Shown in pieces: positions 1-62,542 of a DNA stretch of 62,542 bases. Source of the stretch: Armatimonadota bacterium (GTDB lineage: Bacteria > Armatimonadota > UBA5829 > JAUSEB01); contig JAUSGG010000072.1 of NCBI GenBank assembly GCA_030649165.1, forward strand, positions 1-62,542. Reading direction: 5' to 3'. Every line of letters starts with the position of its first letter. The stretch's first letter is position 1. The notes under the pieces are model-generated. The model was not told the origin of the DNA. It did not search any database and saw nothing but the letters and a program-made list of their open reading frames with translations. The position numbers and the translations under genes were made by a program.

Positions 1-1
1 C

Positions 2-835
2 TGGATGACCCTCGGCAGCCACGACCACGCGCACCTGCGCAAATTCGTCCTGCGTATGTACTGGGACGACGAGGAAACCCCGAGCGTGGAAGTCCCAATC
101 GGCGATTTCTTCGGAATGGGCCACGGGATGTACATGAAGCACACGTCCCTTCCGCTGCAGACCAACACCAGAGAGGGCAGGGGGATGAACTGCTTCTTCC
201 CGATGCCGTTCGAAAAACGCGCCCGTGTGACGTTTACGAACGAGAGCGATCAGCCGTCCAGGCACGTTTACTTCTATTTCGACTATGAGACCTACGATGA
301 GCTGGAGCAAGACCTGGGCCGTTTCCACGCCTCCTGGCGCAGGGAGAACAAGACTCAGGGCGTGACGGGCAATGGCATGAATCTCGATGGAAAAGACAAT
401 TACGTCATCCTTGAGGCCGAGGGTAAGGGGCAATACGTGGGCTGCAACCTCAACATCGACGCGCCGATACCCGGATGGTACGGTGAAGGTGACGATATGA
501 TCTTCATCGACGGTGAGCCATGGCCGCCGCGGCTGCACGGCACCGGGACCGAGGACTATTTCAACACCGCCTTTTGTCCGAACGAGGAGTTCAACGGCCC
601 GTACGCGGGACTGACGCTCGCGGAGAACAAGAATTGGTCGGGCAAATCGACGATGTACCGGTTCCACGTCGAGGACCCGATCACGTTCGAGAAGTCCATC
701 AAAGTCACCATCGAGCACGGCCACGCCAATGATCTGGCTAACGACTACTCGAGCACGGCCTATTGGTATCAGACCGAGCCGCACAAGCCCTTGCCGAAGC
801 TGCCGCCGAGCGCGGAGAGGCTGCCCGGGGACTAA
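2..835 (+). CDS. GH172 (DUF2961) family protein, 5' end cut by window
   Basis: The reading frame is already open at the first base of the window, so the N-terminal part lies outside it. The visible 277 or so residues match the C-terminal two thirds of the DUF2961/GH172 family, whose characterised members hydrolyse or rearrange furanosides such as difructose anhydride and arabinofuranosides. The family signature HGTGTEDYF is present about 178 residues in; its Glu belongs to the active site in characterised members. A methionine at base 5 is unlikely to be the true start because the family normally has about 100 more residues before this point. The substrate cannot be told from sequence. The next gene is on the opposite strand. 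Confidence 0.85.
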   Translation, partial: WMTLGSHDHAHLRKFVLRMYWDDEETPSVEVPIGDFFGMGHGMYMKHTSLPLQTNTREGRGMNCFFPMPFEKRARVTFTNESDQPSRHVYFYFDYETYDELEQDLGRFHASWRRENKTQGVTGNGMNLDGKDNYVILEAEGKGQYVGCNLNIDAPIPGWYGEGDDMIFIDGEPWPPRLHGTGTEDYFNTAFCPNEEFNGPYAGLTLAENKNWSGKSTMYRFHVEDPITFEKSIKVTIEHGHANDLANDYSSTAYWYQTEPHKPLPKLPPSAERLPGD

Positions 836-845
836 GGCTGGTTCA

Positions 846-890
846 GGGAAGAACGCAGATGAACGCCGATTTCCGCAGATGAATGCGGAT
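846..890. repeat. Period-10 tandem array
   Basis: Four imperfect 10-base units of the type CGCAGATGAA follow the GH172 gene. The same unit, reverse complemented, recurs near 42.08 kb. The array does not code for anything recognisable. Confidence 0.7.
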
Positions 891-967
891 GGGGGTTGGT
901 TCGCGCGTAGGATGGCCGAAATATCAAAGAGGGCCAGAAGTGTTTCTTCCGGCCCTCCGTGCTCATT

Positions 968-1270
968 CTACCGGTAGACTCTCCGCTCCGCGAGCAGACG
1001 TAACGTAAGCCGCACGAGGGTGAAGACACAGCCCGAATCAATCAGGAACGGTAGCCAGAAATACGGACGCAAGGCACCGATGGGAGATAGGCCAAGCGAC
1101 ATCGACCCCGCAATACCGCCGACTAATGCGGCCATAGACGGCGCGTGCTCAGAAGGATCGAACGACCTCTTGTTGACGAAGCCACGGTACAGGCAATAGC
1201 AGTTGAATGCTGTAAGCGCCGCGGCCAGAAGGAACAGGAGTCCGGATACAATCCAGCGAGCCATCATCAT
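968..1270 (-). CDS. Small integral membrane protein
   Basis: This 100-residue protein begins with three consecutive ATG codons and has a strongly hydrophobic first helix (residues 4-26). Two further hydrophobic stretches follow at about 43-60 and 66-88, and the tail is basic. I do not recognise the family. It stands alone between a plus-strand GH172 gene and a minus-strand sugar isomerase, with no clear Shine-Dalgarno. The membrane topology is the main evidence that it is real, because the plus-strand frames across it look like shadows. Confidence 0.5.
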   Translation of the reverse strand: MMMARWIVSGLLFLLAAALTAFNCYCLYRGFVNKRSFDPSEHAPSMAALVGGIAGSMSLGLSPIGALRPYFWLPFLIDSGCVFTLVRLTLRLLAERRVYR

Positions 1271-1324
1271 GGTTTGCTTCTTCTGCCTCTAAGCAGTCAG
1301 CAGACCGGAATCGGACCTACTGAT

Positions 1325-1345
1325 TGCCGTTAGCTGAAAGCTGAT
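1325..1345. repeat. Short period-7 array (AGCTGAA type)
   Basis: Two to three degenerate units of the AGCTGAA/GGCTGAC heptamer family lie downstream of the isomerase gene. A longer version of the same family is found after the heparinase gene near 58.9 kb. Confidence 0.4.
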
Positions 1346-1399
1346 CGCCGAGACCCTGGCTGACACTTTATTCACCGCTCGCCGATCATTGCTCACAAC

Positions 1400-2311
1400 T
1401 CATATCCGCGCCCAGGCTTGGTTCAGCGTCCGCTTTGCGTTCGCGACTACTGCAGCGGTAGTCTCACCCAGGGCCGCAATCGGCTTCACTTCGAAGCTCA
1501 CCGGCTTTGGGGTCTTGCCGTCCAGATAACCGATCTCCAGCAACACTCGCAGGAACTCGGCCAGCTCAGGCACGCCGTTCTCGCCTCCCTTGATCCCGAA
1601 CCGTGGGTGCTCGTCGCCATAAGCAGGATGGTCGGGGTCGCGCATAACGCAGTTGCCGATGTGGATGTGCCCGATATGGTCCTTCGCGATAGTCAGGCAT
1701 TCCCTGCTCGTCTCGCCGAGGAGCGGCAGGTGGCTCAGGTCCAGCATCAGCCCAAAGTTGGGGCATTCGGCCTTCACGGCTTCAGCTACTTTCACAGCCT
1801 CGCTGGTCGGGCCGATCAGCGCGTTCTTGCCGTAGGCGACTCGGTCGAACGTTTCCAGGGCGATCGGCATTCTCCGTTTGCCGCAAATCTGCTTCAACGA
1901 GTCGATCAGCAGTTCCTTCGCCTTTGCCCGGCCCCCCTCACCGGGGTCTTTCCCCGCCAACACCGCCAAACCCCGCGCGCCCATCTCGTAGGCCTCGTCC
2001 ACACACGCCTTGACCTGGTCGATTGCCTTCTTTCGCTCGGCAGGATCTTCGGCGTTCAAGCTCAGCTTCTGGGTCAGAAGCGCGGGCTGCGCGCCGTAGG
2101 CGACGCTCATTCCCGCGTGCTCCAAGAGGTCCTTGGCCTTCTGACGGACCTCGGGGTCTTTCATCCACGTGATCTCAACGAGGGTGAAATAGTCATCGGC
2201 GGCGATCTCGGCCAGGGTCTCCAGAATCGGGCCCTCACCCTTTATCGTCTGCGGGTAGGCCATGAAGTGTATCAGGCCAACGTCCATATACTTGTACATC
2301 GATTCGTTCAT
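1400..2311 (-). CDS. Sugar phosphate isomerase/epimerase, TIM barrel
   Basis: A 303-residue xylose-isomerase-like TIM-barrel protein (AP_endonuc_2 fold). Metal-site motifs seen are ALETFD (beta-strand Glu), LMLDLSHLP (Asp and His) and HIHIGNC, plus a late SFEVKP Glu. These proteins interconvert ketoses, or act as inosose dehydratase or isomerase, in the cytoplasm. The gene follows iolB on the same strand, 75 bases away, so a role in myo-inositol or uronate breakdown (IolE- or IolI-like) is a reasonable inference. Sequence alone does not distinguish these from other isomerases. The ATG has only a weak upstream AAGGAGCAAGG-like Shine-Dalgarno. Confidence 0.85.
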   Translation of the reverse strand: MNESMYKYMDVGLIHFMAYPQTIKGEGPILETLAEIAADDYFTLVEITWMKDPEVRQKAKDLLEHAGMSVAYGAQPALLTQKLSLNAEDPAERKKAIDQVKACVDEAYEMGARGLAVLAGKDPGEGGRAKAKELLIDSLKQICGKRRMPIALETFDRVAYGKNALIGPTSEAVKVAEAVKAECPNFGLMLDLSHLPLLGETSRECLTIAKDHIGHIHIGNCVMRDPDHPAYGDEHPRFGIKGGENGVPELAEFLRVLLEIGYLDGKTPKPVSFEVKPIAALGETTAAVVANAKRTLNQAWARI

Positions 2312-2336
2312 TGCCCTTGCTCCTTAATGGTCGTCA

Positions 2337-2380
2337 CCAGTCGGACATGTCGGACAGGTCAGACGAGTCGGACTGATACT
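2337..2380. repeat. Period-9 tandem array (GTCGGACAG type)
   Basis: Four to five imperfect 9-base units of the type GTCGGACAT/GTCGGACAG fill the gap between iolB and the isomerase. The complementary array occurs at 50.76-50.82 kb, just upstream of xerC. Confidence 0.75.
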
Positions 2381-2386
2381 TGACAG

Positions 2387-3211
2387 CTAGACTGTGCTCT
2401 TCACCCACGCGTGCTTGGGATCGTCCGACCAGGTTCCGAACTCGCGGGTTTCTCCTGCCAACACCCAAACGTAAAGCATTCTATAGCCGGGGCCGGCGAC
2501 CACCGGATGATATCCGAAGGGAATTGCGACCGTCGTGCCGTCTTCCAGCGGTATGCCGATGTCCAACTGGCCCGGCGAATCCTCCCCGCTGTAGATACGC
2601 TGCATCCCGAAGCCCTGCGGCGGGTCAAAGACGAAGAAGTACACTTCCTCCATCAACTTCTCCTGGCCCTTGCTCACGTCGTGCTTGTGGGGCGGCGCGC
2701 TGGACCAGTTGCCGGGTGGGTTCAGGGTCTCGCCGATCAGAAGCATATCCGCATCGACGTTGTCGTGGATCGACGTGTTCACGCTTCGCTGCCAGTTGCC
2801 GCCGCCGACGGTCTTGACCATAACGCCGTCCGTTCCGACCAATTGGGGTTTCGAGTCCTTCTTTGAAGGCGCGGCTGCCACAACGATGTCCGCGTTATCC
2901 GTGTCGGCCGTAACCGTGAAGCTCGAATTGCGGGGCACATAGACCATAGTCGGCAGACCGGAGAAGGCGTTGTCGCGCTCGCCAACCTTATCGAACCTGA
3001 CCTCGCCGGCCGGGCTTTTGATCGACACGGACACCTTACCTCCGAGAATATCGACAACCATTTCATCCGAGCCGGTCTGCAGTTGCATTGTCTTGCCGGT
3101 TGCTCCAAATATCATTCGGCCGAACGAAAGATGCTTCAGCCCAGACTGGCCTTTGGTGACGATCCATTTGAACTCACCTGGAGTAGGATCGGATTTGTAG
3201 ACTAGGTTCAA
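2387..3211 (-). CDS. iolB: 5-deoxy-glucuronate isomerase
   Basis: IolB isomerises 5-deoxy-D-glucuronate to 2-deoxy-5-keto-gluconate in myo-inositol catabolism; it is a cytoplasmic bicupin. The C-terminal half carries the family pattern: PPHKHD (metal-binding His), LMEEVYFF, GFGMQRIY, FGYHPVVAGPGYRMLY and WVLAG, ending near DPKHAWV. I choose the TTG start that gives 274 residues, because a perfect AGGAGG lies 9 bases upstream. This matches the usual IolB length of about 270. The longer open frame upstream contains that Shine-Dalgarno and is not family sequence. It is followed by a sugar isomerase on the same strand, which supports an inositol-type pathway. Confidence 0.9.
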   Translation of the reverse strand: MNLVYKSDPTPGEFKWIVTKGQSGLKHLSFGRMIFGATGKTMQLQTGSDEMVVDILGGKVSVSIKSPAGEVRFDKVGERDNAFSGLPTMVYVPRNSSFTVTADTDNADIVVAAAPSKKDSKPQLVGTDGVMVKTVGGGNWQRSVNTSIHDNVDADMLLIGETLNPPGNWSSAPPHKHDVSKGQEKLMEEVYFFVFDPPQGFGMQRIYSGEDSPGQLDIGIPLEDGTTVAIPFGYHPVVAGPGYRMLYVWVLAGETREFGTWSDDPKHAWVKSTV

Positions 3212-3330
3212 TGAAACAGTCCTCCTGACTAGGCTAAGGCAGGCGCAAACCCGCCTGCTCCGGTTGGCATGGTAGAGCACGGGGGAGGGGAGTGTCAAGG
3301 GAAGGGTAAGAGTTCAGAAATGGAGAGAAC

Positions 3331-3371
3331 TTTCACCCTCACCCTCACCCTCTCCCTCAAGGGAGAGGGGA
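3331..3371. repeat. Dispersed palindromic C/G-rich repeat
   Basis: TTTCACCCTCACCC is followed by the hairpin CCCTCTCC-CTCAAG-GGAGAGGG. At least ten copies or relatives occur in this window, always between genes. No U-tract follows, so it is a REP-like element rather than a plain terminator. Confidence 0.8.
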
Positions 3372-3471
3372 TTGCGCTCGTGCTTTCCCAAAGGGTGAGC
3401 AGCGAAGAGAGTCGTACCGACCATTCCTGAACTGTTACAGGGAAGGTTGTCAGGTTTTATAGGTTTGGTTC

Positions 3472-5316
3472 TTAGGGTCTTGGGGATTGCGCAGCGCCCG
3501 ATGGTGGATTATGGCCGGGAGTTGGTGTCATCTCGTCAATCCAGCGGTACCGTATCGTAGGGAACCAGAACTGGACAGGCTCCGGGACGTCTTGGATTGT
3601 AAACGTGAATCGATAGTCTCCGATGGACAATAGTTCCCCTCGAAGGGTCAGCAGGGAAGGGGCAAGGTCGCGCAGGTTTTTCGCCTTGGAGGCGGTGAAC
3701 TTGTTGAAGTGAGCCAGTTGTTCGGCGCTTAGCTCCGATAGAGCGAGCCCCGATGAAGACATCACTCTCTCCCACTGTAGTTTGTCGAGAAGTGAGCAGG
3801 TCCGCAGCAGCTCGCGGTGGAACTCCATGGTTCCTTCGATATTGCTGCCCTGAAAATCCTTATCGCACGCTATGTTGGCCTTGAATTGGTCCTCGGTTAG
3901 ATTCGCAAGTCCCATCAGGTCCTCTATGTCCAACGTCCGGGTCTCCTTAAGCGTCTTGCGCCACGCTTCTACCCACACTTCCGGGATCAACTGTTTGCGA
4001 TAAGTGAACCAATCCCTGCTCCAGAACTCCACAATCGTACGCGGCTTGTCCCAATTGTAACGGTAGCCCCGCGTGATCTCATCGATGAGCTTCTGTGCGG
4101 ACGTTTCTTCCGCGGGGATCTTGGCTTGGCCTCTTGGTTTGAAGAAATAGTCGGACACGATGTTCAGCTCAGCCGACTCAGAGAGCGCCCAAAGGAGGTC
4201 TGTAAACTCGGCTCTGTTTTCAGTCTTCAGACTTGTCCTCTTGCTCAGCGCCGGATCGTCTTCGGGATGTTCGAGCTGAGACTCACCAGTATCCATCTTC
4301 TGCCATTCTGCCATTTGCTCACGGCGATAACCCGCCGTCAGGTCTTTCTTCACCTGCTCCGTAAACTCGCCACCCGCCATTCTGTGGAGGAAGTAATTGC
4401 CGATGACGCCGGCCAGCTTACTGTCCGGGTCGTTTAATTCAAAATCGAGAGCGTCGTACTCGCTATCTCCCCAGCCGCCGCAGATACGACCAAGCCGCCA
4501 GCGACGAAGAGAGTCCTTCACGAGATGCGTTCCCCAGTTGACGCGGAGGGTAATGCCCTCCAGCCGGCTGCGAAAGTCGTCCGGCAGAACGCCTTTTCTT
4601 GCAGGATCCAGCTTGAGACTCCAGGTATTGGATACGCCTATAAGCCGGGCAAGCGCTTCACTGCCTTCGGGTGAGAGATCCATTCCTCGAATCGCTGCTT
4701 CTTCACCCGCCACAAGCGCTTCCTTTACCGATGGGACCGCGCGGAAAAGCCTGTCCAGCGCCGGCGCCATGCCATTGACCCTCATCACGTAGCTATAAGG
4801 ATTGTCCTGCTTCAGCTTTTCGAGCTCGGTTTCGCTGAGGGTTCGCGAGTCGGCTATCTTATCGAGAGCTTCCAGGCATTGCTTTCGACATTGCGCTTCT
4901 TGCTGTTCCTCCCTCGCCTGGGCTTCGGCTAAGAACTTCTGTACGGCGTACAAACGGTATCCGGGAGGTTCGTGCTTATCTTTGCTCCACGTGAATTTCA
5001 TAACACGGGCCATCGAGTTCATGAGGTTGACGAGTGGGACGTCCTTCACGGAGATGATCATCTTCCGATCACGCACCTGCCAGTCATCGAGGCTTTGCCC
5101 CGCCGTCAGCGTGACGCCTGTCATCTTACTGAGGTCGGCCAGGATCGTTTTGACCCTCTGTTCATTCGCCCGATAGGTAACCTTTTGAAGCAGTCGCGAA
5201 TCGGAATTCCCACCTACGTCTGCGGTGGGAGCCGGGGCGGGGTCAGCGACACAACGGCCGACGAAAAGCACGGCCATTAGCGCCAAAATGGATGCAGATA
5301 TCTTGATTCCTCCCAC
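3472..5316 (-). CDS. Exported protein with an N-terminal STN/secretin-like domain
   Basis: The 614-residue product begins with a Sec-type signal peptide (hydrophobic residues 6-20, followed by a polar Ala/Pro-rich stretch). Residues 40-125 read like the short STN/secretin N-domain (Q-R-V-K-T-I-L-A-D-L, then M-T-G-V-T-L and V-K-D-V-P-L). The rest is charged, helical and unrecognised. The gene starts four bases after the lgt stop, so it is translationally linked to lgt. The annotated GTG overlaps a GGGAGG, so the start is uncertain by a few codons. Membership of a secretion or pilus machine is only a hint from the STN-like part. Confidence 0.6.
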   Translation of the reverse strand: MGGIKISASILALMAVLFVGRCVADPAPAPTADVGGNSDSRLLQKVTYRANEQRVKTILADLSKMTGVTLTAGQSLDDWQVRDRKMIISVKDVPLVNLMNSMARVMKFTWSKDKHEPPGYRLYAVQKFLAEAQAREEQQEAQCRKQCLEALDKIADSRTLSETELEKLKQDNPYSYVMRVNGMAPALDRLFRAVPSVKEALVAGEEAAIRGMDLSPEGSEALARLIGVSNTWSLKLDPARKGVLPDDFRSRLEGITLRVNWGTHLVKDSLRRWRLGRICGGWGDSEYDALDFELNDPDSKLAGVIGNYFLHRMAGGEFTEQVKKDLTAGYRREQMAEWQKMDTGESQLEHPEDDPALSKRTSLKTENRAEFTDLLWALSESAELNIVSDYFFKPRGQAKIPAEETSAQKLIDEITRGYRYNWDKPRTIVEFWSRDWFTYRKQLIPEVWVEAWRKTLKETRTLDIEDLMGLANLTEDQFKANIACDKDFQGSNIEGTMEFHRELLRTCSLLDKLQWERVMSSSGLALSELSAEQLAHFNKFTASKAKNLRDLAPSLLTLRGELLSIGDYRFTFTIQDVPEPVQFWFPTIRYRWIDEMTPTPGHNPPSGAAQSPRP

Positions 5317-5319
5317 AGC

Positions 5320-6087
5320 CTATCTTCCCCTCCCGTCCTTGGCGCGGGGGCGTCCTCTCATGGTAAACAGCGCGACCGCGGCGACGAGCAATATCAGTAC
5401 GCTCGCGATCTGCGCCTGGGTCAGACCGAAAGCCAGAACGTCGGCTGTCGCGCCTTTTCTGAGATTCTCGACCAGAAACCTGTACACGCTGTACAGCGCC
5501 AGGTACGCGGCGAATACATAGCCCCGCGGCTTGTTCCACCTCTCCACCATCACCAGCGCAAGGTAGATCAGAAAGCTCGCGGCAGCCGAGTAAAGCTGAG
5601 TAGGATGCCGCGCGAGGTCGTCCAGAACAGGGAACCTGACGCCCCACGGCAGGTTGGTCGGTACGCCGTAGCAGCAGCCGTTGAGGAAACAGCCGATCCG
5701 GGTGACAGCGTAAGCGAGCGCGAGTGACGGCGCCAGCAAGTCCGCTATCATCATAAACGGAATGCGCTTTGCGCGCGCGTAAGCACAAGCGGCGCCGATG
5801 GCGAACAGGATTCCTCCGTGAAACGACAGTCCGCCCTGCCACACGCTTAGGATTTCGCCCATGTGACCGCGAAATTCGGCCCAGTTCAGCAGGATAAAGA
5901 CCAACCTGGAGCCGACTATCCCCGCCAAAAGCGAATAGAGGCACACGTCAATAACAGCGCCGGCATCCATGCCGCGCTTTTTCGCGGCGCGCACGGCGCG
6001 GTACAACCCGAGCAGGAACCCGATCATCATCATCACGCCGTAAGATCGGAACGGAAGCGGACCTAGTTGGAAGAGTATGGGACGCAT
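5320..6087 (-). CDS. lgt: Prolipoprotein diacylglyceryl transferase
   Basis: Lgt transfers diacylglycerol from phosphatidylglycerol to the lipobox Cys of prelipoproteins at the inner membrane. The 255-residue protein has the expected seven-helix hydrophobic pattern. The key features are the periplasmic HGG (His90), the signature TRIGCFLNGCCYG (from residue 129) and the C-terminal YRFLVE. The signature carries Cys where the E. coli enzyme has N-F-N, a variant found in several phyla. It lies directly downstream of lspA on the same strand (8 bases), so the two lipoprotein-maturation steps are cotranscribed. Confidence 0.95.
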   Translation of the reverse strand: MRPILFQLGPLPFRSYGVMMMIGFLLGLYRAVRAAKKRGMDAGAVIDVCLYSLLAGIVGSRLVFILLNWAEFRGHMGEILSVWQGGLSFHGGILFAIGAACAYARAKRIPFMMIADLLAPSLALAYAVTRIGCFLNGCCYGVPTNLPWGVRFPVLDDLARHPTQLYSAAASFLIYLALVMVERWNKPRGYVFAAYLALYSVYRFLVENLRKGATADVLAFGLTQAQIASVLILLVAAVALFTMRGRPRAKDGRGR

Positions 6088-6095
6088 ATTGATCG

Positions 6096-6623
6096 TCAGT
6101 TGTCAGTTGATGGTTGGCGAGGCGCTGCGATCCAGTATACCAAGAGCAACCCCCCGCCGAGTGTCACCGCGGCGTCCGCCAGGTTGAACACCGGCCAGGG
6201 GTGAAAGTCGAGAAAGTCGAACACCGCGCCGATAGTAAGACGGTCGATCAAGTTCCCTGTTGCTCCGCCGAGTAGAAGGCCCAGCGCGACTGCCAGCAGC
6301 CTGCTTCTCGATCTCTGCAGCCTGAACTTTACTAAGGCGAAAACGACGACCAGGCTGATCAGCGCCAGCAGATGCCCCCAGTTTTGAAGAATCCCGAAAG
6401 CGGCCCCGGGATTGCTCTCCGGGGTAATGTCGAAAACGCCGGGAATGACGGTCACGGAACCACCCGAAGGCACGAAAACCCGTACGAGCACTTTGCTCGC
6501 CTGATCGGCGATCAGCGCCCCAAGGGCCGTGAAGTAAAACTCTCGCCTGCCGCGGCCATCCTGGCCGGGTGGGGGCGCGCGTTCTACCCGAGTTCCTCGA
6601 CTATGTCCTGGCAATCTATGCAA
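6096..6623 (-). CDS. lspA: Lipoprotein signal peptidase II
   Basis: LspA removes the signal peptide from diacylated prolipoproteins in the inner membrane. The conserved blocks are NPGAAFG (residues 71-77), GNLIDR with catalytic Asp127, and FNLADAAVTLG with catalytic Asp150; four hydrophobic helices are evident. The frame overlaps the 3' end of the traR/dksA-like gene by 40 bases. The first in-frame start is a TTG without a convincing Shine-Dalgarno, so the N-terminus is uncertain. The last codons (QPSTDN) and the TGA stop are supplied by a period-7 repeat array. Confidence 0.92.
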   Translation of the reverse strand: MHRLPGHSRGTRVERAPPPGQDGRGRREFYFTALGALIADQASKVLVRVFVPSGGSVTVIPGVFDITPESNPGAAFGILQNWGHLLALISLVVVFALVKFRLQRSRSRLLAVALGLLLGGATGNLIDRLTIGAVFDFLDFHPWPVFNLADAAVTLGGGLLLVYWIAAPRQPSTDN

Positions 6624-6964
6624 AGGGTCGCGTAAGGGATCGCCTTCAACCGTTCAGGGATTATCATTCCGCGGCAGCGGTCGCAGGCGCCGTACGTGCC
6701 GTCCTCTATCTTCCGCAAGGCTTCGTCTATCTGAGCCAGCAGGAAGTTGATGTTCTCGTCAAGGGCGAGGTCCTTCGTGCGGCTCTCAGTCTCGGTGGCC
6801 GCGTCCGCGGGATGATTGTCGTAGTCGGCGCTCTCGCTGACCTCGTCCCCCTCACTCGCCGAGCTGTTCCGCATATCTATACGGCGCTCTTTCTCCTGAA
6901 GGCGCTGTTTCTCTTTCAGGAGGATTTCCTTGAACTTCGCAAAGTCGATTTTTGAGCTGATCAT
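6584..6964 (-). CDS. TraR/DksA-family zinc-finger protein (YteA-like)
   Basis: The 126-residue product has an N-terminal coiled coil rich in Lys/Glu, the YteA-type block YDNHPADAATE, and a C-terminal four-cysteine zinc finger (CDRC and CIDC, about residues 94-118). Family members bind RNA polymerase through its secondary channel and modulate initiation; YteA-type proteins are less studied. I choose the ATG preceded by GGGGGC rather than the TTG five codons upstream. It sits between ileS and lspA on the same strand, a neighbourhood also common in Gram-positive bacteria. Confidence 0.85.
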   Translation of the reverse strand: MISSKIDFAKFKEILLKEKQRLQEKERRIDMRNSSASEGDEVSESADYDNHPADAATETESRTKDLALDENINFLLAQIDEALRKIEDGTYGACDRCRGMIIPERLKAIPYATLCIDCQDIVEELG

Positions 6965-6990
6965 GGGATTTGCCCCCAATTCGGACCGCC

Positions 6991-7057
6991 CCCTAACCCC
7001 CTCCTAAGAGGAGGGGGGACTCCCTCTCCTTTCAGGAGAGGGCTGGGGTGAGGTTCC
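6991..7057. repeat. Twin-hairpin palindromic repeat
   Basis: A bipartite element with two adjacent stems, CCCCTCC-TAAG-AGGAGGGG and CCCTCTCC-TTTC-AGGAGAGGG, closed by CCTAACC-type and GGTGAGGTT termini. Related copies lie at 16.3, 59.0 and 60.3 kb. It lies between ileS and the traR/dksA-like gene. Confidence 0.8.
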
Positions 7058-7066
7058 GTCTGCGGT

Positions 7067-7087
7067 TTCAACCTTCAACTCTCAACG
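7067..7087. repeat. Period-7 array overlapping the ileS stop
   Basis: On the minus strand the sequence GTTGAGAGTTGAAGGTTGAA gives the last two ileS codons, its TGA stop, and then further heptamers. An identical arrangement (Val-Glu-Ser-stop) ends the oxidoreductase gene at 21.8 kb. Confidence 0.7.
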
Positions 7088-9837
7088 ATCTTCGAGACCA
7101 CCTCAGCGCATCTCTCGCAAATGCCGGGAAGCCCTTGGGTCTTCCCGACTGATTCCAGAACGAGCCAGCATCTCTCGCACTTCTCTCCGACAGGCGCGGA
7201 TACCTTCACTTCCAAGTCGCCCCCATCCTTTTTCTTCAGCCGGACCTGTGAAACGATAAAAAGCGTTGGCAGTTGGTCTTCATACTGCTGGAGGAGATCA
7301 AACTGATCTCCGGACGCCCGCAGCTCCACTAGAGGCTGAGCCTGCTTCCCGGTCGCCTCTTGCCGGGCCTGTTCCAGAACTCTATACACTTCCTCCCGCG
7401 CATCCAAGAGCCGCTGCCACGTGGCTTCCATATCTTCGTCCTGCATCGTCGGGTCAACCTCGGGAAACTCCGCGAGGTGGACGCTCTCAGGCCGCCCCTC
7501 TCCGGGCATCGATCTCCACGCCTCTTCGGAAGTGTGCGCCAATATGGGCGCCAGCATCCTGACCAGAACGGACAGCAGTTGATACATCGCGGTCTGCGCC
7601 GAACGTCGCTCCTTCGAATCCGAAGCCGAAGCGTACAGCCGATCCTTGAGAACGTTCAGATACAATGAACTCAGATCGACGGCGCAGAAGTTATGCGCGC
7701 TGTGGAAGACGCGATGGAACTCATAGCTATCATACCCGTCTATAGCCCGCGCAATCAGCTTCTGCAGACGGTGGAGAATCCAGCGGTCGATCTCCAGCAT
7801 CTCGGAGTATGGGACTGCGTTTTTTGCCGGATCGAAGTCGTAAAGATTGCCCAGCAGGAACCGGAACGTGTTCCTGATCCTGCGGTAGGCGTCGCTCGCG
7901 CGCTCCAGAGATTCGTCGCTCAGCCTGACGTCGGTGAAGACATCGAAGGAAGACGCCGTGAGACGAACGACGTCCGCCCCGAACTTCGAGGTAACGTCCG
8001 TGGTCTTCACCACGTTTCCCTTTGACTTGCTCATCTTCCTGCCAAGAGCGTCAGCGACGAGACCGTGCGCCGCGACCAGTTTGAATGGGGCCTTTTCGGT
8101 GAGGGCAACCGAGACAATCAGGGACTTGCCGAACCACGCCTTGTACTGGTCGTAACCCTCGTAATAGAGGTCCGCCGGCAGCCAAAGGTCGTCGCGCGCT
8201 TCGCAAACGGTGCGCCAGGATGAGCCGGAATCGAACCACACGTCGAGGACGTCGTTCTCTTTGGTGAACTCCGCGCCGCCGCAGATCGGGCATTTGAAGC
8301 CGGCCGGCAGAATCTCGGTGGATTCCTTCTCGAACCAGGCGTCGGAGCCGCCCTCCAGGACCGCCCTATACGCCGCGTCGAATGATTCCCTCGTCATCAC
8401 TTCCTTGCCGCACTTCCGGCAGTAAAATACCGGAATTCCCACGCCCCAGCTTCGCTGCCTGGAAAGGCACCAGTCGGGCGCTGCTTCCATCAACGCCGCC
8501 GTCCGCGCCTGGCCGTCCACGGGAAGCCATCCGACCGTGGCGATGGCGTCCAGGACGCGCTGCCGGAGGTTCCTGTGGTCCATGTTCAGGAACCACTGCA
8601 CGGTTGTCCTGAAAACTACCGGATGATGGCAGCGCCAGCAGTGCGGATAGCTGTGCTGAACGATGCCGCTCGCCATCAGCGCCTCGACCTCTTTCAGAGC
8701 ATCGACTACCGCGTTGTTGCCCTCTTCCAGAACGTGCAATCCCGAGAACGGCCCGGCCTCGTCGGTAAACCGGCCTCTTTCATTGACCGGGTTGATCACC
8801 GGCAGACCGTATTGCTGACCCGTCTGGAAGTCTTCCCGACCATGCCCGGGCGCGGTGTGAACGATCCCGGTGCCTTCTTCGAGCGTCACGTAGTTCGCGA
8901 ATACGGTCGGCGATTCGCGGTCGAACAGCGGGTGCTTGAAGACCAGACCCTGCAGTTCGGACCCCGTCAGCGTCTTGACCACGTTCGCATCCACCCCGCC
9001 GATAGCGTTCAGGGTGGCTTCTCTCAGCTCTTCCGCCATAAGATACGTCGCGCCGCCGATTGTGACCAGCGAGTACTTGTACTCGGGATGCACGGCCAGG
9101 GCCACGTTGGCGGGGATTGTCCAGGGTGTCGTGGTCCAGATCAGGCCGTATGCTTCAGTCTGTCCGAAAACGCCTTTCGGATCTCGAATAAGCGGGAATC
9201 GCACGTAGATGGAAGGCGAGGTGTGCGTATCGTATTCGATCTCGGCTTCGGCCAGCGCGGTCTCGTCGTACACGCACCAGTGGATCGGCCTGAGGCCGCG
9301 GTAGATATAGCCGTTGAGCGCGAGGTCGGCGAACACCAGAATCTCCGTGGCCTCGTAATCGGTTGCCATCGTGAGATACGGATTCTCCCAGTCGCCCATA
9401 ATGCCGAGCCTTTGGTACTGCTCACGCTGCTTGTCGACCCAGTACGCCGCGTACTCGCGACAGCGTTTGCGAAGCTCCAGCCGCGTCGGCTGCTTGTGCG
9501 CTTTGCGGAACTCCGCCGCGACGTTGTTCTCAATCGGCAGGCCGTGGTTGTCCCAGCCGGGGACGAAAGGCGCGTTATAGCCGCGCATCGTCATGTAGCG
9601 GGTAATGAAATCCTTAGGCAGCTTGTTCTGCATAGCGTTGCCGACGTGTACGTCGCCGTTAGAGTAAGGTGGACCATCGTGAAGCAGGAACCGCCCTTTC
9701 GGGGCGGGTTTCTCCAGCGACCTCCGGTACAGGTCGATCTCGTCCCAGAACCGCTGGATATCCGGTTCCCGCTGTGGCAGGTTTGCCTTCATCGGAAAAT
9801 CGGTCTTTGGCAGGTTTACTGTCTTGCTGTAGTCCAT
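7075..9837 (-). CDS. ileS: Isoleucyl-tRNA synthetase
   Basis: This 920-residue class I synthetase charges tRNA-Ile and edits misactivated valine. The HIGH-type motif is HVGN (residues 64-67, after GPPYSNGD) and KMSKS lies near residue 600. The CP1 editing region includes TTTPWTIPAN. The C-terminal zinc motif CERCW...CERC is complete. The length is that of a bacterial type. The start overlaps the rfbD stop by 22 bases, which implies translational coupling and a shared transcript. The start codon lies close to a GAGAG sequence. Confidence 0.97.
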   Translation of the reverse strand: MDYSKTVNLPKTDFPMKANLPQREPDIQRFWDEIDLYRRSLEKPAPKGRFLLHDGPPYSNGDVHVGNAMQNKLPKDFITRYMTMRGYNAPFVPGWDNHGLPIENNVAAEFRKAHKQPTRLELRKRCREYAAYWVDKQREQYQRLGIMGDWENPYLTMATDYEATEILVFADLALNGYIYRGLRPIHWCVYDETALAEAEIEYDTHTSPSIYVRFPLIRDPKGVFGQTEAYGLIWTTTPWTIPANVALAVHPEYKYSLVTIGGATYLMAEELREATLNAIGGVDANVVKTLTGSELQGLVFKHPLFDRESPTVFANYVTLEEGTGIVHTAPGHGREDFQTGQQYGLPVINPVNERGRFTDEAGPFSGLHVLEEGNNAVVDALKEVEALMASGIVQHSYPHCWRCHHPVVFRTTVQWFLNMDHRNLRQRVLDAIATVGWLPVDGQARTAALMEAAPDWCLSRQRSWGVGIPVFYCRKCGKEVMTRESFDAAYRAVLEGGSDAWFEKESTEILPAGFKCPICGGAEFTKENDVLDVWFDSGSSWRTVCEARDDLWLPADLYYEGYDQYKAWFGKSLIVSVALTEKAPFKLVAAHGLVADALGRKMSKSKGNVVKTTDVTSKFGADVVRLTASSFDVFTDVRLSDESLERASDAYRRIRNTFRFLLGNLYDFDPAKNAVPYSEMLEIDRWILHRLQKLIARAIDGYDSYEFHRVFHSAHNFCAVDLSSLYLNVLKDRLYASASDSKERRSAQTAMYQLLSVLVRMLAPILAHTSEEAWRSMPGEGRPESVHLAEFPEVDPTMQDEDMEATWQRLLDAREEVYRVLEQARQEATGKQAQPLVELRASGDQFDLLQQYEDQLPTLFIVSQVRLKKKDGGDLEVKVSAPVGEKCERCWLVLESVGKTQGLPGICERCAEVVSKIVES

Positions 9838-10706
9838 CTCTCAACAAACTCCGAAAGGGCTTCGTCCCAGGGCCGCAGATCGTCCCGCCCCTGCATTTCA
9901 AGCGCCAAATGGCGCAGCACGGAGCGTTTCGGCCTCCGCGTCGGAGTCGGCCACTCCGAGGTCGGGATTGGGGTAACGTAAACCCCCTTCAGCCCCGCGA
10001 ATTGCACAGCTTTCACGGCCAGCTCGTACCAGGAACAGCTTCCGCTATTGGTAGCGTGGTAGACTCCATACAATGGAGATCCGGCCAGCGATACGATCAC
10101 TCGGGCCAAGTCCTTGGAATACGTCGGCGACCCGATCTGGTCCGATACAACTCTTAGATGCTTTCCTTCGGCCGCGGCGTTCAGTATGGTCGTAACAAAA
10201 TTCTTGCCGCGCTCGCCGTACATCCAGGCAGTGCGGATTATGAAATGCTTCCGGCACGCCTCGCGCACGAGCTGCTCGCCGGCCCATTTCGACCGTCCGT
10301 AATGGCTGAGCGGGTTAGGTGTGTCGAACTCGTCATAGTGGCCGTCCTTCTCGCCGTCAAAGACGAAATCGGTGCCGATATAGAGTATTGCCGCGCCGAC
10401 CTGTTCGCTCGCCGCCGCCACGTTCCACGATCCCAGAGCATTGACGCGGTATGCCTTGTCGGGATCGCGCTCGCATCCGTCCACGTCCGTAAACGCGGCG
10501 CAGTGGACGACAAGCTCCGGCTTGGCCCGACCGATCACGTCGAATGTCTGGCGCGTATGAGTAATGTCCAGGGTTTCGCAAGCGGCGACACGGAGCCAAT
10601 CACAATTGCCCACTATGTCGGCGGCAACGACTTTGTGTTCGCCGGCGAGCGCGTCGCAGACGTCCGATCCCAGCATACCCGCCGCTCCAGTAACCAGTAC
10701 GCGCAA
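9816..10706 (-). CDS. rfbD: dTDP-4-dehydrorhamnose reductase
   Basis: RfbD reduces dTDP-4-dehydrorhamnose to dTDP-L-rhamnose for cell-surface glycans. The extended short-chain dehydrogenase fold shows the Rossmann motif TGAAGMLG (residues 6-13), the active-site YGRSK (Tyr136, Lys140), and RTAWMYG with GSPTY further on. It begins with TTG preceded by GGAGG at good spacing. It is the first gene of a unit with ileS, an unusual partnership. A strong promoter and a terminator-like hairpin lie in the leader. Confidence 0.92.
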   Translation of the reverse strand: MRVLVTGAAGMLGSDVCDALAGEHKVVAADIVGNCDWLRVAACETLDITHTRQTFDVIGRAKPELVVHCAAFTDVDGCERDPDKAYRVNALGSWNVAAASEQVGAAILYIGTDFVFDGEKDGHYDEFDTPNPLSHYGRSKWAGEQLVREACRKHFIIRTAWMYGERGKNFVTTILNAAAEGKHLRVVSDQIGSPTYSKDLARVIVSLAGSPLYGVYHATNSGSCSWYELAVKAVQFAGLKGVYVTPIPTSEWPTPTRRPKRSVLRHLALEMQGRDDLRPWDEALSEFVERWTTARQ

Positions 10707-10728
10707 GTCCCGCCTCCACGATCAGCAT

Positions 10729-10757
10729 AAAACAAAAACCCCTGTCAAACCAGGGGT
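10729..10757 (-). terminator. Intrinsic terminator/attenuator in the rfbD-ileS leader
   Basis: On the minus strand a 7-bp stem (ACCCCTG with CAGGGGT, loop GTTTGA) is followed by TTTTTGTTTT. It lies between the promoter and the rfbD start, so it should interrupt the transcript unless antiterminated. Confidence 0.75.
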
Positions 10758-10802
10758 CTAATACGTTATAAAGCCGGGCCCCCAATGCCCTTCAATGGCA
10801 AC

Positions 10803-10832
10803 ATTATACTTAAACGGCAGCCGGAGCGTCAA
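10803..10832 (-). promoter_or_regulatory. Sigma-70 type promoter for rfbD-ileS
   Basis: On the minus strand TTGACG and TATAAT are separated by 18 bases, about 97 bases before the rfbD start. It is divergent from the leuS promoter. Confidence 0.75.
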
Positions 10833-10847
10833 GGGAACAAACGAGTG

Positions 10848-10880
10848 AACGGTGAACAGTGACCAGTCAACTGTCAAACC
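10848..10880. repeat. Period-7 array between divergent promoters
   Basis: Units GGTGAAC, AGTGACC, AGTCAAC and TGTCAAA form a degenerate heptamer run between the ileS-side and leuS-side promoters. Confidence 0.6.
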
Positions 10881-10909
10881 TCACAAACCCCATAAACCTT
10901 CCGCTCTGC

Positions 10910-10938
10910 TTGACACCTCAACCGCGGAAACATATAAT
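10910..10938 (+). promoter_or_regulatory. Consensus sigma-70 promoter for leuS
   Basis: A perfect TTGACA and a perfect TATAAT are separated by 17 bases. The start of transcription should fall near base 10945, leaving a leader of about 140 bases. Confidence 0.85.
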
Positions 10939-10962
10939 CTGTGTGAAAGTAAGGTTTTTGCT

Positions 10963-11010
10963 AACGGAACTGGGCGGGTTGAAGCCGCCTCGAGTTCCGT
11001 TGATTTGTTT
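10963..11010 (+). terminator. Large leader hairpin upstream of leuS (possible attenuator)
   Basis: Outer stem AACGGAACT/AGTTCCGTT (9 bp) and inner stem GGCGG/CCGCC are followed by GATTTGTTT. It resembles a weak intrinsic terminator in the leuS leader. I see no T-box TGGNACCGCG sequence. Confidence 0.55.
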
Positions 11011-11018
11011 ATGGGGCT

Positions 11019-11070
11019 CAACTCCCTCTCCCTTGAGGGAGAGGGTTGGGGTGAGGGTGAAAGGTCGCAA
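11019..11070. repeat. Dispersed palindromic repeat in the leuS leader
   Basis: CTCCCTCTCCC-TTGA-GGGAGAGG followed by GTTGGGGTGAGGGTGAAA is the same family as the copy at 3.3 kb, here inside the leuS 5' untranslated region. Confidence 0.8.
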
Positions 11071-11084
11071 CAGTGGGAGCGGAT

Positions 11085-13589
11085 ATGAGAGAACGAGAAC
11101 AAAAATACGATCATCGATCCATAGAGAAGAAATGGCAGCAGCGTTGGGAGGAGCAGGGGCTGTTCCGCACCAAGACTGATATCTCTAGGCCCAAGTTCTA
11201 CTACCTCGACATGTTCCCGTATCCGTCCGGCGACCTGCACATGGGCCACATGCGCAACTACGTCATTGGCGACGTGTTGTCACGCCACTACACGATGAAC
11301 GGCCGCAACGTCCTGCATCCTATGGGCTACGACGCTTTCGGCCTGCCGGCGGAGACAGCGGCGATCGAGCGCGGCCTGCACCCGGCCAAGTGGACTCCCG
11401 AGTGCATTGCTCGGATGCGCGCGCAGTTCAACAGCCTGGGTATCTCGTTCGACTGGGACCGCGAGGTGGTGACGTGCGTTCCCGAATACTATCGCTGGAA
11501 CCAATGGCTGTTCCTCAGGTTTCTGGAGCGCGGGCTGGCCTACAAGAAGCTGGCCCCGGCGAACTGGTGCCCATCATGCGAGACGACGCTGGCGAACGAG
11601 GAGGCCGAGGGCGGCCAGTGCTGGCGGTGCGGTTCGCAGGTGACGAAGAAGGACATCGACCAGTGGTTCTTCCGCATCACCCAATACGCCGACCGGCTGC
11701 TGAACGATATCGACCTTTTGGAAAACTGGCCTGAGCGCGTGCGCGTGATGCAGCGCAACTGGATAGGCCGCAGCGAAGGCGTCGAGATCAAGTTCACGCT
11801 GGAGAAGACCGGCGAGGAGATTCCCGTCTTCACCACGCGCGTTGACACTATCTACGGGGTCACGTTTATGGTCCTGGCGCCGGAGCATCCTCTGGTGGAG
11901 AAGCTGACGGCCGGAACGGAGTACGAGGAGCCTGTGCGCAAGTTTGTTCAAGAAGTGCGGCAAATGTCTGACATCGACCGCCTTTCCGCGGTGACTGAGA
12001 AGCACGGCATGTATATCGGCTCGCACGCCATCAACCCGATGAACGGGGATCACGTGCCGATCTGGATCACAAACTACGTCCTACTGGAATACGGCACGGG
12101 CGGCGTTATGGGAGTCCCCGCGCACGACCAGCGTGACTTCGAGTTTGCTAAGAAATACGATCTGCCGATCAAAGAGGTCATTTACCCGCCGGGCGCCGAG
12201 CCGGGCAAGGAGTTGGAGCGGGCTTACGTTGAAGCGGGAACACAAGTCAAATCGGGCCCGTTCGACGGAATGCCGACGCAGCAATCCAAAGATGCGATGG
12301 CGGACTATATGGAAGATCGAAATATCGGAAAGCGCACGGTGCACTACCGCCTGCGCGACTGGCTGATCTCCCGCCAGCGCTATTGGGGCACGCCTATCCC
12401 GATTGTGTATTGCGACAAGTGCGGTATGGTCCCTTTGCCGGACCACCAACTGCCCGTCGCGCTGCCTACGGATGTCGTCTTTACCGGCAAGGGCGAGTCG
12501 CCGCTGGCCAAATCGGAGGAGTTCGTGAATGCGACCTGTCCCAAATGCGGCGGACCCGCGCGGCGCGACACCGACACGATGGCCACCTGGATCGACTCGT
12601 CGTGGTACTTCCTGCGATATGCAAGTCCGCAATACGACAAGGGGCCGTTCGATAGGAAGCAGGTCGACTACTGGCTGCCGGTAGACCAGTACGTCGGCGG
12701 CATAGAGCACGCGGTCCTGCACCTGCTGTATTCAAGGTTCTTCACTAAAGTTATACACGACCTGGGCCTGATAAGCTTCTCCGAGCCGTTCGCCCGCTTG
12801 TTCACTCAGGGGATGATCTACAAGGACGGCGAGAAGATGAGCAAGAGCAAGTCTAACTCCGTCTCGCCGGACTACATCAACGAGCGTTACGGCGCGGACA
12901 CGGGGCGGATGTTCATCCTGTTCGTCGGCCCGCCCGACCAGGACGCGGAGTGGAACGACCAGGGGGTCGAAGGCGTTTACCGGTTCCTGAACCGTCTGTG
13001 GCGGACCGCCACCACCGGCCTGGAGGATGGACGCTACATTCCCGAATGGCGCAACCACATCGGGCAGATAGAGGCCGCGGGCGAACTGTCCGACCTCAGA
13101 CGCAAAACGCATCAGACAATCTCCAAGGTCACGCGGGATATAGTGGGCTTCCATTTCAACACGGCGGTTTCGGCGTTGATGGAGATGCTGAACACGCTGA
13201 TGGCCGTCAAAGAGCCAGCCGGCCTCGAAGTCCAGCACGAGTATCGTGTCGTCTGGAGCGAGGTGATCGAAAGCCTGGCGTTGATCCTGTCGCCGTTCGC
13301 GCCGCACATCGCGGACGAGCTGTGGGAGCGGCTGGGCAAATCCGGCTCCACGTATCAGCACGAGTGGCCGAAATGGGACGAGGCCGTCGCGAGAGAGGAG
13401 CAGGTAACGATAGTAGTCCAGGTAAACGGCAAAGTCCGCGACCGCCTGACAGTCCCCGCCGACACCCCAGACGAAGACGTCCGCCAAATGGCCCTGTCGA
13501 GCGAAAAGGTCCAGCAGTTCATGGAAGGCAAGCAGATTCGCAACGTGGTTGTGGTGTCGGGGAAGTTGGTTAATATAGTTGTTGGGTGA
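11085..13589 (+). CDS. leuS: Leucyl-tRNA synthetase
   Basis: This 834-residue class I synthetase charges tRNA-Leu. Motifs: HMGH (residues 52-55, after YPSGDL), the zinc knuckle CPSCETTLA...CWRCG, the editing-domain TTRVDTIYG, and KMSKS near residue 583. I choose the ATG preceded by GGGAGCGG; a GTG four codons upstream is possible. It has its own consensus promoter and a structured leader. The last 28 codons are repeated, diverged, about 870 bases downstream beyond a HEPN-MNT module. This suggests the current 3' end was brought in with that module. Confidence 0.97.
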
Positions 13590-13635
13590 GGGTTCATGGT
13601 TGTTGGTTCACGGTTCACAGTTGATGGTTGGAGGC
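13590..13635. repeat. Period-7 array directly after leuS
   Basis: Heptamers GGTTCAT, GGTTGTT, GGTTCAC, GGTTCAC, AGTTGAT and GGTTGGA start at the leuS stop codon. A similar array follows the second leuS tail at 14.47 kb. Confidence 0.75.
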
Positions 13636-13642
13636 TGGTATT

Positions 13643-13960
13643 ATGTCCGCAAGTGACGAGCAATTGCAGGAAGTAGTTCGGCGAATAGTCGAGGCTGCGC
13701 ACCCGATACGGATTATTCTGTTCGGGTCGACGGCGCGGGGTGAAGCAGGGCCTGTGAGCGATGTGGACGTGCTGGTCGTGGTGCCGGATGGGACGCATCG
13801 GCTGGACACGGCTGAAAACGTCTACCTGAATCTGCACGGCTTCAGGGTTGATGTTGATGTTGTAGTAGCGACAGAGAGCGACATTGCCAAATACAAGGAC
13901 TCGCCAGGGCTGGTGTATCGGGAGGCTGTCCGGGAAGGAAGAACGCTCTATGCCGCATGA
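13643..13960 (+). CDS. MNT-type nucleotidyltransferase (antitoxin of a HEPN/MNT pair)
   Basis: The 105-residue protein is a minimal nucleotidyltransferase: FGSTARG (Gly28-Ser29) followed by SDVDVLVV with Asp40 and Asp42, the GSx10DxD pattern. In HEPN/MNT modules this partner neutralises the HEPN RNase, in studied cases by adding AMP to it. The ATG is chosen because GGAGG lies 10 bases upstream. It overlaps the HEPN gene by 11 bases, typical of such operons. It lies in an insertion between leuS and a second leuS 3' end. Confidence 0.85.
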   Translation: MSASDEQLQEVVRRIVEAAHPIRIILFGSTARGEAGPVSDVDVLVVVPDGTHRLDTAENVYLNLHGFRVDVDVVVATESDIAKYKDSPGLVYREAVREGRTLYAA

Positions 13961-14351
13961 TTCGGACAAAGCAGATTCGCCGGAGAGCTGGATGGCAGTC
14001 GCACGTGGGGACCTGGCCATGGCCCGCATCGACCTTCCCCTACACGCAACCTACGAGATGCTCTGCTTCCACGCCCAGCAGGCGGCTGAGAAGAGCATAA
14101 AGGCGCTTCTGGCGCATCTTGGCATCGACTTCCCATACACTCACAACATCGCGATCCTTGTTGCTCTATTGCCATCTGATCTGCAATCCGTGAGTCTGCT
14201 TAGGGAAGCCGAGCGTTTGACTCCCTACGCTGTTTTGACGCGATATCCGGGGGAGAAAGAGCCTGTTGATGAAGAACGATATCGCCGATTGGTGGGAATA
14301 GCGGCGGCAGTTGTGGAGTGGGTTCAGGATTACGTGTCACGGCACGGGTAG
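13950..14351 (+). CDS. HEPN domain protein (toxin of a HEPN/MNT pair)
   Basis: The 133-residue all-helical protein has the features of MNT-linked HEPN domains: an early WMAVARGDLAMAR helix, the FHAQQAAEKSIKALL helix (residues 37-51) and the late LTRYPGE block. HEPN proteins of this type are RNases or ligand-binding partners. The Rx4-6H catalytic motif is not obvious, so activity is uncertain. The start overlaps the MNT stop region. The stop codon is followed at once by a detached leuS 3' end. Confidence 0.8.
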   Translation: MPHDSDKADSPESWMAVARGDLAMARIDLPLHATYEMLCFHAQQAAEKSIKALLAHLGIDFPYTHNIAILVALLPSDLQSVSLLREAERLTPYAVLTRYPGEKEPVDEERYRRLVGIAAAVVEWVQDYVSRHG

Positions 14352-14465
14352 CCGCTCGCCGACCTGGCGCTGGCAAATGAGAAGGTCCAGCAGTTCATAG
14401 AAGGCAAGCAGATCAGGAACGTGGTTGTGGTGACGGGGAAGTTGGTGAATGTGGTGGTGGGGTGA
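14352..14465 (+). pseudogene. leuS: Detached second copy of the leuS 3' end
   Basis: Reading from just after the HEPN stop, the frame gives LADLALANEKVQQF, continues through IRNVVVVTGKLVN, and ends GVLVV-like as VVVG-stop. It matches the leuS C-terminus: 25 of the last 28 residues and 76 of the last 87 bases are identical, and most differences are synonymous or conservative. No leuS body precedes it. It is best read as the former native leuS end, left behind when a homologous leuS end plus the HEPN/MNT module was inserted. Confidence 0.85.
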
Positions 14466-14490
14466 GAGTTGTTGGTTGTTGGTTGAACTG
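14463..14490. repeat. Period-7 array after the second leuS tail
   Basis: Heptamers of the type AGTTGTT and GGTTGTT follow the stop, mirroring the array after the intact leuS. Confidence 0.6.
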
Positions 14491-14622
14491 CTGACACGCT
14501 GAGGTTGGTGAGGCCGGTGAAGGGAGAGGCGAGACAGCGCGTTGCGGGAGCAGTGAGGTGGGGTATGTCGAGAGGTCATCTGTCGGCGTCGTTTCGTGGG
14601 TATGCAGAAAGGAGTTTGGGAA

Positions 14623-15348
14623 ATGAGTTCAATTCTGTGGGCATTGTTGTGGCTACGCTGCCGCTCCGTTTCTCGAGCCACCGTCGTTCTCTTGGTTGTA
14701 TACATCTTGCTGTGCGCCGTGGCGATCATGTATGGGTGGTCGCTGATCAATATGCTTTCGAGTTTAGATGCGTTCGCCCTGCGAGACACGACAACAGATT
14801 CCGGGGAGAAAATGGCTATAGCGGAAGCAATGGCGAGGCAAGCGACGCTTAACAATGTTTTGGGACTTCAGTTCTTAGCTTATCTCTGCGCCTCGGTTTT
14901 CTTTTTGGTATGGATTCACCGCGCCCACCAGAATCTCTCAGCATTCGACATGCAGGGCCTAAGCTATTCTCCGGCGTGGGCTGTCGGTTGGTTCTTTGTG
15001 CCCATTCTGAACCTGTTCCAACCGTATCATGTCGCGGTGGAGATTTGGAAGGCAAGCGACCCCAGGCTTGGAAACGACAGGCACTGGCAGACGGCAAGAT
15101 CCTCCTGGCTGATCGGCTGCTGGTGGGTGCTCTTTGTGCTGATGAATGTGGCACATGGCATCTCCAGCAAGCTGTCTGACGCTTCGAGTGCCATTTGGGG
15201 ATTGGTGATATCCGAGATCCTAGGGATTGCAGCCGCGATACTGGCTGTGCTTCTTGTAAGGGCGATAGACTCACGGCAAGAGCAGAGAAGCAGGGGACTC
15301 GCTACAGGGGACACCACTTCGGAGAGTGGACGGTCTCGCGGGATTTGA
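14623..15348 (+). CDS. DUF4328 domain membrane protein
   Basis: A 241-residue integral membrane protein with four or five predicted helices. The DUF4328 signature is clear: LVWIHRAHQNLSAF, then SPAWAVGWFFVPILNLFQPY and EIWKAS. The function of the family is unknown. The chosen ATG has GGAG eight bases upstream; the longer GTG frame is less likely. The tail is charged (QEQRSRG) and probably cytoplasmic. It is followed by another membrane protein on the same strand. Confidence 0.8.
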   Translation: MSSILWALLWLRCRSVSRATVVLLVVYILLCAVAIMYGWSLINMLSSLDAFALRDTTTDSGEKMAIAEAMARQATLNNVLGLQFLAYLCASVFFLVWIHRAHQNLSAFDMQGLSYSPAWAVGWFFVPILNLFQPYHVAVEIWKASDPRLGNDRHWQTARSSWLIGCWWVLFVLMNVAHGISSKLSDASSAIWGLVISEILGIAAAILAVLLVRAIDSRQEQRSRGLATGDTTSESGRSRGI

Positions 15349-15416
15349 AATCGTGCCCGAAACCGGTTGTCCTATGCTTTGGGGACTGACGGGACTCATT
15401 GGAGGAGGAACAGAGG

Positions 15417-16184
15417 ATGATTCGACTTACAGCTATAGCTTTTGCCTGCGCTGCAGGCTTCCTGACCGGCATGGGAATGGGGACTTGGATTGAGGGCCAT
15501 CCGCACAGCCTCATAGCCCGCGCTCACCCGTTGTTCCTGGGGGTCGGTCTCGTAATCGCAGTGCTTGTTATGGGACCTACTGTTGGCCCTTGCTGGTGGC
15601 CGCGAAACCGAACCTACGCGGGCGCGGTGGTGGTACTGTGTGCAACCGGCATGTGGCAAGTCTTGATGGGGTGGGACATCGCTCTGACGGGACTGGCTAT
15701 CCTGCTTGTAGTGGCTATGATAGCCCGGTTTCAGAACAGTCTGATTGCAAGGGCACTCGTGGAGCAGGCGGAGGCCGCGTGTCGTAGATCGGAGTGGGAA
15801 CAGGCAAGGGATCTCGCGTATTCTGCACTGAAGCGCGACGCTACAAGCTGGCATGCGCAGTATCTCCATACCTTGGCGGTCGGAGAGGGCGGGTTGTGGA
15901 AAACCGCCGGGGCTGCGGCCACTGCTCTGATCAAGGAGATGCCGTTGTCTAGTGTTTGGCGCCCAAACATGCTTCGCGTACTGGGAAAAGCCTTGGTAGT
16001 GCTTGGGCGAGATGAAGAGGCAATCAGATGTCTCCAGGATGCCCTGACTACTGCGTCGGAGGATCCGCAATTCCCAGCCGATCAAGTCCGCCAGCAGGTA
16101 GAAATGCTGCAGCAAGGACGGGGGAACGATATCCGGGATGGGATATACGTCAACCCGTATGACGTCCCACCACGGCGCACGTGA
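15417..16184 (+). CDS. Membrane protein with a TPR-like cytoplasmic domain
   Basis: The 255-residue protein starts after GGAGGAGG. Three or four hydrophobic helices occupy residues 3-115. The rest (115-245) is helical, with pairs typical of tetratricopeptide repeats (ACRRSEWEQARDLAYSALKRD and VLGRDEEAIRCLQDAL). This suggests a membrane-anchored protein-interaction module, but I cannot name a family. It may be cotranscribed with the DUF4328 gene 68 bases upstream. Confidence 0.6.
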   Translation: MIRLTAIAFACAAGFLTGMGMGTWIEGHPHSLIARAHPLFLGVGLVIAVLVMGPTVGPCWWPRNRTYAGAVVVLCATGMWQVLMGWDIALTGLAILLVVAMIARFQNSLIARALVEQAEAACRRSEWEQARDLAYSALKRDATSWHAQYLHTLAVGEGGLWKTAGAAATALIKEMPLSSVWRPNMLRVLGKALVVLGRDEEAIRCLQDALTTASEDPQFPADQVRQQVEMLQQGRGNDIRDGIYVNPYDVPPRRT

Positions 16185-16261
16185 TCTCTGCTATGCCGGA
16201 AGAACCAGCCACGATCCGGCGCGATTTGAAATCCCAAGACCGGTCTCTGCCGCTCGCCGGG

Positions 16262-16308
16262 TGCTGAAACACGAAAGCCGCGAAACGGCGCGAAGGGCGC
16301 GAAAGGGG
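16262..16308. repeat. Period 8-9 array (CACGAAAG type)
   Basis: Units CACGAAAG, CGCGAAAC, CGCGAAGG and CGCGAAAG run in tandem after the TPR protein gene. Confidence 0.6.
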
Positions 16309-16325
16309 GGAAGGCGGGCGGGTGT

Positions 16326-16371
16326 AATGTTAGACCTCCCCCTAACCCCCTCCGAAACGGAGGGGTACAGG
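16326..16371. repeat. Palindromic repeat fragment next to DUF433
   Basis: CCTCCCCCTAACCCCCTCC-GAAA-CGGAGGGG is the left half of the twin-hairpin element. It abuts the 3' end of the DUF433 gene, where the usual partner gene would lie. Confidence 0.75.
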
Positions 16372-16375
16372 TTGG

Positions 16376-16582
16376 CTACCTTCTCGGTCTGTAGGCGAGG
16401 GCCGCTCTGATGTCCTTATCCTGAAGGCCGTAATCGTCTCTGAGTTCCTCAAAGCTCGCGCCGGCCGAAAGCGCCCCAACTATCCGCGCAACCGGAACTC
16501 GCGTACCCTTTATGACCGGCCGGCCCTCCTGTATCTCCGGGTCGATTGCCACTCGCGCCAGAAGGCGCTCTCTGTTCTCCAT
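16376..16582 (-). CDS. DUF433 family antitoxin-like protein, orphan
   Basis: A 68-residue protein with the DUF433 pattern: RVAIDPEIQEGRPVIKGTRVPVARIV followed by LRDDYGLQDKDIRAALAY. DUF433 proteins are HTH-like and usually precede a DUF5615 PIN-like toxin gene. Here the C-terminus ends early (YRPRR) and a palindromic repeat follows, so the partner is missing and this looks like a remnant of a toxin-antitoxin pair. Confidence 0.8.
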   Translation of the reverse strand: MENRERLLARVAIDPEIQEGRPVIKGTRVPVARIVGALSAGASFEELRDDYGLQDKDIRAALAYRPRR

Positions 16583-16640
16583 CGCGCATCAATCCTCTGC
16601 ACAGATTATACCACATTCCGGTGGGGCGGTATCCGTTTTC

Positions 16641-16682
16641 TTTCACCCTCACCCCGGCCCTCTCCCTCAAGGGAGAGGGAGT
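16641..16682. repeat. Dispersed palindromic repeat, copy A
   Basis: TTTCACCCTCACCCC followed by CCCTCTCC-CTCAAG-GGAGAGGG. A second copy in the same orientation lies 165 bases on, with a CACGAAA-type array between them. Confidence 0.8.
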
Positions 16683-16746
16683 CTTTCGGCATTTGAGCGA
16701 CCTGTCCCGAGAATCGGGAAGCGGAAATCCCGAAACGAGGAAATGG

Positions 16747-16780
16747 CACTCTCGAAACACGAAAACCGCGAAACGGCTTA
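16747..16780. repeat. Short period-8 array (CGAAACAC type)
   Basis: Degenerate units CTCGAAAC, ACGAAAAC and CGCGAAAC lie between two direct copies of the palindromic repeat. Confidence 0.5.
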
Positions 16781-16805
16781 ATCCGCTTGCATCTAACAGT
16801 GACGC

Positions 16806-16846
16806 TTTCACCCTCACGCCGACCCTCTCCCTCAAGGGAGAGGGAG
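16806..16846. repeat. Dispersed palindromic repeat, copy B
   Basis: A second direct copy of the 16.64 kb element, ending with the same CTCAAG loop. It lies about 100 bases before the HTH/PIN-like pair. Confidence 0.8.
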
Positions 16847-16944
16847 TTTTCCTCCAGAAATAGCTGCATTTATATGCGGATATATTCACTTTTACCGGAT
16901 TATGGTATATAGTGAAGGTAGCAACTGAGGCAGGTGGTGGAACA

Positions 16945-17268
16945 ATGCTACAACCGATTTTGTCAGTAAAAGAAGCCGCGAGTTACCTTAAAGTCCAACC
17001 TCGGACCATTAGAGATTGGATCGCGGCAGGCAGGCTTATGGCGCGAAAAGTGGGGAAGTCCTACATTATCGCGGAAGAGGAGGTCGGCAAGATGGTTACT
17101 ACTATCAAACGGCCCAAGCATACAACATTCGGTGATGAAGAGAGAAGGGCCAGGTCCGTCGAGTTCAGAGCATTGCTTAGAGGTGGAAGACAGATCGACA
17201 AAGACAGTGTCCGCACTGAGTGGGACCAAGACCCGGACTATGAAAAGCGCATCGGCGAACCGAAATGA
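16945..17268 (+). CDS. Excisionase-type HTH antitoxin candidate
   Basis: The 107-residue protein has a MerR/excisionase HTH_17 domain at residues 4-48 (SVKEAASYLKVQPRTIRDWIAAG, then a R-K-V-G-K-S-Y-I wing). A charged tail could bind a toxin. Its stop overlaps the start of the next gene as ATGA, the classic antitoxin-toxin coupling. Upstream, TTCACT and AGTGAA form an inverted pair around TATATTC/TATATAG, a candidate autoregulatory operator. Assignment as antitoxin is from context. Confidence 0.75.
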   Translation: MLQPILSVKEAASYLKVQPRTIRDWIAAGRLMARKVGKSYIIAEEEVGKMVTTIKRPKHTTFGDEERRARSVEFRALLRGGRQIDKDSVRTEWDQDPDYEKRIGEPK

Positions 17269-17660
17269 GTATAGTTCTGGAGCCATGTACCCTGGCTGAT
17301 CTGCATAATCTGGATGAAGATGATCCTGTCTACGAGGCGCTGGCGCGGATATTGGATACAGAGCAGTGCTACATTATCCCTGCACACGTTGTGCAAACGT
17401 ATCGTATGATAAAGGACGCCGTTAGCAAGAATCGTGCGGAAGCCGTGCTTGATATGATGAAGAAGCCGGATTCTCCGCAACGAATCGTAACGGACCTCGG
17501 TCTTATAGACTTGGCTATTGAAGCTATGGAATACGGAGTACCTCTTACAGTCGCTTTTTGCGGCGCGCTTGCCAAATCGTTGGACGCCGACATCCTGACG
17601 AACGAGCAGGTATTCGACCCGCTTCAAGAGCACGGTTTCTGCAGGATAAGGCGCTATTAG
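17265..17660 (+). CDS. PIN-like toxin candidate
   Basis: The 131-residue protein follows the PIN-domain layout: a beta strand MSIVLEP, then DEDDPVYEALARIL, central helices, and a late GALAKSLDADILTNEQVFDPL that matches the last acidic pair of PIN RNases. The first catalytic Asp of the family (V-L-D-T-S) appears as Glu6 in LEPCT, so catalysis may differ or be lost. It is coupled to the HTH gene by a 4-base overlap, which supports a type II toxin role. Confidence 0.6.
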   Translation: MSIVLEPCTLADLHNLDEDDPVYEALARILDTEQCYIIPAHVVQTYRMIKDAVSKNRAEAVLDMMKKPDSPQRIVTDLGLIDLAIEAMEYGVPLTVAFCGALAKSLDADILTNEQVFDPLQEHGFCRIRRY

Positions 17661-17736
17661 CGGTGCGCGGTCAGGCCGAACACGTTCAAGTTACTCTTTC
17701 GGACGGGTCGGCGTCCAAACCCCTCGGTAAAGACTG

Positions 17737-17838
17737 ATGCACGAGAATTCCCCCATCCGTTTCCGGGTTGTGTTGCTCGCGGCTTTGTGCGGAATTAGCG
17801 CCACCATTCCAACTGCCTGGGCCAAAGCAACCAAGTAA
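17737..17838 (+). other. Orphan signal-peptide-like micro-ORF
   Basis: A 33-codon frame starting MHENSPIRFRVV has a hydrophobic core (VVLLAALCGISATIPT) and an AWA cleavage-like end, then stops. It may be the 5' stub of a lost exported protein. I see no Shine-Dalgarno. The surrounding 17.66-17.98 kb holds nothing else apart from a heptamer array near 17.87 kb. Confidence 0.3.
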
Positions 17839-17866
17839 CCGTACCGCATCCGGCCTTTCTTGGTCC

Positions 17867-17893
17867 CTCAACTCTCAAACCTCAACTCTCAGC
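17867..17893. repeat. Period-7 array upstream of sulfatase
   Basis: Units CAACTCT, CAAACCT, CAACTCT and CAGCCTC precede the sulfatase gene by about 90 bases. Confidence 0.6.
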
Positions 17894-17980
17894 CTCCTGA
17901 CCAGGAATTTTGCTCATTCTTGGCGAAGTGTATGATGTGGAGTCTGAAATGCACCGTTCAACTCCCTCAGGAGGAAGCGC

Positions 17981-19363
17981 ATGACGATGAACGGGATGAC
18001 CCGCCGCGACTTCATCAGGAAGGCCGGATTGGCGGCGGCGGCGCTCGCCTTGCCAACGGATTTGCTGGCCGACGCCGCGCGCGCCGACAGGCCGAACTTC
18101 GTGTTCATCCTGGCCGATGATCTCGGATGGGCCGACCTCAACTGCTACGGGAATACGTTTCACGAGACGCCCAATATCGACCGTCTGGCGGCGGAAGGCG
18201 TGCGTTTCACGAACGCCTACGCTGCATGTCCGGTCTGCTCCCCGACGCGAGCAAGCATTATGACGGGCAGATACCCGGCCAGAATAGGGCTGACTGACTG
18301 GATTCCCGGGCACAGAATCAAGGACGCCAAGCTCGTCACTCCGGATGTTCTCAAATATCTCCCCCACGACGAGATCACCATCGCGGAGGCGCTCAAGAGC
18401 GCCGGTTACGCGACCGGCAGCGTCGGCAAATGGCACATGGGCGGGGACGGTTATCTGCCGCAGGACCAGGGGTTCGATATCAATATCGGCGGCTCAAATG
18501 CCGGCTCGCCGCCCGGAGGCTATTATCTTCCGAACAAGATGAACCTGAAGGACATGAAGCCGGGCGAATACCTGACGGACCGGTTGGCATCCGAAGGCGC
18601 CAAGTTCATCGAAGCCAACAAGAGTCGTCCGTTCTTCCTGTATCAGGCGTTTCATTCCGTGCATATACCTATCCAGGCCAAAAAGGAATATCAGGAAAAG
18701 TACAGGGCAAAACCGTCTGGTGACCGGAAATACAACGCGGCATACGCGGGCATGGTCCAGAGCCTCGACGAAGGCGTTGGTCGTATTCTCCGGACCCTCA
18801 AAGACCTGGATCTGGACAAGCGGACAGTTGTCTTCTTTGTGAGCGACAACGGTGGATTCCTCCAGTACACGAGGAACGATCCGCTTCGTGAAGGCAAGGG
18901 GTACCTTTACGAAGGCGGGATTCGCGATCCGATGATAGTTCGTTACCCGCCTCTGGTCAAGGCTGGGAGAGTCCGCGAGACTCCCGTGTCAAGCGTGGAT
19001 TTCTTCCCGACGATTCTGGAGATGGCCGGCGCTCGGACGCCGAAACGCCAGATAGACGGAATCAGTATCGTGTCCCTGCTGCGAGGCAAAGACGCTCTTC
19101 CTCGCAGGGCGTTGTACTGGCACTATCCGCACTATAACAGTCAGGGCGGAACGCCGGCGTCAGCGATAAGATATGGGGACTACAAACTGCTGCATTTCTA
19201 CGAAGACAACCATGTCGAACTCTACAACCTGAGGGACGACATCAGCGAACAGCACGATCTTTCCGCGAAGGCGCCACAGACAGTCGCCAAACTCCGCGGA
19301 TTGCTTTCAGACTGGCTGAATGATGTCGGGGCAAAACTGCCTACACCGATTGGACCGAGATAG
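17981..19363 (+). CDS. Tat-exported sulfatase
   Basis: This 460-residue sulfatase hydrolyses sulfate esters outside the cytoplasm, probably on glycans. The Tat signal is TRRDFIRKAGLAAAALAL. Metal ligands appear in LADDLGW, and the nucleophile motif CSPTRAS (Cys86, converted to formylglycine) is intact with Arg90. GKWHMG and SDNGG follow in order. A GGAGG lies 7-8 bases before the ATG. It is followed 11 bases later by another Tat-exported protein, so the pair is probably an operon. I saw no maturase gene for formylglycine in the window. Confidence 0.92.
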   Translation: MTMNGMTRRDFIRKAGLAAAALALPTDLLADAARADRPNFVFILADDLGWADLNCYGNTFHETPNIDRLAAEGVRFTNAYAACPVCSPTRASIMTGRYPARIGLTDWIPGHRIKDAKLVTPDVLKYLPHDEITIAEALKSAGYATGSVGKWHMGGDGYLPQDQGFDINIGGSNAGSPPGGYYLPNKMNLKDMKPGEYLTDRLASEGAKFIEANKSRPFFLYQAFHSVHIPIQAKKEYQEKYRAKPSGDRKYNAAYAGMVQSLDEGVGRILRTLKDLDLDKRTVVFFVSDNGGFLQYTRNDPLREGKGYLYEGGIRDPMIVRYPPLVKAGRVRETPVSSVDFFPTILEMAGARTPKRQIDGISIVSLLRGKDALPRRALYWHYPHYNSQGGTPASAIRYGDYKLLHFYEDNHVELYNLRDDISEQHDLSAKAPQTVAKLRGLLSDWLNDVGAKLPTPIGPR

Positions 19364-19374
19364 GGGATTCCAGC

Positions 19375-21816
19375 ATGAGCTTATCCAGACGCGATTTTAT
19401 CAAGAAACTGGGTCTGACCGGAGCCGCGTTCATCATCGCCCCCACGGTCTCGGCGGAGGAAAGCCAGCCGTCGCCACTTCAGGATGCGGGATTCGAACTG
19501 CTCGACCATCAGGTTCTTTCTTCCGACCCCGGCTCATACGCGGACAACCCGGTTCTGTCATCGGACGGCAAAGGACGGGCCTGGCTTGCGTGGCTGCAAA
19601 GGTTGGAGAATGACAAAGAAACGATTGCGGTCAGAGAGTACCATGGCGAATGGAAACCTGCTGTCTCGATAACTCCCATTCCCGGGCGATACGAGTCCCC
19701 ATGCCTGGCTTGCGGCCAGGACGGACATCCCCTGGCGGTATGGCTGAGACTCGACGGGAGTCGCTGGAATCTGGAAAGCAGCCTTTGCCGCGATGGCAAG
19801 TTCCTGAAACCGACCGCGGTTGGCTCCGGAGCCGGCAAGCCCTGGAATCCGTGTCTTGTGAGCGGCCGGAACGGCTCGTTTTGGCTTGCGTGGGAAGTCT
19901 ACTCCAGGGGCAAGTTCAGGATTCGTCTCAAGGAGTTCCGGGACGGGCGCTGGGGTCGGGCGATTGACGTCACGGATGGCCGAAACAACGCTTATGACCC
20001 CGCCCCGGCTGTTGACCTCGGAGGCAGAGTCTGGATCGCCTATTCCGCGGTCAAAGACGGTAGCCGCAACGTTTTCCTGACAGCTTACAATCCCGGCGAC
20101 GGCTCACTCGATGCGCCCGTCGTTGTCTCAGACTGCGCGGGAACGCCGGCGAAGGCAGTGGCGAACTCCAAGCCTTCGGTGATCTGCGACGCTGACAACG
20201 GCGTCTGGATAGCTTACCAGCACAGCGCGTTCAAGGAGAGGGGGAGCTATCACGGAAAGATGGAGGTCCGGGCCGTCAGATACCGAAAAGGCGAGTTGTC
20301 TCGCGCAGTCGGAGAAATGGACGACAGCCAGGTCCATGCGCTGGCCGGAGCCAACGACCACTTTCCAGTATTCGCGCAAGGCGCCGGAGGCGCTCTCTGT
20401 CTGTTCTCGCGGAACTCGCTGGAATCCAGGCGCACCTGGGAAGTTCGCGCAAGTCGCCTTGACGGCAGTGGGTGGAGCAAGCCGCTGGCGCCGCTGTGCG
20501 ATGCTCCGCTGGGCAGACTGGCGAGACCCGCCGTTTGCCCGGCGCAAGACGGCTCTTTCTGGCTGGCCTGGCAGTCGGACGATTACTGGGGTGTGAAGAA
20601 TCTGGGGGACATCAAGAGCCGGGTACACGTGGCGCGCGTTGTCATGGACTCCCCATCCCCCGTCTCACCCGTCCGTTTCGAGAAGGCCGCTCCGGTGGTT
20701 TCCGACCCTTCGCCATACGGACGGCCGAGGCAGTCAAGGCGCAGGATCAGGACCCCGGACAGGGATTACACCCTTCTGTTCGGCAATTTGCACGAACACT
20801 CCCTGATCTCGAAATGCTGGGCGGACGGCTCGGATGGGACTTCCGACGATAACTATCGCTACGGCATGGATGCGGAAGGCTACGACTTTATGGCGATTAC
20901 CGACCACTGTTTCAACCTGTACGAGGCCGCTTGGAGAAAAACCCGGCGGGCGGCGAGCTTCTATAACGATCCACCGTATTTCGTTGCCCTACCCGCCTAC
21001 GAATGGACGTTGGGCAAGCAGGATAAGCCACCGAGCAGCGGACACCGCAATATCATATTCGCGTCCGATAAGGACGCCGGGGCCTTCCTGTCGCCGAAGG
21101 GCGCGGTGTACCACAGCGTTTTGGACGAGTCGAATCGGATGGATAAGGTCTGGCAGCTCATGCGAGATAAGCGTATCTCCGCCGTCACGATTCCCCATCA
21201 TCCGGCCATGGTCGGCGCTCCTATGGATTGGGACTTCCACGATCCGCATTACCAGTCCGTCGTGGAGATATACCAGTGCCGCCACTCGTCGGAATACCGA
21301 GGGTGTCCGCAGGAGATTCGCAACCCCACCAAACACGAGGGCAGCTACGTTCAGGATGCGCTCGCCCTGGGCCACAGGCTCGGCTTCATAGCGAGTGGCG
21401 ACCATAATGCGATGGGCATCGGCCTGGCGGCCATTCTCGTTGAAGAGGTCAGCCAGAGAGGGATCGTCGAGGCGTTACTCGCCAGGAGGTGTTATGCGAC
21501 CACCGGCGACAAGATATTCCTCGATTTCCGTGTAGACGGTCACCTGATGGGGGAGGAGTACGTGGCGGCGGGCAAGCCGCGAATCTCAGCCATCGTGGAG
21601 TGCGAGCAGCCGATCATCAACCTGGTTGTCTTTAAGAACAACAAAGTTGTTCACGAGATGGCGGAGGGCGATCTGAAATCGCGGAAGATCCTGACAGTAG
21701 ACTTCGTGGATGAGGGGTTTTCCGGGAACAGCTATTACTACCTGCGCGTCATTCAAGACAACAAACAGATCGCCTGGTCGAGTCCCGTCTGGGCGAACTA
21801 CCCATCCGCTCTCTGA
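19375..21816 (+). CDS. Tat-exported beta-propeller plus PHP/CehA-like metallohydrolase
   Basis: The 813-residue protein opens with a Tat signal (SRRDFIKKLGLTGAAF). Residues 50-430 hold repeated BNR/sialidase-like blades (GKGRAWLAWL, NGSFWLAWE, DGSFWLAWQ). Residues 460-790 form a PHP/CehA-type metallohydrolase: LLFGNLHEHSLIS, FMAITDHC, TIPHHPAM and FIASGDHNAMG supply the metal-binding His and Asp. PHP-like enzymes cleave phosphoesters or act on carbamates; the target here is unknown. It follows the sulfatase closely, which suggests joint work on an extracellular substrate. Confidence 0.75.
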   Translation: MSLSRRDFIKKLGLTGAAFIIAPTVSAEESQPSPLQDAGFELLDHQVLSSDPGSYADNPVLSSDGKGRAWLAWLQRLENDKETIAVREYHGEWKPAVSITPIPGRYESPCLACGQDGHPLAVWLRLDGSRWNLESSLCRDGKFLKPTAVGSGAGKPWNPCLVSGRNGSFWLAWEVYSRGKFRIRLKEFRDGRWGRAIDVTDGRNNAYDPAPAVDLGGRVWIAYSAVKDGSRNVFLTAYNPGDGSLDAPVVVSDCAGTPAKAVANSKPSVICDADNGVWIAYQHSAFKERGSYHGKMEVRAVRYRKGELSRAVGEMDDSQVHALAGANDHFPVFAQGAGGALCLFSRNSLESRRTWEVRASRLDGSGWSKPLAPLCDAPLGRLARPAVCPAQDGSFWLAWQSDDYWGVKNLGDIKSRVHVARVVMDSPSPVSPVRFEKAAPVVSDPSPYGRPRQSRRRIRTPDRDYTLLFGNLHEHSLISKCWADGSDGTSDDNYRYGMDAEGYDFMAITDHCFNLYEAAWRKTRRAASFYNDPPYFVALPAYEWTLGKQDKPPSSGHRNIIFASDKDAGAFLSPKGAVYHSVLDESNRMDKVWQLMRDKRISAVTIPHHPAMVGAPMDWDFHDPHYQSVVEIYQCRHSSEYRGCPQEIRNPTKHEGSYVQDALALGHRLGFIASGDHNAMGIGLAAILVEEVSQRGIVEALLARRCYATTGDKIFLDFRVDGHLMGEEYVAAGKPRISAIVECEQPIINLVVFKNNKVVHEMAEGDLKSRKILTVDFVDEGFSGNSYYYLRVIQDNKQIAWSSPVWANYPSAL

Positions 21817-21836
21817 ACCCTCAACTCTCAACCTGC
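21817..21836. repeat. Period-7 array between convergent stops
   Basis: AACCCTC, AACTCTC and AACCTGC join the two converging genes. On the minus strand they encode the final Val-Glu-Ser and TGA of the oxidoreductase. Confidence 0.75.
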
Positions 21837-22879
21837 ACCACCCGCCCCGTCTCCAGCGACTCTATCGCTGCCGCGATGACCTTCTGCGCCGCCAGGCCAT
21901 CCGCTCCTGAGCCGTCGATCTCCTCCGGGCGCGCGCCTTCGGCAATCTGCCGGACGAAGCAGCGTATCCGCTCCCGGAACGTGTCGAAGAACCCCGTATA
22001 GCCGCCGAAAACGGGGTTTGTGTATACGGTTTTCGGCTGTTCTCCCGCGGGATAGAGCGTGACCTCCCGCCACATGTCCTCCAGCACGAAGCGCCCCTCC
22101 AGACCGGCGACCTCGCAGCGCTCCATCGGATGCCCGCGCTCGATGTCGTAGCTGCTGGTGAGATGTCCCACCGCGCCGTTCTCAAACTGCGCGTTGAAGG
22201 AAGCGGTCGACCAGATCGTCCTTCCCGGCGCCTTCGTGGCGAAACACTGTACCTTTGTAATATCCCCGCAGTAGTGGCGCATCATGTCGATAGAGTGGGG
22301 GTTCAGCGCCTTGATGTGGAAGTAGGGGGAATCCGGGTCCTGAGGCCGACCAATCCACAGAGAGACGTTCGCGAAGAGCAGGCTTCCCAGCCGGCCCTCA
22401 TCGAGCCATGATTTGGCCAGCCGCGCGGCGGGAGTGAACCGATGGTTGAAGTCTATTCCGAAGCAAAGCCCCTTCTCACGGGCGACACGGACCATCTCCT
22501 CCGCCGGCGCTATCTCGTTGCTGATCGGTTTTTCGCACAGCACGTGACAGCCCGCATTGAACGCCTGAATCGTGGGCTCAAAATGGTCGCCGGCGTACTC
22601 GTAGCCGCCTGTCGCGATACTGCAAATATTCGGCGCGAGATCCGCCAGCATTGCCGCAGCGTCGAGAAACCACGGCACACCCAGCCGCTCGCCCGCAGCC
22701 TTGGCCCGCTCCTCGATGATATCGCACACGCCGGCCAATTCGACGATCTCATCGGCGGCATACACGTCCGCATGGACATTCCCAATCGGCCCCATGCCGA
22801 TTACACAAGTTCTGAGCCTTTCGGTTGAGGGTTGAGGGTTGAAGGTTGAGGGAGTTGGCCTCTTGCTACGTGCTGTCAT
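21821..22879 (-). CDS. Gfo/Idh/MocA family oxidoreductase
   Basis: A 352-residue NAD(P)-dependent sugar or inositol dehydrogenase. The Rossmann motif GMGPIGNVHADVY starts at about residue 28; the catalytic-region motif CEKPISN and the HRFTPAAR helix follow. A Shine-Dalgarno (GGGAGGAGAAAGG) supports the ATG, so residues 8-20 (PTPSTFNPQPSTE) are a translated heptamer array not found in the 26 kb paralogue. It is last in a minus-strand unit with an isomerase, a sulfatase-fold enzyme and a four-helix protein, overlapping the latter by 14 bases. Confidence 0.88.
   Translation of the reverse strand: MTARSKRPTPSTFNPQPSTERLRTCVIGMGPIGNVHADVYAADEIVELAGVCDIIEERAKAAGERLGVPWFLDAAAMLADLAPNICSIATGGYEYAGDHFEPTIQAFNAGCHVLCEKPISNEIAPAEEMVRVAREKGLCFGIDFNHRFTPAARLAKSWLDEGRLGSLLFANVSLWIGRPQDPDSPYFHIKALNPHSIDMMRHYCGDITKVQCFATKAPGRTIWSTASFNAQFENGAVGHLTSSYDIERGHPMERCEVAGLEGRFVLEDMWREVTLYPAGEQPKTVYTNPVFGGYTGFFDTFRERIRCFVRQIAEGARPEEIDGSGADGLAAQKVIAAAIESLETGRVVQVES
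22823..22858. repeat. Period-7 array inside the oxidoreductase 5' coding region
   Basis: Four near-perfect GGTTGAG/GGTTGAA units (plus-strand sense) lie in the first codons of the oxidoreductase. They are an inverted partner of the array on the far side of the four-helix protein gene. Confidence 0.8.
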
Positions 22880-23249
22880 TCCTTTCTCCTCCCAACGCCG
22901 CCCGCTTCAGTCCGGAAAGCATCATGCACATCTTGAGAATGTCGTTCCGGGCGCGGGTTAGCATGTCCTCTGTAATCAAAGCCTGTAGACTCGCTATGTG
23001 GAACATCGTGGCCATTTCATTGAGCGACCCGTAGGCTATTTCGAAGAACCTGGCTTGATCCTTACGTGAAGTACGAGAGGCGCCCTCAGCAATATTCGCT
23101 GCAACCGACACACTGGCGCGTCGCAATTGGGTTGTGAGCCCAAACAGCTCGTCGCGCGGAAACACTTTTGTCATCTCGTACACCAGTGATGCAAATCTCA
23201 CTGCTCGCTGCCAAACCTCAAGTCGCTCGAACCCGAACCTTTCGTCAGC
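22866..23249 (-). CDS. Four-helix bundle protein (23S rRNA intervening-sequence type)
   Basis: The 127-residue protein matches the S23/TIGR02436 family: FERLEVWQRAVRFASLVYEMTK, then LTTQLRRASVSVAANIAEG and the aromatic ARFFEIAYGSLNE helix. Such genes occur inside 23S rRNA intervening sequences and scattered in genomes; their role is unknown. It is flanked by inverted heptamer arrays and inserted between a sulfatase-fold gene and an oxidoreductase, as if it were a cassette. I choose the ATG after GAAGGAA over an upstream TTG that lies in the repeat. Confidence 0.88.
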   Translation of the reverse strand, partial: ADERFGFERLEVWQRAVRFASLVYEMTKVFPRDELFGLTTQLRRASVSVAANIAEGASRTSRKDQARFFEIAYGSLNEMATMFHIASLQALITEDMLTRARNDILKMCMMLSGLKRAALGGERNDST

Positions 23250-23260
23250 CATTTCCTTCA

Positions 23261-23286
23261 ACACTCAACCCTCAACTCTCAACTTA
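23261..23286. repeat. Period-7 array upstream of the four-helix gene
   Basis: AACACTC, AACCCTC, AACTCTC and AACTTAG. Read on the minus strand it is TTGAGAG, TTGAGGG, TTGAGTG, the inverted counterpart of the 22.83 kb array. Confidence 0.75.
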
Positions 23287-23287
23287 G

Positions 23288-24697
23288 CTACAAACCTTCC
23301 TTCTGCCCTCTCTGTGTCTTCAACTCCCGCGCCTGAAGCGCCTCGGCGGCCTTGGGCGAGCCGATGCGCAGCGTATCGTACGCCTGCTGTGAGCTCTCAA
23401 ACGGCCCGCCCTGGCCGTGCCAGTTCAGGTTCGTGTAGATCGGGTTGGGGCGGCCTGTCTCTCGCTCGCGTTTGGCGATATGCGCCTGCATCCGCGCCTC
23501 CAAGTCGGCAACTACATCAGGACGCGCCTCCGCCAGATTGTTGTACTCCTCCGGGTCGTCGATAAGATTGTAAAGCTCGATCTCCGGTTTGAAGTGGAAA
23601 TCCGGCTCCAGCGCGTGGATCAGCTTCCACTCCGGCGTCCGCCAGCCGTGTTTGCGCATCCACGTCGCCTCCGTGATGTAATACTCGTCCCGCGGCGGAA
23701 GCTGTTCGCCCTTCATCAGCGGGACCAGGCTGCGTCCGTCGAATTTAATACCGGCGTCTATCCCCATCAGGTCCAGGATGGTCGGCGTCACGTCCTGCAG
23801 GCCGCAATAGTCCGGCAATCGCGTTCCCGCGGGCACGACCCCCGGCCAATGGAACGCCAGCGGCACGTGAAGAGTTGCGTCGTACATGCTGTGGTGGTCG
23901 AAATAGCAGTCATGGTCGAAAAGGGTCTCGCCGTGGTCGGAATCGATCACGATCAGCGTGTCCTCCGTAAGCCCGAGCGACTCGATGGCCGTGAACAGAA
24001 TAGCTATGCAGGCGTCCATGTACGCTAATTCGCCATCGTACTGCGCGATGATGTAATCCTTATCGGTGCAGCCCGGCGGGAACCAGCTCTGGAAATAGTA
24101 AGTGAAAGGCAGGAAGTCGTAAACCGGTTGGAGAGATTTGTTGTTCGGATCCAGTTCATTGCCGTGGTAGAACATCCGCTCGAACGGCTGCGGCGGGAGA
24201 TACGGCGAGTGCGGGTCCATGTGCCGCAGGAACAGGAAAAACGGCTTGTCCTCCGAGGCCAAGCGCTCGAGTTCCGGAATAGTGACCTCATTGAGGTTCT
24301 CGGCTTTCCGGCTGCGGCCTTCCTCCCACGAGCCCCATCCCTTGAAGTCGATATAGCTCTGGAACCCTCGTGCCGCCGGATTTCCGCTGAACCCGACGCA
24401 GGTGGTGTTGTAGTCCCGCTCGCCGAGGATCTCCGCAAGCGTCTTCACGTGCCCGCCCATAGCGCCCTGATGCCGCAAGGCAACGACGTCCGTGCCAAAC
24501 ACGTCCATCCCCGTCAACATCGACCCATACCCGGGGGTAGTCGGAATATGGGGGCTGTACGCCTTCTCGCAGATAGTGCCTTTGGAGGCCAGCTTGTCCA
24601 TATGCGGGGTGGTCAGCCTGGGGTATCCGTACAAGCTCATGTGGTCAGCTCGCATACTGTCGATACCAAAGAATATTAGGTTGGGTTTACTGCGCAT
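23288..24697 (-). CDS. Sulfatase-fold hydrolase with Thr in place of formylglycine Cys
   Basis: The 469-residue protein belongs to the alkaline phosphatase/sulfatase superfamily: metal-binding FFGIDSMRADH at the N-terminus and DSDHGETLFDH about two thirds in. The usual CxPxR nucleophile motif reads TTPGY (Thr53-Tyr57) before GSMLTG, so formylglycine cannot form and Thr may act as nucleophile, as in phosphotransferase-type members. No signal peptide is seen; it is probably cytoplasmic. The ATG follows AAGGAG. It lies 11 bases after the isomerase gene in one operon. Confidence 0.85.
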   Translation of the reverse strand: MRSKPNLIFFGIDSMRADHMSLYGYPRLTTPHMDKLASKGTICEKAYSPHIPTTPGYGSMLTGMDVFGTDVVALRHQGAMGGHVKTLAEILGERDYNTTCVGFSGNPAARGFQSYIDFKGWGSWEEGRSRKAENLNEVTIPELERLASEDKPFFLFLRHMDPHSPYLPPQPFERMFYHGNELDPNNKSLQPVYDFLPFTYYFQSWFPPGCTDKDYIIAQYDGELAYMDACIAILFTAIESLGLTEDTLIVIDSDHGETLFDHDCYFDHHSMYDATLHVPLAFHWPGVVPAGTRLPDYCGLQDVTPTILDLMGIDAGIKFDGRSLVPLMKGEQLPPRDEYYITEATWMRKHGWRTPEWKLIHALEPDFHFKPEIELYNLIDDPEEYNNLAEARPDVVADLEARMQAHIAKRERETGRPNPIYTNLNWHGQGGPFESSQQAYDTLRIGSPKAAEALQARELKTQRGQKEGL

Positions 24698-24708
24698 CGT
24701 AACTCCTT

Positions 24709-25509
24709 TCAACGTCCGCCCAGTGATTTCAGACACGCGTTCAGATATCCATAGCTTTCCGCCGCGATAATAGACACTTCGGCCAATTCCAACGCATTCG
24801 CCCCGATGACTTCCAGGCAGACCGGCCCCGAGTACCGGCCCTCCACCATCACCTTGCAGTAAGCCATCAAGTCGATATCTCCGCGCCCGCAGGCCTGGTT
24901 TTGCGGCGATCCCGGCCCGGGTCCCGAATCCGGACAGTCGCGGATATGGATGTGTTTGACGCGAGGCAAGACGTCCGAAAGAGCCTTTGCCGGATCTTCC
25001 CCCGCGCGGTAGATATGGCTCGGATCCATATCCACGCCGAACGCCGGCGATTTGATCTTCTCCATCGCGCGGAGAGTCGTCGGCGTGTTGTAGATCGACG
25101 CGCCGACGTGCGCCTTGCAGCACAGCATCCCGCCGTATGACTCGGCCTTTTCCGACATTTTGGCGATCAGGTCTGTCTGCCGCTCCAAATCCTCCTCCAC
25201 GCCGCTCTGACCACCAGGGCCGATGTTGACCACGGGAATGCCGATCTCAGCCCCCGCCTCGAATGCTTTGATGAGCCGGTCTTCATCCAGAGCGGCCTCT
25301 TCCATAGACAGGAACTCCAGGCCGTTGTCCGCGACGATCTGCTTCAATTCAGCAGACTGCTCCCGCCAGCGGTCCAGATCGAGATGCTCGCACATCCCCT
25401 TGATGGCCGAAATCTCAATACCATCGTAACCGGCCAGGGCTATATGCTTGGCTGCGGTAGCAAAGTCGAATCCGCCGAATAGGACGGAATTGACGCCGAG
25501 CTTTATCAT
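24709..25509 (-). CDS. Sugar phosphate isomerase/epimerase, TIM barrel
   Basis: A 266-residue xylose-isomerase-like TIM-barrel enzyme. Metal-site residues appear in FLSMEEA, VDMDPSHIY, HIHIRDC and VCLEVIG. I choose the ATG of MIKLGVNSVLFGG, which has GGAGAGG upstream; the longer frame carries unrelated residues. It leads the minus-strand operon that continues with the Thr-type sulfatase-fold enzyme, the four-helix protein and the Gfo/Idh/MocA oxidoreductase. Isomerase plus oxidoreductase is a common pairing in secondary sugar catabolism. Confidence 0.85.
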   Translation of the reverse strand: MIKLGVNSVLFGGFDFATAAKHIALAGYDGIEISAIKGMCEHLDLDRWREQSAELKQIVADNGLEFLSMEEAALDEDRLIKAFEAGAEIGIPVVNIGPGGQSGVEEDLERQTDLIAKMSEKAESYGGMLCCKAHVGASIYNTPTTLRAMEKIKSPAFGVDMDPSHIYRAGEDPAKALSDVLPRVKHIHIRDCPDSGPGPGSPQNQACGRGDIDLMAYCKVMVEGRYSGPVCLEVIGANALELAEVSIIAAESYGYLNACLKSLGGR

Positions 25510-25622
25510 AATGTCCTCTCCTATGTTCAGTAGATATGATCGTTTAACTCGTTCGATGGCAGGGGCGCTGATACCTCCCGCGAAACGAGTCGGACTCAAC
25601 CTGACGTTTTCTCACCTCAGCC

Positions 25623-25651
25623 TTGACTTGGAGCATCTGCTATGTTAGATT
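25623..25651 (+). promoter_or_regulatory. Likely promoter for the DUF4926 gene
   Basis: TTGACT and TAGATT are separated by 17 bases, ending about 37 bases before the ATG. Confidence 0.5.
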
Positions 25652-25688
25652 GCGTTTGTTTGGACTGGAACGGAAAGGAGATGCGGGC

Positions 25689-25907
25689 ATGAGCGCTAAG
25701 ATTGAAGTCCTAAACGTCGTGGCCTTGACTCAGGATATCCCGGAGCATAGCCTCCTTAGGGGGCAAGTCGGCACGGTCGTCGAAATACTGGCCCCCGGCG
25801 TATACGAGGTCGAGTTCAGCGACGACAACGGCAAGACTTACGCAACCGCCAGTGTCCGCGAAGACAAGCTCATGCTACTGCACCTTCGTCCCGTCAAAGC
25901 AGCTTAG
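25689..25907 (+). CDS. DUF4926 domain protein
   Basis: A 72-residue protein with the DUF4926 pattern: VLNVVALTQDIPEHSLLRGQVGTVVE, then YEVEFSDDNGKTYA. The fold is a small SH3-like barrel. These proteins often neighbour toxin-like genes, but none is adjacent here. GGAG lies nine bases before the chosen ATG. It is a single-gene unit between two minus-strand operons. Confidence 0.85.
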   Translation: MSAKIEVLNVVALTQDIPEHSLLRGQVGTVVEILAPGVYEVEFSDDNGKTYATASVREDKLMLLHLRPVKAA

Positions 25908-25931
25908 CGGTCTCTCACTGGGTAGTCGTCC

Positions 25932-25948
25932 CTTCAACCCTCAACAAT
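25932..25948. repeat. Short period-7 array
   Basis: CAACCCT and CAACAAT lie within ten bases of the stop of the second oxidoreductase gene. Confidence 0.4.
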
Positions 25949-26938
25949 TCACAGGTCCACTATCGCGTGCGTCTCCCACGACTCAATCGCCGCTTCGATC
26001 ACCTTCTGCACCTTCAGCGCGTCCGCGCCGGAGCCGTTGACCTTGTCATACGTGACACCGGCTTCGAGCTGATCTACCCAATCACCGATCCGGCTCTTGA
26101 ACGTTTCGCCAAAAGAACGCATCCCGCCGAGATAGCTGTAGGTTTCGGTCTCTATGCTGTTGCGCGGGAAGAAGGTCAACTGCTCGCAGGCATCCTCGAT
26201 CACAAACCGCCCCGCGGACCCTACCACCTCGCATCGCTCCAGGCCGTAGCTGGCGCCGGCGTCGTAACTGCCGGTCAGATTTCCCACCACGCCGTTTTCG
26301 AAATGCAGGAGGACCTGTGCGTTTGACCAGATCGCGCGGCCCTCGCCCTTCATCATAAACGCCGCCACGCTCTTGATGTCTCCACAGAAGTAACGCATAA
26401 CGTCCAGCGAGTGCGGATGAAGGGCGCGTAGATGAAACCACGGCGAGGTCTCGATTGGGTTGTTGATCCACATCCGCATATTGATTATGGCGAGCTTGCC
26501 GAGGCGGCCGGTGTCAACCCAATCTTTAGCGCGAAGCGCCGCCGGGGTGAAGCGATGGTTCAGGTTGACGGCGTACGGCAGTTTCTTGCTCTTTGCCAGG
26601 GCAACCATTTGCTCCCCTTCGTCAACCCTGTTTGAGATAGGCTTCTCTCCGAGGACAGGAATTCCGCCCTCTAGCAGTTCCATCGTGGGGGTAAAGTGAT
26701 CGCCGCCGTTCTCTTCGCCTCTGGCGCACATGCTGCAGGCGTCCAGATCGATTCCACTCGCCAGCATTTCCTTGACGCTGTAGAAGGGCCGGGCGCCAAA
26801 CCTCTCAGCGGCAGCGTCGGCCTTCTCCTTTATGATGTCGCAGACCGCGACAAGCTCGACTTTCGGATTGTTCTTGTAGACGTCGGCGTGCACACTACCG
26901 ATATTGCCGACTCCAACGACGCCGATTTTCAAAGCCAT
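25949..26938 (-). CDS. Gfo/Idh/MocA family oxidoreductase (paralogue)
   Basis: A 329-residue dehydrogenase with the Rossmann motif GVVGVGNIGSVHADVY at residues 6-21, EKPISN, and NHRFTPAALRAKDW. It is clearly paralogous to the 22 kb oxidoreductase: both have HADVY, a VCDII-type strand, and LNPHSIDMMRHYCGDI versus LHPHSLDVMRYFCGDI. GGAGG precedes the chosen ATG; the longer frame is not family sequence. The substrate is unknown. Confidence 0.88.
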   Translation of the reverse strand: MALKIGVVGVGNIGSVHADVYKNNPKVELVAVCDIIKEKADAAAERFGARPFYSVKEMLASGIDLDACSMCARGEENGGDHFTPTMELLEGGIPVLGEKPISNRVDEGEQMVALAKSKKLPYAVNLNHRFTPAALRAKDWVDTGRLGKLAIINMRMWINNPIETSPWFHLRALHPHSLDVMRYFCGDIKSVAAFMMKGEGRAIWSNAQVLLHFENGVVGNLTGSYDAGASYGLERCEVVGSAGRFVIEDACEQLTFFPRNSIETETYSYLGGMRSFGETFKSRIGDWVDQLEAGVTYDKVNGSGADALKVQKVIEAAIESWETHAIVDL

Positions 26939-27302
26939 TGATGTATTTCCTCCATTCCTTCGGACGCTCGCAAACAGAGGCAGTATACGGAAACACAAGA
27001 CGACTGTCAACGCCAAAATCGATTTATTGGCAGAGGAAAGAAGTGGAGAAAGCGCGAAAGAAGTAGTAGATACATTCCATCGGTTGCTTCAATTGTGGAA
27101 GGCCGCCGATTGAACAAGCCGCAAGAGCTTGTCTGGCTTCGAGCCTGCTTAGCCGCTACAAATCTGGGTATGCTAATAGTTAACCGCGTTTAGCAGCGCC
27201 ACGATTTCGGCAAAACTATTCATGATCTTCTTTTTCTCGATGGGGAACCACGATAACCACGTCGCGTAAGGAAACTTATCACAGCCAAGGAGGGTAAACA
27301 CG
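26939..27302. other. Intergenic region without a recognised gene
   Basis: No supported coding region. It holds a short ACAAGC/GCTTGT hairpin near 27.11-27.14 kb and, at its end, the AAGGAGG Shine-Dalgarno of the BON gene. No convincing promoter was found. Confidence 0.5.
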
Positions 27303-27551
27303 ATGGATATTCGTGAACAGGTAATGGCTGGGTTGATTCGTACTCGTTTGTGCGAGGACAGGCGCACCGGCGGGCAGCCCATCGATGTGCTGGTCGCAAA
27401 CGGTGACGTTTATCTTCTGGGCCAGGTGGACAGCGAAGACCAGCGAATGGCGGCGGAGACCATAGTCAGAGGCTTGGTTGGTGTTCGCCAGATTGTGGAC
27501 AAGGTTGTCGTTCGCGTCCACAGGGCCAGTGCGCAGTACTCTTCGGCGTAG
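27303..27551 (+). CDS. BON domain protein
   Basis: An 82-residue single BON domain: INVLV-like strand (IDVLVANGDVYLLGQVD) followed by a helix (DQRMAAETIVRGLVGVRQIVDKVVV). BON domains bind phospholipid or mediate contacts with membrane and surface proteins. There is no signal peptide, so it is cytoplasmic or leaderless. The AAGGAGG Shine-Dalgarno is strong. It is monocistronic. Confidence 0.8.
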   Translation: MDIREQVMAGLIRTRLCEDRRTGGQPIDVLVANGDVYLLGQVDSEDQRMAAETIVRGLVGVRQIVDKVVVRVHRASAQYSSA

Positions 27552-27746
27552 TCAATAACAATGATCTGCGTATTTCCCCCTGTAATTGCCTCTTGCCCGT
27601 GCTGCTTATTCGACCAAAGCAGACGCCATTGTCGCACGTACTCCTGAAGGACCTTCCGCGCACGCCGGTTTAACCTCCCTAAGGCCGGGGTACTCTGTAC
27701 CGGGCTATATTAGCGGTCGAGCACAATCTGCCCCTCCTTCGAAAAT

Positions 27747-27766
27747 AGCCGGCTACGGCTGTTTTC
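27747..27766 (+). terminator. Possible intrinsic terminator
   Basis: AGCCG-GCTA-CGGCT followed by GTTTTCC. A second small hairpin (ATGTCCC-GAA-GGGACAT) lies 10 bases on. The whole 27.55-27.90 kb gap has no supported gene. Confidence 0.5.
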
Positions 27767-27897
27767 CTCTATAGTGATGTCCCGAAGGGACATGCATGAT
27801 TCCTAAGAAAGCCTGTTTCTGCCGAAAATTCTCATGGCAATCGTTTCGCGTAACTATGGCTCGGATTCGATTGTCTTATCATGTAGAGGTTCACGTG

Positions 27898-28242
27898 ATG
27901 TGGAAAAAGGAACTCGAAGTCACTCAATATGACCGACGCGCGGTAGTCAGGGCCCCAGGGTCTCTGGGGAAGGATACCGCGGAACACGTTCGCGCCATGA
28001 TGCTTTCCTGCCTCAACAAGGGCGACACGCATGTGGTGCTCGACATGGAAGCTGTTCCATACATAAACAGCGATGGCCTTCGGATGCTTCAGGACGTCGT
28101 CGAACAGGCGGAGACCCGTGAAGCCTCCCTGGCTCTTGCCAATCCGAACGACAGCGTGCTGCGCACTCTCACCATGACCCGCATGGACAAGCTTCTGCCA
28201 ATCTATGCGTCCGTAGAGGAAGCCCTCCGGAAAAAAACGTAG
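27898..28242 (+). CDS. STAS domain protein (anti-sigma factor antagonist type)
   Basis: The 114-residue protein is a stand-alone STAS domain, as in SpoIIAA/RsbV: LEVTQYDRRAVVRAPGSL, then VVLDMEAVPYINSDGLRMLQ. These proteins bind anti-sigma factors and are switched by Ser phosphorylation. The phospho-acceptor segment usually reads D-S-S-G; here it is N57-S58-D59-G60, with an acidic residue at the usual acceptor position. No kinase or sigma gene lies nearby. A strong terminator follows. Confidence 0.82.
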   Translation: MWKKELEVTQYDRRAVVRAPGSLGKDTAEHVRAMMLSCLNKGDTHVVLDMEAVPYINSDGLRMLQDVVEQAETREASLALANPNDSVLRTLTMTRMDKLLPIYASVEEALRKKT

Positions 28243-28275
28243 CCCGCGGTGGACTGCAAGGCTGCCGACTGTGAA

Positions 28276-28326
28276 GCAGGCAAAGCAAGCTGAGGGTCAT
28301 CTGAAGCTTGCTTCAGCCTGCTTTTT
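28276..28326 (+). terminator. Strong intrinsic terminator after the STAS gene
   Basis: GCAGGC/GCCTGC closes a stem that continues with AAGCAAGCT/AGCTTGCTT, followed by TTTTTCCGTTTTT. Confidence 0.85.
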
Positions 28327-28481
28327 CCGTTTTTATGGGCCAGTCGCTTATGGCGAGCAGGTAACTCGAGAGCGCAAGCCGAACTATCTTCTGCGTGCGA
28401 TTGAAACAGCCGGGGTTTCAGTTAGCCGGGCATTGGAAAAATATAACGGACGCGATTTTCCGTGGAAGGAGCCAACGAGCT

Positions 28482-29411
28482 ATGCCGTTAGTGGCCGGCA
28501 AGGATTTGCTGACGCAGGCCGACGCCGAGGGCTACGCGGTGGGCGCTTTCAACGCCATCAATATGGAGACCGCTCAGTCGATCATCCAGGCGGCGGAAGA
28601 GGAGAATAGTCCCGTCATCATACAGGTGACGCAGACAACTCTCGCCTATACGGAGCCGGAGGAATTGGCGGCCCTGATACGCGCTCTGATCGAAAAGGCG
28701 AAGGTTCCCGTGGCGATGCATCTGGATCACGGGCGGACCTTCGAGATCGTCGTAAAATTCCTCAGGCTGGGGTTTACCTCAGTGATGATCGATGGATCAC
28801 TGCAGGCCGACGGCAAAACTCCGAGGACATATCAGGAAAACGTCGAGGTAACGAAGCTGGCCGCGCGCGCCGCGCACGCGGTGGGAGTCACTGTGGAGGC
28901 GGAACTGGGTCGTTTGGGTCAGATCGGAACGGAGATACCCGAGTCTGATGCCGAAAACGCCCTCACGGACCCCGATATGGCGGCCAGATTTGTGGAGGAG
29001 ACCGGCGTGGACTCGCTGGCGGTTGCAATAGGCACCACTCACGGCCTGTTCAAGGGTTCTCCGACTATAGTGCACGACCGGCTGCGAAAGATTGATGAAA
29101 AGGTCAGTGTCCCGCTCGTGATGCACGGCGGCACCGGCGTGCCGGATGACGCTGTGCGGAAGGCGATCGATTTTGGCATCCGCAAGGTCAACATCGATAC
29201 GCAGATACGCGTCGCTTTCTACGAGACAATGGCGGGATTGATAGATCAAGCGCAAAAGGAGCACGCCGAGGCCGACACGGCTGGACAGGTCCGCAAATAT
29301 GACATCCGGAAGCTGCTGAAACCGGCGCGCGACGCCATGCGCGAAGCCGTGAAGGGCCGCATCCGCGTGTTCGGCAGTTCCGGCAAAGCGAGCGCATTCA
29401 CCGGCGTGTAG
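28482..29411 (+). CDS. fba: Class II fructose/tagatose-bisphosphate aldolase
   Basis: A 309-residue zinc-dependent aldolase that cleaves ketose 1,6-bisphosphates to dihydroxyacetone phosphate and glyceraldehyde 3-phosphate. Signature HLDHG (His80, Asp82, His83), GAFN near residue 21, GTTHG, and HGGTGVPDDAVRKAI followed by VNIDTQI. GGAAGGAG lies 10 bases before the ATG; the longer frame upstream is not family sequence. Fructose versus tagatose specificity cannot be judged. It probably joins sugar breakdown in this region to glycolysis. Confidence 0.92.
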   Translation: MPLVAGKDLLTQADAEGYAVGAFNAINMETAQSIIQAAEEENSPVIIQVTQTTLAYTEPEELAALIRALIEKAKVPVAMHLDHGRTFEIVVKFLRLGFTSVMIDGSLQADGKTPRTYQENVEVTKLAARAAHAVGVTVEAELGRLGQIGTEIPESDAENALTDPDMAARFVEETGVDSLAVAIGTTHGLFKGSPTIVHDRLRKIDEKVSVPLVMHGGTGVPDDAVRKAIDFGIRKVNIDTQIRVAFYETMAGLIDQAQKEHAEADTAGQVRKYDIRKLLKPARDAMREAVKGRIRVFGSSGKASAFTGV

Positions 29412-29453
29412 GCGCTGGGATCTAACTAAGAAAGCAGTAAAGCTGGGAAAACT

Positions 29454-29564
29454 CGATCGCGTATCGATCGCGCGCGATATACCATCGCGCGCGTGCGAAA
29501 CAGAATCGCGGGATTTGATATATCTGGATTCTATTTCGGGCGTCGTTGCAAATAACGCCCGATC
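29454..29564. repeat. Cloverleaf-type dispersed repeat, copy 1
   Basis: A 100-base element with three arms: CGCGCGAT-ATACC-ATCGCGCG, CGAAACAGAATC pairing with GATTCTATTTCG, and GGGCGT pairing with ACGCCC (the last two on the reverse orientation). An inverted second copy at 36.6 kb is about 85-90 percent similar by eye. Confidence 0.8.
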
Positions 29565-29609
29565 TATGGACCTATAGCCGGTTGGCTTCCTGGCCAGCAA
29601 AGCAACGGA

Positions 29610-30626
29610 GTGATCAAAGTACAAGCTGATCTCGACAGCACGGACAAAGTCCTGCTGAATACCCTGCAAACGGAGTTTCCACTTTCCCTGAAGCCGTTCC
29701 ACTGGCTTGCCCGGCGGCTTGGCGTCACGGAAGAGGAGATCATCGGTCGAACACGTCGGCTCAAGGAAGCGGACATCCTCAGGCAGATCAGCGCCATATT
29801 CGACTCCCGGGCATTGGGATATTCGAGCGTCCTCGTCGCGATGAAGATTGACCCATCTCGCCTGGATTCAGGCGCCGAGACCGTCAACCGCCATTCCGGC
29901 GTCAGTCACAACTATGCCAGGGACCACGAGTTCAACCTCTGGTTCACCCTTACTACGCCGCCTGGGGTATCGATCGAAGATGAGGCGCAAAGGCTCGGTT
30001 CCGAAGCCGGCGCCAAGGCCGTCCGGTTGCTTCCAACGGTGAGGCTATTCAAGATCGGGGTGGCTTTCGACATGACCGACTCGGACGACGCCCGCGTGGC
30101 CCCCTCCAATCAAGTTGCCGCGACCCGGTCGCCGTCCGCGGAGAAACTCACTCGTGACGAGATAAAGGCGGTTCGCGCGCTGCAGGAAGATTTGCCCCTG
30201 GAGACGCGGCCCTTCAAACGGCTGGCGGAGCGGTTTGAGATGACTGAGGACCAGATTCTGGATATGGCGAGGTCTTTCATCGGCAGAGGCATCATGCGCC
30301 GTTACGCTGGTACGCTCCGTCACCGCGCCGCGGGTTTCAGGGCGAACGCAATGGGAGTGTGGGTTGTCCCGGAGGACCGAGTGGAAGAGGTTGGGCAGGT
30401 GATGGCCGGTTTCGCCGCGGTCAGTCACTGCTATCAGCGTCCCACTTACCCGGATTGGCCCTATTCACTGTTCACTATGATCCACGGACGCTCCAGGGCC
30501 GAGTGCGAAGCCGTTGCTCGGGAGATTTCCGACGCCGCCGGGATAGCAGAGTATCGTTTACTATTCAGCGCTAAAGAGTATAAAAAGATTAGAGTGAGGT
30601 ATTTCGACGAGGTCGGTGTGGAGTGA
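29610..30626 (+). CDS. ahbAB: Fused siroheme decarboxylase AhbA-AhbB
   Basis: The 338-residue protein is two Lrp/AsnC-like units in tandem. The first half carries HNYARDHEFNLWFTL and the second HCYQRPTYPDWPYSLFTMIHG, the signatures of the AhbA/NirD and AhbB/NirL sides. AhbA and AhbB together decarboxylate siroheme to didecarboxysiroheme for haem or haem d1. They are usually separate genes; here one chain holds both with a linker (VAATRSPSAEKL). The start is a GTG with poor spacing from GGAG. A GTGA overlap couples it to the next gene. No ahbC or ahbD is in the window. Confidence 0.85.
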   Translation: MIKVQADLDSTDKVLLNTLQTEFPLSLKPFHWLARRLGVTEEEIIGRTRRLKEADILRQISAIFDSRALGYSSVLVAMKIDPSRLDSGAETVNRHSGVSHNYARDHEFNLWFTLTTPPGVSIEDEAQRLGSEAGAKAVRLLPTVRLFKIGVAFDMTDSDDARVAPSNQVAATRSPSAEKLTRDEIKAVRALQEDLPLETRPFKRLAERFEMTEDQILDMARSFIGRGIMRRYAGTLRHRAAGFRANAMGVWVVPEDRVEEVGQVMAGFAAVSHCYQRPTYPDWPYSLFTMIHGRSRAECEAVAREISDAAGIAEYRLLFSAKEYKKIRVRYFDEVGVE

Positions 30627-30631
30627 GCGCG

Positions 30632-32380
30632 ATGGGCAAGATCAACTGGCGGGAATGGGGCGGTGACGCGTTCGCGGAGGCCCGCAGGAAAAACAAACCG
30701 GTCCTTCTGGACATAATGGCAACGTGGTGTCACTGGTGTCACGTGATGGATGAAACGTCTTACAGCAGCGACGAAGTGGCGGAGATCATCAACAGTGACT
30801 ACATCCCCGTTCGTGTAGATACCGACCGCAGGCCCGACGTAAACGCGCGTTACAATATGGGTGGTTGGCCTACCACAGCGTTTCTGACCCCGGAAGGCGA
30901 TGTCTTGACCGGAGGGACCTACATTCCTCCGGATCGGCTGGTCGAGACACTGCGACGGGTCGCGAGCGCTTACCGCGAGGGCGGCCCCCAGCTTAGCGAA
31001 AGAACTGCGGCCGCGCGCGCTGAGCGGGCCACCGCAACCACGTCCGGCGCGGTCGGGTCCTCCCTCTCGGACCGTATTGTGAGCGACGTTATCTGGGCAA
31101 TACGCTCCGATTACGACGAGGAGTTCGCGGGCTTCGGCAGGCAGGCGAAATTTCCCCACCCCGATTCGATTGAACTCCTGCTCGACCAGTATCACCGCAC
31201 TCAGGAGACTGACCTCCGTGACATGGCTCTCGGCACGCTCGACGCCAAGATGAGCGGCGAGATTTGGGACTCGTACGCGGGAGGGTTTTTCAGATACGCC
31301 ACTATGCGCGATTGGACCGCCCCGCACTACGAGAAACTGCTGTCGGACCAGGCGGGCGCGGTGCGGAACTATGTCCAGGCCTATCAGGCGACAACTCGGA
31401 AAGAGTACCTGCAAGTCGTAAGGATGACGCTTGCATACTTGGAATCCACTTTGCTTGACTCGGAGACAGGGGCCTTCTTCGGCAGCCAATCGACTGACGA
31501 AGAGTACTACCGGCTGCGCCCGTCCGAGCGTTCCGCGAAGCCCGCGCCGCCCGTGGACCGGGCAATCTACACGGATTCGAACGCAGACATGGCGTACGCC
31601 TATCTGAAAGCATATCAGGCTACACTTCACGAGGAGTATCTGGAGAGGTCAAAGGGCGTCACGCGCTTCCTGCTGGATGTGATGCGGAGGCCCGGCGGGG
31701 GGATGTGCCACTTTTACGACGGTAACCCGCGCGCCTATGGTATGCTGACCGATTTGGTCAGTACGGTCGCGCTACTCTGCGAGATGCGCGAAAGCACGGG
31801 CGAAAAGCATTACGTGGATACCGCGGAGGAGCTTGCGGCGGTCATGAGGCGCGACTTCGCGGATTCGCTTGGAGGCTTCCTGGACGTGACGGTAGAGCGC
31901 GCGAAGGAGGAACGTCTCCCGTATCGCGACAAGCCGCTCGAGCTGAATGGCGCCGCCGGGAGAGTTCTCATTCGCCTCGGCGCCCTGACCGGCAAGAGCG
32001 AGTACCGCAGGCTGGGCGAGACGGCGCTGCGGTCCGTCACGGGACGGTACAAGCGCTACGGGCATCTTGCCGCGGGATACGGCATTGCGGTGAGCCAGGC
32101 GATGGAGGACCCCGTGGAGATCACTCTCGTTGGAAGAGCGGATGATCCCAGAATGGCCGGGCTGCGCAGGTCCGCGCTGCACAGCTATGAGCCGTACAAG
32201 GTCGTGCTGAGTTTCGACCCCATCCTCGACCGTTCGCAAATTGCCGAACGGGGTCTTCCTGTTTCGGAACGGCCGAAGGCATTCGTCTGCATCGCGCAAT
32301 CTTGCCAGCCGCCGACCGGCGAACCGGAGGCGGTAGAGGAAGCTGTCGCCCGGGCCGGCGGCCACGCGGAAGAGTTGTAG
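30632..32380 (+). CDS. DUF255 thioredoxin-like plus glycosidase-fold protein (YyaL-like)
   Basis: The 582-residue protein starts with the DUF255 thioredoxin fold: ATWCHWCHVMDETSY (Cys33, Cys36) and MGGWPTTAFLTP. The rest is an alpha/alpha barrel of the N-acylglucosamine-epimerase type. Family members (YyaL, SPATA20) are soluble, of unsettled function and often near 680 residues, so this one is short. The ATG has GGAG eight bases upstream; a GTG nine bases earlier overlaps the ahbAB stop. It is cotranscribed with ahbAB. Confidence 0.85.
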   Translation: MGKINWREWGGDAFAEARRKNKPVLLDIMATWCHWCHVMDETSYSSDEVAEIINSDYIPVRVDTDRRPDVNARYNMGGWPTTAFLTPEGDVLTGGTYIPPDRLVETLRRVASAYREGGPQLSERTAAARAERATATTSGAVGSSLSDRIVSDVIWAIRSDYDEEFAGFGRQAKFPHPDSIELLLDQYHRTQETDLRDMALGTLDAKMSGEIWDSYAGGFFRYATMRDWTAPHYEKLLSDQAGAVRNYVQAYQATTRKEYLQVVRMTLAYLESTLLDSETGAFFGSQSTDEEYYRLRPSERSAKPAPPVDRAIYTDSNADMAYAYLKAYQATLHEEYLERSKGVTRFLLDVMRRPGGGMCHFYDGNPRAYGMLTDLVSTVALLCEMRESTGEKHYVDTAEELAAVMRRDFADSLGGFLDVTVERAKEERLPYRDKPLELNGAAGRVLIRLGALTGKSEYRRLGETALRSVTGRYKRYGHLAAGYGIAVSQAMEDPVEITLVGRADDPRMAGLRRSALHSYEPYKVVLSFDPILDRSQIAERGLPVSERPKAFVCIAQSCQPPTGEPEAVEEAVARAGGHAEEL

Positions 32381-32425
32381 GGAATGGGCCGCGGCGGAAT
32401 ACACTGAGCGAAAACCTCTCCATGC

Positions 32426-32462
32426 TTCCAACCATCAACCTACAACCTAACTCGTCAACAAC
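32426..32462. repeat. Period-7 array overlapping the pta stop
   Basis: AACCATC, AACCTAC, AACCTAA and relatives. On the minus strand the array supplies the last Leu-Leu-Thr-Ser codons and the TAG of pta. Confidence 0.65.
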
Positions 32463-33406
32463 CTCGCCTGATCGATGATGTCCTCGGCCGATGACGCGCG
32501 CGGGATGTAGGTCCCGCGGTATTTCAACCCCTGAAGTACTGGTCCGAGCGCCCGATAGCCGGAGAACTTCTGGAATATCTTGATGGCAATGTTCCCGGCG
32601 TCCAATGAGGGGAAAATCAGCACGTTAGCGTTTCCGGCGACCGTGCTTGAAGGCGACTTCGTCCCTGCGACAGCCGGAATCAATGCGGCGTCGATCTGCA
32701 TTTCGCCGTCAACCGCAAGTTCGGGTTTGCGGGACCGCGTGAGAGCCACGGCGTCACGTACCTTCCGGGCGGATGGGTGGTCCGAGCTGCCCATAGTCGA
32801 GAACGACAAAAAGGCCACCCTCGGCTCCGACTGCGTCATGCGCGCGTAGTTGGCGGCGGATTGTGTGGCGATGTCCGCAAGCTGCTCGACCGTCGGATCG
32901 CCGACGACGCTCACGTCGGCCATTCCCACAATTCGGTTTCTGACGAAATCGCACCCTTCAAACGCCACCAGGGACATTCCGGACATCGTCGCGCAATCAT
33001 CCGCCATGCCCAGAAGCCGGAGATAAACACGCATTACGTGCGTGGGAGTGGTGGCGGCGCCCGCCAGTACGGCGTCCGCCAGGCCGTTTCTGACCAGCCA
33101 CGCTCCGGCGACAACCGGATCGGTCGGGTCCAGCAAATCTCCGGATTCTGTCTCAGAGATATGCTTTCTTATGGCGTCCTGGATCTCGGCGCTTTCGTGG
33201 TCCACGACATCTACTCCATTGAGGCTCGTCCGGTAGCCGACGGCGGCCCGATCCAGTTCGTCGTAAGAGCCGAGGAGCACGACCTTCGCGAGCTTGTGCT
33301 CGTTCATAAGGTGAGCGGCTCTTAGAATACGCTGGTCGAACGATTCACAGAACGCGATACGAGGCAATCCGCCGCCTGACCTGGTGAAACCCGTTAGAAC
33401 CGACAT
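32447..33406 (-). CDS. pta: Phosphate acetyltransferase
   Basis: A 319-residue Pta/PTB-family enzyme that interconverts acetyl-CoA and acetyl phosphate. Motifs: AGAATTPTHVMR, FLSFSTMGSSDHPSARKVRDAV, DGEMQIDAAL and GNANVLIFPSLDAGNIAIKI, in the usual order. The length fits the single-domain type. It lies 12 bases after acs on the same strand, so acetate activation and acetyl-phosphate formation are coexpressed. No ackA is seen. Related acyltransferases (butyryl) are possible but less likely next to acs. Confidence 0.92.
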   Translation of the reverse strand: MSVLTGFTRSGGGLPRIAFCESFDQRILRAAHLMNEHKLAKVVLLGSYDELDRAAVGYRTSLNGVDVVDHESAEIQDAIRKHISETESGDLLDPTDPVVAGAWLVRNGLADAVLAGAATTPTHVMRVYLRLLGMADDCATMSGMSLVAFEGCDFVRNRIVGMADVSVVGDPTVEQLADIATQSAANYARMTQSEPRVAFLSFSTMGSSDHPSARKVRDAVALTRSRKPELAVDGEMQIDAALIPAVAGTKSPSSTVAGNANVLIFPSLDAGNIAIKIFQKFSGYRALGPVLQGLKYRGTYIPRASSAEDIIDQARLLTS

Positions 33407-33418
33407 TCGCCTCCTCCT

Positions 33419-35575
33419 TTACTCCTCCGCGCCCGTATACTGAGTCTTGAGCTTCTGGATGACCGACGGGTCCGCGAGCGTGGTGACGTCACCAAGCGCC
33501 TTGCCGTTGGCCACATCCCGAAGCAGCCTTCTCATTATCTTACCACTTCTGGTCTTTGGAAGATCCGCCGTGAACAGAATGTTCTCCGGCCTGGCAATCG
33601 CGCCAATCTTCTTCACCACGTGGTCCTTCAACTCCTGCGCCAGGTCAACGCCTGCGTTGGCCGATTCCTTTATCGTGACAAACGCCGTTATGGCCTGTCC
33701 CTTGATCTCGTGGCTCGTGCCGACGACCGCCGCCTCAGCCACGGCAGGGTGGTCCACAAGGGCCGATTCGACCTCCATGGTCCCTATCCTGTGCCCGGCG
33801 ACGTTTAGCACGTCGTCCACTCTCCCGACGATGAGGAAGTAACCGGTTTTATCGCGTTTGGCGCCGTCGCCGGTGAAGTAGGTGTTTTTCCATTTGGACC
33901 AGTACGTTTTGACAAATCGCTCAGGGTCGCCGTAGATGCCGCGGATCATCCCCGGCCACGGCGCGGTCAGCGCCAGATAGCCGCCGCCGACTTCTATCTC
34001 TCTGCCGGAGTCGTCGAGTATCGCGGCGCTGACACCGGGAAGCGGCTGTCCGGCGAAGCCGGGACGCATCGTCCCGATGCCCGGCAGAGTCGTTATGAGT
34101 ATGTGGCCTGTCTCCGTCTGCCACCACGTATCGACTACCGGACACCTGCCTTTGCCGATATTCTCGTAGTACCACATCCACGCCTCTGGGTTGATCGGCT
34201 CGCCGACCGTGCCGAGGAGTCGCAGGCTGGACAGGTCGTGCCGCTCCACCGGCTCCGTGCCCCATTTCATGAATGCCCTTATTGCCGTGGGGGCGGTGTA
34301 TATTACCGTAACGCCATATTCCTCTACAAGCGCCCAGAAACGGTCGCGGTCCGGCCAGTCCGGCGCGCCTTCGTACATCAGGACCGTCGCTCCAAGTGAC
34401 AGGGGGCCATATACGACATAGCTGTGCCCCGTGACCCAACCGATATCGGCCGTGCACCAATAGAGGTCATCCGGCTTGAGATCGAAAACCCACTTGCTCG
34501 TCGCGTAGCATCCGACCATATATCCGCCGGTAGTGTGCACTATTCCCTTTGGCTTACCCGTCGTGCCGGAAGTGTAGAGGATATAGCTCATGTCTTCGGA
34601 ATCCAGCGGCTCCGCATCGCAGTCGGGCGATGCGGCCTGCATCAAGTCGTCCCACCACAGGTCCCTGCCCGGATTGATGCGTATCGGGAAATTCCCCCGT
34701 CGCACGATAATGACGTGCTTCACGCTCGGGGTGTCGCGCAGCGCGTAGTCCGCGTCGTGTTTCAACGGCACAAGGCCGCCTCTGCGGAAACCGCCGTCGG
34801 CGGTAATCAATACTTTGGCCTGCGCGTCGTTGATCCTGTCCGACAGGGATTCGGCTGAAAACCCGCCGAAAACGACGGAATGGACGGCGCCGATTCGCAC
34901 GCACGCGAGCATCGCAATCGCAAGTTCAGGGATCATCGGCATGTATATCGCCACACGGTCGCCTTTCTCGACGCCCAGGCTCTTCAGGACGTTGGCGAAC
35001 TTGCAGACCTGGCGGTGAAGGTCGAAATACGTCAGGGTCCGCTTTTCGCCCGGTTCGCCCTCCCACACAATCGCGGCCTTGTTGCGCAGTCCCTTATTGA
35101 TGTTCACGTCGAGGCAGTTGTAGCTGATGTTGGTTTTGCCGCCGGCAAACCAGCTCGCGTAAGGCGGCTTCCACTCCAGGACCTTGTTCCATTTCTTGAA
35201 CCAGTGAAGCTCATTGGCAAAACGCTCCCAGAACTTCGGTCCCTCCGCCCGGGCCGTTTCATAGATGTTTTCGTCCGTGATATTGGCCTGCGCGATGAAT
35301 TCCGCCGACGGCCTGAAGGCCCGGTCCTCCCTCAACAGGTCACTGATCACGCCCGTGCCGGACTCGACAACCGGCTGCTTTCGGTCGGGCTGGACAGGGT
35401 TGGCGCCGCCGTCCGATTTGCGCAGCCATTCCTGAAGATCGGAACGGTTGAACCGCCACGCGCGCCCCAGTTTCTTTGCCGGAAGTTTTTGGGACTCGAG
35501 GAGCTTATAAAGGGCGCTCTTGGAGATCTTGAGGAAGAGCGCTGCCTCATCGAGCGTTAAAACGTGCTCGTCCAT
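33419..35575 (-). CDS. acs: Acetyl-CoA synthetase with N-terminal HTH DNA-binding domain
   Basis: The 718-residue chain starts with an excisionase/MerR-type HTH_17 domain (residues 5-50: [20 protein letters not shown], wing KKLGRAWRF, then SDLQEWL). A 25-residue linker is followed by a complete AMP-forming acetyl-CoA synthetase. It has [14 protein letters not shown] near residue 330, [17 protein letters not shown], and the C-terminal [11 protein letters not shown] whose Lys is the usual acetylation site. GGAGG sits nine bases before the ATG, so translation includes the HTH. Acs normally lacks such a domain; autoregulation by the enzyme is an inference. An internal GTG at the linker end has no Shine-Dalgarno. 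Confidence 0.92.
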
Positions 35576-35769
35576 TGCGATACCTCCAGGGCCGGTTAGC
35601 CATTGTTAGCTGATATTAGCAATATACCGAGGATTGAGGGAACATGTCAACGTGGTGATTAGAACTTAAGTATCAACTGCGTCTTCTATCCCGCTGGAAC
35701 GGCCTTGCACGAATCAGTTGGGAAGTCTGGATCCCGGCAGTTCGGGACTACAGTCGGTTCGAGCAACTG

Positions 35770-36491
35770 TCAACCATCAGCGCCGCCCGCGTCGCAGCCC
35801 TTGTGCGCGAAATGGACTTCCAACCTGCCGACGTTCTCGCGAGTGTATGAGAGGAGGGAGTATATAAACAGTATCGCCCCGCACATCTCCAGACTCTCTT
35901 CGAGGGTGCTCTCGACCGCGTACATCAAGCCCTGGTTCATTCTCACGTCCTTGAGCAGACCACAAATCGCCTCCAGCCCCAGCGCGCCGGTGATATAAAC
36001 GACGCCGGACGCAAGGAACAATATCTCCACTTTCGCTGAAGCGCAAGCAGAAACCGCAGAAACGCAATGGTGAAGAGGACCACGACCACAATGCCGATGG
36101 GAATCCAGGGAAAGTGCATAATGCCTTTGCCGCGGTGGAGTACCGGCATTAGCGCGGGCCACATTTCGTGGAACCGGCCCACCTCGTCGAAGGACATATA
36201 TGCGAAGACCGCCGAAAGCGCGATCCAGTGTCGCCGGTAGCGGTCGCGGGACCTGATCTTCGCAGCCGCGATGACGGCCAGCAGCGCCGAGCACATCATA
36301 AGCAGCAGCGCAGAGAAATACGTAGGCGTGTTGTTCTCCCGGTCGAAGTTGAATTGTCGGATGATGCCGTAAGGGTCGTCGTGACGGAGGAAGTGTCTCC
36401 ACATCCCAGTTCCCACGTGGAGCGCGAGCAAGCAGGCGACGACCATCAAGAGGACCCGAGCGGCCCGGCCCGGCGATATCATCAGTCTCAT
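35770..36491 (-). pseudogene. Frameshifted integral membrane protein gene
   Basis: Two overlapping minus-strand frames make one membrane protein. The first frame runs from ATG through YMSFDEVGRFHEMW and FLRFLLAL. The second continues as AKVEILFLASGVVYITGALGLEA to CDAGGADG. The break lies near base 36030 (around CTTGCGCTTCAGCG). Joined, they give about 240 residues with five or six helices and the FDE...FHE motif of an uncharacterised bacterial family. It may be a real mutation or a sequencing/assembly error. Confidence 0.65.
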
Positions 36492-36576
36492 TTTATCCCA
36501 CCCTCGGCGGATTCAGATCATTCCTGAGTGTGCCCAATGCGAGCTTTTGTGAAACAGCACAGCGAACGAATGTGTC

Positions 36577-36677
36577 CTCGATCGGGCGTTATTTGCAGTG
36601 ACGCCCGAAATAGAATCCAGGGATTTGAAATCCCGCGATTCTGTTTCGCACGCGATGGCATATCGCGCGCGATCGAG
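36577..36677. repeat. Cloverleaf-type dispersed repeat, copy 2
   Basis: An outer stem CTCGATCG/CGATCGAG encloses three arms: GGGCGT/ACGCCC; CGAAATAGAATC/GATTCTGTTTCG capped by GGGATT-TGA-AATCCC; and CGCGAT-GGCAT-ATCGCG. Inverted relative to the 29.5 kb copy. Confidence 0.85.
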
Positions 36678-36689
36678 TGTGCCGGCATC

Positions 36690-36719
36690 ATACGTCACCG
36701 AATTTACGAACAGGAGTAC
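36690..36719. repeat. 30-base fragment shared with the IS630 relic
   Basis: ATACGTCACCGAATTTACGA continuing to CAGGAGTAC differs by one base from the segment just after the IS630-like relic at 54.95 kb, so it may be a second scrap of the same element. Confidence 0.6.
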
Positions 36720-36738
36720 AAGTCAGCGGTTGCTAAGA

Positions 36739-36767
36739 TTGCCCGCAAGCCCCTCTCATGCTACAAT
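36739..36767 (+). promoter_or_regulatory. Likely promoter for the GH94 gene
   Basis: TTGCCC and TACAAT are separated by 17 bases, 33 bases before the ATG. Confidence 0.55.
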
Positions 36768-36799
36768 CCCACTAGTCTCGTTCGTACCGGAGGACACGC

Positions 36800-39196
36800 A
36801 TGCCCCTTGAAAAGTACGGCCGGTTTTCCGAGGACGGTAAAGAGTTCATCATCACCCGCCCAGACACCCCCGCGCCGTGGGTCAACTACATATCGAACAC
36901 CCGTTACACCGGCCTCGTGTCCCACACCGGCGGCGGCTATAGCTACTGGGTCGATCCCAGGGACTCCCGCATAACCCGCCACAGGTACAACTCCCTTCCG
37001 TGGGACCGGCCGGGCCGGTACGTTTACGTCCGCGAGACCGACGGTGAGTTCTGGTCACTCTCCTGGCAGCCTGTTCCGAAAGAACTCGACTTCTATGAGT
37101 GCCGCCACGGAATGGGTTACACGACGATTTCCACGCGATATCGCGACCTGAGCGGAGAGATAACCTACCTCGTGCCTCCCGATGATGACCTGGAGATTTG
37201 GCGCGTGCGCCTGCGGAACCTTGCCTATGAGGAGCGGAGGCTGTCCCTCTTCTCCTACGTGGAACTCTGCCTCGGCCATGCGCTCGTGGACCTGATCAAC
37301 CAGCCAAACGACCAGCACTTCAACATTGTGACCTACGACCACGATCACAAGGCAATCTACGCGACCAAGAACTACTGGGTCACGTATCGCGAGGCCACCG
37401 TTAAGCAGCCGAACCAGGCGTGGGACAGGTACGTTTTCTTCACGACGTCACTGCCGATTGTCTCCCGCGAAGGCTCCAAGGACGCCTTCATCGGCAAATG
37501 GCGGTCCGAATCCAACCCCGATGGAGTAGAGCGTGGGATGCTGACAGACACCGACATAACCGCGGGAGACGCCTGCGCCGCGCTGCACTCCGAGATAGTC
37601 CTGGAGCCCAGAGAAGAGACGGATTTCGTCGTTCTGCTGGGCTGCGTGAACGCCGACGGCTACAGAGAGACCGCATATCCGTTGATTCGCAAGTACTTGG
37701 ACCTTGCCAATGTCGAATCGGCCCGCGAAGGCGTGAAACGTTACTGGGAATCCTACCTATCCTCTCCTATTGTCGAGACACCCGATCCGAATATGAATCT
37801 CATGCTGAACGTTTGGGCCAAGCGGCAGGCGTGGGTCACGTTCAACATGAACCGCAACGCCGGCTACTACCACGGCGGGCTGCTTTTCGGTGTCGGGATG
37901 CGCGACAGCGCCCAGGATATGATGGGTCCGCTGCTGGCGGAGCCCGACGCGGTCGCGGACCGTTTGACGGAGGTCCTCTCACACCAGTTCGCCGATGGAA
38001 GCACGCTGCACAACTATTTTAAGCTGACGGGCCACGGCGAGAAAACCGGCCATTCGGACACTCCGCTCTGGCTCCCGCTTGCGATCATGAACTATCTGAA
38101 AGAGACGGGCGACTTTGCATTCCTGGAACGGATTGTCGCCTACCAGGACGGAGGGCAGGGGACCGTGCGCGAGCATCTGGAGCGCGCGATAGATTATCCC
38201 CTCTCGAACCTGACGCCGAACCATTTGCCCAAATTCGGTCCCGGTGATTGGAACGATACCCTGGACTACGTTGGACGCAAAGGCATCGGGGAAAGCGTTT
38301 GGGTCGCCGAATTCCTGTGTTTCATCCTGCGCGAGACCGCCGATCTGCTCGACAGGCTCGGCGACGGCAACAAAGCGGCGCAATACTGCCGTGAGTACGA
38401 TCTGATCGCTGATGCGCTGAACACGAGATGCTGGGACGGCGAGTGGTACATCCGCGGGACCCGCGACGACGGCGGAGTGATCGGCTCCTCGCGCAACACC
38501 GAGGGCCGCATCTTCATGAACGCCCAAAGCTGGGCGGTGATCAGCGGCGTCGCCCCCGAGGACCGCGCGCGGCGGTGCATGGATTCGGCGTACCGTATGC
38601 TCAATACCGAGCGCGGGCCGCAAATCCTCGCTCCAGCTTACCGCCATCCCGACCCCGGCGTCGGTCTCGCGACGAGGTGTGTTCCCGGCAAGAAGGAAAA
38701 CGGCGCCATTTTCAACCACGTCGCGGCCTGGGCGATACTCGGCGAATGTGTTCTTGGAAACGGCGAGCGCGCCTACGAGTACCACAGGAAAACTATGCCC
38801 ATGAACCAGGCGTACGACCCGGATTTGTATAAGATGGAGCCGTATGTTTACTCAGAGTATGTCACAAGCCCGGAGCACGAGACCTTTGGCCAGGCCAGCC
38901 ACTCTTGGCTCACTGGTTCGGCGGTGTGGATGCTCAGAGGTGGCCTCGACTACATCCTTGGCGCGCGGCCCACTTACGACGGGCTTCTGATCGATCCGTG
39001 CGTTCCACCGGCCTGGGACGGCTATAGGATAACCCGCCGCTTCAGAGGCGCAATGTACGAGATAGAGGTCAGAAATCCGAACCACGTCCAGCGTGGAGTT
39101 CGCCGCCTGGAAGTGGATGGGCGGGAAATCCCCGGCCGCGTCCTTCCGATCGCTGCCGTTGGGGAAAGGGTAGGGGTCGTATGCCTTCTTGGATGA
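36800..39196 (+). CDS. GH94 family glycoside phosphorylase
   Basis: The 798-residue protein follows the cellobiose/chitobiose phosphorylase layout: an N-terminal beta-sandwich (TGLVSHTGGGYSYW, about residue 38), a linker, and an (alpha/alpha)6 barrel. The catalytic-acid segment GPGDWNDTLDYVG lies near residue 480, and HSDTPLWLPLAI and NGAIFNHVAAW line the active site. The enzyme uses phosphate to split beta-glucosidic or related linkages, releasing a sugar 1-phosphate. There is no signal peptide, so it acts inside the cell on imported oligosaccharides. The exact disaccharide is unknown. GGAGG precedes the ATG. Confidence 0.9.
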   Translation: MPLEKYGRFSEDGKEFIITRPDTPAPWVNYISNTRYTGLVSHTGGGYSYWVDPRDSRITRHRYNSLPWDRPGRYVYVRETDGEFWSLSWQPVPKELDFYECRHGMGYTTISTRYRDLSGEITYLVPPDDDLEIWRVRLRNLAYEERRLSLFSYVELCLGHALVDLINQPNDQHFNIVTYDHDHKAIYATKNYWVTYREATVKQPNQAWDRYVFFTTSLPIVSREGSKDAFIGKWRSESNPDGVERGMLTDTDITAGDACAALHSEIVLEPREETDFVVLLGCVNADGYRETAYPLIRKYLDLANVESAREGVKRYWESYLSSPIVETPDPNMNLMLNVWAKRQAWVTFNMNRNAGYYHGGLLFGVGMRDSAQDMMGPLLAEPDAVADRLTEVLSHQFADGSTLHNYFKLTGHGEKTGHSDTPLWLPLAIMNYLKETGDFAFLERIVAYQDGGQGTVREHLERAIDYPLSNLTPNHLPKFGPGDWNDTLDYVGRKGIGESVWVAEFLCFILRETADLLDRLGDGNKAAQYCREYDLIADALNTRCWDGEWYIRGTRDDGGVIGSSRNTEGRIFMNAQSWAVISGVAPEDRARRCMDSAYRMLNTERGPQILAPAYRHPDPGVGLATRCVPGKKENGAIFNHVAAWAILGECVLGNGERAYEYHRKTMPMNQAYDPDLYKMEPYVYSEYVTSPEHETFGQASHSWLTGSAVWMLRGGLDYILGARPTYDGLLIDPCVPPAWDGYRITRRFRGAMYEIEVRNPNHVQRGVRRLEVDGREIPGRVLPIAAVGERVGVVCLLG

Positions 39197-39804
39197 CGCG
39201 CGCGGACAAGACGCCCCTTCTCACGTGGCGAGAGCCGCCCGAAGCGACCGCCCTGCGCGCCGCGGCCAACCTCACGTTCGGTCCATTTGGCCACGGACCC
39301 ATGTTCTATGAAGACGAAAGCGGCCGGCGGCTGAACTGGGCGGCCGTAGCCGGCGTATTGAGCTGGATCGTCTTTGAGCTGAAGCCGTGGAAGTTCAGGA
39401 AGCTGGGCGCCGAGAAAATTGCGCTGATCCTGGGCGCGGCCATCCTCGCTTTTCTCATCCTCCGCAGGATACGCATTCCACAGCGACTGAAGAAGGCCCT
39501 TACAAAGAACGTCTTCGGCAAGCAGAAGCCTCCCAAGAAGTCGGCCGTCATCTCGATCTTTCATCGAGGTATTAAGCTGGACAATATCCTACTGCCCTGG
39601 CGTGACATCGCTCGCTATCGAATAGACTCTCATCCTGAAAAGCCTGACCTGCGGGTAATAGAACTCCGCGGGCGGTCGTCGCCCGCGTCTGAGTCCGCGA
39701 TCTTCGTCGGCTTCTACCCTGACGAAGTCGAAGAAGGCCGGCTTCTCAATCTGCTTTTCGACCTGCATCCCATTGGGTATTGGGGGAATGTCGGAGCGAC
39801 CTGA
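39181..39804 (+). CDS. Membrane-anchored hypothetical protein
   Basis: The 207-residue product overlaps the GH94 stop by 16 bases and so is probably translated with it. Two hydrophobic helices lie at about 53-65 and 80-94 (IALILGAAILAFLILRR). A basic segment and a beta-rich PH-like C-terminal part (SAVISIFHRGIKL, LLPWRDIARYRI) follow. I do not recognise a family; the C-terminal half resembles bacterial PH-like membrane domains in layout only. Confidence 0.6.
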   Translation: MPSWMTRADKTPLLTWREPPEATALRAAANLTFGPFGHGPMFYEDESGRRLNWAAVAGVLSWIVFELKPWKFRKLGAEKIALILGAAILAFLILRRIRIPQRLKKALTKNVFGKQKPPKKSAVISIFHRGIKLDNILLPWRDIARYRIDSHPEKPDLRVIELRGRSSPASESAIFVGFYPDEVEEGRLLNLLFDLHPIGYWGNVGAT

Positions 39805-39823
39805 TTAGAAAAGACGAGTGTAT

Positions 39824-39861
39824 TCCCTCCCTTGAGGGAGAGGGTTAGGGTGAGGGTGAAA
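39824..39861. repeat. Dispersed palindromic repeat
   Basis: CCCTCCC-TTGA-GGGAGAGGG followed by TTAGGGTGAGGGTGAAA, directly upstream of the isomerase start. Confidence 0.8.
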
Positions 39862-39871
39862 CTTCTAGTCG

Positions 39872-40738
39872 ATGGATAACGTATGGTATGCTATGATCCC
39901 AACGCTCAATCCCGCCACTGCCGGCGCAGGGCTCCCGCTCCATGAATTCGCCGCGCTTGCCGGCAAAGCCGGCTTCAAAGGAATCGAAATAAACGCAGGT
40001 GAGGTCGCCGACCTCATCCGCCGGACCTCCCTCGACAACGTGAAAAGCATCTTCGCGTCGAACAATGTCCTGCCCACCGCGTTTGGCCTCCCGGTCGAGT
40101 TCCGGCGAGACGAACAGACGTGGAATGATACTCTGCGGGCCGCGCCGGAGATCATCCACGCGGCTGTCGCGGTAGGCTGCCTGCGCTGCGTAACCTGGAT
40201 CATGCCCAGGTCCGAACAGAGCTTCGACGATACGTGGCGTTTTCACGTTGTGCATCTCAAGCCCGCGGCGGCGCTGCTGAAAGAGCAGGGCGTCGCATTT
40301 GGCGTCGAGTTCGTGGCTCCAAGGACGATGCGGACCGGCCCCTACGATTTCATCTGGAATCTCGATCAGGCCATCCATCTCGCCGAGGAGATCGGCGCGG
40401 ACGGCGTTCTCCTCGACTCCTTCCACTGGTTCTGTGCCGGGCTCGGAACAGAAGATATCGAAAGACTGCGTCCCGAGCAGGTCGTCCACGTCCATATCAA
40501 CGACGCGCCCAACCTCCCGCGTGACGAGCAGATGGACCATCTCCGCCTGCTGCCCGGGGACGGCATAATAGACCTTTGTGGCTTTCTGAGCGCGTTGGAG
40601 AAGATTGGCTATGACGGCCCGGTTGCTGTAGAAGTTTTTGGCGCAGAATTGGACAAACTATCGCCGGAAGATGCAGCCGCTCGGGCCTACGAAGCGCTAA
40701 CGGCGGTCATGCAACAGGCGCTCAAATCCACAATTTGA
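39872..40738 (+). CDS. Sugar phosphate isomerase/epimerase, TIM barrel
   Basis: A 288-residue xylose-isomerase-like TIM-barrel protein. Metal-site candidates lie in FGVEFVAP (Glu), VLLDSFHWF (Asp, His), HVHINDAPN and VAVEVFG. It is the third such enzyme in the window. It sits between the GH94 region and a thioredoxin-like gene, with a palindromic repeat directly upstream instead of a visible promoter. The substrate is unknown. The start is the first ATG after the repeat, with no clear Shine-Dalgarno. Confidence 0.83.
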   Translation: MDNVWYAMIPTLNPATAGAGLPLHEFAALAGKAGFKGIEINAGEVADLIRRTSLDNVKSIFASNNVLPTAFGLPVEFRRDEQTWNDTLRAAPEIIHAAVAVGCLRCVTWIMPRSEQSFDDTWRFHVVHLKPAAALLKEQGVAFGVEFVAPRTMRTGPYDFIWNLDQAIHLAEEIGADGVLLDSFHWFCAGLGTEDIERLRPEQVVHVHINDAPNLPRDEQMDHLRLLPGDGIIDLCGFLSALEKIGYDGPVAVEVFGAELDKLSPEDAAARAYEALTAVMQQALKSTI

Positions 40739-40863
40739 GATTTGCAGTCCGAAATCCCGGTCCCCAACCCAATTGCGAACTATTCCGTATCCATCAGCCG
40801 TCAATTGCCCCCGCTGTGGGTAACCCTACTACGTAAGACATTAGACCGGCATTGGAGACTGCC

Positions 40864-41385
40864 ATGACTTTCATCAGATCAGCGGTCGGGCCTGGCTTGG
40901 CGCTGGTCTATCTTCTTACACTGGTTTTTGCGCTGCCTTCGATGGCGGAGGTATCGGCGGGGGACAAGGCCCCCGATTTTACACTCGGCAGCGTTGACGG
41001 CAATGGAACGGTCAAGTTGTCCGATTACACCGTCGAACCCACACTCCTCGTCTTCTGGGTGAGTTGGCGCCCGCACTGCCAAAGGGAGCTTCCAATCATC
41101 CAGAAAATCTACGCCGACCTCGGCTCCAAAGGCATGAACACGGTCGGTGTGAGTGTGGATAGCGAAGTAGAGGACGCCAGAGGTTTCGTTAAGGACTACG
41201 GGCTTAGGTTTCCCAACGCATTTGCGGGAACTGCCGACGGAAGAAAGGTCCTGGATACCTACGGTATCGACGGCGTCCCTACGATTCTCGTAATCGCCAA
41301 GGGGGAACTGGTAAAGGCCCGCTTCGGTGGCGAGACGGCAGAGAAGACCCTCCGAGGTGAGCTTGCAAAACTGGGCGTCAGATAG
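40864..41385 (+). CDS. TlpA/ResA-like thioredoxin-fold protein with one active-site Cys
   Basis: A 173-residue exported protein with a signal peptide (residues 10-28, ending SMA) and a redoxin domain starting KAPDFTLGSVDG. The usual WCxxC reads WRPHC (residues 68-72): the first Cys is Arg, the second, Cys72, is kept. IDGVPT (cis-Pro loop) is present. Without the attacking N-terminal Cys it cannot run the standard disulfide exchange, so it may be a peroxiredoxin-like, binding or inactive variant. GGAG lies 10 bases before the ATG. Confidence 0.8.
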   Translation: MTFIRSAVGPGLALVYLLTLVFALPSMAEVSAGDKAPDFTLGSVDGNGTVKLSDYTVEPTLLVFWVSWRPHCQRELPIIQKIYADLGSKGMNTVGVSVDSEVEDARGFVKDYGLRFPNAFAGTADGRKVLDTYGIDGVPTILVIAKGELVKARFGGETAEKTLRGELAKLGVR

Positions 41386-41447
41386 GCGGACATAAGTCAG
41401 CGGGCGTGGCGCTCCTTCCGGGCCGCGCCCGGTGGCTTTGTCTTTCC

Positions 41448-41927
41448 CTAATCCAGAACGCTTTCCAGCCCCTGGACGCTCACCACCCGCCACTCGCGCG
41501 TGCGGAAGATCAGGTACTTGCGCAGCTTCTCCTTCCGCAAATGTATTGTCAGGTCGTGGTCGAAGAGTGTTTCCTCGGTCCGGCGGTCGCCCACGCGCAC
41601 GTGGGTTTGCAGCGTTCCGTGGTCCCCCGTGATGGAAAACCGGGAGTTCGCCAGCGTCACGTCGGGCTGAGCGTTCGAGTTCAGCGCGTCGGTGGCTCGG
41701 ATTCGGAGGAGCGAATAGGTCGTTCCCATATCGTCTTTGTAGTCTCGTGAGACGACCGACATGGCCATTCGCGCGTCCCCGCGCTCGACGCCGCTCTCAG
41801 CCCGTTGGATCACGGCGGCGATCTGCTGCTCGGCGGACCCGGTCTCCTGGTTCAAGCTGATCTGGTAGTAGACCCCCGCCGCGACAGCGACGATGACCAA
41901 CAACATGAGCGCTCGGTTTCTATTCAT
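41448..41927 (-). CDS. Membrane-anchored NTF2-like hypothetical protein
   Basis: The 159-residue protein has an N-terminal transmembrane anchor (ALMLLVIVAVAAGVYY). Its domain resembles NTF2/SnoaL-like folds: IAAVIQRAESGVERGDARMAMSVVSRDY, then alternating strands and a conserved RTREWRVVSV end. The function is unknown. It converges with the thioredoxin-like gene; upstream lie three consecutive tandem arrays. Confidence 0.65.
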   Translation of the reverse strand: MNRNRALMLLVIVAVAAGVYYQISLNQETGSAEQQIAAVIQRAESGVERGDARMAMSVVSRDYKDDMGTTYSLLRIRATDALNSNAQPDVTLANSRFSITGDHGTLQTHVRVGDRRTEETLFDHDLTIHLRKEKLRKYLIFRTREWRVVSVQGLESVLD

Positions 41928-41972
41928 AGCGTGATTCTACAACGCGAGCGACAGACGCGCAAGCGGGAAATC

Positions 41973-42112
41973 GAATCACGAAAGCACGAAGGTACGAAAA
42001 CACGAAAAACGCGCTGGACAGGAAGAGGTGAACAGTGACCGGTGAACGGTGAACAGTAAGCCGGACAAAAGCGATCCCCATCCATCTGCGTCTATCCGCG
42101 TTCATCGGCGGT
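41973..42112. repeat. Three consecutive tandem arrays with periods 8, 7 and 10
   Basis: CACGAAAG-type units (8 bases, 41973-42012) are followed by GGTGAAC-type units (7 bases, 42027-42060) and CCATCTGCGT-type units (10 bases, 42076-42112). They lie upstream of, and partly inside, the longest frame of the Clp1-like gene. Confidence 0.8.
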
Positions 42113-42162
42113 TAAAAGCTACTCAAGCAGGAATTTGTGCCTGGCGGGCAAAAGCGCATATT

Positions 42163-43230
42163 GTGACTCCTTCTCCTGAGTGGCAGGCTTGCATACAGTC
42201 GATTGTCCAGAACCCCGGCCTGGTTGTGGTTATCGGAAGCTCCGATACCGGCAAGACGACTTTCTGCGCGCAGTTGATCAACGCCGCCGTCGAGGCGGAA
42301 CTCAAATGCGCGCTCGTTGACGCCGACATCGGCCAATCGGAGATCGGTCCGCCCGGCGTCATTGGTTTGGGAGAGGCGAACTCGCCGGTGGAACGCCCAA
42401 GCGACATTCCCATTCGCCGCATGTATTTTGCCGGGACGACGAGCCCGGTCGGTAACATGCTGCCAAGCGTGGTCGGAGCAAAGAAGATGGCTGACGAGGC
42501 CAAAACGCTCGGCGCGCGCCTGATAGTAGTGGACACTACCGGCTTCGTCCGCGGCGTGCTTGCGCGCAAGTTGAAGACTCACAAAGTTCACTTGCTGGCT
42601 CCCGATCACATCGTCGCTATCCAGAGAGGACACGAGATCGATTCGATTCTCGGCGCGTTCGGCAAGCTGGAGAAATGCGCGGTTCACAATCTCAAAGTGT
42701 CGGAGTTGGCGCGTCTCAAGTCACCGGAGATGAGGGCTTCCCGCCGGCGCGTGAGATTCTTGAAACACTTCGAAAGCGCGGAGGAGCACGTGATCCGGCT
42801 GGATGACGTTGCGTGCTGGGGGACCTGGCTGAACACTGGGCGCGCGCTGACCTGGCAGCGCGTCCGCCGTATCGAGCAAATCCTACGGATTCGGATTCTG
42901 CACGCGGAGGCGACCGGTCAGGGATATTACGTGGTGGTCGAGCGTATGCCCCAGGCCGAGAACCTGGCCGATCTGCGGGAGCGGGTGCGCGCGCGGGACG
43001 TAACTGTAGTCCCCGGGAGCGCGTTCACCTACGCCTACGTCGGTCTTGCCGACGGCCGGGCGCGGCTTTTGGACGTGGGGATTGTCCACGCGATAGATTT
43101 CCGGCAGCGGCACGTAACGGTCCTGACCAGACTCAAGACCGTAGCTCCCGTGCGGCTGATTCAGTTCGGTCTGATGAGGGTCCGGCCCGATGGAACGGAA
43201 CTGACCAAGCTGCGCCAGGGGGAGATATGA
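42163..43230 (+). CDS. Clp1/Grc3-like P-loop polynucleotide kinase
   Basis: The 355-residue protein has Walker A GSSDTGKTT (residues 25-33), the Clp1-type segment VDADIGQSEIGPPG (52-65), and VVDTTGFVRG as Walker B region. This pattern marks the Clp1/Grc3 family of 5'-hydroxyl polynucleotide kinases, well known in archaea and eukaryotes but sporadic in bacteria. A C-terminal domain (TYAYVGLADGRARLLDVGIV) matches the family layout. I choose the GTG that removes a translated tandem repeat; the frame is open upstream to base 42049, so the N-terminus is uncertain. A role in RNA repair is inference. Confidence 0.78.
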   Translation: MTPSPEWQACIQSIVQNPGLVVVIGSSDTGKTTFCAQLINAAVEAELKCALVDADIGQSEIGPPGVIGLGEANSPVERPSDIPIRRMYFAGTTSPVGNMLPSVVGAKKMADEAKTLGARLIVVDTTGFVRGVLARKLKTHKVHLLAPDHIVAIQRGHEIDSILGAFGKLEKCAVHNLKVSELARLKSPEMRASRRRVRFLKHFESAEEHVIRLDDVACWGTWLNTGRALTWQRVRRIEQILRIRILHAEATGQGYYVVVERMPQAENLADLRERVRARDVTVVPGSAFTYAYVGLADGRARLLDVGIVHAIDFRQRHVTVLTRLKTVAPVRLIQFGLMRVRPDGTELTKLRQGEI

Positions 43231-43244
43231 GGGGGCCGGCTTTT

Positions 43245-43400
43245 ATCACGAAAGCACGAAAGGACGAGAACACGAAAGGAACTGCCCTGGTGTTTCGGGA
43301 TTCGAGGGTTGGGCGCTGCCCCTGTCGGCTTTGAGGAGGGAGCTTCTTCTCCCAACCCGGAAATCCCGAAACCGGCGTTCGTTCCTTCGTGTTTTCGTGA
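43245..43400. repeat. Composite inverted-repeat element
   Basis: A CACGAAAG array on the left and its reverse complement on the right (GTTCCTTCGTGTTTTCGTG) enclose TTTCGGGATT/AATCCCGAAA (10 bp) and GGGTTGGG/CCCAACCC (8 bp). The whole could fold as one long hairpin. Confidence 0.75.
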
Positions 43401-43421
43401 TTGAACCCGGTTTTGCAAGAT

Positions 43422-44063
43422 ATGGTTAAACTGATCCTCGTCCGTCACGGTCAGACGACCTGGAATGCTGAAGACCGTCTGCAGGGGCAGCTCGACCCGG
43501 AGTTGAGCGAACTGGGGCTGCGCCAGGCGGCGGCCGCCGCCGATGCGCTGGCCGGCGAGAGGGTCGATGCCGTCTACTCCAGCGATCTGCGACGCGCGCT
43601 CACCACAGCCCTTCTGATTGCGGAAAAACGCGGGCTGCCGGTCGACGCGACGCCGCTGCTGCGAGAGGTCAACCTGGGAGCGTGGCAGGGTCTTACTCTG
43701 GTGGAGGTACAGGCGCGATATCCGACCGAATACGCCGCGTACCGGGAGGATTCCGTCGCGAACCGCCCGCCGGGCGCGGAGCGGCTGGAAGATCTGATCG
43801 ACCGCGCGCGGCGGTTCATCGAGACGGTTGTGGCCGATTGCGCGGCGGGAAATATAGTGGTGGTCGCCCACGGAGGGATCATACGCGGGGCTCTGTGCTG
43901 TGCGCTGGACGGCGCTCCCACGCTCTACCGGCGGGTCAAGCTGGATAATGGCGGTTTTACGACCATTGGCTTTTCTTCATCCGGTCCACCACACATATTC
44001 GCCGTGAACGAGACCTGCCACCTCCGGGAGATCGGGGAAACCGAGACGGTTCAGGAGTTATGA
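43422..44063 (+). CDS. Histidine phosphatase family protein
   Basis: A 213-residue member of the phosphoglycerate mutase-like superfamily. LVRHGQTTWN holds the catalytic RHG (residues 8-10); YSSDLRRALTTA and VVAHGGIIRG supply the other Arg and His. Such proteins are phosphatases or mutases of small molecules (for example alpha-ribazole or 2-phosphoglycerate); the substrate is not clear. I choose the ATG of MVKLILVRHG; no strong Shine-Dalgarno is seen. It is followed two bases later by the DUF1232 gene. Confidence 0.88.
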   Translation: MVKLILVRHGQTTWNAEDRLQGQLDPELSELGLRQAAAAADALAGERVDAVYSSDLRRALTTALLIAEKRGLPVDATPLLREVNLGAWQGLTLVEVQARYPTEYAAYREDSVANRPPGAERLEDLIDRARRFIETVVADCAAGNIVVVAHGGIIRGALCCALDGAPTLYRRVKLDNGGFTTIGFSSSGPPHIFAVNETCHLREIGETETVQEL

Positions 44064-44064
44064 G

Positions 44065-44379
44065 TTGAGACAAGACATACCAATCGGACGGCCTGGTCTG
44101 CTGGACAGGATGCGCTTCCTCTACCGCCTGCCGCGGATGATGTCCTTGTACTGGCGCCTCTGGAGGGACGAGCGCGTGCCCTGGTTCGCCAAGTCCATGC
44201 CCATCCTGGCTTTGCTGTATGTCGCCCTGCCGTGGGATTTCGTCATCGACTGGCTCCCGGCCCTGGGGCAACTCGATGACGCGGCCATCGTCATTCTGGC
44301 CCTGCGGGCCTTCGTCCGCCTGTCCCCGGCGCAGGTCGTAGAGGAACATGCCGCCGACGTTGGTTTGAAGCGGATATAA
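44065..44379 (+). CDS. DUF1232 (YkvA-like) membrane protein
   Basis: A 104-residue protein with the DUF1232 core VALPWDFVIDWLPALGQLDDAAI between two hydrophobic segments. The function of the family is unknown. The TTG start has AGGAG seven bases upstream, overlapping the end of the phosphatase gene, so the two genes are coupled. A perfect 12-bp hairpin lies between this gene and the convergent large gene downstream. Confidence 0.82.
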   Translation: MRQDIPIGRPGLLDRMRFLYRLPRMMSLYWRLWRDERVPWFAKSMPILALLYVALPWDFVIDWLPALGQLDDAAIVILALRAFVRLSPAQVVEEHAADVGLKRI

Positions 44380-44467
44380 GGGAGTTCTTAACGAGGCAAG
44401 GGCGAAATGGGGGAAAGCGGGAAAGGGTTCTGGAATGGCGGAAAGTCGCGTTTTCGCAGGGGTTGAT

Positions 44468-44494
44468 TCCCTCCAGGTAAGGTACCTGGAGGGA
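44468..44494. terminator. Candidate bidirectional terminator hairpin
   Basis: TCCCTCCAGGTA-AGG-TACCTGGAGGGA is a perfect 12-bp stem with a 3-base loop between two converging genes. No U-tract follows on either strand, so the role is inferred from position. Confidence 0.55.
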
Positions 44495-44519
44495 TAGAAA
44501 ACACACTCCGCTCTGGCTT

Positions 44520-47500
44520 TTATGGCCAGATGTCGCTCTGCCGGCGGACTAATATCAGACGCCGGAGACCCCCGTCGAGCTCGTAGCACGAGCTGATTCC
44601 CGTCACCACCGCGTACGAACCGACCGATGGGGGAGTGACTCCCTGCGGGACCGAGACTTTGAGTCCCGCCGGAGCGCCGAGGCCGATGGTTTCGTAGTCG
44701 TCGCAACTTGAGCCGTCGTCGATGCAGAAACTACTGGCGTCCGCCCATGTTACGCGCCCCGAGGTCTTTATGAGCCCGCCTATGTTGTTCGGGCCGAGGA
44801 GGTCCGCTAGCGCTCGTTGGCCCGAGCCGGACCATGCTTGCGGTCCATTTTGCCCGGAATTCGTGGCCTCATTGTATGAGAAATCGCTTCCGCCTACGGC
44901 TTTGCCGGCGAGGACCGGAGGCGCAATGCTGTCGGTACCCGTGGACCTGACGACGTCCGCCTGGATGTATCTCTCCGCGGCGGAGCCGGCCATCATTCCC
45001 GCGATGTCGACGACATTTCCGATTGCGAGAGTCTTGGACGTCGCGATTTTGACTCCCATTCCATTGGTGTCCTGGACGTAGACGCAGGTCGGGAATACCG
45101 CGGTTACGATCTTGCTGTACAGAGCAGTGGGCGCGTCGTCGGAGAGCAACTTGCTCTGGCTTATCTTCTGCGCGTCAGAGGCCACGGTGATTCCGTCGCT
45201 TGTCCCGACCGGGCCGCCCGTCGCACGGACGGAAACGTAGTAAGCGGTCCCTTCGGAGAGCGTAAGATCAGTTCTTTCGACCGAAAGCGCCGCGGCTATC
45301 GAGGTAAACGGAACGACCTGCTGTCCTCCAACGGTGGTCCCGATGGCGTACTCGTAGCTAAGTGACGGGCCCACCTCGAGCCAAGTCGCGTGGATGTAGT
45401 CTCTGGTCGTATATGCGCCGTCGTCGGTCACGGTTGGGGCCGTGGGTGAGCCGCTCCAGTAGTGGAACGGGCCGATATCTACGGAGCCGTTGGGATCGTC
45501 CTCCGCGCTGAAGCCCTTGAGATGCAGATAGTAGGTTCCGTACTGCGGGGCGACCAAGACGAGGTTGCCGTTGGTCGGCGAGGGCGCAAAGGCGCCGTCG
45601 TTGCGCCAGGCTATCCATTGGTAGGACCAGGCCCCGTACGCGTCGCTTGTGCCCTGGCCGAAGGACGGTCCGCTCCAGTCCGTCGTGCCTGACGCGCCCT
45701 GCGTCAAGTTCATCAGGTATTGGCCGTCACGGTAGAGGTTCCAGGTGGAGTTCTGGAAGGTAAGCGTGTACGTGTGGTACGAGTAACCATTGTCGATCGC
45801 CTGCGCGGTGTTGCTGGCGGACGGGCCTCTCATCTGGAGGGATCCCGGGAGGACGACGACACCGGTCTCAGTGGAGTCCGGAAGAGTGAAACCGAAGTTC
45901 GTGTTGGTGTTCCACCATCCGAGGGGGCTGTCGGCGGCCTTCATCCTGACCATCATCGTTCCGCCCGTGCTTCTGCTGAAAGGCACGTTGGGATAAGCGA
46001 CTATTTTGACCTTCGTGTTGTAGTTTCTGCCCTGGTCCACGAACTTCCACGACGGCACACCGTCTTCGTAGACTATTTCCTCCGACATCAGGCGCTGCGT
46101 TGTCGATCCTTCGTAGAGCAGCCAGCCGGAGACGTTGTCCGTGGGGGAAGTGTAAGGACGCCAGACGGTCCACTGTGGAGCTGTCGGCGCTGTTACGGAC
46201 GGCCACGAGGCCTCGGTTCCGGTCCAGGCGTGGGTGGGACTCGAATCCCACGCGAGGTGATAGTAGGCGACCTTGCCGATGCCGAAACCGTTGACGGCCG
46301 TGAAGGTAAACTGGTTGGAGGTCTGCCACGACCCCGGGGCCGCGCTGGTGATGGTGGTGGGCAAAGCGGGCGCGTTGGACAGCGTATTGGTGTACGCCAT
46401 CTGGCCGGCGGAGGAGGTATAATCGGCGTCGTTATGCGCCGCAACGGTGTAAGTGTATTGCGTGTTGGGCGACAGGCCGGAATCCGTCAAGCTCGTTCCA
46501 GTTGCCCACCCAGCCAAAGAGCTGCTTCTGCAGACCTGATATCTCGTCGCGCCGGGGACGGCGGTCCAGTTGAGCGATATCTGCGTCGTGGACACGGGAG
46601 CGGCCTGCAGGTTCGTCGGCCGGGCGAGGGTCCCTGTCGGCTCGGCATAGTAGAGCCTCACACTGCTGATGCGAATGTCCTGATTGCCGCCGACGTAGAG
46701 ACGGAAGTCCGCTGACAGGCCCAATCGGTGTCCGAAGCTAACGTTGTCCAGTCGCCATGTCGCGGTTCGCCAAGTCGAACCGCCCGCCAGATACACGGGC
46801 GAGAGGGCTTCGTCGTTCTTCATTACGCTGTCGTAGACGGGGGTTATCGAACCGGTCGAACCATAGTAGTCCACCTGGAGGTAGAGCGTGTCCGGATTCC
46901 TGTCGTAAGCAAACCCTTCATCCGCCTGGAAGAAGAAATTGTTGTTTCCGGAGGCGACCTGCCTACAGGACCTGCCGCCGGCGGTCGTGCCGACGGTGTT
47001 GCCGTCGCTCCCCTGCGGATGCAAGATGCCATCGGAGACATTGCTGGTTCCGAGGTTGATGTATGCCTGATCGAGACCCCGCACAGTGTAGACTCTTGAC
47101 GTAGTCACCGTGCCCACGAGGTTGGTTGCGGTCAGCCTTATCTTATTTCGGCCGGCGGTGGGCGATCCGAACGGCATCGGGCCGGTCGTGACAAGATATG
47201 GCTCGGTCCCCGAACCTTCGGCGTTGACGGTGATACCCGCGTAGTCGGGCCAAGTGGCGCCGCCGTCAGTGGAATACTCAAGCAGGAACAAGGCGGGATT
47301 CAGCCCGTAAGTCGCGTCTACGACTCTGATCGCGACGCTCGGGTTGGACTGGGCGCTGTAGGCCGGGCTGAAGTCGCCAAAAAGCGTAGTGGGGGGCGTG
47401 ACAGCCAGCATGCTGGCGGCGCGCAGAAGCGGATCGCGAAGGGCGGTGTAGTTCAGCATGCCGGCCTGGAAGTTATTGGTCGTTTTCAGCGCCACGCTTA

Positions 47501-49871
47501 CGCAGTCCAGGTGGAACAGTGACCTGAGCAGGTAATCTCTCGCAACGCTCCCGGAGAAGGCGTAGACTGTCGGCAGGCCGTAGCAGGCGTTGGTTATCTC
47601 CCTCGTGTATTTGAGCGAGGAGGCAACGCGAGGTCCGGCGACTTGGCCGAACCAGTGGGAACTCCAATAACTGTAGACGCTGTCTACGTCGATGTCGGGG
47701 CAGTCGGCAAGCGCGTCGATGCCATATAGGTTGACGCGGGCGGGCCCGTACATGGCTTTTCCACTGCCCCTGTCGATTCTTGCCACCATTCCATCGACAC
47801 CGCGGGGCAGGGAGAACTCCGTCCAGAGATGCTTCAAATAGTCGACACCTGCCCACGGCGTATTGCCCATTCCCCAGTACTCGCCGATGACGTCGAGTTC
47901 CAGCAATTCGGGATGGCCGGTGCAGGTGCCGATTATGTCGTAGTCGTCGTAAATAGCGTTCCAGTCGGCGGCCCCGACTCCCTTGCTCATCATCCATATT
48001 CGCGGATCGTTGCGCAGGATGGCGTCACGCGCCCATCTGTCCGGGCCGGCGCCGAGCCAGGTGCGAATGTACAGCGACTTGTTGTGCCGGTTGCAGACGT
48101 TCCAGAGGGTCTCTATGGCCTGGGCGAAAGTGTCCGTTGGGCTCTTGCCTGTGTGAATAGTACTGCCGCGGTCGTTGAAGTCCGCTCCCTCGAAGTTTTC
48201 GCTGAAGGTGAATATCAGGCCGTCCAGGTTCGGGAGCACCTGGAACAGCGTTTCGTATTCCGAGTCCATCCACTGCCAGAAGCCGGGGTCATCCAGGTTG
48301 ACTTTCCCGCCCACGAAATACTGCGCCGGCAGGTCGTTGAACTGAATCTCGTGGGTCCATACGGTCACTTCGGTCACGCCGTTCTGGTGCGCAACGTCTA
48401 TGAGTTCGTTTATCCTGTTGCGTCTGTTGATATCGTTGATCGGCTGCCATGCGTACATTATGATGTCGTGGGAAATCTGTATGTGGTTTACGTGGTATTC
48501 CCGCGCCTTCGACAGCAGTTCCAGGTTGTAAGCCTGGTCGTCGATCAGCATGACCCAGCCTTTCTTGTACGGCTGTCCGGTGACACTCACGTTGAACTGC
48601 CTTCCAGCGCTCCAGGCGCTCCAGCCGAAGGCGTCGCGTACTCGGACGAACGCGTAATAGGCGCCGTTCGCGAGGGGGCCGGCGTCACAGGAGTCCGCGG
48701 AGCTGGAAGTATCGCCGGAATCCCAAACTGACCCGTCGGTGGGAACGTTTGTAGTGTTTATGTGGACTTCATAGCCGTCGTGGGGGCCGCCTTCCCATTG
48801 GATTGCCGGTTGCTGGACGTTCACCGTTGCATTCTCATTGGGGACGGCAATCGAAGGAGTCACGATGACTGGCGCCTGGTAGCTCACGTTGAACGCCCGT
48901 CCGGCGCTCCATGGACTCCATCCGACTGCGTTGGCTATGCGGACGAAGACATAGTACGAACCGTCAGGCAGGGGGCCGGCCGAGCAGTAGTCTGCCGCGC
49001 TCGAAATCTGGCCGGAGTCCCAGGCGTCGGCGTCGCCCGGCACATTGGTTGTGTTGACGTGGACCTCATACGAGCTGTGGATTGGGCCGCTCCATTGCAC
49101 GGGCACGTTCTGCGTCGTGATGGTCGCTCCGTCGGCGGGGGAGATCAGTGTCGGCGCCGCGGGCGGTCCCGTAGGCATCGGGTCCCACTGCGCCGGACTG
49201 AAGGCGCCGCCGTTGTTAGCGGCGATCCAATCGAAGTACCACGTTCCTTTGCCGTTGGTTCCGTTGTGTCCGACGGAAAAACCGTCGAACGTGTCGGCCG
49301 TTCCGGCTCCCCCATAGGTGATGACAACAACGCCGTCGCGGTAGACCTTCCATTGCGCCGAACCGTTGTCGTTCCCGATGGCATTGAGCACGGTAAGGTA
49401 GTATCGGTGATAGTCGCTCTGGCCATCGGCGGAATACGAAGCCACCTCCGTCCCGGTAAGATTCGTCAGGACTAGAGAGGCCCTCTTGATGGCGAGGTAC
49501 ATTCCTCCGACGTTGCCGTTTGTGATGCCGAGGTTGTAAGAGCTGCTCGTGTCGCTCGTGCACTTCACCCTGGCGGCAATCGTGACGCCCGTGTTGAACG
49601 ACACGTCGCCGAGCACGAGATTCTGCACGGCGCAGCGGTTGGTCGTGCTATTATCGTTCAGCCTCCAAGTATTGGACCCGCCGTCGGCGACGATTGTGCT
49701 TGTGATACCTCCACCGTTGATGTAGGAATTGGTGTGGTGGACCGTCCATCCGTCGCTCGTCGGCAGCACGTCTCCGGTATACAGAAACTCTCCGGCGGTC
49801 ACTGCGGCGGGGACCAAGAGGCAAGTGAGGATTGCCATAAACAGGGGCAGGCGCGGAAGGGCCCTATGCAT
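44520..49871 (-). CDS. Very large secreted multidomain protein with glycosidase-like core
   Basis: A 1783-residue protein with a signal peptide (MHRALPRLPLFMAILTCL, cleaved near VTAGE). In order: a LamG-like domain (about 30-240, GWTVHHTNSY...WYFDWIAANNGG); two fibronectin-like repeats with matching EVHVNTTNVP and EVHINTTNVP; a TIM-barrel glycosidase-like region (about 480-870, GWVMLIDDQ, LDGLIFTFSENFEG, VIGEYWGMG); fibronectin and Ig-like modules; a second LamG-like domain; and a C-terminal OB-fold-like unit (about 1590-1783, SGRVTWADASSFCIDDGS). I choose the ATG with GGAG upstream. It probably binds and processes a polysaccharide outside the cell; no glycosidase family can be named. Confidence 0.8.
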   Translation of the reverse strand: MHRALPRLPLFMAILTCLLVPAAVTAGEFLYTGDVLPTSDGWTVHHTNSYINGGGITSTIVADGGSNTWRLNDNSTTNRCAVQNLVLGDVSFNTGVTIAARVKCTSDTSSSYNLGITNGNVGGMYLAIKRASLVLTNLTGTEVASYSADGQSDYHRYYLTVLNAIGNDNGSAQWKVYRDGVVVITYGGAGTADTFDGFSVGHNGTNGKGTWYFDWIAANNGGAFSPAQWDPMPTGPPAAPTLISPADGATITTQNVPVQWSGPIHSSYEVHVNTTNVPGDADAWDSGQISSAADYCSAGPLPDGSYYVFVRIANAVGWSPWSAGRAFNVSYQAPVIVTPSIAVPNENATVNVQQPAIQWEGGPHDGYEVHINTTNVPTDGSVWDSGDTSSSADSCDAGPLANGAYYAFVRVRDAFGWSAWSAGRQFNVSVTGQPYKKGWVMLIDDQAYNLELLSKAREYHVNHIQISHDIIMYAWQPINDINRRNRINELIDVAHQNGVTEVTVWTHEIQFNDLPAQYFVGGKVNLDDPGFWQWMDSEYETLFQVLPNLDGLIFTFSENFEGADFNDRGSTIHTGKSPTDTFAQAIETLWNVCNRHNKSLYIRTWLGAGPDRWARDAILRNDPRIWMMSKGVGAADWNAIYDDYDIIGTCTGHPELLELDVIGEYWGMGNTPWAGVDYLKHLWTEFSLPRGVDGMVARIDRGSGKAMYGPARVNLYGIDALADCPDIDVDSVYSYWSSHWFGQVAGPRVASSLKYTREITNACYGLPTVYAFSGSVARDYLLRSLFHLDCVSVALKTTNNFQAGMLNYTALRDPLLRAASMLAVTPPTTLFGDFSPAYSAQSNPSVAIRVVDATYGLNPALFLLEYSTDGGATWPDYAGITVNAEGSGTEPYLVTTGPMPFGSPTAGRNKIRLTATNLVGTVTTSRVYTVRGLDQAYINLGTSNVSDGILHPQGSDGNTVGTTAGGRSCRQVASGNNNFFFQADEGFAYDRNPDTLYLQVDYYGSTGSITPVYDSVMKNDEALSPVYLAGGSTWRTATWRLDNVSFGHRLGLSADFRLYVGGNQDIRISSVRLYYAEPTGTLARPTNLQAAPVSTTQISLNWTAVPGATRYQVCRSSSLAGWATGTSLTDSGLSPNTQYTYTVAAHNDADYTSSAGQMAYTNTLSNAPALPTTITSAAPGSWQTSNQFTFTAVNGFGIGKVAYYHLAWDSSPTHAWTGTEASWPSVTAPTAPQWTVWRPYTSPTDNVSGWLLYEGSTTQRLMSEEIVYEDGVPSWKFVDQGRNYNTKVKIVAYPNVPFSRSTGGTMMVRMKAADSPLGWWNTNTNFGFTLPDSTETGVVVLPGSLQMRGPSASNTAQAIDNGYSYHTYTLTFQNSTWNLYRDGQYLMNLTQGASGTTDWSGPSFGQGTSDAYGAWSYQWIAWRNDGAFAPSPTNGNLVLVAPQYGTYYLHLKGFSAEDDPNGSVDIGPFHYWSGSPTAPTVTDDGAYTTRDYIHATWLEVGPSLSYEYAIGTTVGGQQVVPFTSIAAALSVERTDLTLSEGTAYYVSVRATGGPVGTSDGITVASDAQKISQSKLLSDDAPTALYSKIVTAVFPTCVYVQDTNGMGVKIATSKTLAIGNVVDIAGMMAGSAAERYIQADVVRSTGTDSIAPPVLAGKAVGGSDFSYNEATNSGQNGPQAWSGSGQRALADLLGPNNIGGLIKTSGRVTWADASSFCIDDGSSCDDYETIGLGAPAGLKVSVPQGVTPPSVGSYAVVTGISSCYELDGGLRRLILVRRQSDIWP

Positions 49872-50032
49872 AATGACTCCATCTCCTTTGCTCGCGCCTT
49901 TCGCGGGGCTGCTCGCTTCCGAACCCGTACGTACGCACACCTCGCCGGCAGGCGCGACTATTGACAGCATATCCCTAAAGCGCGCCATCGTCAATCCGTA
50001 CTATTGCTGGGAGTGAGTTCAGTTTCGCGGGA

Positions 50033-50075
50033 ATGTCATTCCGACCGAAGTGGAGGAATCTGCTTTTTCCGGTTG
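50033..50075. repeat. Dispersed repeat of the TCATTCCGACCGAAG type
   Basis: TGTCATTCCGACCGAAGTGG followed by AGGAATCTGCTTTTTCCGG resembles an intergenic repeat seen in many bacterial genomes. Only this copy was found here. Confidence 0.5.
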
Positions 50076-50097
50076 CGTCACGCGGCTTGCTCGGCAA

Positions 50098-50196
50098 GGG
50101 TCTCCGGACCCCGCCGTCGAGATGACCGAAGGTCTCCTGACGTGCGAACATTCCGGGAGACCTACGGTCAAACCCGTGCGCGGGGTCAGGAGACCC
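50098..50196. repeat. Nested inverted-repeat element
   Basis: Outer arms GGGTCTCCGGACCCCGC and GCGGGGTCAGGAGACCC pair over 16 of 17 bases; an inner GGTCTCC/GGAGACC hairpin lies between them. It is upstream of the large secreted protein gene. Confidence 0.7.
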
Positions 50197-50225
50197 GCGC
50201 ACAGTGAGTGGTCAATCGCCCAAAT

Positions 50226-50262
50226 CTTTCGTGTTTTCGTCCTTTCGTGCTTTCGTGATACC
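50226..50262. repeat. Period-8 array (TTTCGTGC type)
   Basis: TTTCGTGT, TTTCGTCC, TTTCGTGC and TTTCGTGA, the complement of the CACGAAAG family at 42.0 and 43.2 kb. Confidence 0.7.
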
Positions 50263-50475
50263 CCCCTCTGTCCTTGGGAAGCGTCCATTGCCGGAGCAAC
50301 CAGGCACAAATACCATATTTTGTCCCGGAACCCGTCCGAACGCGCCCTCGTATATTAAGTACCATTCCGCCTAGGGTATAACCCTATTGGATGGGCTTAT
50401 GCAGGCCCATCGGGTCTTCCGAGGCGAAAAAGGCTGTCGGCTCTCGGGCCGACGGGTTGAAAGAAGGAATAGGAT

Positions 50476-50646
50476 ATGCTTTGCAAGTGTGGAAGCGAGA
50501 TAACGAACGTGCCTGAGCATTTGCGTAACCTGGCGTCGTGGATGTGCTACAGGTGCACGAACACCGCGCCGAAGTCGGCTCCGCTGCCATTTGAGTTGCA
50601 GCCAAGGCGAACATTCCCGAGGAAACCAAGGAAGGAAGCCGCCTGA
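50476..50646 (+). CDS. Micro-protein with zinc ribbon
   Basis: A 56-codon gene. MLCKCGSEITNVPEHLRNLA is followed by SWMCYRCTNT, giving two cysteine pairs (C-K-C and C-Y-R-C) for one zinc, and a basic Pro/Arg-rich tail (RRTFPRKPRKEAA). AAGGAATAGG precedes the ATG. The leader of about 80 bases holds three hairpins: TGGGC/GCCCA, TCGG/CCGA and GTCGG/CCGAC. A hairpin with ACCCGG/CCGGGT ends follows the gene near 50.68 kb. The function is unknown; the cysteines and basic tail suggest nucleic-acid binding. Confidence 0.6.
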   Translation: MLCKCGSEITNVPEHLRNLASWMCYRCTNTAPKSAPLPFELQPRRTFPRKPRKEAA

Positions 50647-50715
50647 TCAAGGCACGAGCGCAAACTTCTGATACCCGGGGTTGCTTGTAAGCGACTCCGG
50701 GTCTCGTTCATTACA

Positions 50716-50820
50716 AGGTTGTCGGTTGTCAGTTGACGGTTGTCAGTTGGCGGCTGTCACAACTGGTCCGACCTGTCCGACCTGTCCGACTCCCCCGACT
50801 CTTCCGACTCTTCCGATTGA
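50716..50820. repeat. Back-to-back period-7 and period-9 arrays upstream of xerC
   Basis: GGTTGTC/AGTTGAC heptamers (50716-50760) run into TCCGACCTG/TCCGACTCT nonamers (50761-50820). The last unit merges with the xerC -35 box. Confidence 0.8.
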
Positions 50821-50845
50821 GAAACCCTCTCTGTTGTGGTACAAT
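50817..50845 (+). promoter_or_regulatory. Sigma-70 type promoter for xerC-hslVU
   Basis: TTGAGA and TACAAT are separated by 17 bases, 28 bases before the GTG start of xerC. Confidence 0.75.
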
Positions 50846-50873
50846 CAGCTAGCCTTATAGTCGGAGAGGGACC

Positions 50874-51779
50874 GTGGACCGCGAACTGGACATGTTCATC
50901 GACCATCTGAGGGTCACAAAGCGAGCCTCGGCGCATACGGTTAGGAGCTATAGCTCCGACATCGTGCAGTTTATGTGTTTTGTGCGCGAAAGTGAAGGCG
51001 AGAACGCCCGGACCGACACGGTGGACTATCTGATGATCCGCCGCTACCTGGCGCATCTCCAGAGGACCGGCAGAGCGAAGATTTCGGCCTCCAGAAAGCT
51101 GGCCTCTCTGCGCGCCTTTTTTCGGTTCTTGGCCGGCAGAAAGCTGATCGGGACCGACCCTACCGTGGGCGTCTCTTCGCCGCGACAGGACAAGCGGCTG
51201 CCGACCTTTCTTCGGGAGGACCAGGTGGACCGTCTGATGCAGATGCCGGATGGTTCGACTCCGGCGGGACTGCGCGACCGCGCGCTGCTGGAAATGCTGT
51301 ATGCCACGGGAATGCGGGTGAGCGAACTCGTCAGCCTGAGCCTGCGCGATTTGCACGGGTCGGCTGAGGAAATCCGCGTGATGGGCAAAGGGGCAAAGCA
51401 GCGAATAGTCCTCACCGGTTCGGCGTCGCGCGAAGCGCTGGCGGAGTATCTTTCGGCCGGCCGGCCGGTTCTGGCGGCGAAGTCGACGGCGCCCGGAAAT
51501 GCCCTCTTTCTGAACGCGCGGGGCACGAGGCTCACCGATCGCAGCGTCAGGCGAATCGTGGATAAGTATATCGGCGCCGTCAGCGACTCGTTGAAGGTGA
51601 GTCCGCACACGATGCGTCACACCTTCGCGACGCATCTGTTGGCAAACGGGGCTGACCTTCGCGCCGTTCAGGAATTGCTGGGGCATTCGAGTGTCGCGAC
51701 GACGCAGATATACACGCACGTGACCAGGGAACGCATGAAGGAGGTCTACGACAAGGCGCATCCGAGGGCGCGGGAGTAG
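50874..51779 (+). CDS. xerC: Tyrosine recombinase XerC/XerD
   Basis: A 301-residue site-specific recombinase that resolves chromosome dimers at dif. The catalytic set is complete: Arg148 (TGMRVSEL), Lys172 (GKGAKQR), His245 and Arg248 (HTMRHTFA), His271 (LGHSS) and Tyr280 (TQIYTH). An N-terminal SAM-like core-binding domain covers residues 1-100. It starts with GTG after GGAGAGGG. It is followed by hslV and hslU, an order also known in Gram-positive bacteria, so it is probably the housekeeping Xer protein rather than a phage integrase. Confidence 0.93.
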
Positions 51780-51849
51780 ATCAGGTGATGTGTGTTGGCG
51801 CTGGGAGTCAGTGCGATCTAAGCTGGGCATAAACATGAGAGGGAACGAC

Positions 51850-52380
51850 ATGCGGATACGAGGTACAACCATAGTCGCCGTGAGAAAGGACGGCAAGGTC
51901 GCCATCGCCGGAGACGGCCAGGTGACTATAGAAAATGTCGTCATGAAGCACGGCGCGCGGAAGATCCGGCGGCTGTATCAGGACAAGGTTCTTATGGGCT
52001 TTGCCGGTTCAGTGGCGGACGCGCAGGCGCTGGCAGGCAAGTTCGAGTCCAAATTGGAAGAAGCGCATGGCAATCTGAAACGCGCTGTTATTGAATTCGC
52101 CAAGGAGTGGCGGACCGACCGAATTCTCCGGCGGCTTGAAGCGTTAATGATAGTAGCCGACGCCGAATTCCTTCTGGTTCTGTCGGGGAATGGTGAGGTG
52201 ATCGAGCCCGACGACGGGATTGCCGCGATTGGCTCCGGCGGACCATACGCGCAGGCGGCCGCAAAAGCCCTTGCCGGCCACACCACCATGGGACCCAGAG
52301 AGATAGTGGAGGCCGCGATACAGATTGCATCGCAGATATGCATCTATACGAACGATAGAATCTCAATCGATGAGCTGTGA
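51850..52380 (+). CDS. hslV: ATP-dependent protease subunit HslV
   Basis: A 176-residue proteasome-beta-like peptidase that forms the core of HslVU. The N-terminus [11 protein letters not shown] contains the catalytic Thr6 after a five-residue propeptide ending in Gly, as in many bacteria. [10 protein letters not shown] and GFAGSVADA follow. The ATG with AGAGGG upstream is chosen over an earlier one. It lies 70 bases after xerC and 9 bases before hslU. Confidence 0.95.
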
Positions 52381-52389
52381 GGATTTGAC

Positions 52390-53850
52390 GTGAATACCGC
52401 GGATAACATGACTCCGAAGCAAATCGTCGGAGAGCTGGACAAGTATATCATCGGACAGGACAAGGCAAAACGCGCGGTCGCGATCGCGCTGCGAAACCGA
52501 TACCGCAGAAGGCTCCTTTCAGAGGACCTGAGGGACGAGGTCATCCCGAAGAATATTCTCATGATCGGCCCGACCGGGGTAGGGAAGACCGAGATTGCTC
52601 GCCGGCTTGCCGGCCTGGCCGGGGCGCCGTTCATCAAGATCGAAGCGACTAAGTTTACGGAAGTGGGCTATGTGGGCCGCGACGTCGATTCGATGGTGCG
52701 AGATCTGGTTCAAGTGGCCGTGCGGATGGTTGAATCGGAGAAGATCGAAGACATCCGCCCCAAGGCTTATGACCAGGCTAACGAGCGAATCTTAGACATA
52801 CTTGCGCCGTCGCCAAAACGGCGGCGGGAAGAACGAATGCCTCGTCAGTTGATGGAAGCAATGGAGCAAACGCTCGGTCACCTTTTCCCCGATAAGGAGC
52901 CTGCGCCCGGGCAGGCGGAAGAAGGAGAGGTGGAATCGGAGGATTACGCGAGGACCAGGACCGAGCAGCGCGAGCGGCTTAGAGACCGGCTCAAAGAGCA
53001 GCTTTTGGCCGGGGAACTGGACGACAGGACTGTCGAGATCGAAGTTGAGGACACGAGCAGTCCATTCCTGCAGGTCTTTACGCAGCAAGGGATGGAAGAG
53101 ATGGGGGTAGACATGCCCGGGATACTGGGCAGTATGCTCCCAAGACGTCACAAAAGAAAGCAGGCCACGGTCGCCGAGGCCAGGGAAATACTCACGGATC
53201 AGGCGGCTCGTGAAATGCTGGACCAGGACCAGGTCGTGCGTGAGGCGATCGAGCGGACGGAACAGAGCGGGATCATATTCGTGGACGAGCTGGACAAGAT
53301 CGCGGGCAGGGAACGGGAAGGCGGACCGCAGGTTTCCCGCGAGGGCGTTCAACGGGACATTCTGCCGATCATAGAGGGCTCGACGGTTATAACCAAATAC
53401 GGTCCCGTGAGCACGAATCACATCCTGTTTATCGCGGCCGGGGCTTTTCACGTGAGTAAACCTTCGGACCTTATTCCGGAGCTTCAGGGCCGGCTGCCGA
53501 TACGGGTCGAGCTGGACAGTCTTTCGGAAGGGGATCTTGAGCGGATTCTGACCGAGCCGAAGAACGCACTGGTCAAACAGTACGTCGCGCTCATCGCGGT
53601 GGAGGGAGTCGATCTCGAGTTTTCGGACGACGCCGTCGCGGAGATCGCTCGGATTGCGGCGTTGGTGAACTCGTCGATGGAGAATATCGGCGCGAGGCGG
53701 CTGCACACTATCATGGAGCGGCTGCTGGATGACCTCTCGTTCCAGGCCCCGGATGTAGCCGACAAGAGGATGGTGATCGACGCCGAATACGTTCGGCAGA
53801 AGCTGGAAGATATAGTGAAGGACGAGGACCTGAGCAGGTATATCCTTTAG
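52390..53850 (+). CDS. hslU: HslU ATPase subunit
   Basis: A 486-residue AAA+ unfoldase that feeds HslV. Walker A is GPTGVGKTE (residues 60-68), Walker B is [12 protein letters not shown] near residue 295, and the sensor-2 region is [17 protein letters not shown]. The variable I-domain (about 110-250) is acidic. The C-terminal LSRYIL is the motif that docks into HslV. The start is a GTG with AGGA upstream. It is coupled to hslV. Confidence 0.96.
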
Positions 53851-53880
53851 GGAATTGGAGAGTCGAGAGGTGACGTGTAA

Positions 53881-54273
53881 ATGTTTGCGCTGAATTTCTA
53901 CTCAGAGCTATACGCGGACATGTTAAACAAGGGCCGGAAAACCGCAACAATACGGCTGGGGGACAAAAGCGACAAGTACCGTTCCGGGCAGCTCGTCTGG
54001 ATAACCGTCGGCAGGCGCTTTGGACCGAGGCAGAAGCTGTTTACGGCGATTATCGACGAAGTGGATGTCAAACCGGCCGGGGACCTTACCGCGCGGGAGA
54101 TAGAGAAGGAGAATCCGGAGATGCGGCTGCCCGAAGAGGTCATGACGCTGCTCAGCCGTATATACGATCACACTGTCACGCCGCTCGACCTCGTCACGGT
54201 GATCCACTTTTCGCCGATCTGGGATAGCGCCGCTCCGGCCAAAGAGCAGGACATTTTCGAGCGCTGGACATAG
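53881..54273 (+). CDS. ASCH domain protein
   Basis: A 130-residue protein with the ASCH fold (PUA-like): the GRKTATIRLGDKSDKY segment and the LVTVIHFSPI strand. ASCH domains bind RNA and are sometimes linked to translation or RNA modification; YqfB-type members hydrolyse N4-acetylcytidine. Which applies here is unknown. It lies 30 bases after hslU and may be the last gene of that operon. Confidence 0.8.
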   Translation: MFALNFYSELYADMLNKGRKTATIRLGDKSDKYRSGQLVWITVGRRFGPRQKLFTAIIDEVDVKPAGDLTAREIEKENPEMRLPEEVMTLLSRIYDHTVTPLDLVTVIHFSPIWDSAAPAKEQDIFERWT

Positions 54274-54428
54274 AAAAAGGCCCGCCGGCTGTTTGCCCGC
54301 GGACCATAGTTGGCTGCTTGTCGCAGCCCATTCAGAAAGGAGAAAAAGAGTCGCAAGCGTTATTCTCTAAGCATGAATACGTAAAGTGCGGGCGATAAGT
54401 TCCCACTCTCGGAAGAGCGCGAGCGTAA

Positions 54429-54465
54429 TCCCCTCTCCCTTCAGGGAGAGGGTTAGGGTGAGAGT
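54429..54465. repeat. Dispersed palindromic repeat
   Basis: CCCTCTCC-CTTC-AGGGAGAGGG followed by TTAGGGTGAGAG lies between the ASCH gene and the IS630 relic. Confidence 0.8.
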
Positions 54466-54616
54466 TCTCTCCATTTCTGATCTCTTACGTGGCTCTTGCG
54501 ATAGCTATTTCTGAGCTTGATATCGGCGAGTTGAAAAAAGCGGAAGCCCCAAGGTGTGAGCGTGGCCCGGTGGTGAATAGGCTGAAATTGGCGGGTTTTC
54601 ACCCCAAAGTAAGCGA

Positions 54617-54933
54617 ATGGACTTTCTCGCTGTTTGTGAGCGCTGTATCAAGCGTTTGCAGAAGGCGTGGCCGAACATCGTGCCCGTGCATTTGCCGGTT
54701 CATGCGAGTTGGCTTAATCAGATTGAGATATACTTCTCTGTGTTGTCCAACGGAAAGTCCTCACTCCCAATGACTTTTGCTCGCTAACGATGGTCTCGGG
54801 TCGAATACTCCAATTTCAGGAACGCTACGAACTGATGGCAAAACCATTTGAATGGAAGTTCACCAGGCAAAACCTGGCAGAACTCATGTCAAAGCCGCCG
54901 CCAATGGCCGTGCCATTGGCGCAAGCAGCGTGA
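54617..54933 (+). pseudogene. IS630-family transposase C-terminal relic, frameshifted
   Basis: One frame reads RCIKRLQKAWPNIVPVHLPV, then HASWLNQIEIYFS, the hallmark end of IS630 DDE transposases (the Glu of NQIE is the third acidic residue). After a +1 shift near base 54745 the next frame continues VVQRKVLTPNDF, QFQERYELMAKPFEWKFTRQ and NLAELMSK, also typical. The N-terminal two thirds, start and terminal repeats are missing, so it is dead. No intact copy occurs in the window. Confidence 0.85.
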
Positions 54934-54944
54934 GCGACAAAGCT

Positions 54945-54974
54945 ATACGTCATCGAATTTACGAACAGGAGTAC
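54945..54974. repeat. 30-base fragment shared with 36.69 kb
   Basis: ATACGTCATCGAATTTACGA continuing to CAGGAGTAC, 29 of 30 bases identical to the segment upstream of the GH94 gene. It lies 12 bases after the IS630 relic. Confidence 0.6.
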
Positions 54975-55246
54975 TTAGGCTGAAGTTGCATCCCGCCGCA
55001 AAGACGTGGCAAAGGTCCCAGGGAGTAGTGCGCGTGGATTAGCAAACACAGCTACAAGAAGCGGCTCGCTGAGCAATCTTAACTTAGCCCAGCCTGGAAA
55101 ACGGCGTCAAAGCTCACCCAAGGCCGCCGGGAAGCTCTGATTTAGCCCATCGTCGGAACCCCACGAGACCCTGCAGGAACCTAGACGGCGGATTTGGGAG
55201 TGTTAGAGGCCGTTGCGATAGACGGTATACCGGGATCAGCGCTGCC

Positions 55247-55284
55247 ATATGTAGTATGGAATCAGGCTGGACCATACTACATAT
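55247..55284. repeat. Perfect 13-bp inverted repeat
   Basis: ATATGTAGTATGG and CCATACTACATAT around a 12-base loop, about 60 bases upstream of the ncRNA promoter. It is AT-richer than the surroundings and might be an operator or an old element end. Confidence 0.65.
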
Positions 55285-55347
55285 CGTATGCCTGGCTGCT
55301 ATCTGAGGTAGATTTGCTTCTATCGCAACAACCTCGTTACGCCAGCC

Positions 55348-55377
55348 TTGACATGGCACAAACCTACCTGGTAAAAT
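55348..55377 (+). promoter_or_regulatory. Sigma-70 type promoter of a putative ncRNA
   Basis: A perfect TTGACA and TAAAAT with an 18-base spacer. No protein start lies within the next 235 bases. Confidence 0.75.
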
Positions 55378-55384
55378 GCAGTTG

Positions 55385-55598
55385 AAGGAAGCGCGGGGCT
55401 TGTGCTCACGCCTTCCGTGAGCAGAGAAGCAAGTCGATGAAAAGCGCGCACGTGACAGAACACAGCAGCATCGGAGGGACCGCCGCGCGGCGTCTCAGAC
55501 TGGTAGAGGACAGTCTGTGCCATTCCCAACATTTCCAACAGACTGTCGTCGTACGTGTGGTGATCCCGCTCTGACTCTGTGTCGCAGCGGGTTTTTTG
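55385..55598 (+). ncRNA. Putative structured ncRNA or long leader, about 210 nt
   Basis: This stretch lies between a promoter and a terminator and has no gene-like frame. It contains strong local stems: TGCTCACG-CCTTC-CGTGAGCA, the self-complementary CGCCGCGCGGCG, GACAGTCTGT/ACAGACTGTC (10 bp, 19-base loop) and the terminator CCCGCT/AGCGGG with TTTTTT. Size and layout would suit a 6S-like RNA, but I cannot match any known family by eye; tmRNA, RNase P and SRP consensus motifs are absent. The HNH gene starts 17 bases after the U-tract, so a cis-acting leader is the alternative. Confidence 0.55.
55565..55597 (+). terminator. Intrinsic terminator before the HNH gene
   Basis: CCCGCT pairs with AGCGGG across a 15-base loop, followed by TTTTTTGTT. 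Confidence 0.7.
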
Positions 55599-55614
55599 TT
55601 AATGGTGGTAGTCG

Positions 55615-56169
55615 ATGGGTCAAGAGGTGCTTGTATTAAACAGCGATTATGAGCCTCTGAATGTGTGCAACTTGAAGCGGGCAGTGGCTCTAATGTTCCT
55701 GGGAAAGGTGGACGTGCTGCACACGGATACGAAGATCATCCACACCGTATCCGGTTCGTTTGATTCGCCGTCCGTTGTCAGGCTGCGCCGCCACGTTAAG
55801 CGTCCGCTCCCAGAGTTGAGGCTGTCGCGGCGAAGCATATTCGCTCGCGACAGCTACACCTGCCAATACTGCGGCCACGGAGCCAAGGAGCTCACGATCG
55901 ACCACGTTGTCCCCAAACGGTTCGGCGGCGGGACGACGTGGGACAACCTCGTGTGCTGCTGCCGTCGATGCAATACGAAGAAGGGCGATAAGACTGTTCA
56001 GCAGGTAGGGTTTACGCTGAAACGACACCCGAGGCGGCCTAAGTACGTTCCATTCATCAGCCTGACCAAGTACCTCGATGGGACAAGAAACACCGTGTGG
56101 AGAGATTACCTGCCCATTTTCGACGATATGCCTGAGCAACAGCAGGCGATAAACGAAGAGGGAAACTGA
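55615..56169 (+). CDS. HNH endonuclease
   Basis: A 184-residue protein of the widespread stand-alone HNH family. QEVLVLNSDYEPLNVCNLKR opens it; the HNH core has CQYC (Cys83, Cys86), TIDHVVPKRFGG (Asp96, His97), DNLVCCCRRCNTKKG with Asn111 and Cys116/Cys119. HNH enzymes cut DNA using one metal ion; the cellular role of this family is unclear. Transcription must read through, or bypass, the terminator just upstream. Confidence 0.88.
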   Translation: MGQEVLVLNSDYEPLNVCNLKRAVALMFLGKVDVLHTDTKIIHTVSGSFDSPSVVRLRRHVKRPLPELRLSRRSIFARDSYTCQYCGHGAKELTIDHVVPKRFGGGTTWDNLVCCCRRCNTKKGDKTVQQVGFTLKRHPRRPKYVPFISLTKYLDGTRNTVWRDYLPIFDDMPEQQQAINEEGN

Positions 56170-56262
56170 CAGCCAGCCGGCAACGTATAAGTAAGTGACC
56201 GGGCGCGGAGCATACCGCGCCCGTTTGTCAACTGGTCCAACACAATCAGGAGGTCGGAGTCC

Positions 56263-58890
56263 ATGCGGATCACTCTCTCCCGCGGCATCTGTCTGGTGGC
56301 CGCGTTCGCAGCGACTTTCTCCACGGCACACGCGCTGAAAACGCGCGATCTTTCCCCGTGGTACACGGATTACGCCACAGTCCTCGAAGGCGCCGCTATA
56401 TCGTCGCCCTCGAAGATACTCGGCGGGCACGAACTCGAAGGTATCATCGGCGGCAAGAATCCCGTGCGGGGACAAGACAGCGGCGGATGTGTTTTCGCCG
56501 ATATCGAACAGCACGAGGAGTTCACCATCGACCTGGGGCAAACCCGGACTCTCGGTCTGATCAGGTACGAAGCATGGCTTCCACGGAGAACCCCGATCCG
56601 GCTGAGAATCGAAAGTTCGACCGAAAGCGCCCTGGGACCGTGGAAACTCCTCTTTGACACCCAATCCCCGTACGCCGGGCACACGATCGGCATCGATGAC
56701 GTTCCCGCGCGCTGGATACACGTCGATTTGGGCGACAATACCGACGGCCGCGGATCCTACGTGCACCGTCTCCGTGTCCAGCCGAGGTATCACCTGCCGC
56801 CGGCCGGGGATGTGGCAAAGGATCTTGCCGGAAAACTGCGACGCGACCTGCCGGAGCTGGCGGCCTACTGGAAAGCAGTGGACGAACAGAAATGGGACCA
56901 GGCGGCCGACGCTCTGATTGCATTCTACGCGGCCCAGGCCGATCCGGTGAAACGCGATCCCAACTTCAAGCCGCAGGACCGCGTTGAAAAGTGGCTGAAC
57001 AATACCGTCGAGGACGGCGGCAACACTTATCACTTCGAGAGCAGCGACTGGAACTGGCATGCCTTGAAGCCAGGCTCGCCGACTCCAGCCTTAGGCATGC
57101 TTCCCGGCGCCTACGTTATTTTCCACATGCTGACCAGCGCGTATCTGGCGTCAGGTGACGAGAAATACGCAAGGAAAGCAGCCGAATTGGTCACGGACTG
57201 GCTTCAGGACATGCCCTGCCCAGGATGGCACGCCGACTATGAAGGCAATCTTATAGAAGGATGGACAGGGCTCACTACGGCGGGCCGGTGCGCGGCAATA
57301 TCCTACATGCTCAAGACTTTCTCCGCGGAGAACAAGTATTTCAGCCGTGACCTCAAGACGAACCTGGTCCTCTCGGTCTGGCAGCACCTGGATATGCTGC
57401 ACTCGACTCGGACGGAGGTCGGCGGCAATTGGCTGACTAACGTCAACTCCAGCCTGTTCACTGTCGCTTCGGACCATCCGGAGTTCGCTCTGCAGAAACA
57501 GTGGATGGCGGACTCACTCGTATCGTTCGAACAATCGCTCATGACTGACGTGTTTCCGTGCGGACGGGAGGTCGAGGACTCGACCATGTACGTGCCCATC
57601 GCGTCCGGGCAGTTGACGGGGCAGTATGCGAGGATACGCGAGGTCGGCATTAAACTCAAGCCGGAACTGGAGCAGCGCATGGCCCTGCTTTACGATGCAA
57701 TCGCCTGGACTAGCTACCCGGATGGATCGGGGCCGACTGTGGGCGACTGCGGTCGATTGGCTTCACTTCCGCCAGGCGGCCCATTCGTCCCCACCACTTA
57801 TATGGACCTGTATGACCGCCCGGACTTCAAGTATATGAACTCTTACGGTAAAGAAGGCTCTGTTCCGGCCCAGACTTCGAGGTCCTTCGCCGGCTGGTAC
57901 GTGATGCGCACTCCCTGGGAGGAGAGGCCTTTCGAGGACGCGCGCGAGATGTTCTTCAAGAACTCGCAAGTGGGGCCGAAGCTGAACCGGGCGCATTCCC
58001 ATTTGGACCAACTGGAAGTGACTGTGTACGCCTATGGCAGAGAGTTGCTGACAGACCCGGGTATGACGGGTTACGGTCTGCCATCGAATGCCGTGATGAG
58101 GGCTACCGCGTCGCACAATACAATCTGCGTAGATGACACGGACCAACCTGATGGCGCCGCGGGCCGGGAAAACGCGTGGATCACCGCATCGGGGGCGGAT
58201 TTCGTAGACGGCATTTTCCACACGCATCCGACCCAAATGCAGCGTCGACAAATCCTGTTCCTGAAGTCCGGGAAAGGCCTGCCGGACTATTGGCTCGTGC
58301 ACGACCGCGTAAGCGGACGCGCGGATGAGCATACCATCGACTCGAACTTTCATTTCTCCGTTGGCGCGGACCCAGTGGTCGAAGGGGCGAGTGTCCGAAC
58401 AACCTACACCACAGGCGGCAACCTCCTCATATACGGAGCAGGAATATCTCCGATCCCAACGCTAAACGGCTACAACATAGCCGACAACAAACGCGGCGAG
58501 GTGCCGGCCAAATGCGCGCGGTACAGGATCAAGGGCGTTACGCCCGTCAAATTCGATACGTTTCTCGTTCCGTACAAAGGACCTTCCGCGCCGGTCTTCT
58601 CAGCGGAGGAACTGACGCCGGATCAGCAGGAACGTCGTCATACCGCGTCCGCGTTTGTCGTGGCAACCGCGCGCGGCAAAGACGTGGTTATGGTTAACGA
58701 GGAGCCGAACCAAACGCTGTCATTTGGAAACGGTAAGCTTGTATCAGACGGGCTGGCGGTCATCCTTCGATATGACAAGAATGGCCGGCTGACGTATGCG
58801 TTCCAGTTTGGCGGCGCAGAGACGAAATATGCGGGGGAAAAGGCTATCGCCATTGGTTCCGGTAAAACGTTTTCCGAAAAGTTTCCGTAA
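56263..58890 (+). CDS. Secreted heparinase II/III family protein
   Basis: An 875-residue exported protein. After a signal peptide (ICLVAAFAATFSTAHA) comes a discoidin-like beta-sandwich (residues 70-170, EEFTIDLGQTRTLGLIRYE). An (alpha/alpha) toroid (190-530) is followed by the heparinase II/III beta-sandwich: RAHSHLDQLEVTVYAYGRELL with DPGMTGYG, and TASHNTICVDD. The family cleaves uronic-acid polysaccharides by beta-elimination. Strong GGAGG before the ATG. It fits the sulfatases and uronate enzymes elsewhere in the window; the exact substrate is unknown. Confidence 0.85.
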   Translation: MRITLSRGICLVAAFAATFSTAHALKTRDLSPWYTDYATVLEGAAISSPSKILGGHELEGIIGGKNPVRGQDSGGCVFADIEQHEEFTIDLGQTRTLGLIRYEAWLPRRTPIRLRIESSTESALGPWKLLFDTQSPYAGHTIGIDDVPARWIHVDLGDNTDGRGSYVHRLRVQPRYHLPPAGDVAKDLAGKLRRDLPELAAYWKAVDEQKWDQAADALIAFYAAQADPVKRDPNFKPQDRVEKWLNNTVEDGGNTYHFESSDWNWHALKPGSPTPALGMLPGAYVIFHMLTSAYLASGDEKYARKAAELVTDWLQDMPCPGWHADYEGNLIEGWTGLTTAGRCAAISYMLKTFSAENKYFSRDLKTNLVLSVWQHLDMLHSTRTEVGGNWLTNVNSSLFTVASDHPEFALQKQWMADSLVSFEQSLMTDVFPCGREVEDSTMYVPIASGQLTGQYARIREVGIKLKPELEQRMALLYDAIAWTSYPDGSGPTVGDCGRLASLPPGGPFVPTTYMDLYDRPDFKYMNSYGKEGSVPAQTSRSFAGWYVMRTPWEERPFEDAREMFFKNSQVGPKLNRAHSHLDQLEVTVYAYGRELLTDPGMTGYGLPSNAVMRATASHNTICVDDTDQPDGAAGRENAWITASGADFVDGIFHTHPTQMQRRQILFLKSGKGLPDYWLVHDRVSGRADEHTIDSNFHFSVGADPVVEGASVRTTYTTGGNLLIYGAGISPIPTLNGYNIADNKRGEVPAKCARYRIKGVTPVKFDTFLVPYKGPSAPVFSAEELTPDQQERRHTASAFVVATARGKDVVMVNEEPNQTLSFGNGKLVSDGLAVILRYDKNGRLTYAFQFGGAETKYAGEKAIAIGSGKTFSEKFP

Positions 58891-58899
58891 GAACAGATG

Positions 58900-58990
58900 G
58901 GAGTTGGCTGTCAGCCGCGGGATATTCTCTACCATCGGAGGCGTGAAAGGTTTCCGGGCTGACGGCTGAAAGCTGATAGCTGAAGGCTTT
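58900..58990. repeat. Period-7 array (GGCTGAC/AGCTGAA type)
   Basis: GGCTGAC, GGCTGAA, AGCTGAT and AGCTGAA at 58957-58988, with a weaker GTTGGCTGTCAGCC pair near 58.90 kb. Confidence 0.55.
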
Positions 58991-58992
58991 AT

Positions 58993-59141
58993 CCCAGGAG
59001 CATCGTTTGTAGTCATTAGCCACAGATGGACCTCCCCCTAACCCCCTCCCACGGGGAGGGGGGGATTTGCCCCTCTCCTTTCAGGGGAGGGTTGGGGTGG
59101 GGTTCAAACAGGGTGAGCCTTCCACAAACGATGCTCCTGGG
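58993..59141. mobile_element. MITE-like element with 18-bp perfect inverted ends
   Basis: CCCAGGAGCATCGTTTGT on the left and ACAAACGATGCTCCTGGG on the right flank a twin-hairpin palindromic repeat (CCCCCTAACC...GGTTGGGGTGGGG). No flanking target duplication was recognised. No coding capacity. Confidence 0.65.
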
Positions 59142-59265
59142 CTTCATCCCGGTTGCCGTACGCCACTCTACGCGCTATACTGAATATGAGGCGGTTTGTG
59201 TGAGACTCAAGGCTTTGGCCGGCTCCGCCGATAATTAGAATCGGATATATTTCAAGGAAACCAGA

Positions 59266-60117
59266 TTGGCAGAATCGATTCAACGTCTCAAGGAACGGCT
59301 GAGCAAGCTCCTGCACCAGAAGGACCTCGCGGCCCAGAAGGCGAGCTTGCTGGAGGCGCAAACGGAGCGCGACCGTCAGCGAGAGCAGATGCTGACCGGT
59401 TTGACACATCAGCTCATGGATCGCCAGCGCGAGCTGAACATCATGCTCAATCGCGCCAACATAATGCTCAATCGCGCGCAGGAAGCGAACACGATTCTAT
59501 CCCTCGAGTTCACGGAACTCTGCCACGCGCTTCCGGCGCCTGAAGCCCCGGAGGTCCAGGACCGCATCCGCCGCATCAACGATCTGTTCAAGACCACCGG
59601 TATTTCCGATGCGGAGGTCGCGAGCGCGCCCGGCGCGCCGGACTCTGTGATCGTCACCCCGCCGCCCGAGGAGTCGCAACCCGTCGCCGAGCCGCCTTTC
59701 GAGGTAATCGAGGAAGTCGAATCCATGAGCGCCGGTGGCGATGGCAAGAGAGCCTCGCGGACCGCAGACGCTCGTCTGGATGATCTTTTCCGGCGCACCG
59801 GCTCCGACGATGGGGCAACCACTCCGGACGCTCAGGCGGAAACTTCACCGGCCCAGGATGTCATCAGCGAGCCGGCCCCGGAGTCGGAGTCGCCGCCTTC
59901 GGCCTTTGCTTCGCAGTTCACCGGTCCTCGACTCATTGACGAACCCCTTGTGGACTTCAGCGAGCCTATCGTTCTGGAGGAGTCGCAATTCACGGCCGCG
60001 GATGAACCCGTCGATGACGGCGTCGCGGAGCCTGAGCGGATTGGGATGGCTTCCTCAGGCAGCGGTCATGCCGCCGCGCCGGGCCGTCGCTGGTGGCGAC
60101 TCTTAGGACGACGGTGA
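59266..60117 (+). CDS. Coiled-coil protein with acidic linker
   Basis: A 283-residue protein of unrecognised family. Residues 1-85 form a coiled coil rich in Leu/Gln/Arg, with a small internal duplication (NIMLNRANIMLNRA). A Pro/Glu-rich linker follows. The motif RINDLFKTTG near residue 104 recurs as RLDDLFRRTG near 168, perhaps a short binding motif used twice. The C-terminus is basic (GRRWWRLLGRR). The start is a TTG with AGGA upstream. No membrane segment; a scaffold role is only a guess. Confidence 0.6.
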   Translation: MAESIQRLKERLSKLLHQKDLAAQKASLLEAQTERDRQREQMLTGLTHQLMDRQRELNIMLNRANIMLNRAQEANTILSLEFTELCHALPAPEAPEVQDRIRRINDLFKTTGISDAEVASAPGAPDSVIVTPPPEESQPVAEPPFEVIEEVESMSAGGDGKRASRTADARLDDLFRRTGSDDGATTPDAQAETSPAQDVISEPAPESESPPSAFASQFTGPRLIDEPLVDFSEPIVLEESQFTAADEPVDDGVAEPERIGMASSGSGHAAAPGRRWWRLLGRR

Positions 60118-60260
60118 GACATCTCGCCGGCTACTTCCGGACGGTTCCTTAACACTCCACCGCCTCGCGCCAATCCTTTCAACCGCGCCTCCCGCAGGAA
60201 TCCTCACAACCCTCTTAGAAGGAGTACTAGCAGCCAACGGATAAAGTCGAAACAAATCCT

Positions 60261-60334
60261 GAACCTCCCCCTAATCCCCTCCTAAGAGGAGGGGGAACTC
60301 CCTCTCCTTCTAGGAGAGGGCTGGGGTGAGGTTT
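60261..60334. repeat. Twin-hairpin palindromic repeat
   Basis: AACCTCCCCCTAATCCCC, a CCTCC-TAAG-AGGAGG stem, CCCTCTCC-TTCT-AGGAGAGGG and GGGGTGAGGTT. It closely resembles the 7.0 kb copy. The rest of the gap before the next gene (60118-60430) shows nothing else. Confidence 0.8.
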
Positions 60335-60430
60335 TGCCTCGTCATCCACTTTATCCGGCGGTTGCTAATCATCGCTCGCGTCTCAATGCGCCGGGACGGA
60401 GCGGCAATCTGAACGGAGAATCGTTTTCCC

Positions 60431-62296
60431 ATGTCCTTGTTAGTCGATTTGCCTCTTGAGGACGCTCCGGAAGGGGCCATCTTCAGCGCAGCGGAACCCC
60501 CTCGCAAGCTGTCGCCCTTTGGCGCTTGGTCCCTGGTCACGTGGCTGCACGGGACGTGCAGGGAGTGGGTCGTCGTACGGGACTGCGACCGCAAGGTACT
60601 GGAGCATCCGACCGAGTTCACGTCGTGTATTCGAGCGGGCGACGGCTCGTGGAGCGACTTTACGTTGGAGTTCGACCTCCGCCAGATGCGCCCTCTGGCC
60701 GACACGTCGATGGACGAAGTCCACAACGTAAAAGGCCGGGTGGGCGTATTGTTCCGGTATCTCACTTATCGCCACACCTACGCGCTTATCCTCGAATGCC
60801 AGGAAAGGGTGGTCCTGTGCCGCAGAGACGAAGAAGAATGGGTTCCACTGGCTGTCCACGAGATGCAGATCGACAAGTCGAGGTACTACCGGTTCAAAGT
60901 CGAGTGCAGCGGAGACAGAATACGCTGCTGGATGGACGACGGTCCGCTTTTCGACGTGACCGACAAGACGTTTCGGCGGGGCCATATCGCCATCTTTGCA
61001 AACACGCTGGCGCGGTTCGGGTATCTTCACGCGACGATGGATAAAGGTGGGAAGGCGGAGATCGCCGGTTTCGTCTCCTCCGAACGGCTGGAGGCAGCCA
61101 AGGCGGCCGAGGGTTTGCCGAAGCCGGTCCTATGGAAGCGGATATCCCATCCTGCCCGCCCAAGCGTTGGCGGGCGCAGAGCGTTTGATATCGCCCCGGA
61201 CGGGCAATTGCACGGCGTGATCATGACGACGGCGGATCATCGGTACGCTCCTCGTGACGGGCTTGCGCTGGTTCGCGTGGGCATTGACGGCCGCGTTGTG
61301 TGGAGCCGGGAAGCGACCAGGGCGACATATCCGGGCGTATGGGATTTGGACGGAGACGGAAAACGAGAGGTGATATGCTTCGACGGACCTACCGTGAAGC
61401 TCCTGGACATAGAAAGCGGCGCCGTCAAGCTGGAGCGCCCTGCTCCCGCCTGCAACGAGATGGGCAACCGCGGCGGCAGGGAGAACCAGACTCCGTACGC
61501 GCCCATATATAGGATTTTCCCGGCCAATCTTAGAGGGCTTGGCGAAGGCCGTGATATTGTCATAATGGACATCCATACCGCCTTCTGGGTCCTGAACGAC
61601 AAGCTTGAGGTGGAGTTCTGGCGGAGCTGCGAACACGGACACGAACTCGGTGTCCACGATGTGGACGGCGACGGACGCGACGAGATCATGTGCGGATTCG
61701 TGCTGTTCGACCACGATGGAAAGAGGATGTGGAGCGTTCCGGACACCGAGTATATGGCGCACACGCACCACCACGTCGATCACATCAGGATCGGTGAATT
61801 CGATGGCAACCCGGACAACGGCCCGGAGATCGCCCTGACTTGCGGGAACCTGGGCTTTATGCTCGTCGATGTCCACGGCAGCGTTCTGGCCCGTCGGGAA
61901 GTTGGGCACGCGCAATCCCTGATAGCGGGCAGGTTCAGGACCGATCTGCCGGGCAAGCAATTGCTGGTGGGCTCCTTATGGGGAAATCCGGGAGCGCGCA
62001 CACTGTTCACCGGGACCGGCGAGAAGCTCTGGACAATGGAGCCCGACAACACCGAGGCGTACGACATCCCGGTCAGATGGACGGCGGACCGGGATTTGTT
62101 CCTGTTGGTGTCATCGACCAAAGCCGCGGGTTTGTACGACGGTCACGGACGCAGACTGGTACCGTTTCCGGACGCCGAGCTCAGTGATCCTGATCGGGCG
62201 CTCCTGGCCAGAGACTTCACGGGCAATGGGCTTGATGATTTCGTGATTCAGGCAAAGGACGCGCTGCTCGTGTACACGCAGGGCGACACTAAGTAA
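60431..62296 (+). CDS. LamG-like plus FG-GAP/beta-propeller protein, lyase-like
   Basis: A 621-residue protein without a signal peptide. Residues 70-215 resemble a concanavalin-type domain (FTLEFDLRQM, GVLFRYLTYRHTYALILEC, RFKVECSGDRIRCWMDD). The rest holds FG-GAP-like repeats with calcium-type loops (DLDGDGKREVICFDG, DVDGDGRDEIMCGF, EFDGNPDNGPEI). The layout is reminiscent of the rhamnogalacturonan lyase PL11 propeller, but no catalytic set is identified. It probably binds or acts on glycans. The ATG is near no strong Shine-Dalgarno. Confidence 0.65.
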   Translation: MSLLVDLPLEDAPEGAIFSAAEPPRKLSPFGAWSLVTWLHGTCREWVVVRDCDRKVLEHPTEFTSCIRAGDGSWSDFTLEFDLRQMRPLADTSMDEVHNVKGRVGVLFRYLTYRHTYALILECQERVVLCRRDEEEWVPLAVHEMQIDKSRYYRFKVECSGDRIRCWMDDGPLFDVTDKTFRRGHIAIFANTLARFGYLHATMDKGGKAEIAGFVSSERLEAAKAAEGLPKPVLWKRISHPARPSVGGRRAFDIAPDGQLHGVIMTTADHRYAPRDGLALVRVGIDGRVVWSREATRATYPGVWDLDGDGKREVICFDGPTVKLLDIESGAVKLERPAPACNEMGNRGGRENQTPYAPIYRIFPANLRGLGEGRDIVIMDIHTAFWVLNDKLEVEFWRSCEHGHELGVHDVDGDGRDEIMCGFVLFDHDGKRMWSVPDTEYMAHTHHHVDHIRIGEFDGNPDNGPEIALTCGNLGFMLVDVHGSVLARREVGHAQSLIAGRFRTDLPGKQLLVGSLWGNPGARTLFTGTGEKLWTMEPDNTEAYDIPVRWTADRDLFLLVSSTKAAGLYDGHGRRLVPFPDAELSDPDRALLARDFTGNGLDDFVIQAKDALLVYTQGDTK

Positions 62297-62448
62297 GTCG
62301 AGACTTGAAATTCGCGAACCCGGACCAGTTGCGCGGGAGAGGGAGTCTCGCCCTGGACTCTCTCCGCTCCCCCTCCCTCCACTCTCTGAACTCTGGGTGC
62401 ACGTCACGATTATGGTAAGACTCAACTCAACCTTCTTGCGTGGACCTG

Positions 62449-62479
62449 CTTTGGAGTGCGGCGGCTCGACGCCGCTTTG
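62449..62479. repeat. Dispersed hairpin of the GGAGTGCGGCGG type
   Basis: CTTTGGAGTGCGGCGGCTCG then ACGCCGCTTTG, with a GCGGCG-GCTCGA-CGCCGC stem. A second copy in inverse orientation seems to begin at the window end (AAAGGCGGCGTC). Confidence 0.6.
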
Positions 62480-62542
62480 ACGAGCCTATCGGCGCTTGTT
62501 TCACTTCACTATACGGAGTTCCAACTCACCAAAGGCGGCGTC

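Follow-up and report, generated by a model that had tools for sequence, protein, structure and literature searches.

In the E. coli pyrBI operon, UTP is sensed through pausing of the RNA polymerase in a U-rich tract, and the sequence of the leader peptide is not known to matter. The pyrBI terminator lies inside the leader ORF and, as measured in E. coli, ribosomes translating up to a stop codon suppress nearly completely a terminator located a few bp beyond it, with termination falling from ~ 90% to < 10%, an effect which vanishes without translation (PMC4824070). Amino-acid attenuators of the trp/his type and TnaC also have a leader peptide 5' of the regulated gene, with > 20 bp kept between leader ORF and terminator (PMC4824070). 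Attenuators of antibiotic-response genes in which a uORF senses the ribosome have been described for msrD (PMC10314930), yxjB (PMC6851288) and topAI (PMC12121999) in which a short translated leader ORF reportedly couples the state of the ribosome to downstream expression. Finally, the gene of the PLMP and HNH protein IscB is directly preceded by a ~ 200-nt RNA, the HEARO or omega-RNA, whose terminal hairpins are contacted by the PLMP domain (PMC9640706). In the open literature we found nothing on leaders of HNH genes or on RNA motifs of Armatimonadota.

The window, meaning the whole 62,542-nt stretch of Armatimonadota DNA analysed here, contains a leader that recalls several of these systems. 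From left to right, an IS630-type relic, a ~ 130-bp inverted-repeat element, a promoter, a 45-codon ORF, a terminator, 17 bases and an HNH nuclease gene are found, promoter, ORF, terminator and HNH gene all being on the forward strand. The promoter (TTGACA-18-TAAAAT, 55348-55377) is of the sigma70 type with an extended -10 TG; it shows 11/12 matches, and the scanned 1.2 kb hold no other site of this quality, 0.4 being expected. Transcription is expected to start at ~ 55384. The intrinsic terminator (55565-55597) is built from the stem CCCGCT/AGCGGG (55565-55570/55586-55591) with additional inner pairs, and from six T residues at 55592-55597; it was absent from the list of our pattern scanner because its loop exceeds the scanner limit of 8 nt. 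Both elements had been proposed in an initial annotation made from the sequence alone and both are present as described, including the distance of 17 nt from the end of the T-tract to the HNH ATG (55615). Since these 17 nt, which carry a weak Shine-Dalgarno-like GGTGGT (55604-55609, same bases in locus L010) possibly serving the HNH start, leave no space for a separate promoter, the HNH mRNA should come by readthrough.

Several neighbouring elements were also observed. The interval 54617-54787 was recognised by eye as a relic of the C-terminus of an IS630-type transposase (PVHASWLNQIEIYFSVL), and 55202-55339 is a MITE-like element with the terminal inverted repeat GAGGCCGTTGCGATAGA and an inner 13-bp palindrome, which ends just 5' of the -35 box and has 3 further genomic copies at 92-98% identity. 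As for the leader element itself, no extra copies above chance were found elsewhere in the genome. Further upstream, an ASCH-domain protein (PF04266, 53881-54273) directly follows a gene at 52390-53850 which, from its sequence and by eye, we take to be HslU-like.

The initial annotation regarded the interval between promoter and terminator as a gap without protein-like frames. Instead, it holds an ORF of 45 codons with an ATG start (55437-55574) whose TGA stop (55572-55574) is inside the terminator hairpin, and which is conserved at the protein level. This constraint was assessed on predicted ORF starts by column-shuffle tests, whose signal was confined to the ORF frame among the three. The z value is 4.1 for the window plus L010, 6.6 (0/500) for the group of the window's order and 4.4 (0/500) for the Fimbriimonadales, where changes at codon positions 1, 2 and 3 number 20, 22 and 46; smaller groups give z 0.4-2.4, the two weakest being pairs with almost no changes, and no sign of coding was obtained for group G11 (L075, L077, L082) in the tested frame. 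Relatives retain the peptide core ARRLRLVEDSLCHSQHFQ (residues 17-34, codons at 55485-55538; RRL[RK]LVEDSLCHSQHFQ) with codons that differ by synonymous changes, and in the window's order it reads A-R/H-x-L-R/K-[LMIV]-[LV]-E-D-[GS]-x-C, while the ORF past the core lacks conservation and shifts frame in Fimbriimonadales. Judged from these substitution patterns, the leader ORF appears to be translated. No family for the peptide was found in Pfam or NCBIfam, and a profile of the order's peptide gave ten matches < 1e-16 in 291 genomes, all directly 5' of an HNH gene. Within the order (n = 19 genomes, some of them incomplete) the peptide is present in 10 of the 12 genomes with the HNH gene and in none of the 7 without it.

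The same interval had been read as an independent structured transcript, which would make it a stand-alone ncRNA, 6S-like or other, unrelated to the HNH gene. Indeed, promoter and terminator bound a transcript of ~ 210 nt, but the coding signal and the strict HNH linkage contradict this reading, to which we give practically no chance of being correct. Furthermore, folding of the whole element (MFE -99.7 kcal/mol, z -1.83) is only mildly stronger than chance, 10 of 200 shuffles folding equally well. The perfect 10-bp stem singled out in the initial annotation is indeed present (55509-55547, arms 55509-55518 and 55538-55547); it lies inside the ORF, is not conserved in the closest relative, has no support from covariation, and was rejected as a conserved RNA feature. 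Consensus folding of the leaders from the window's order predicts no stem besides the terminator, and a search of Rfam gave no match in the window at the gathering score and none relevant at E <= 5. Among 20 relatives, neither HEARO nor another relevant Rfam family was found, the only matches being tRNAs in two of them. The terminator stem itself covaries in the window's order, with 15 double-side changes versus 5.4 after shuffling (0/500) and paired cells at 95% versus 35-50% when slid. Of the conservation expected for the stems only that of the terminator was recovered, and neither 6S RNA nor a riboswitch, with a conserved and covarying scaffold or aptamer, was identified. The suggestion that the element could be a riboswitch-like leader controlling the nuclease stands in its outline, given a conserved terminator directly 5' of the HNH gene with no space for a promoter; nothing points to a riboswitch, and the sensing element is likely to be the translated short ORF rather than a conserved RNA fold.

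We then compared the sequences that precede HNH at 101 distinct loci, 93 from Armatimonadota and 8 from Chloroflexota, the latter being the sole outgroup; these loci are related and their counts do not represent independent events. A hairpin-plus-T terminator is located shortly 5' of the HNH gene in 86 of the 93 Armatimonadota loci and, under one fixed criterion, in 84/93 HNH starts versus 28/300 other ORF starts on the same contigs. Promoters matching at 10/12 positions or better occur in 75 of the 93 loci, compared to 12 of 465 shuffled regions. Both elements are found in the proper order in 71/93 Armatimonadota loci and in 0/8 of the Chloroflexota loci, which have neither promoter nor terminator. 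The arrangement conserved across Armatimonadota is thus a sigma70 promoter, a short ORF which fills the leader in most loci, an intrinsic terminator and the HNH gene.

The peptides differ between classes while this layout is kept. Chthonomonas-like genomes encode ...MLPDSFSHLHYLHH and similar sequences, which by eye only seem related to the core of the window's order. The Fimbriimonadales peptide is different (...RWSTGSWFGTRGRYR), this core being part of a near-leaderless ORF in L084-L100, and L026 and L031 have another leader ORF (MSDDD...), which crosses the terminator before ending in an ATGA that overlaps the HNH start. In some Chthonomonas-like and related loci (L048, L051, L061, L069, L073, L087) His-rich tails such as HLHHLHH are observed just 5' of the terminator, and a metal- or His-linked signal is possible.

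The position of the stop codon was examined by taking blindly, in each locus, the longest of the ORFs lying between the promoter and the HNH gene. The stop is located <= 12 nt from the first stem base of the terminator in 32 of 59 loci versus 8 of 71 ordinary genes with terminators on the same contigs; in the leader loci it mostly overlaps the first stem bases, whereas ordinary genes mostly display gaps > 16 nt. In Fimbriimonadales and in one further genus the ORF crosses the terminator and mostly stops at the start codon of the HNH gene; in Fimbriimonadales it does so in three different frames and ends at a TGA overlapping the HNH start in 12/16 genomes.

Given this geometry, and the repression of stop-proximal terminators by the ribosome in E. 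coli, the leader is probably a ribosome-dependent, pyrBI-like transcription attenuator of the HNH gene. The basis for this reading is the conserved arrangement, the coding ORF, the stop at the terminator, the covariation of the terminator and the lack of space for another promoter, from which we infer termination, readthrough and occlusion by the ribosome at the window leader. RNA polymerase would start at ~ 55384 and transcribe the short ORF (55437-55574), and a ribosome following closely to the last codons or the stop would mask bases 55565-55570, which form the 5' arm of the terminator; with the arm covered the hairpin could not form, and transcription would continue into the HNH gene. Without translation of the leader, or with a ribosome that lags, has stalled further 5' or has departed, the terminator would fold and only the ~ 210-nt RNA would be made. 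The HNH gene would hence be on when the leader is translated and off when it is untranslated or the ribosome lags. The conserved core, which ends 11 residues before the stop and would consequently occupy the exit tunnel of a ribosome positioned on the terminator, may tune the dwell time of the ribosome there. In Armatimonadota, transcription of the nuclease gene thus most likely depends on whether the peptide is translated.

As in pyrBI and the stop-proximal tR2 constructs (PMC4824070), a short leader ORF of ~ 45 codons here reaches or crosses the terminator just before the structural gene, and the proposal shares with pyrBI a translating ribosome that can block the hairpin directly with no antiterminator. 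The window leader differs from pyrBI by its conserved core, the absence of an evident U tract and a nuclease as target. Compared to the trp/his and TnaC terminators, the stop here is at or in the stem. The proposed coupling resembles that of msrD, yxjB and topAI, although peptide, gene and phylum are different. Several observations count against an attenuator. Direct occlusion alone leaves the conservation of the peptide sequence unexplained; the peptides differ between classes, and one set (L075, L077, L082) gave no coding signal. In addition, the Shine-Dalgarno sequence of the window ORF is weak, and in 27 of the 59 loci the ORF called blindly ends elsewhere than at the stem.

The conserved core also raises the question of whether the ribosome responds to a specific cue. 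A nascent-peptide or codon sensor, TnaC- or trp-like, would turn the HNH gene on when a metabolite, an antibiotic or a shortage of an amino acid makes the ribosome arrest where the ORF ends. Such a sensor is a special case of the attenuator reading, so that the likelihoods of the two overlap, and we consider it possible while rather doubtful. It would fit a core placed at tunnel distance from the terminator and the His-rich tails of the Chthonomonas-like loci. Furthermore, in Fimbriimonadales (L084-L100) the segment CAGGCTCC is flanked by two Trp codons and complementary to GGAGCCTG, the 5' arm of the terminator, an arrangement which recalls the trp layout and could possibly form a trp-like switch. 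However, no residue or codon is common to all clades and no known arrest motif was recognised. A general search for antiterminators gave none (mean z -0.16 over 86 loci), the complementary segment being confined to Fimbriimonadales, and the lack of a common antiterminator leaves a trp-type switch of the classical form unsupported. No run of codons for one amino acid is common to the leaders, and the target is a nuclease and not, as in trp/his-type systems, a biosynthetic gene.

Alternatively, the short ORF could be a gene for a small protein, e.g. a partner or inhibitor of the nuclease, with its own terminator, the HNH gene being expressed by unregulated partial readthrough. The conserved core and the strict linkage with the HNH gene, which would also fit a functional pair, agree with such a gene, but the stop sits on the terminator stem unlike those of ordinary genes, the sequence varies after the core, with a shifted frame in Fimbriimonadales, the peptides are unrelated between classes despite the constant layout, and the ORF was never found without the HNH gene. 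For these reasons we find a small-protein gene unlikely, and favour the ribosome-dependent attenuator.

The gene placed under this putative control (55615-56169, forward strand) encodes a 184-aa protein with an HNH_5 domain and no RuvC. It is a single copy in most genomes, and the protein is 85% identical in the nearest relative found, isolate E14_maxbin.151. With an N-terminal profile, its N-terminus matches that of IscB at 17.3 bits versus 6.6 for the best of 1000 shuffles, while a single-sequence comparison with the IscB profile aligned only the HNH part. In the AlphaFold model (pLDDT 83), residues 2-66 superpose on IscB residues 1-52 with an rmsd of 1.4-1.8 Å and a moderate Z of 6.1-7.5, five IscB entries being matched by fold (9k2z, 9k30, 7utn, 8ctl and 7xht). 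According to profile and model, the protein has the PLMP and HNH domains of IscB without RuvC. Such a layout was reportedly named IshB by Altae-Tran et al. in 2021. The window protein shares with IshB its size of ~ 180 aa and its IscB-like PLMP and HNH domains, a likeness of layout, and differs in being encoded by a single-copy chromosomal gene with a candidate attenuator leader. IshB is also mentioned in PMC12477157.

Since the protein carries both IscB domains, and a ~ 200-nt RNA lies directly 5' of its gene as HEARO RNA does for IscB, the leader could be thought to encode a guide-like omega-RNA, the more so given the hairpin contacts of the IscB PLMP domain. Against this, HEARO is absent from the Rfam results reported above, the terminator is the only conserved structure where a scaffold would be expected, the RNA is under coding constraint and closed by a terminator that separates it from the HNH ORF, and the Chloroflexota homologs have no such leader; a guide function is therefore highly improbable. 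A related idea, likewise very improbable, is that the PLMP-HNH protein may bind the terminator hairpin of its own leader and so autoregulate its transcription, as the IscB PLMP domain holds omega-RNA hairpins. If true, an autoregulatory leader RNA of this kind would offer a model for the first acquisition of an upstream guide RNA by the IscB/Cas9 lineage.

Under the attenuator reading, a whole phylum probably keeps a translated attenuator before a functionally uncharacterised IscB-like PLMP-HNH nuclease. Its stop-on-terminator geometry, in dozens of genomes, would parallel in nature a design represented so far chiefly by pyrBI and synthetic constructs, and with its conserved core the leader may include a nascent-peptide sensor of an undescribed kind. 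If this is true, the nuclease would be under translation-linked control, which would offer a clue to the timing of its production and hence to its purpose.
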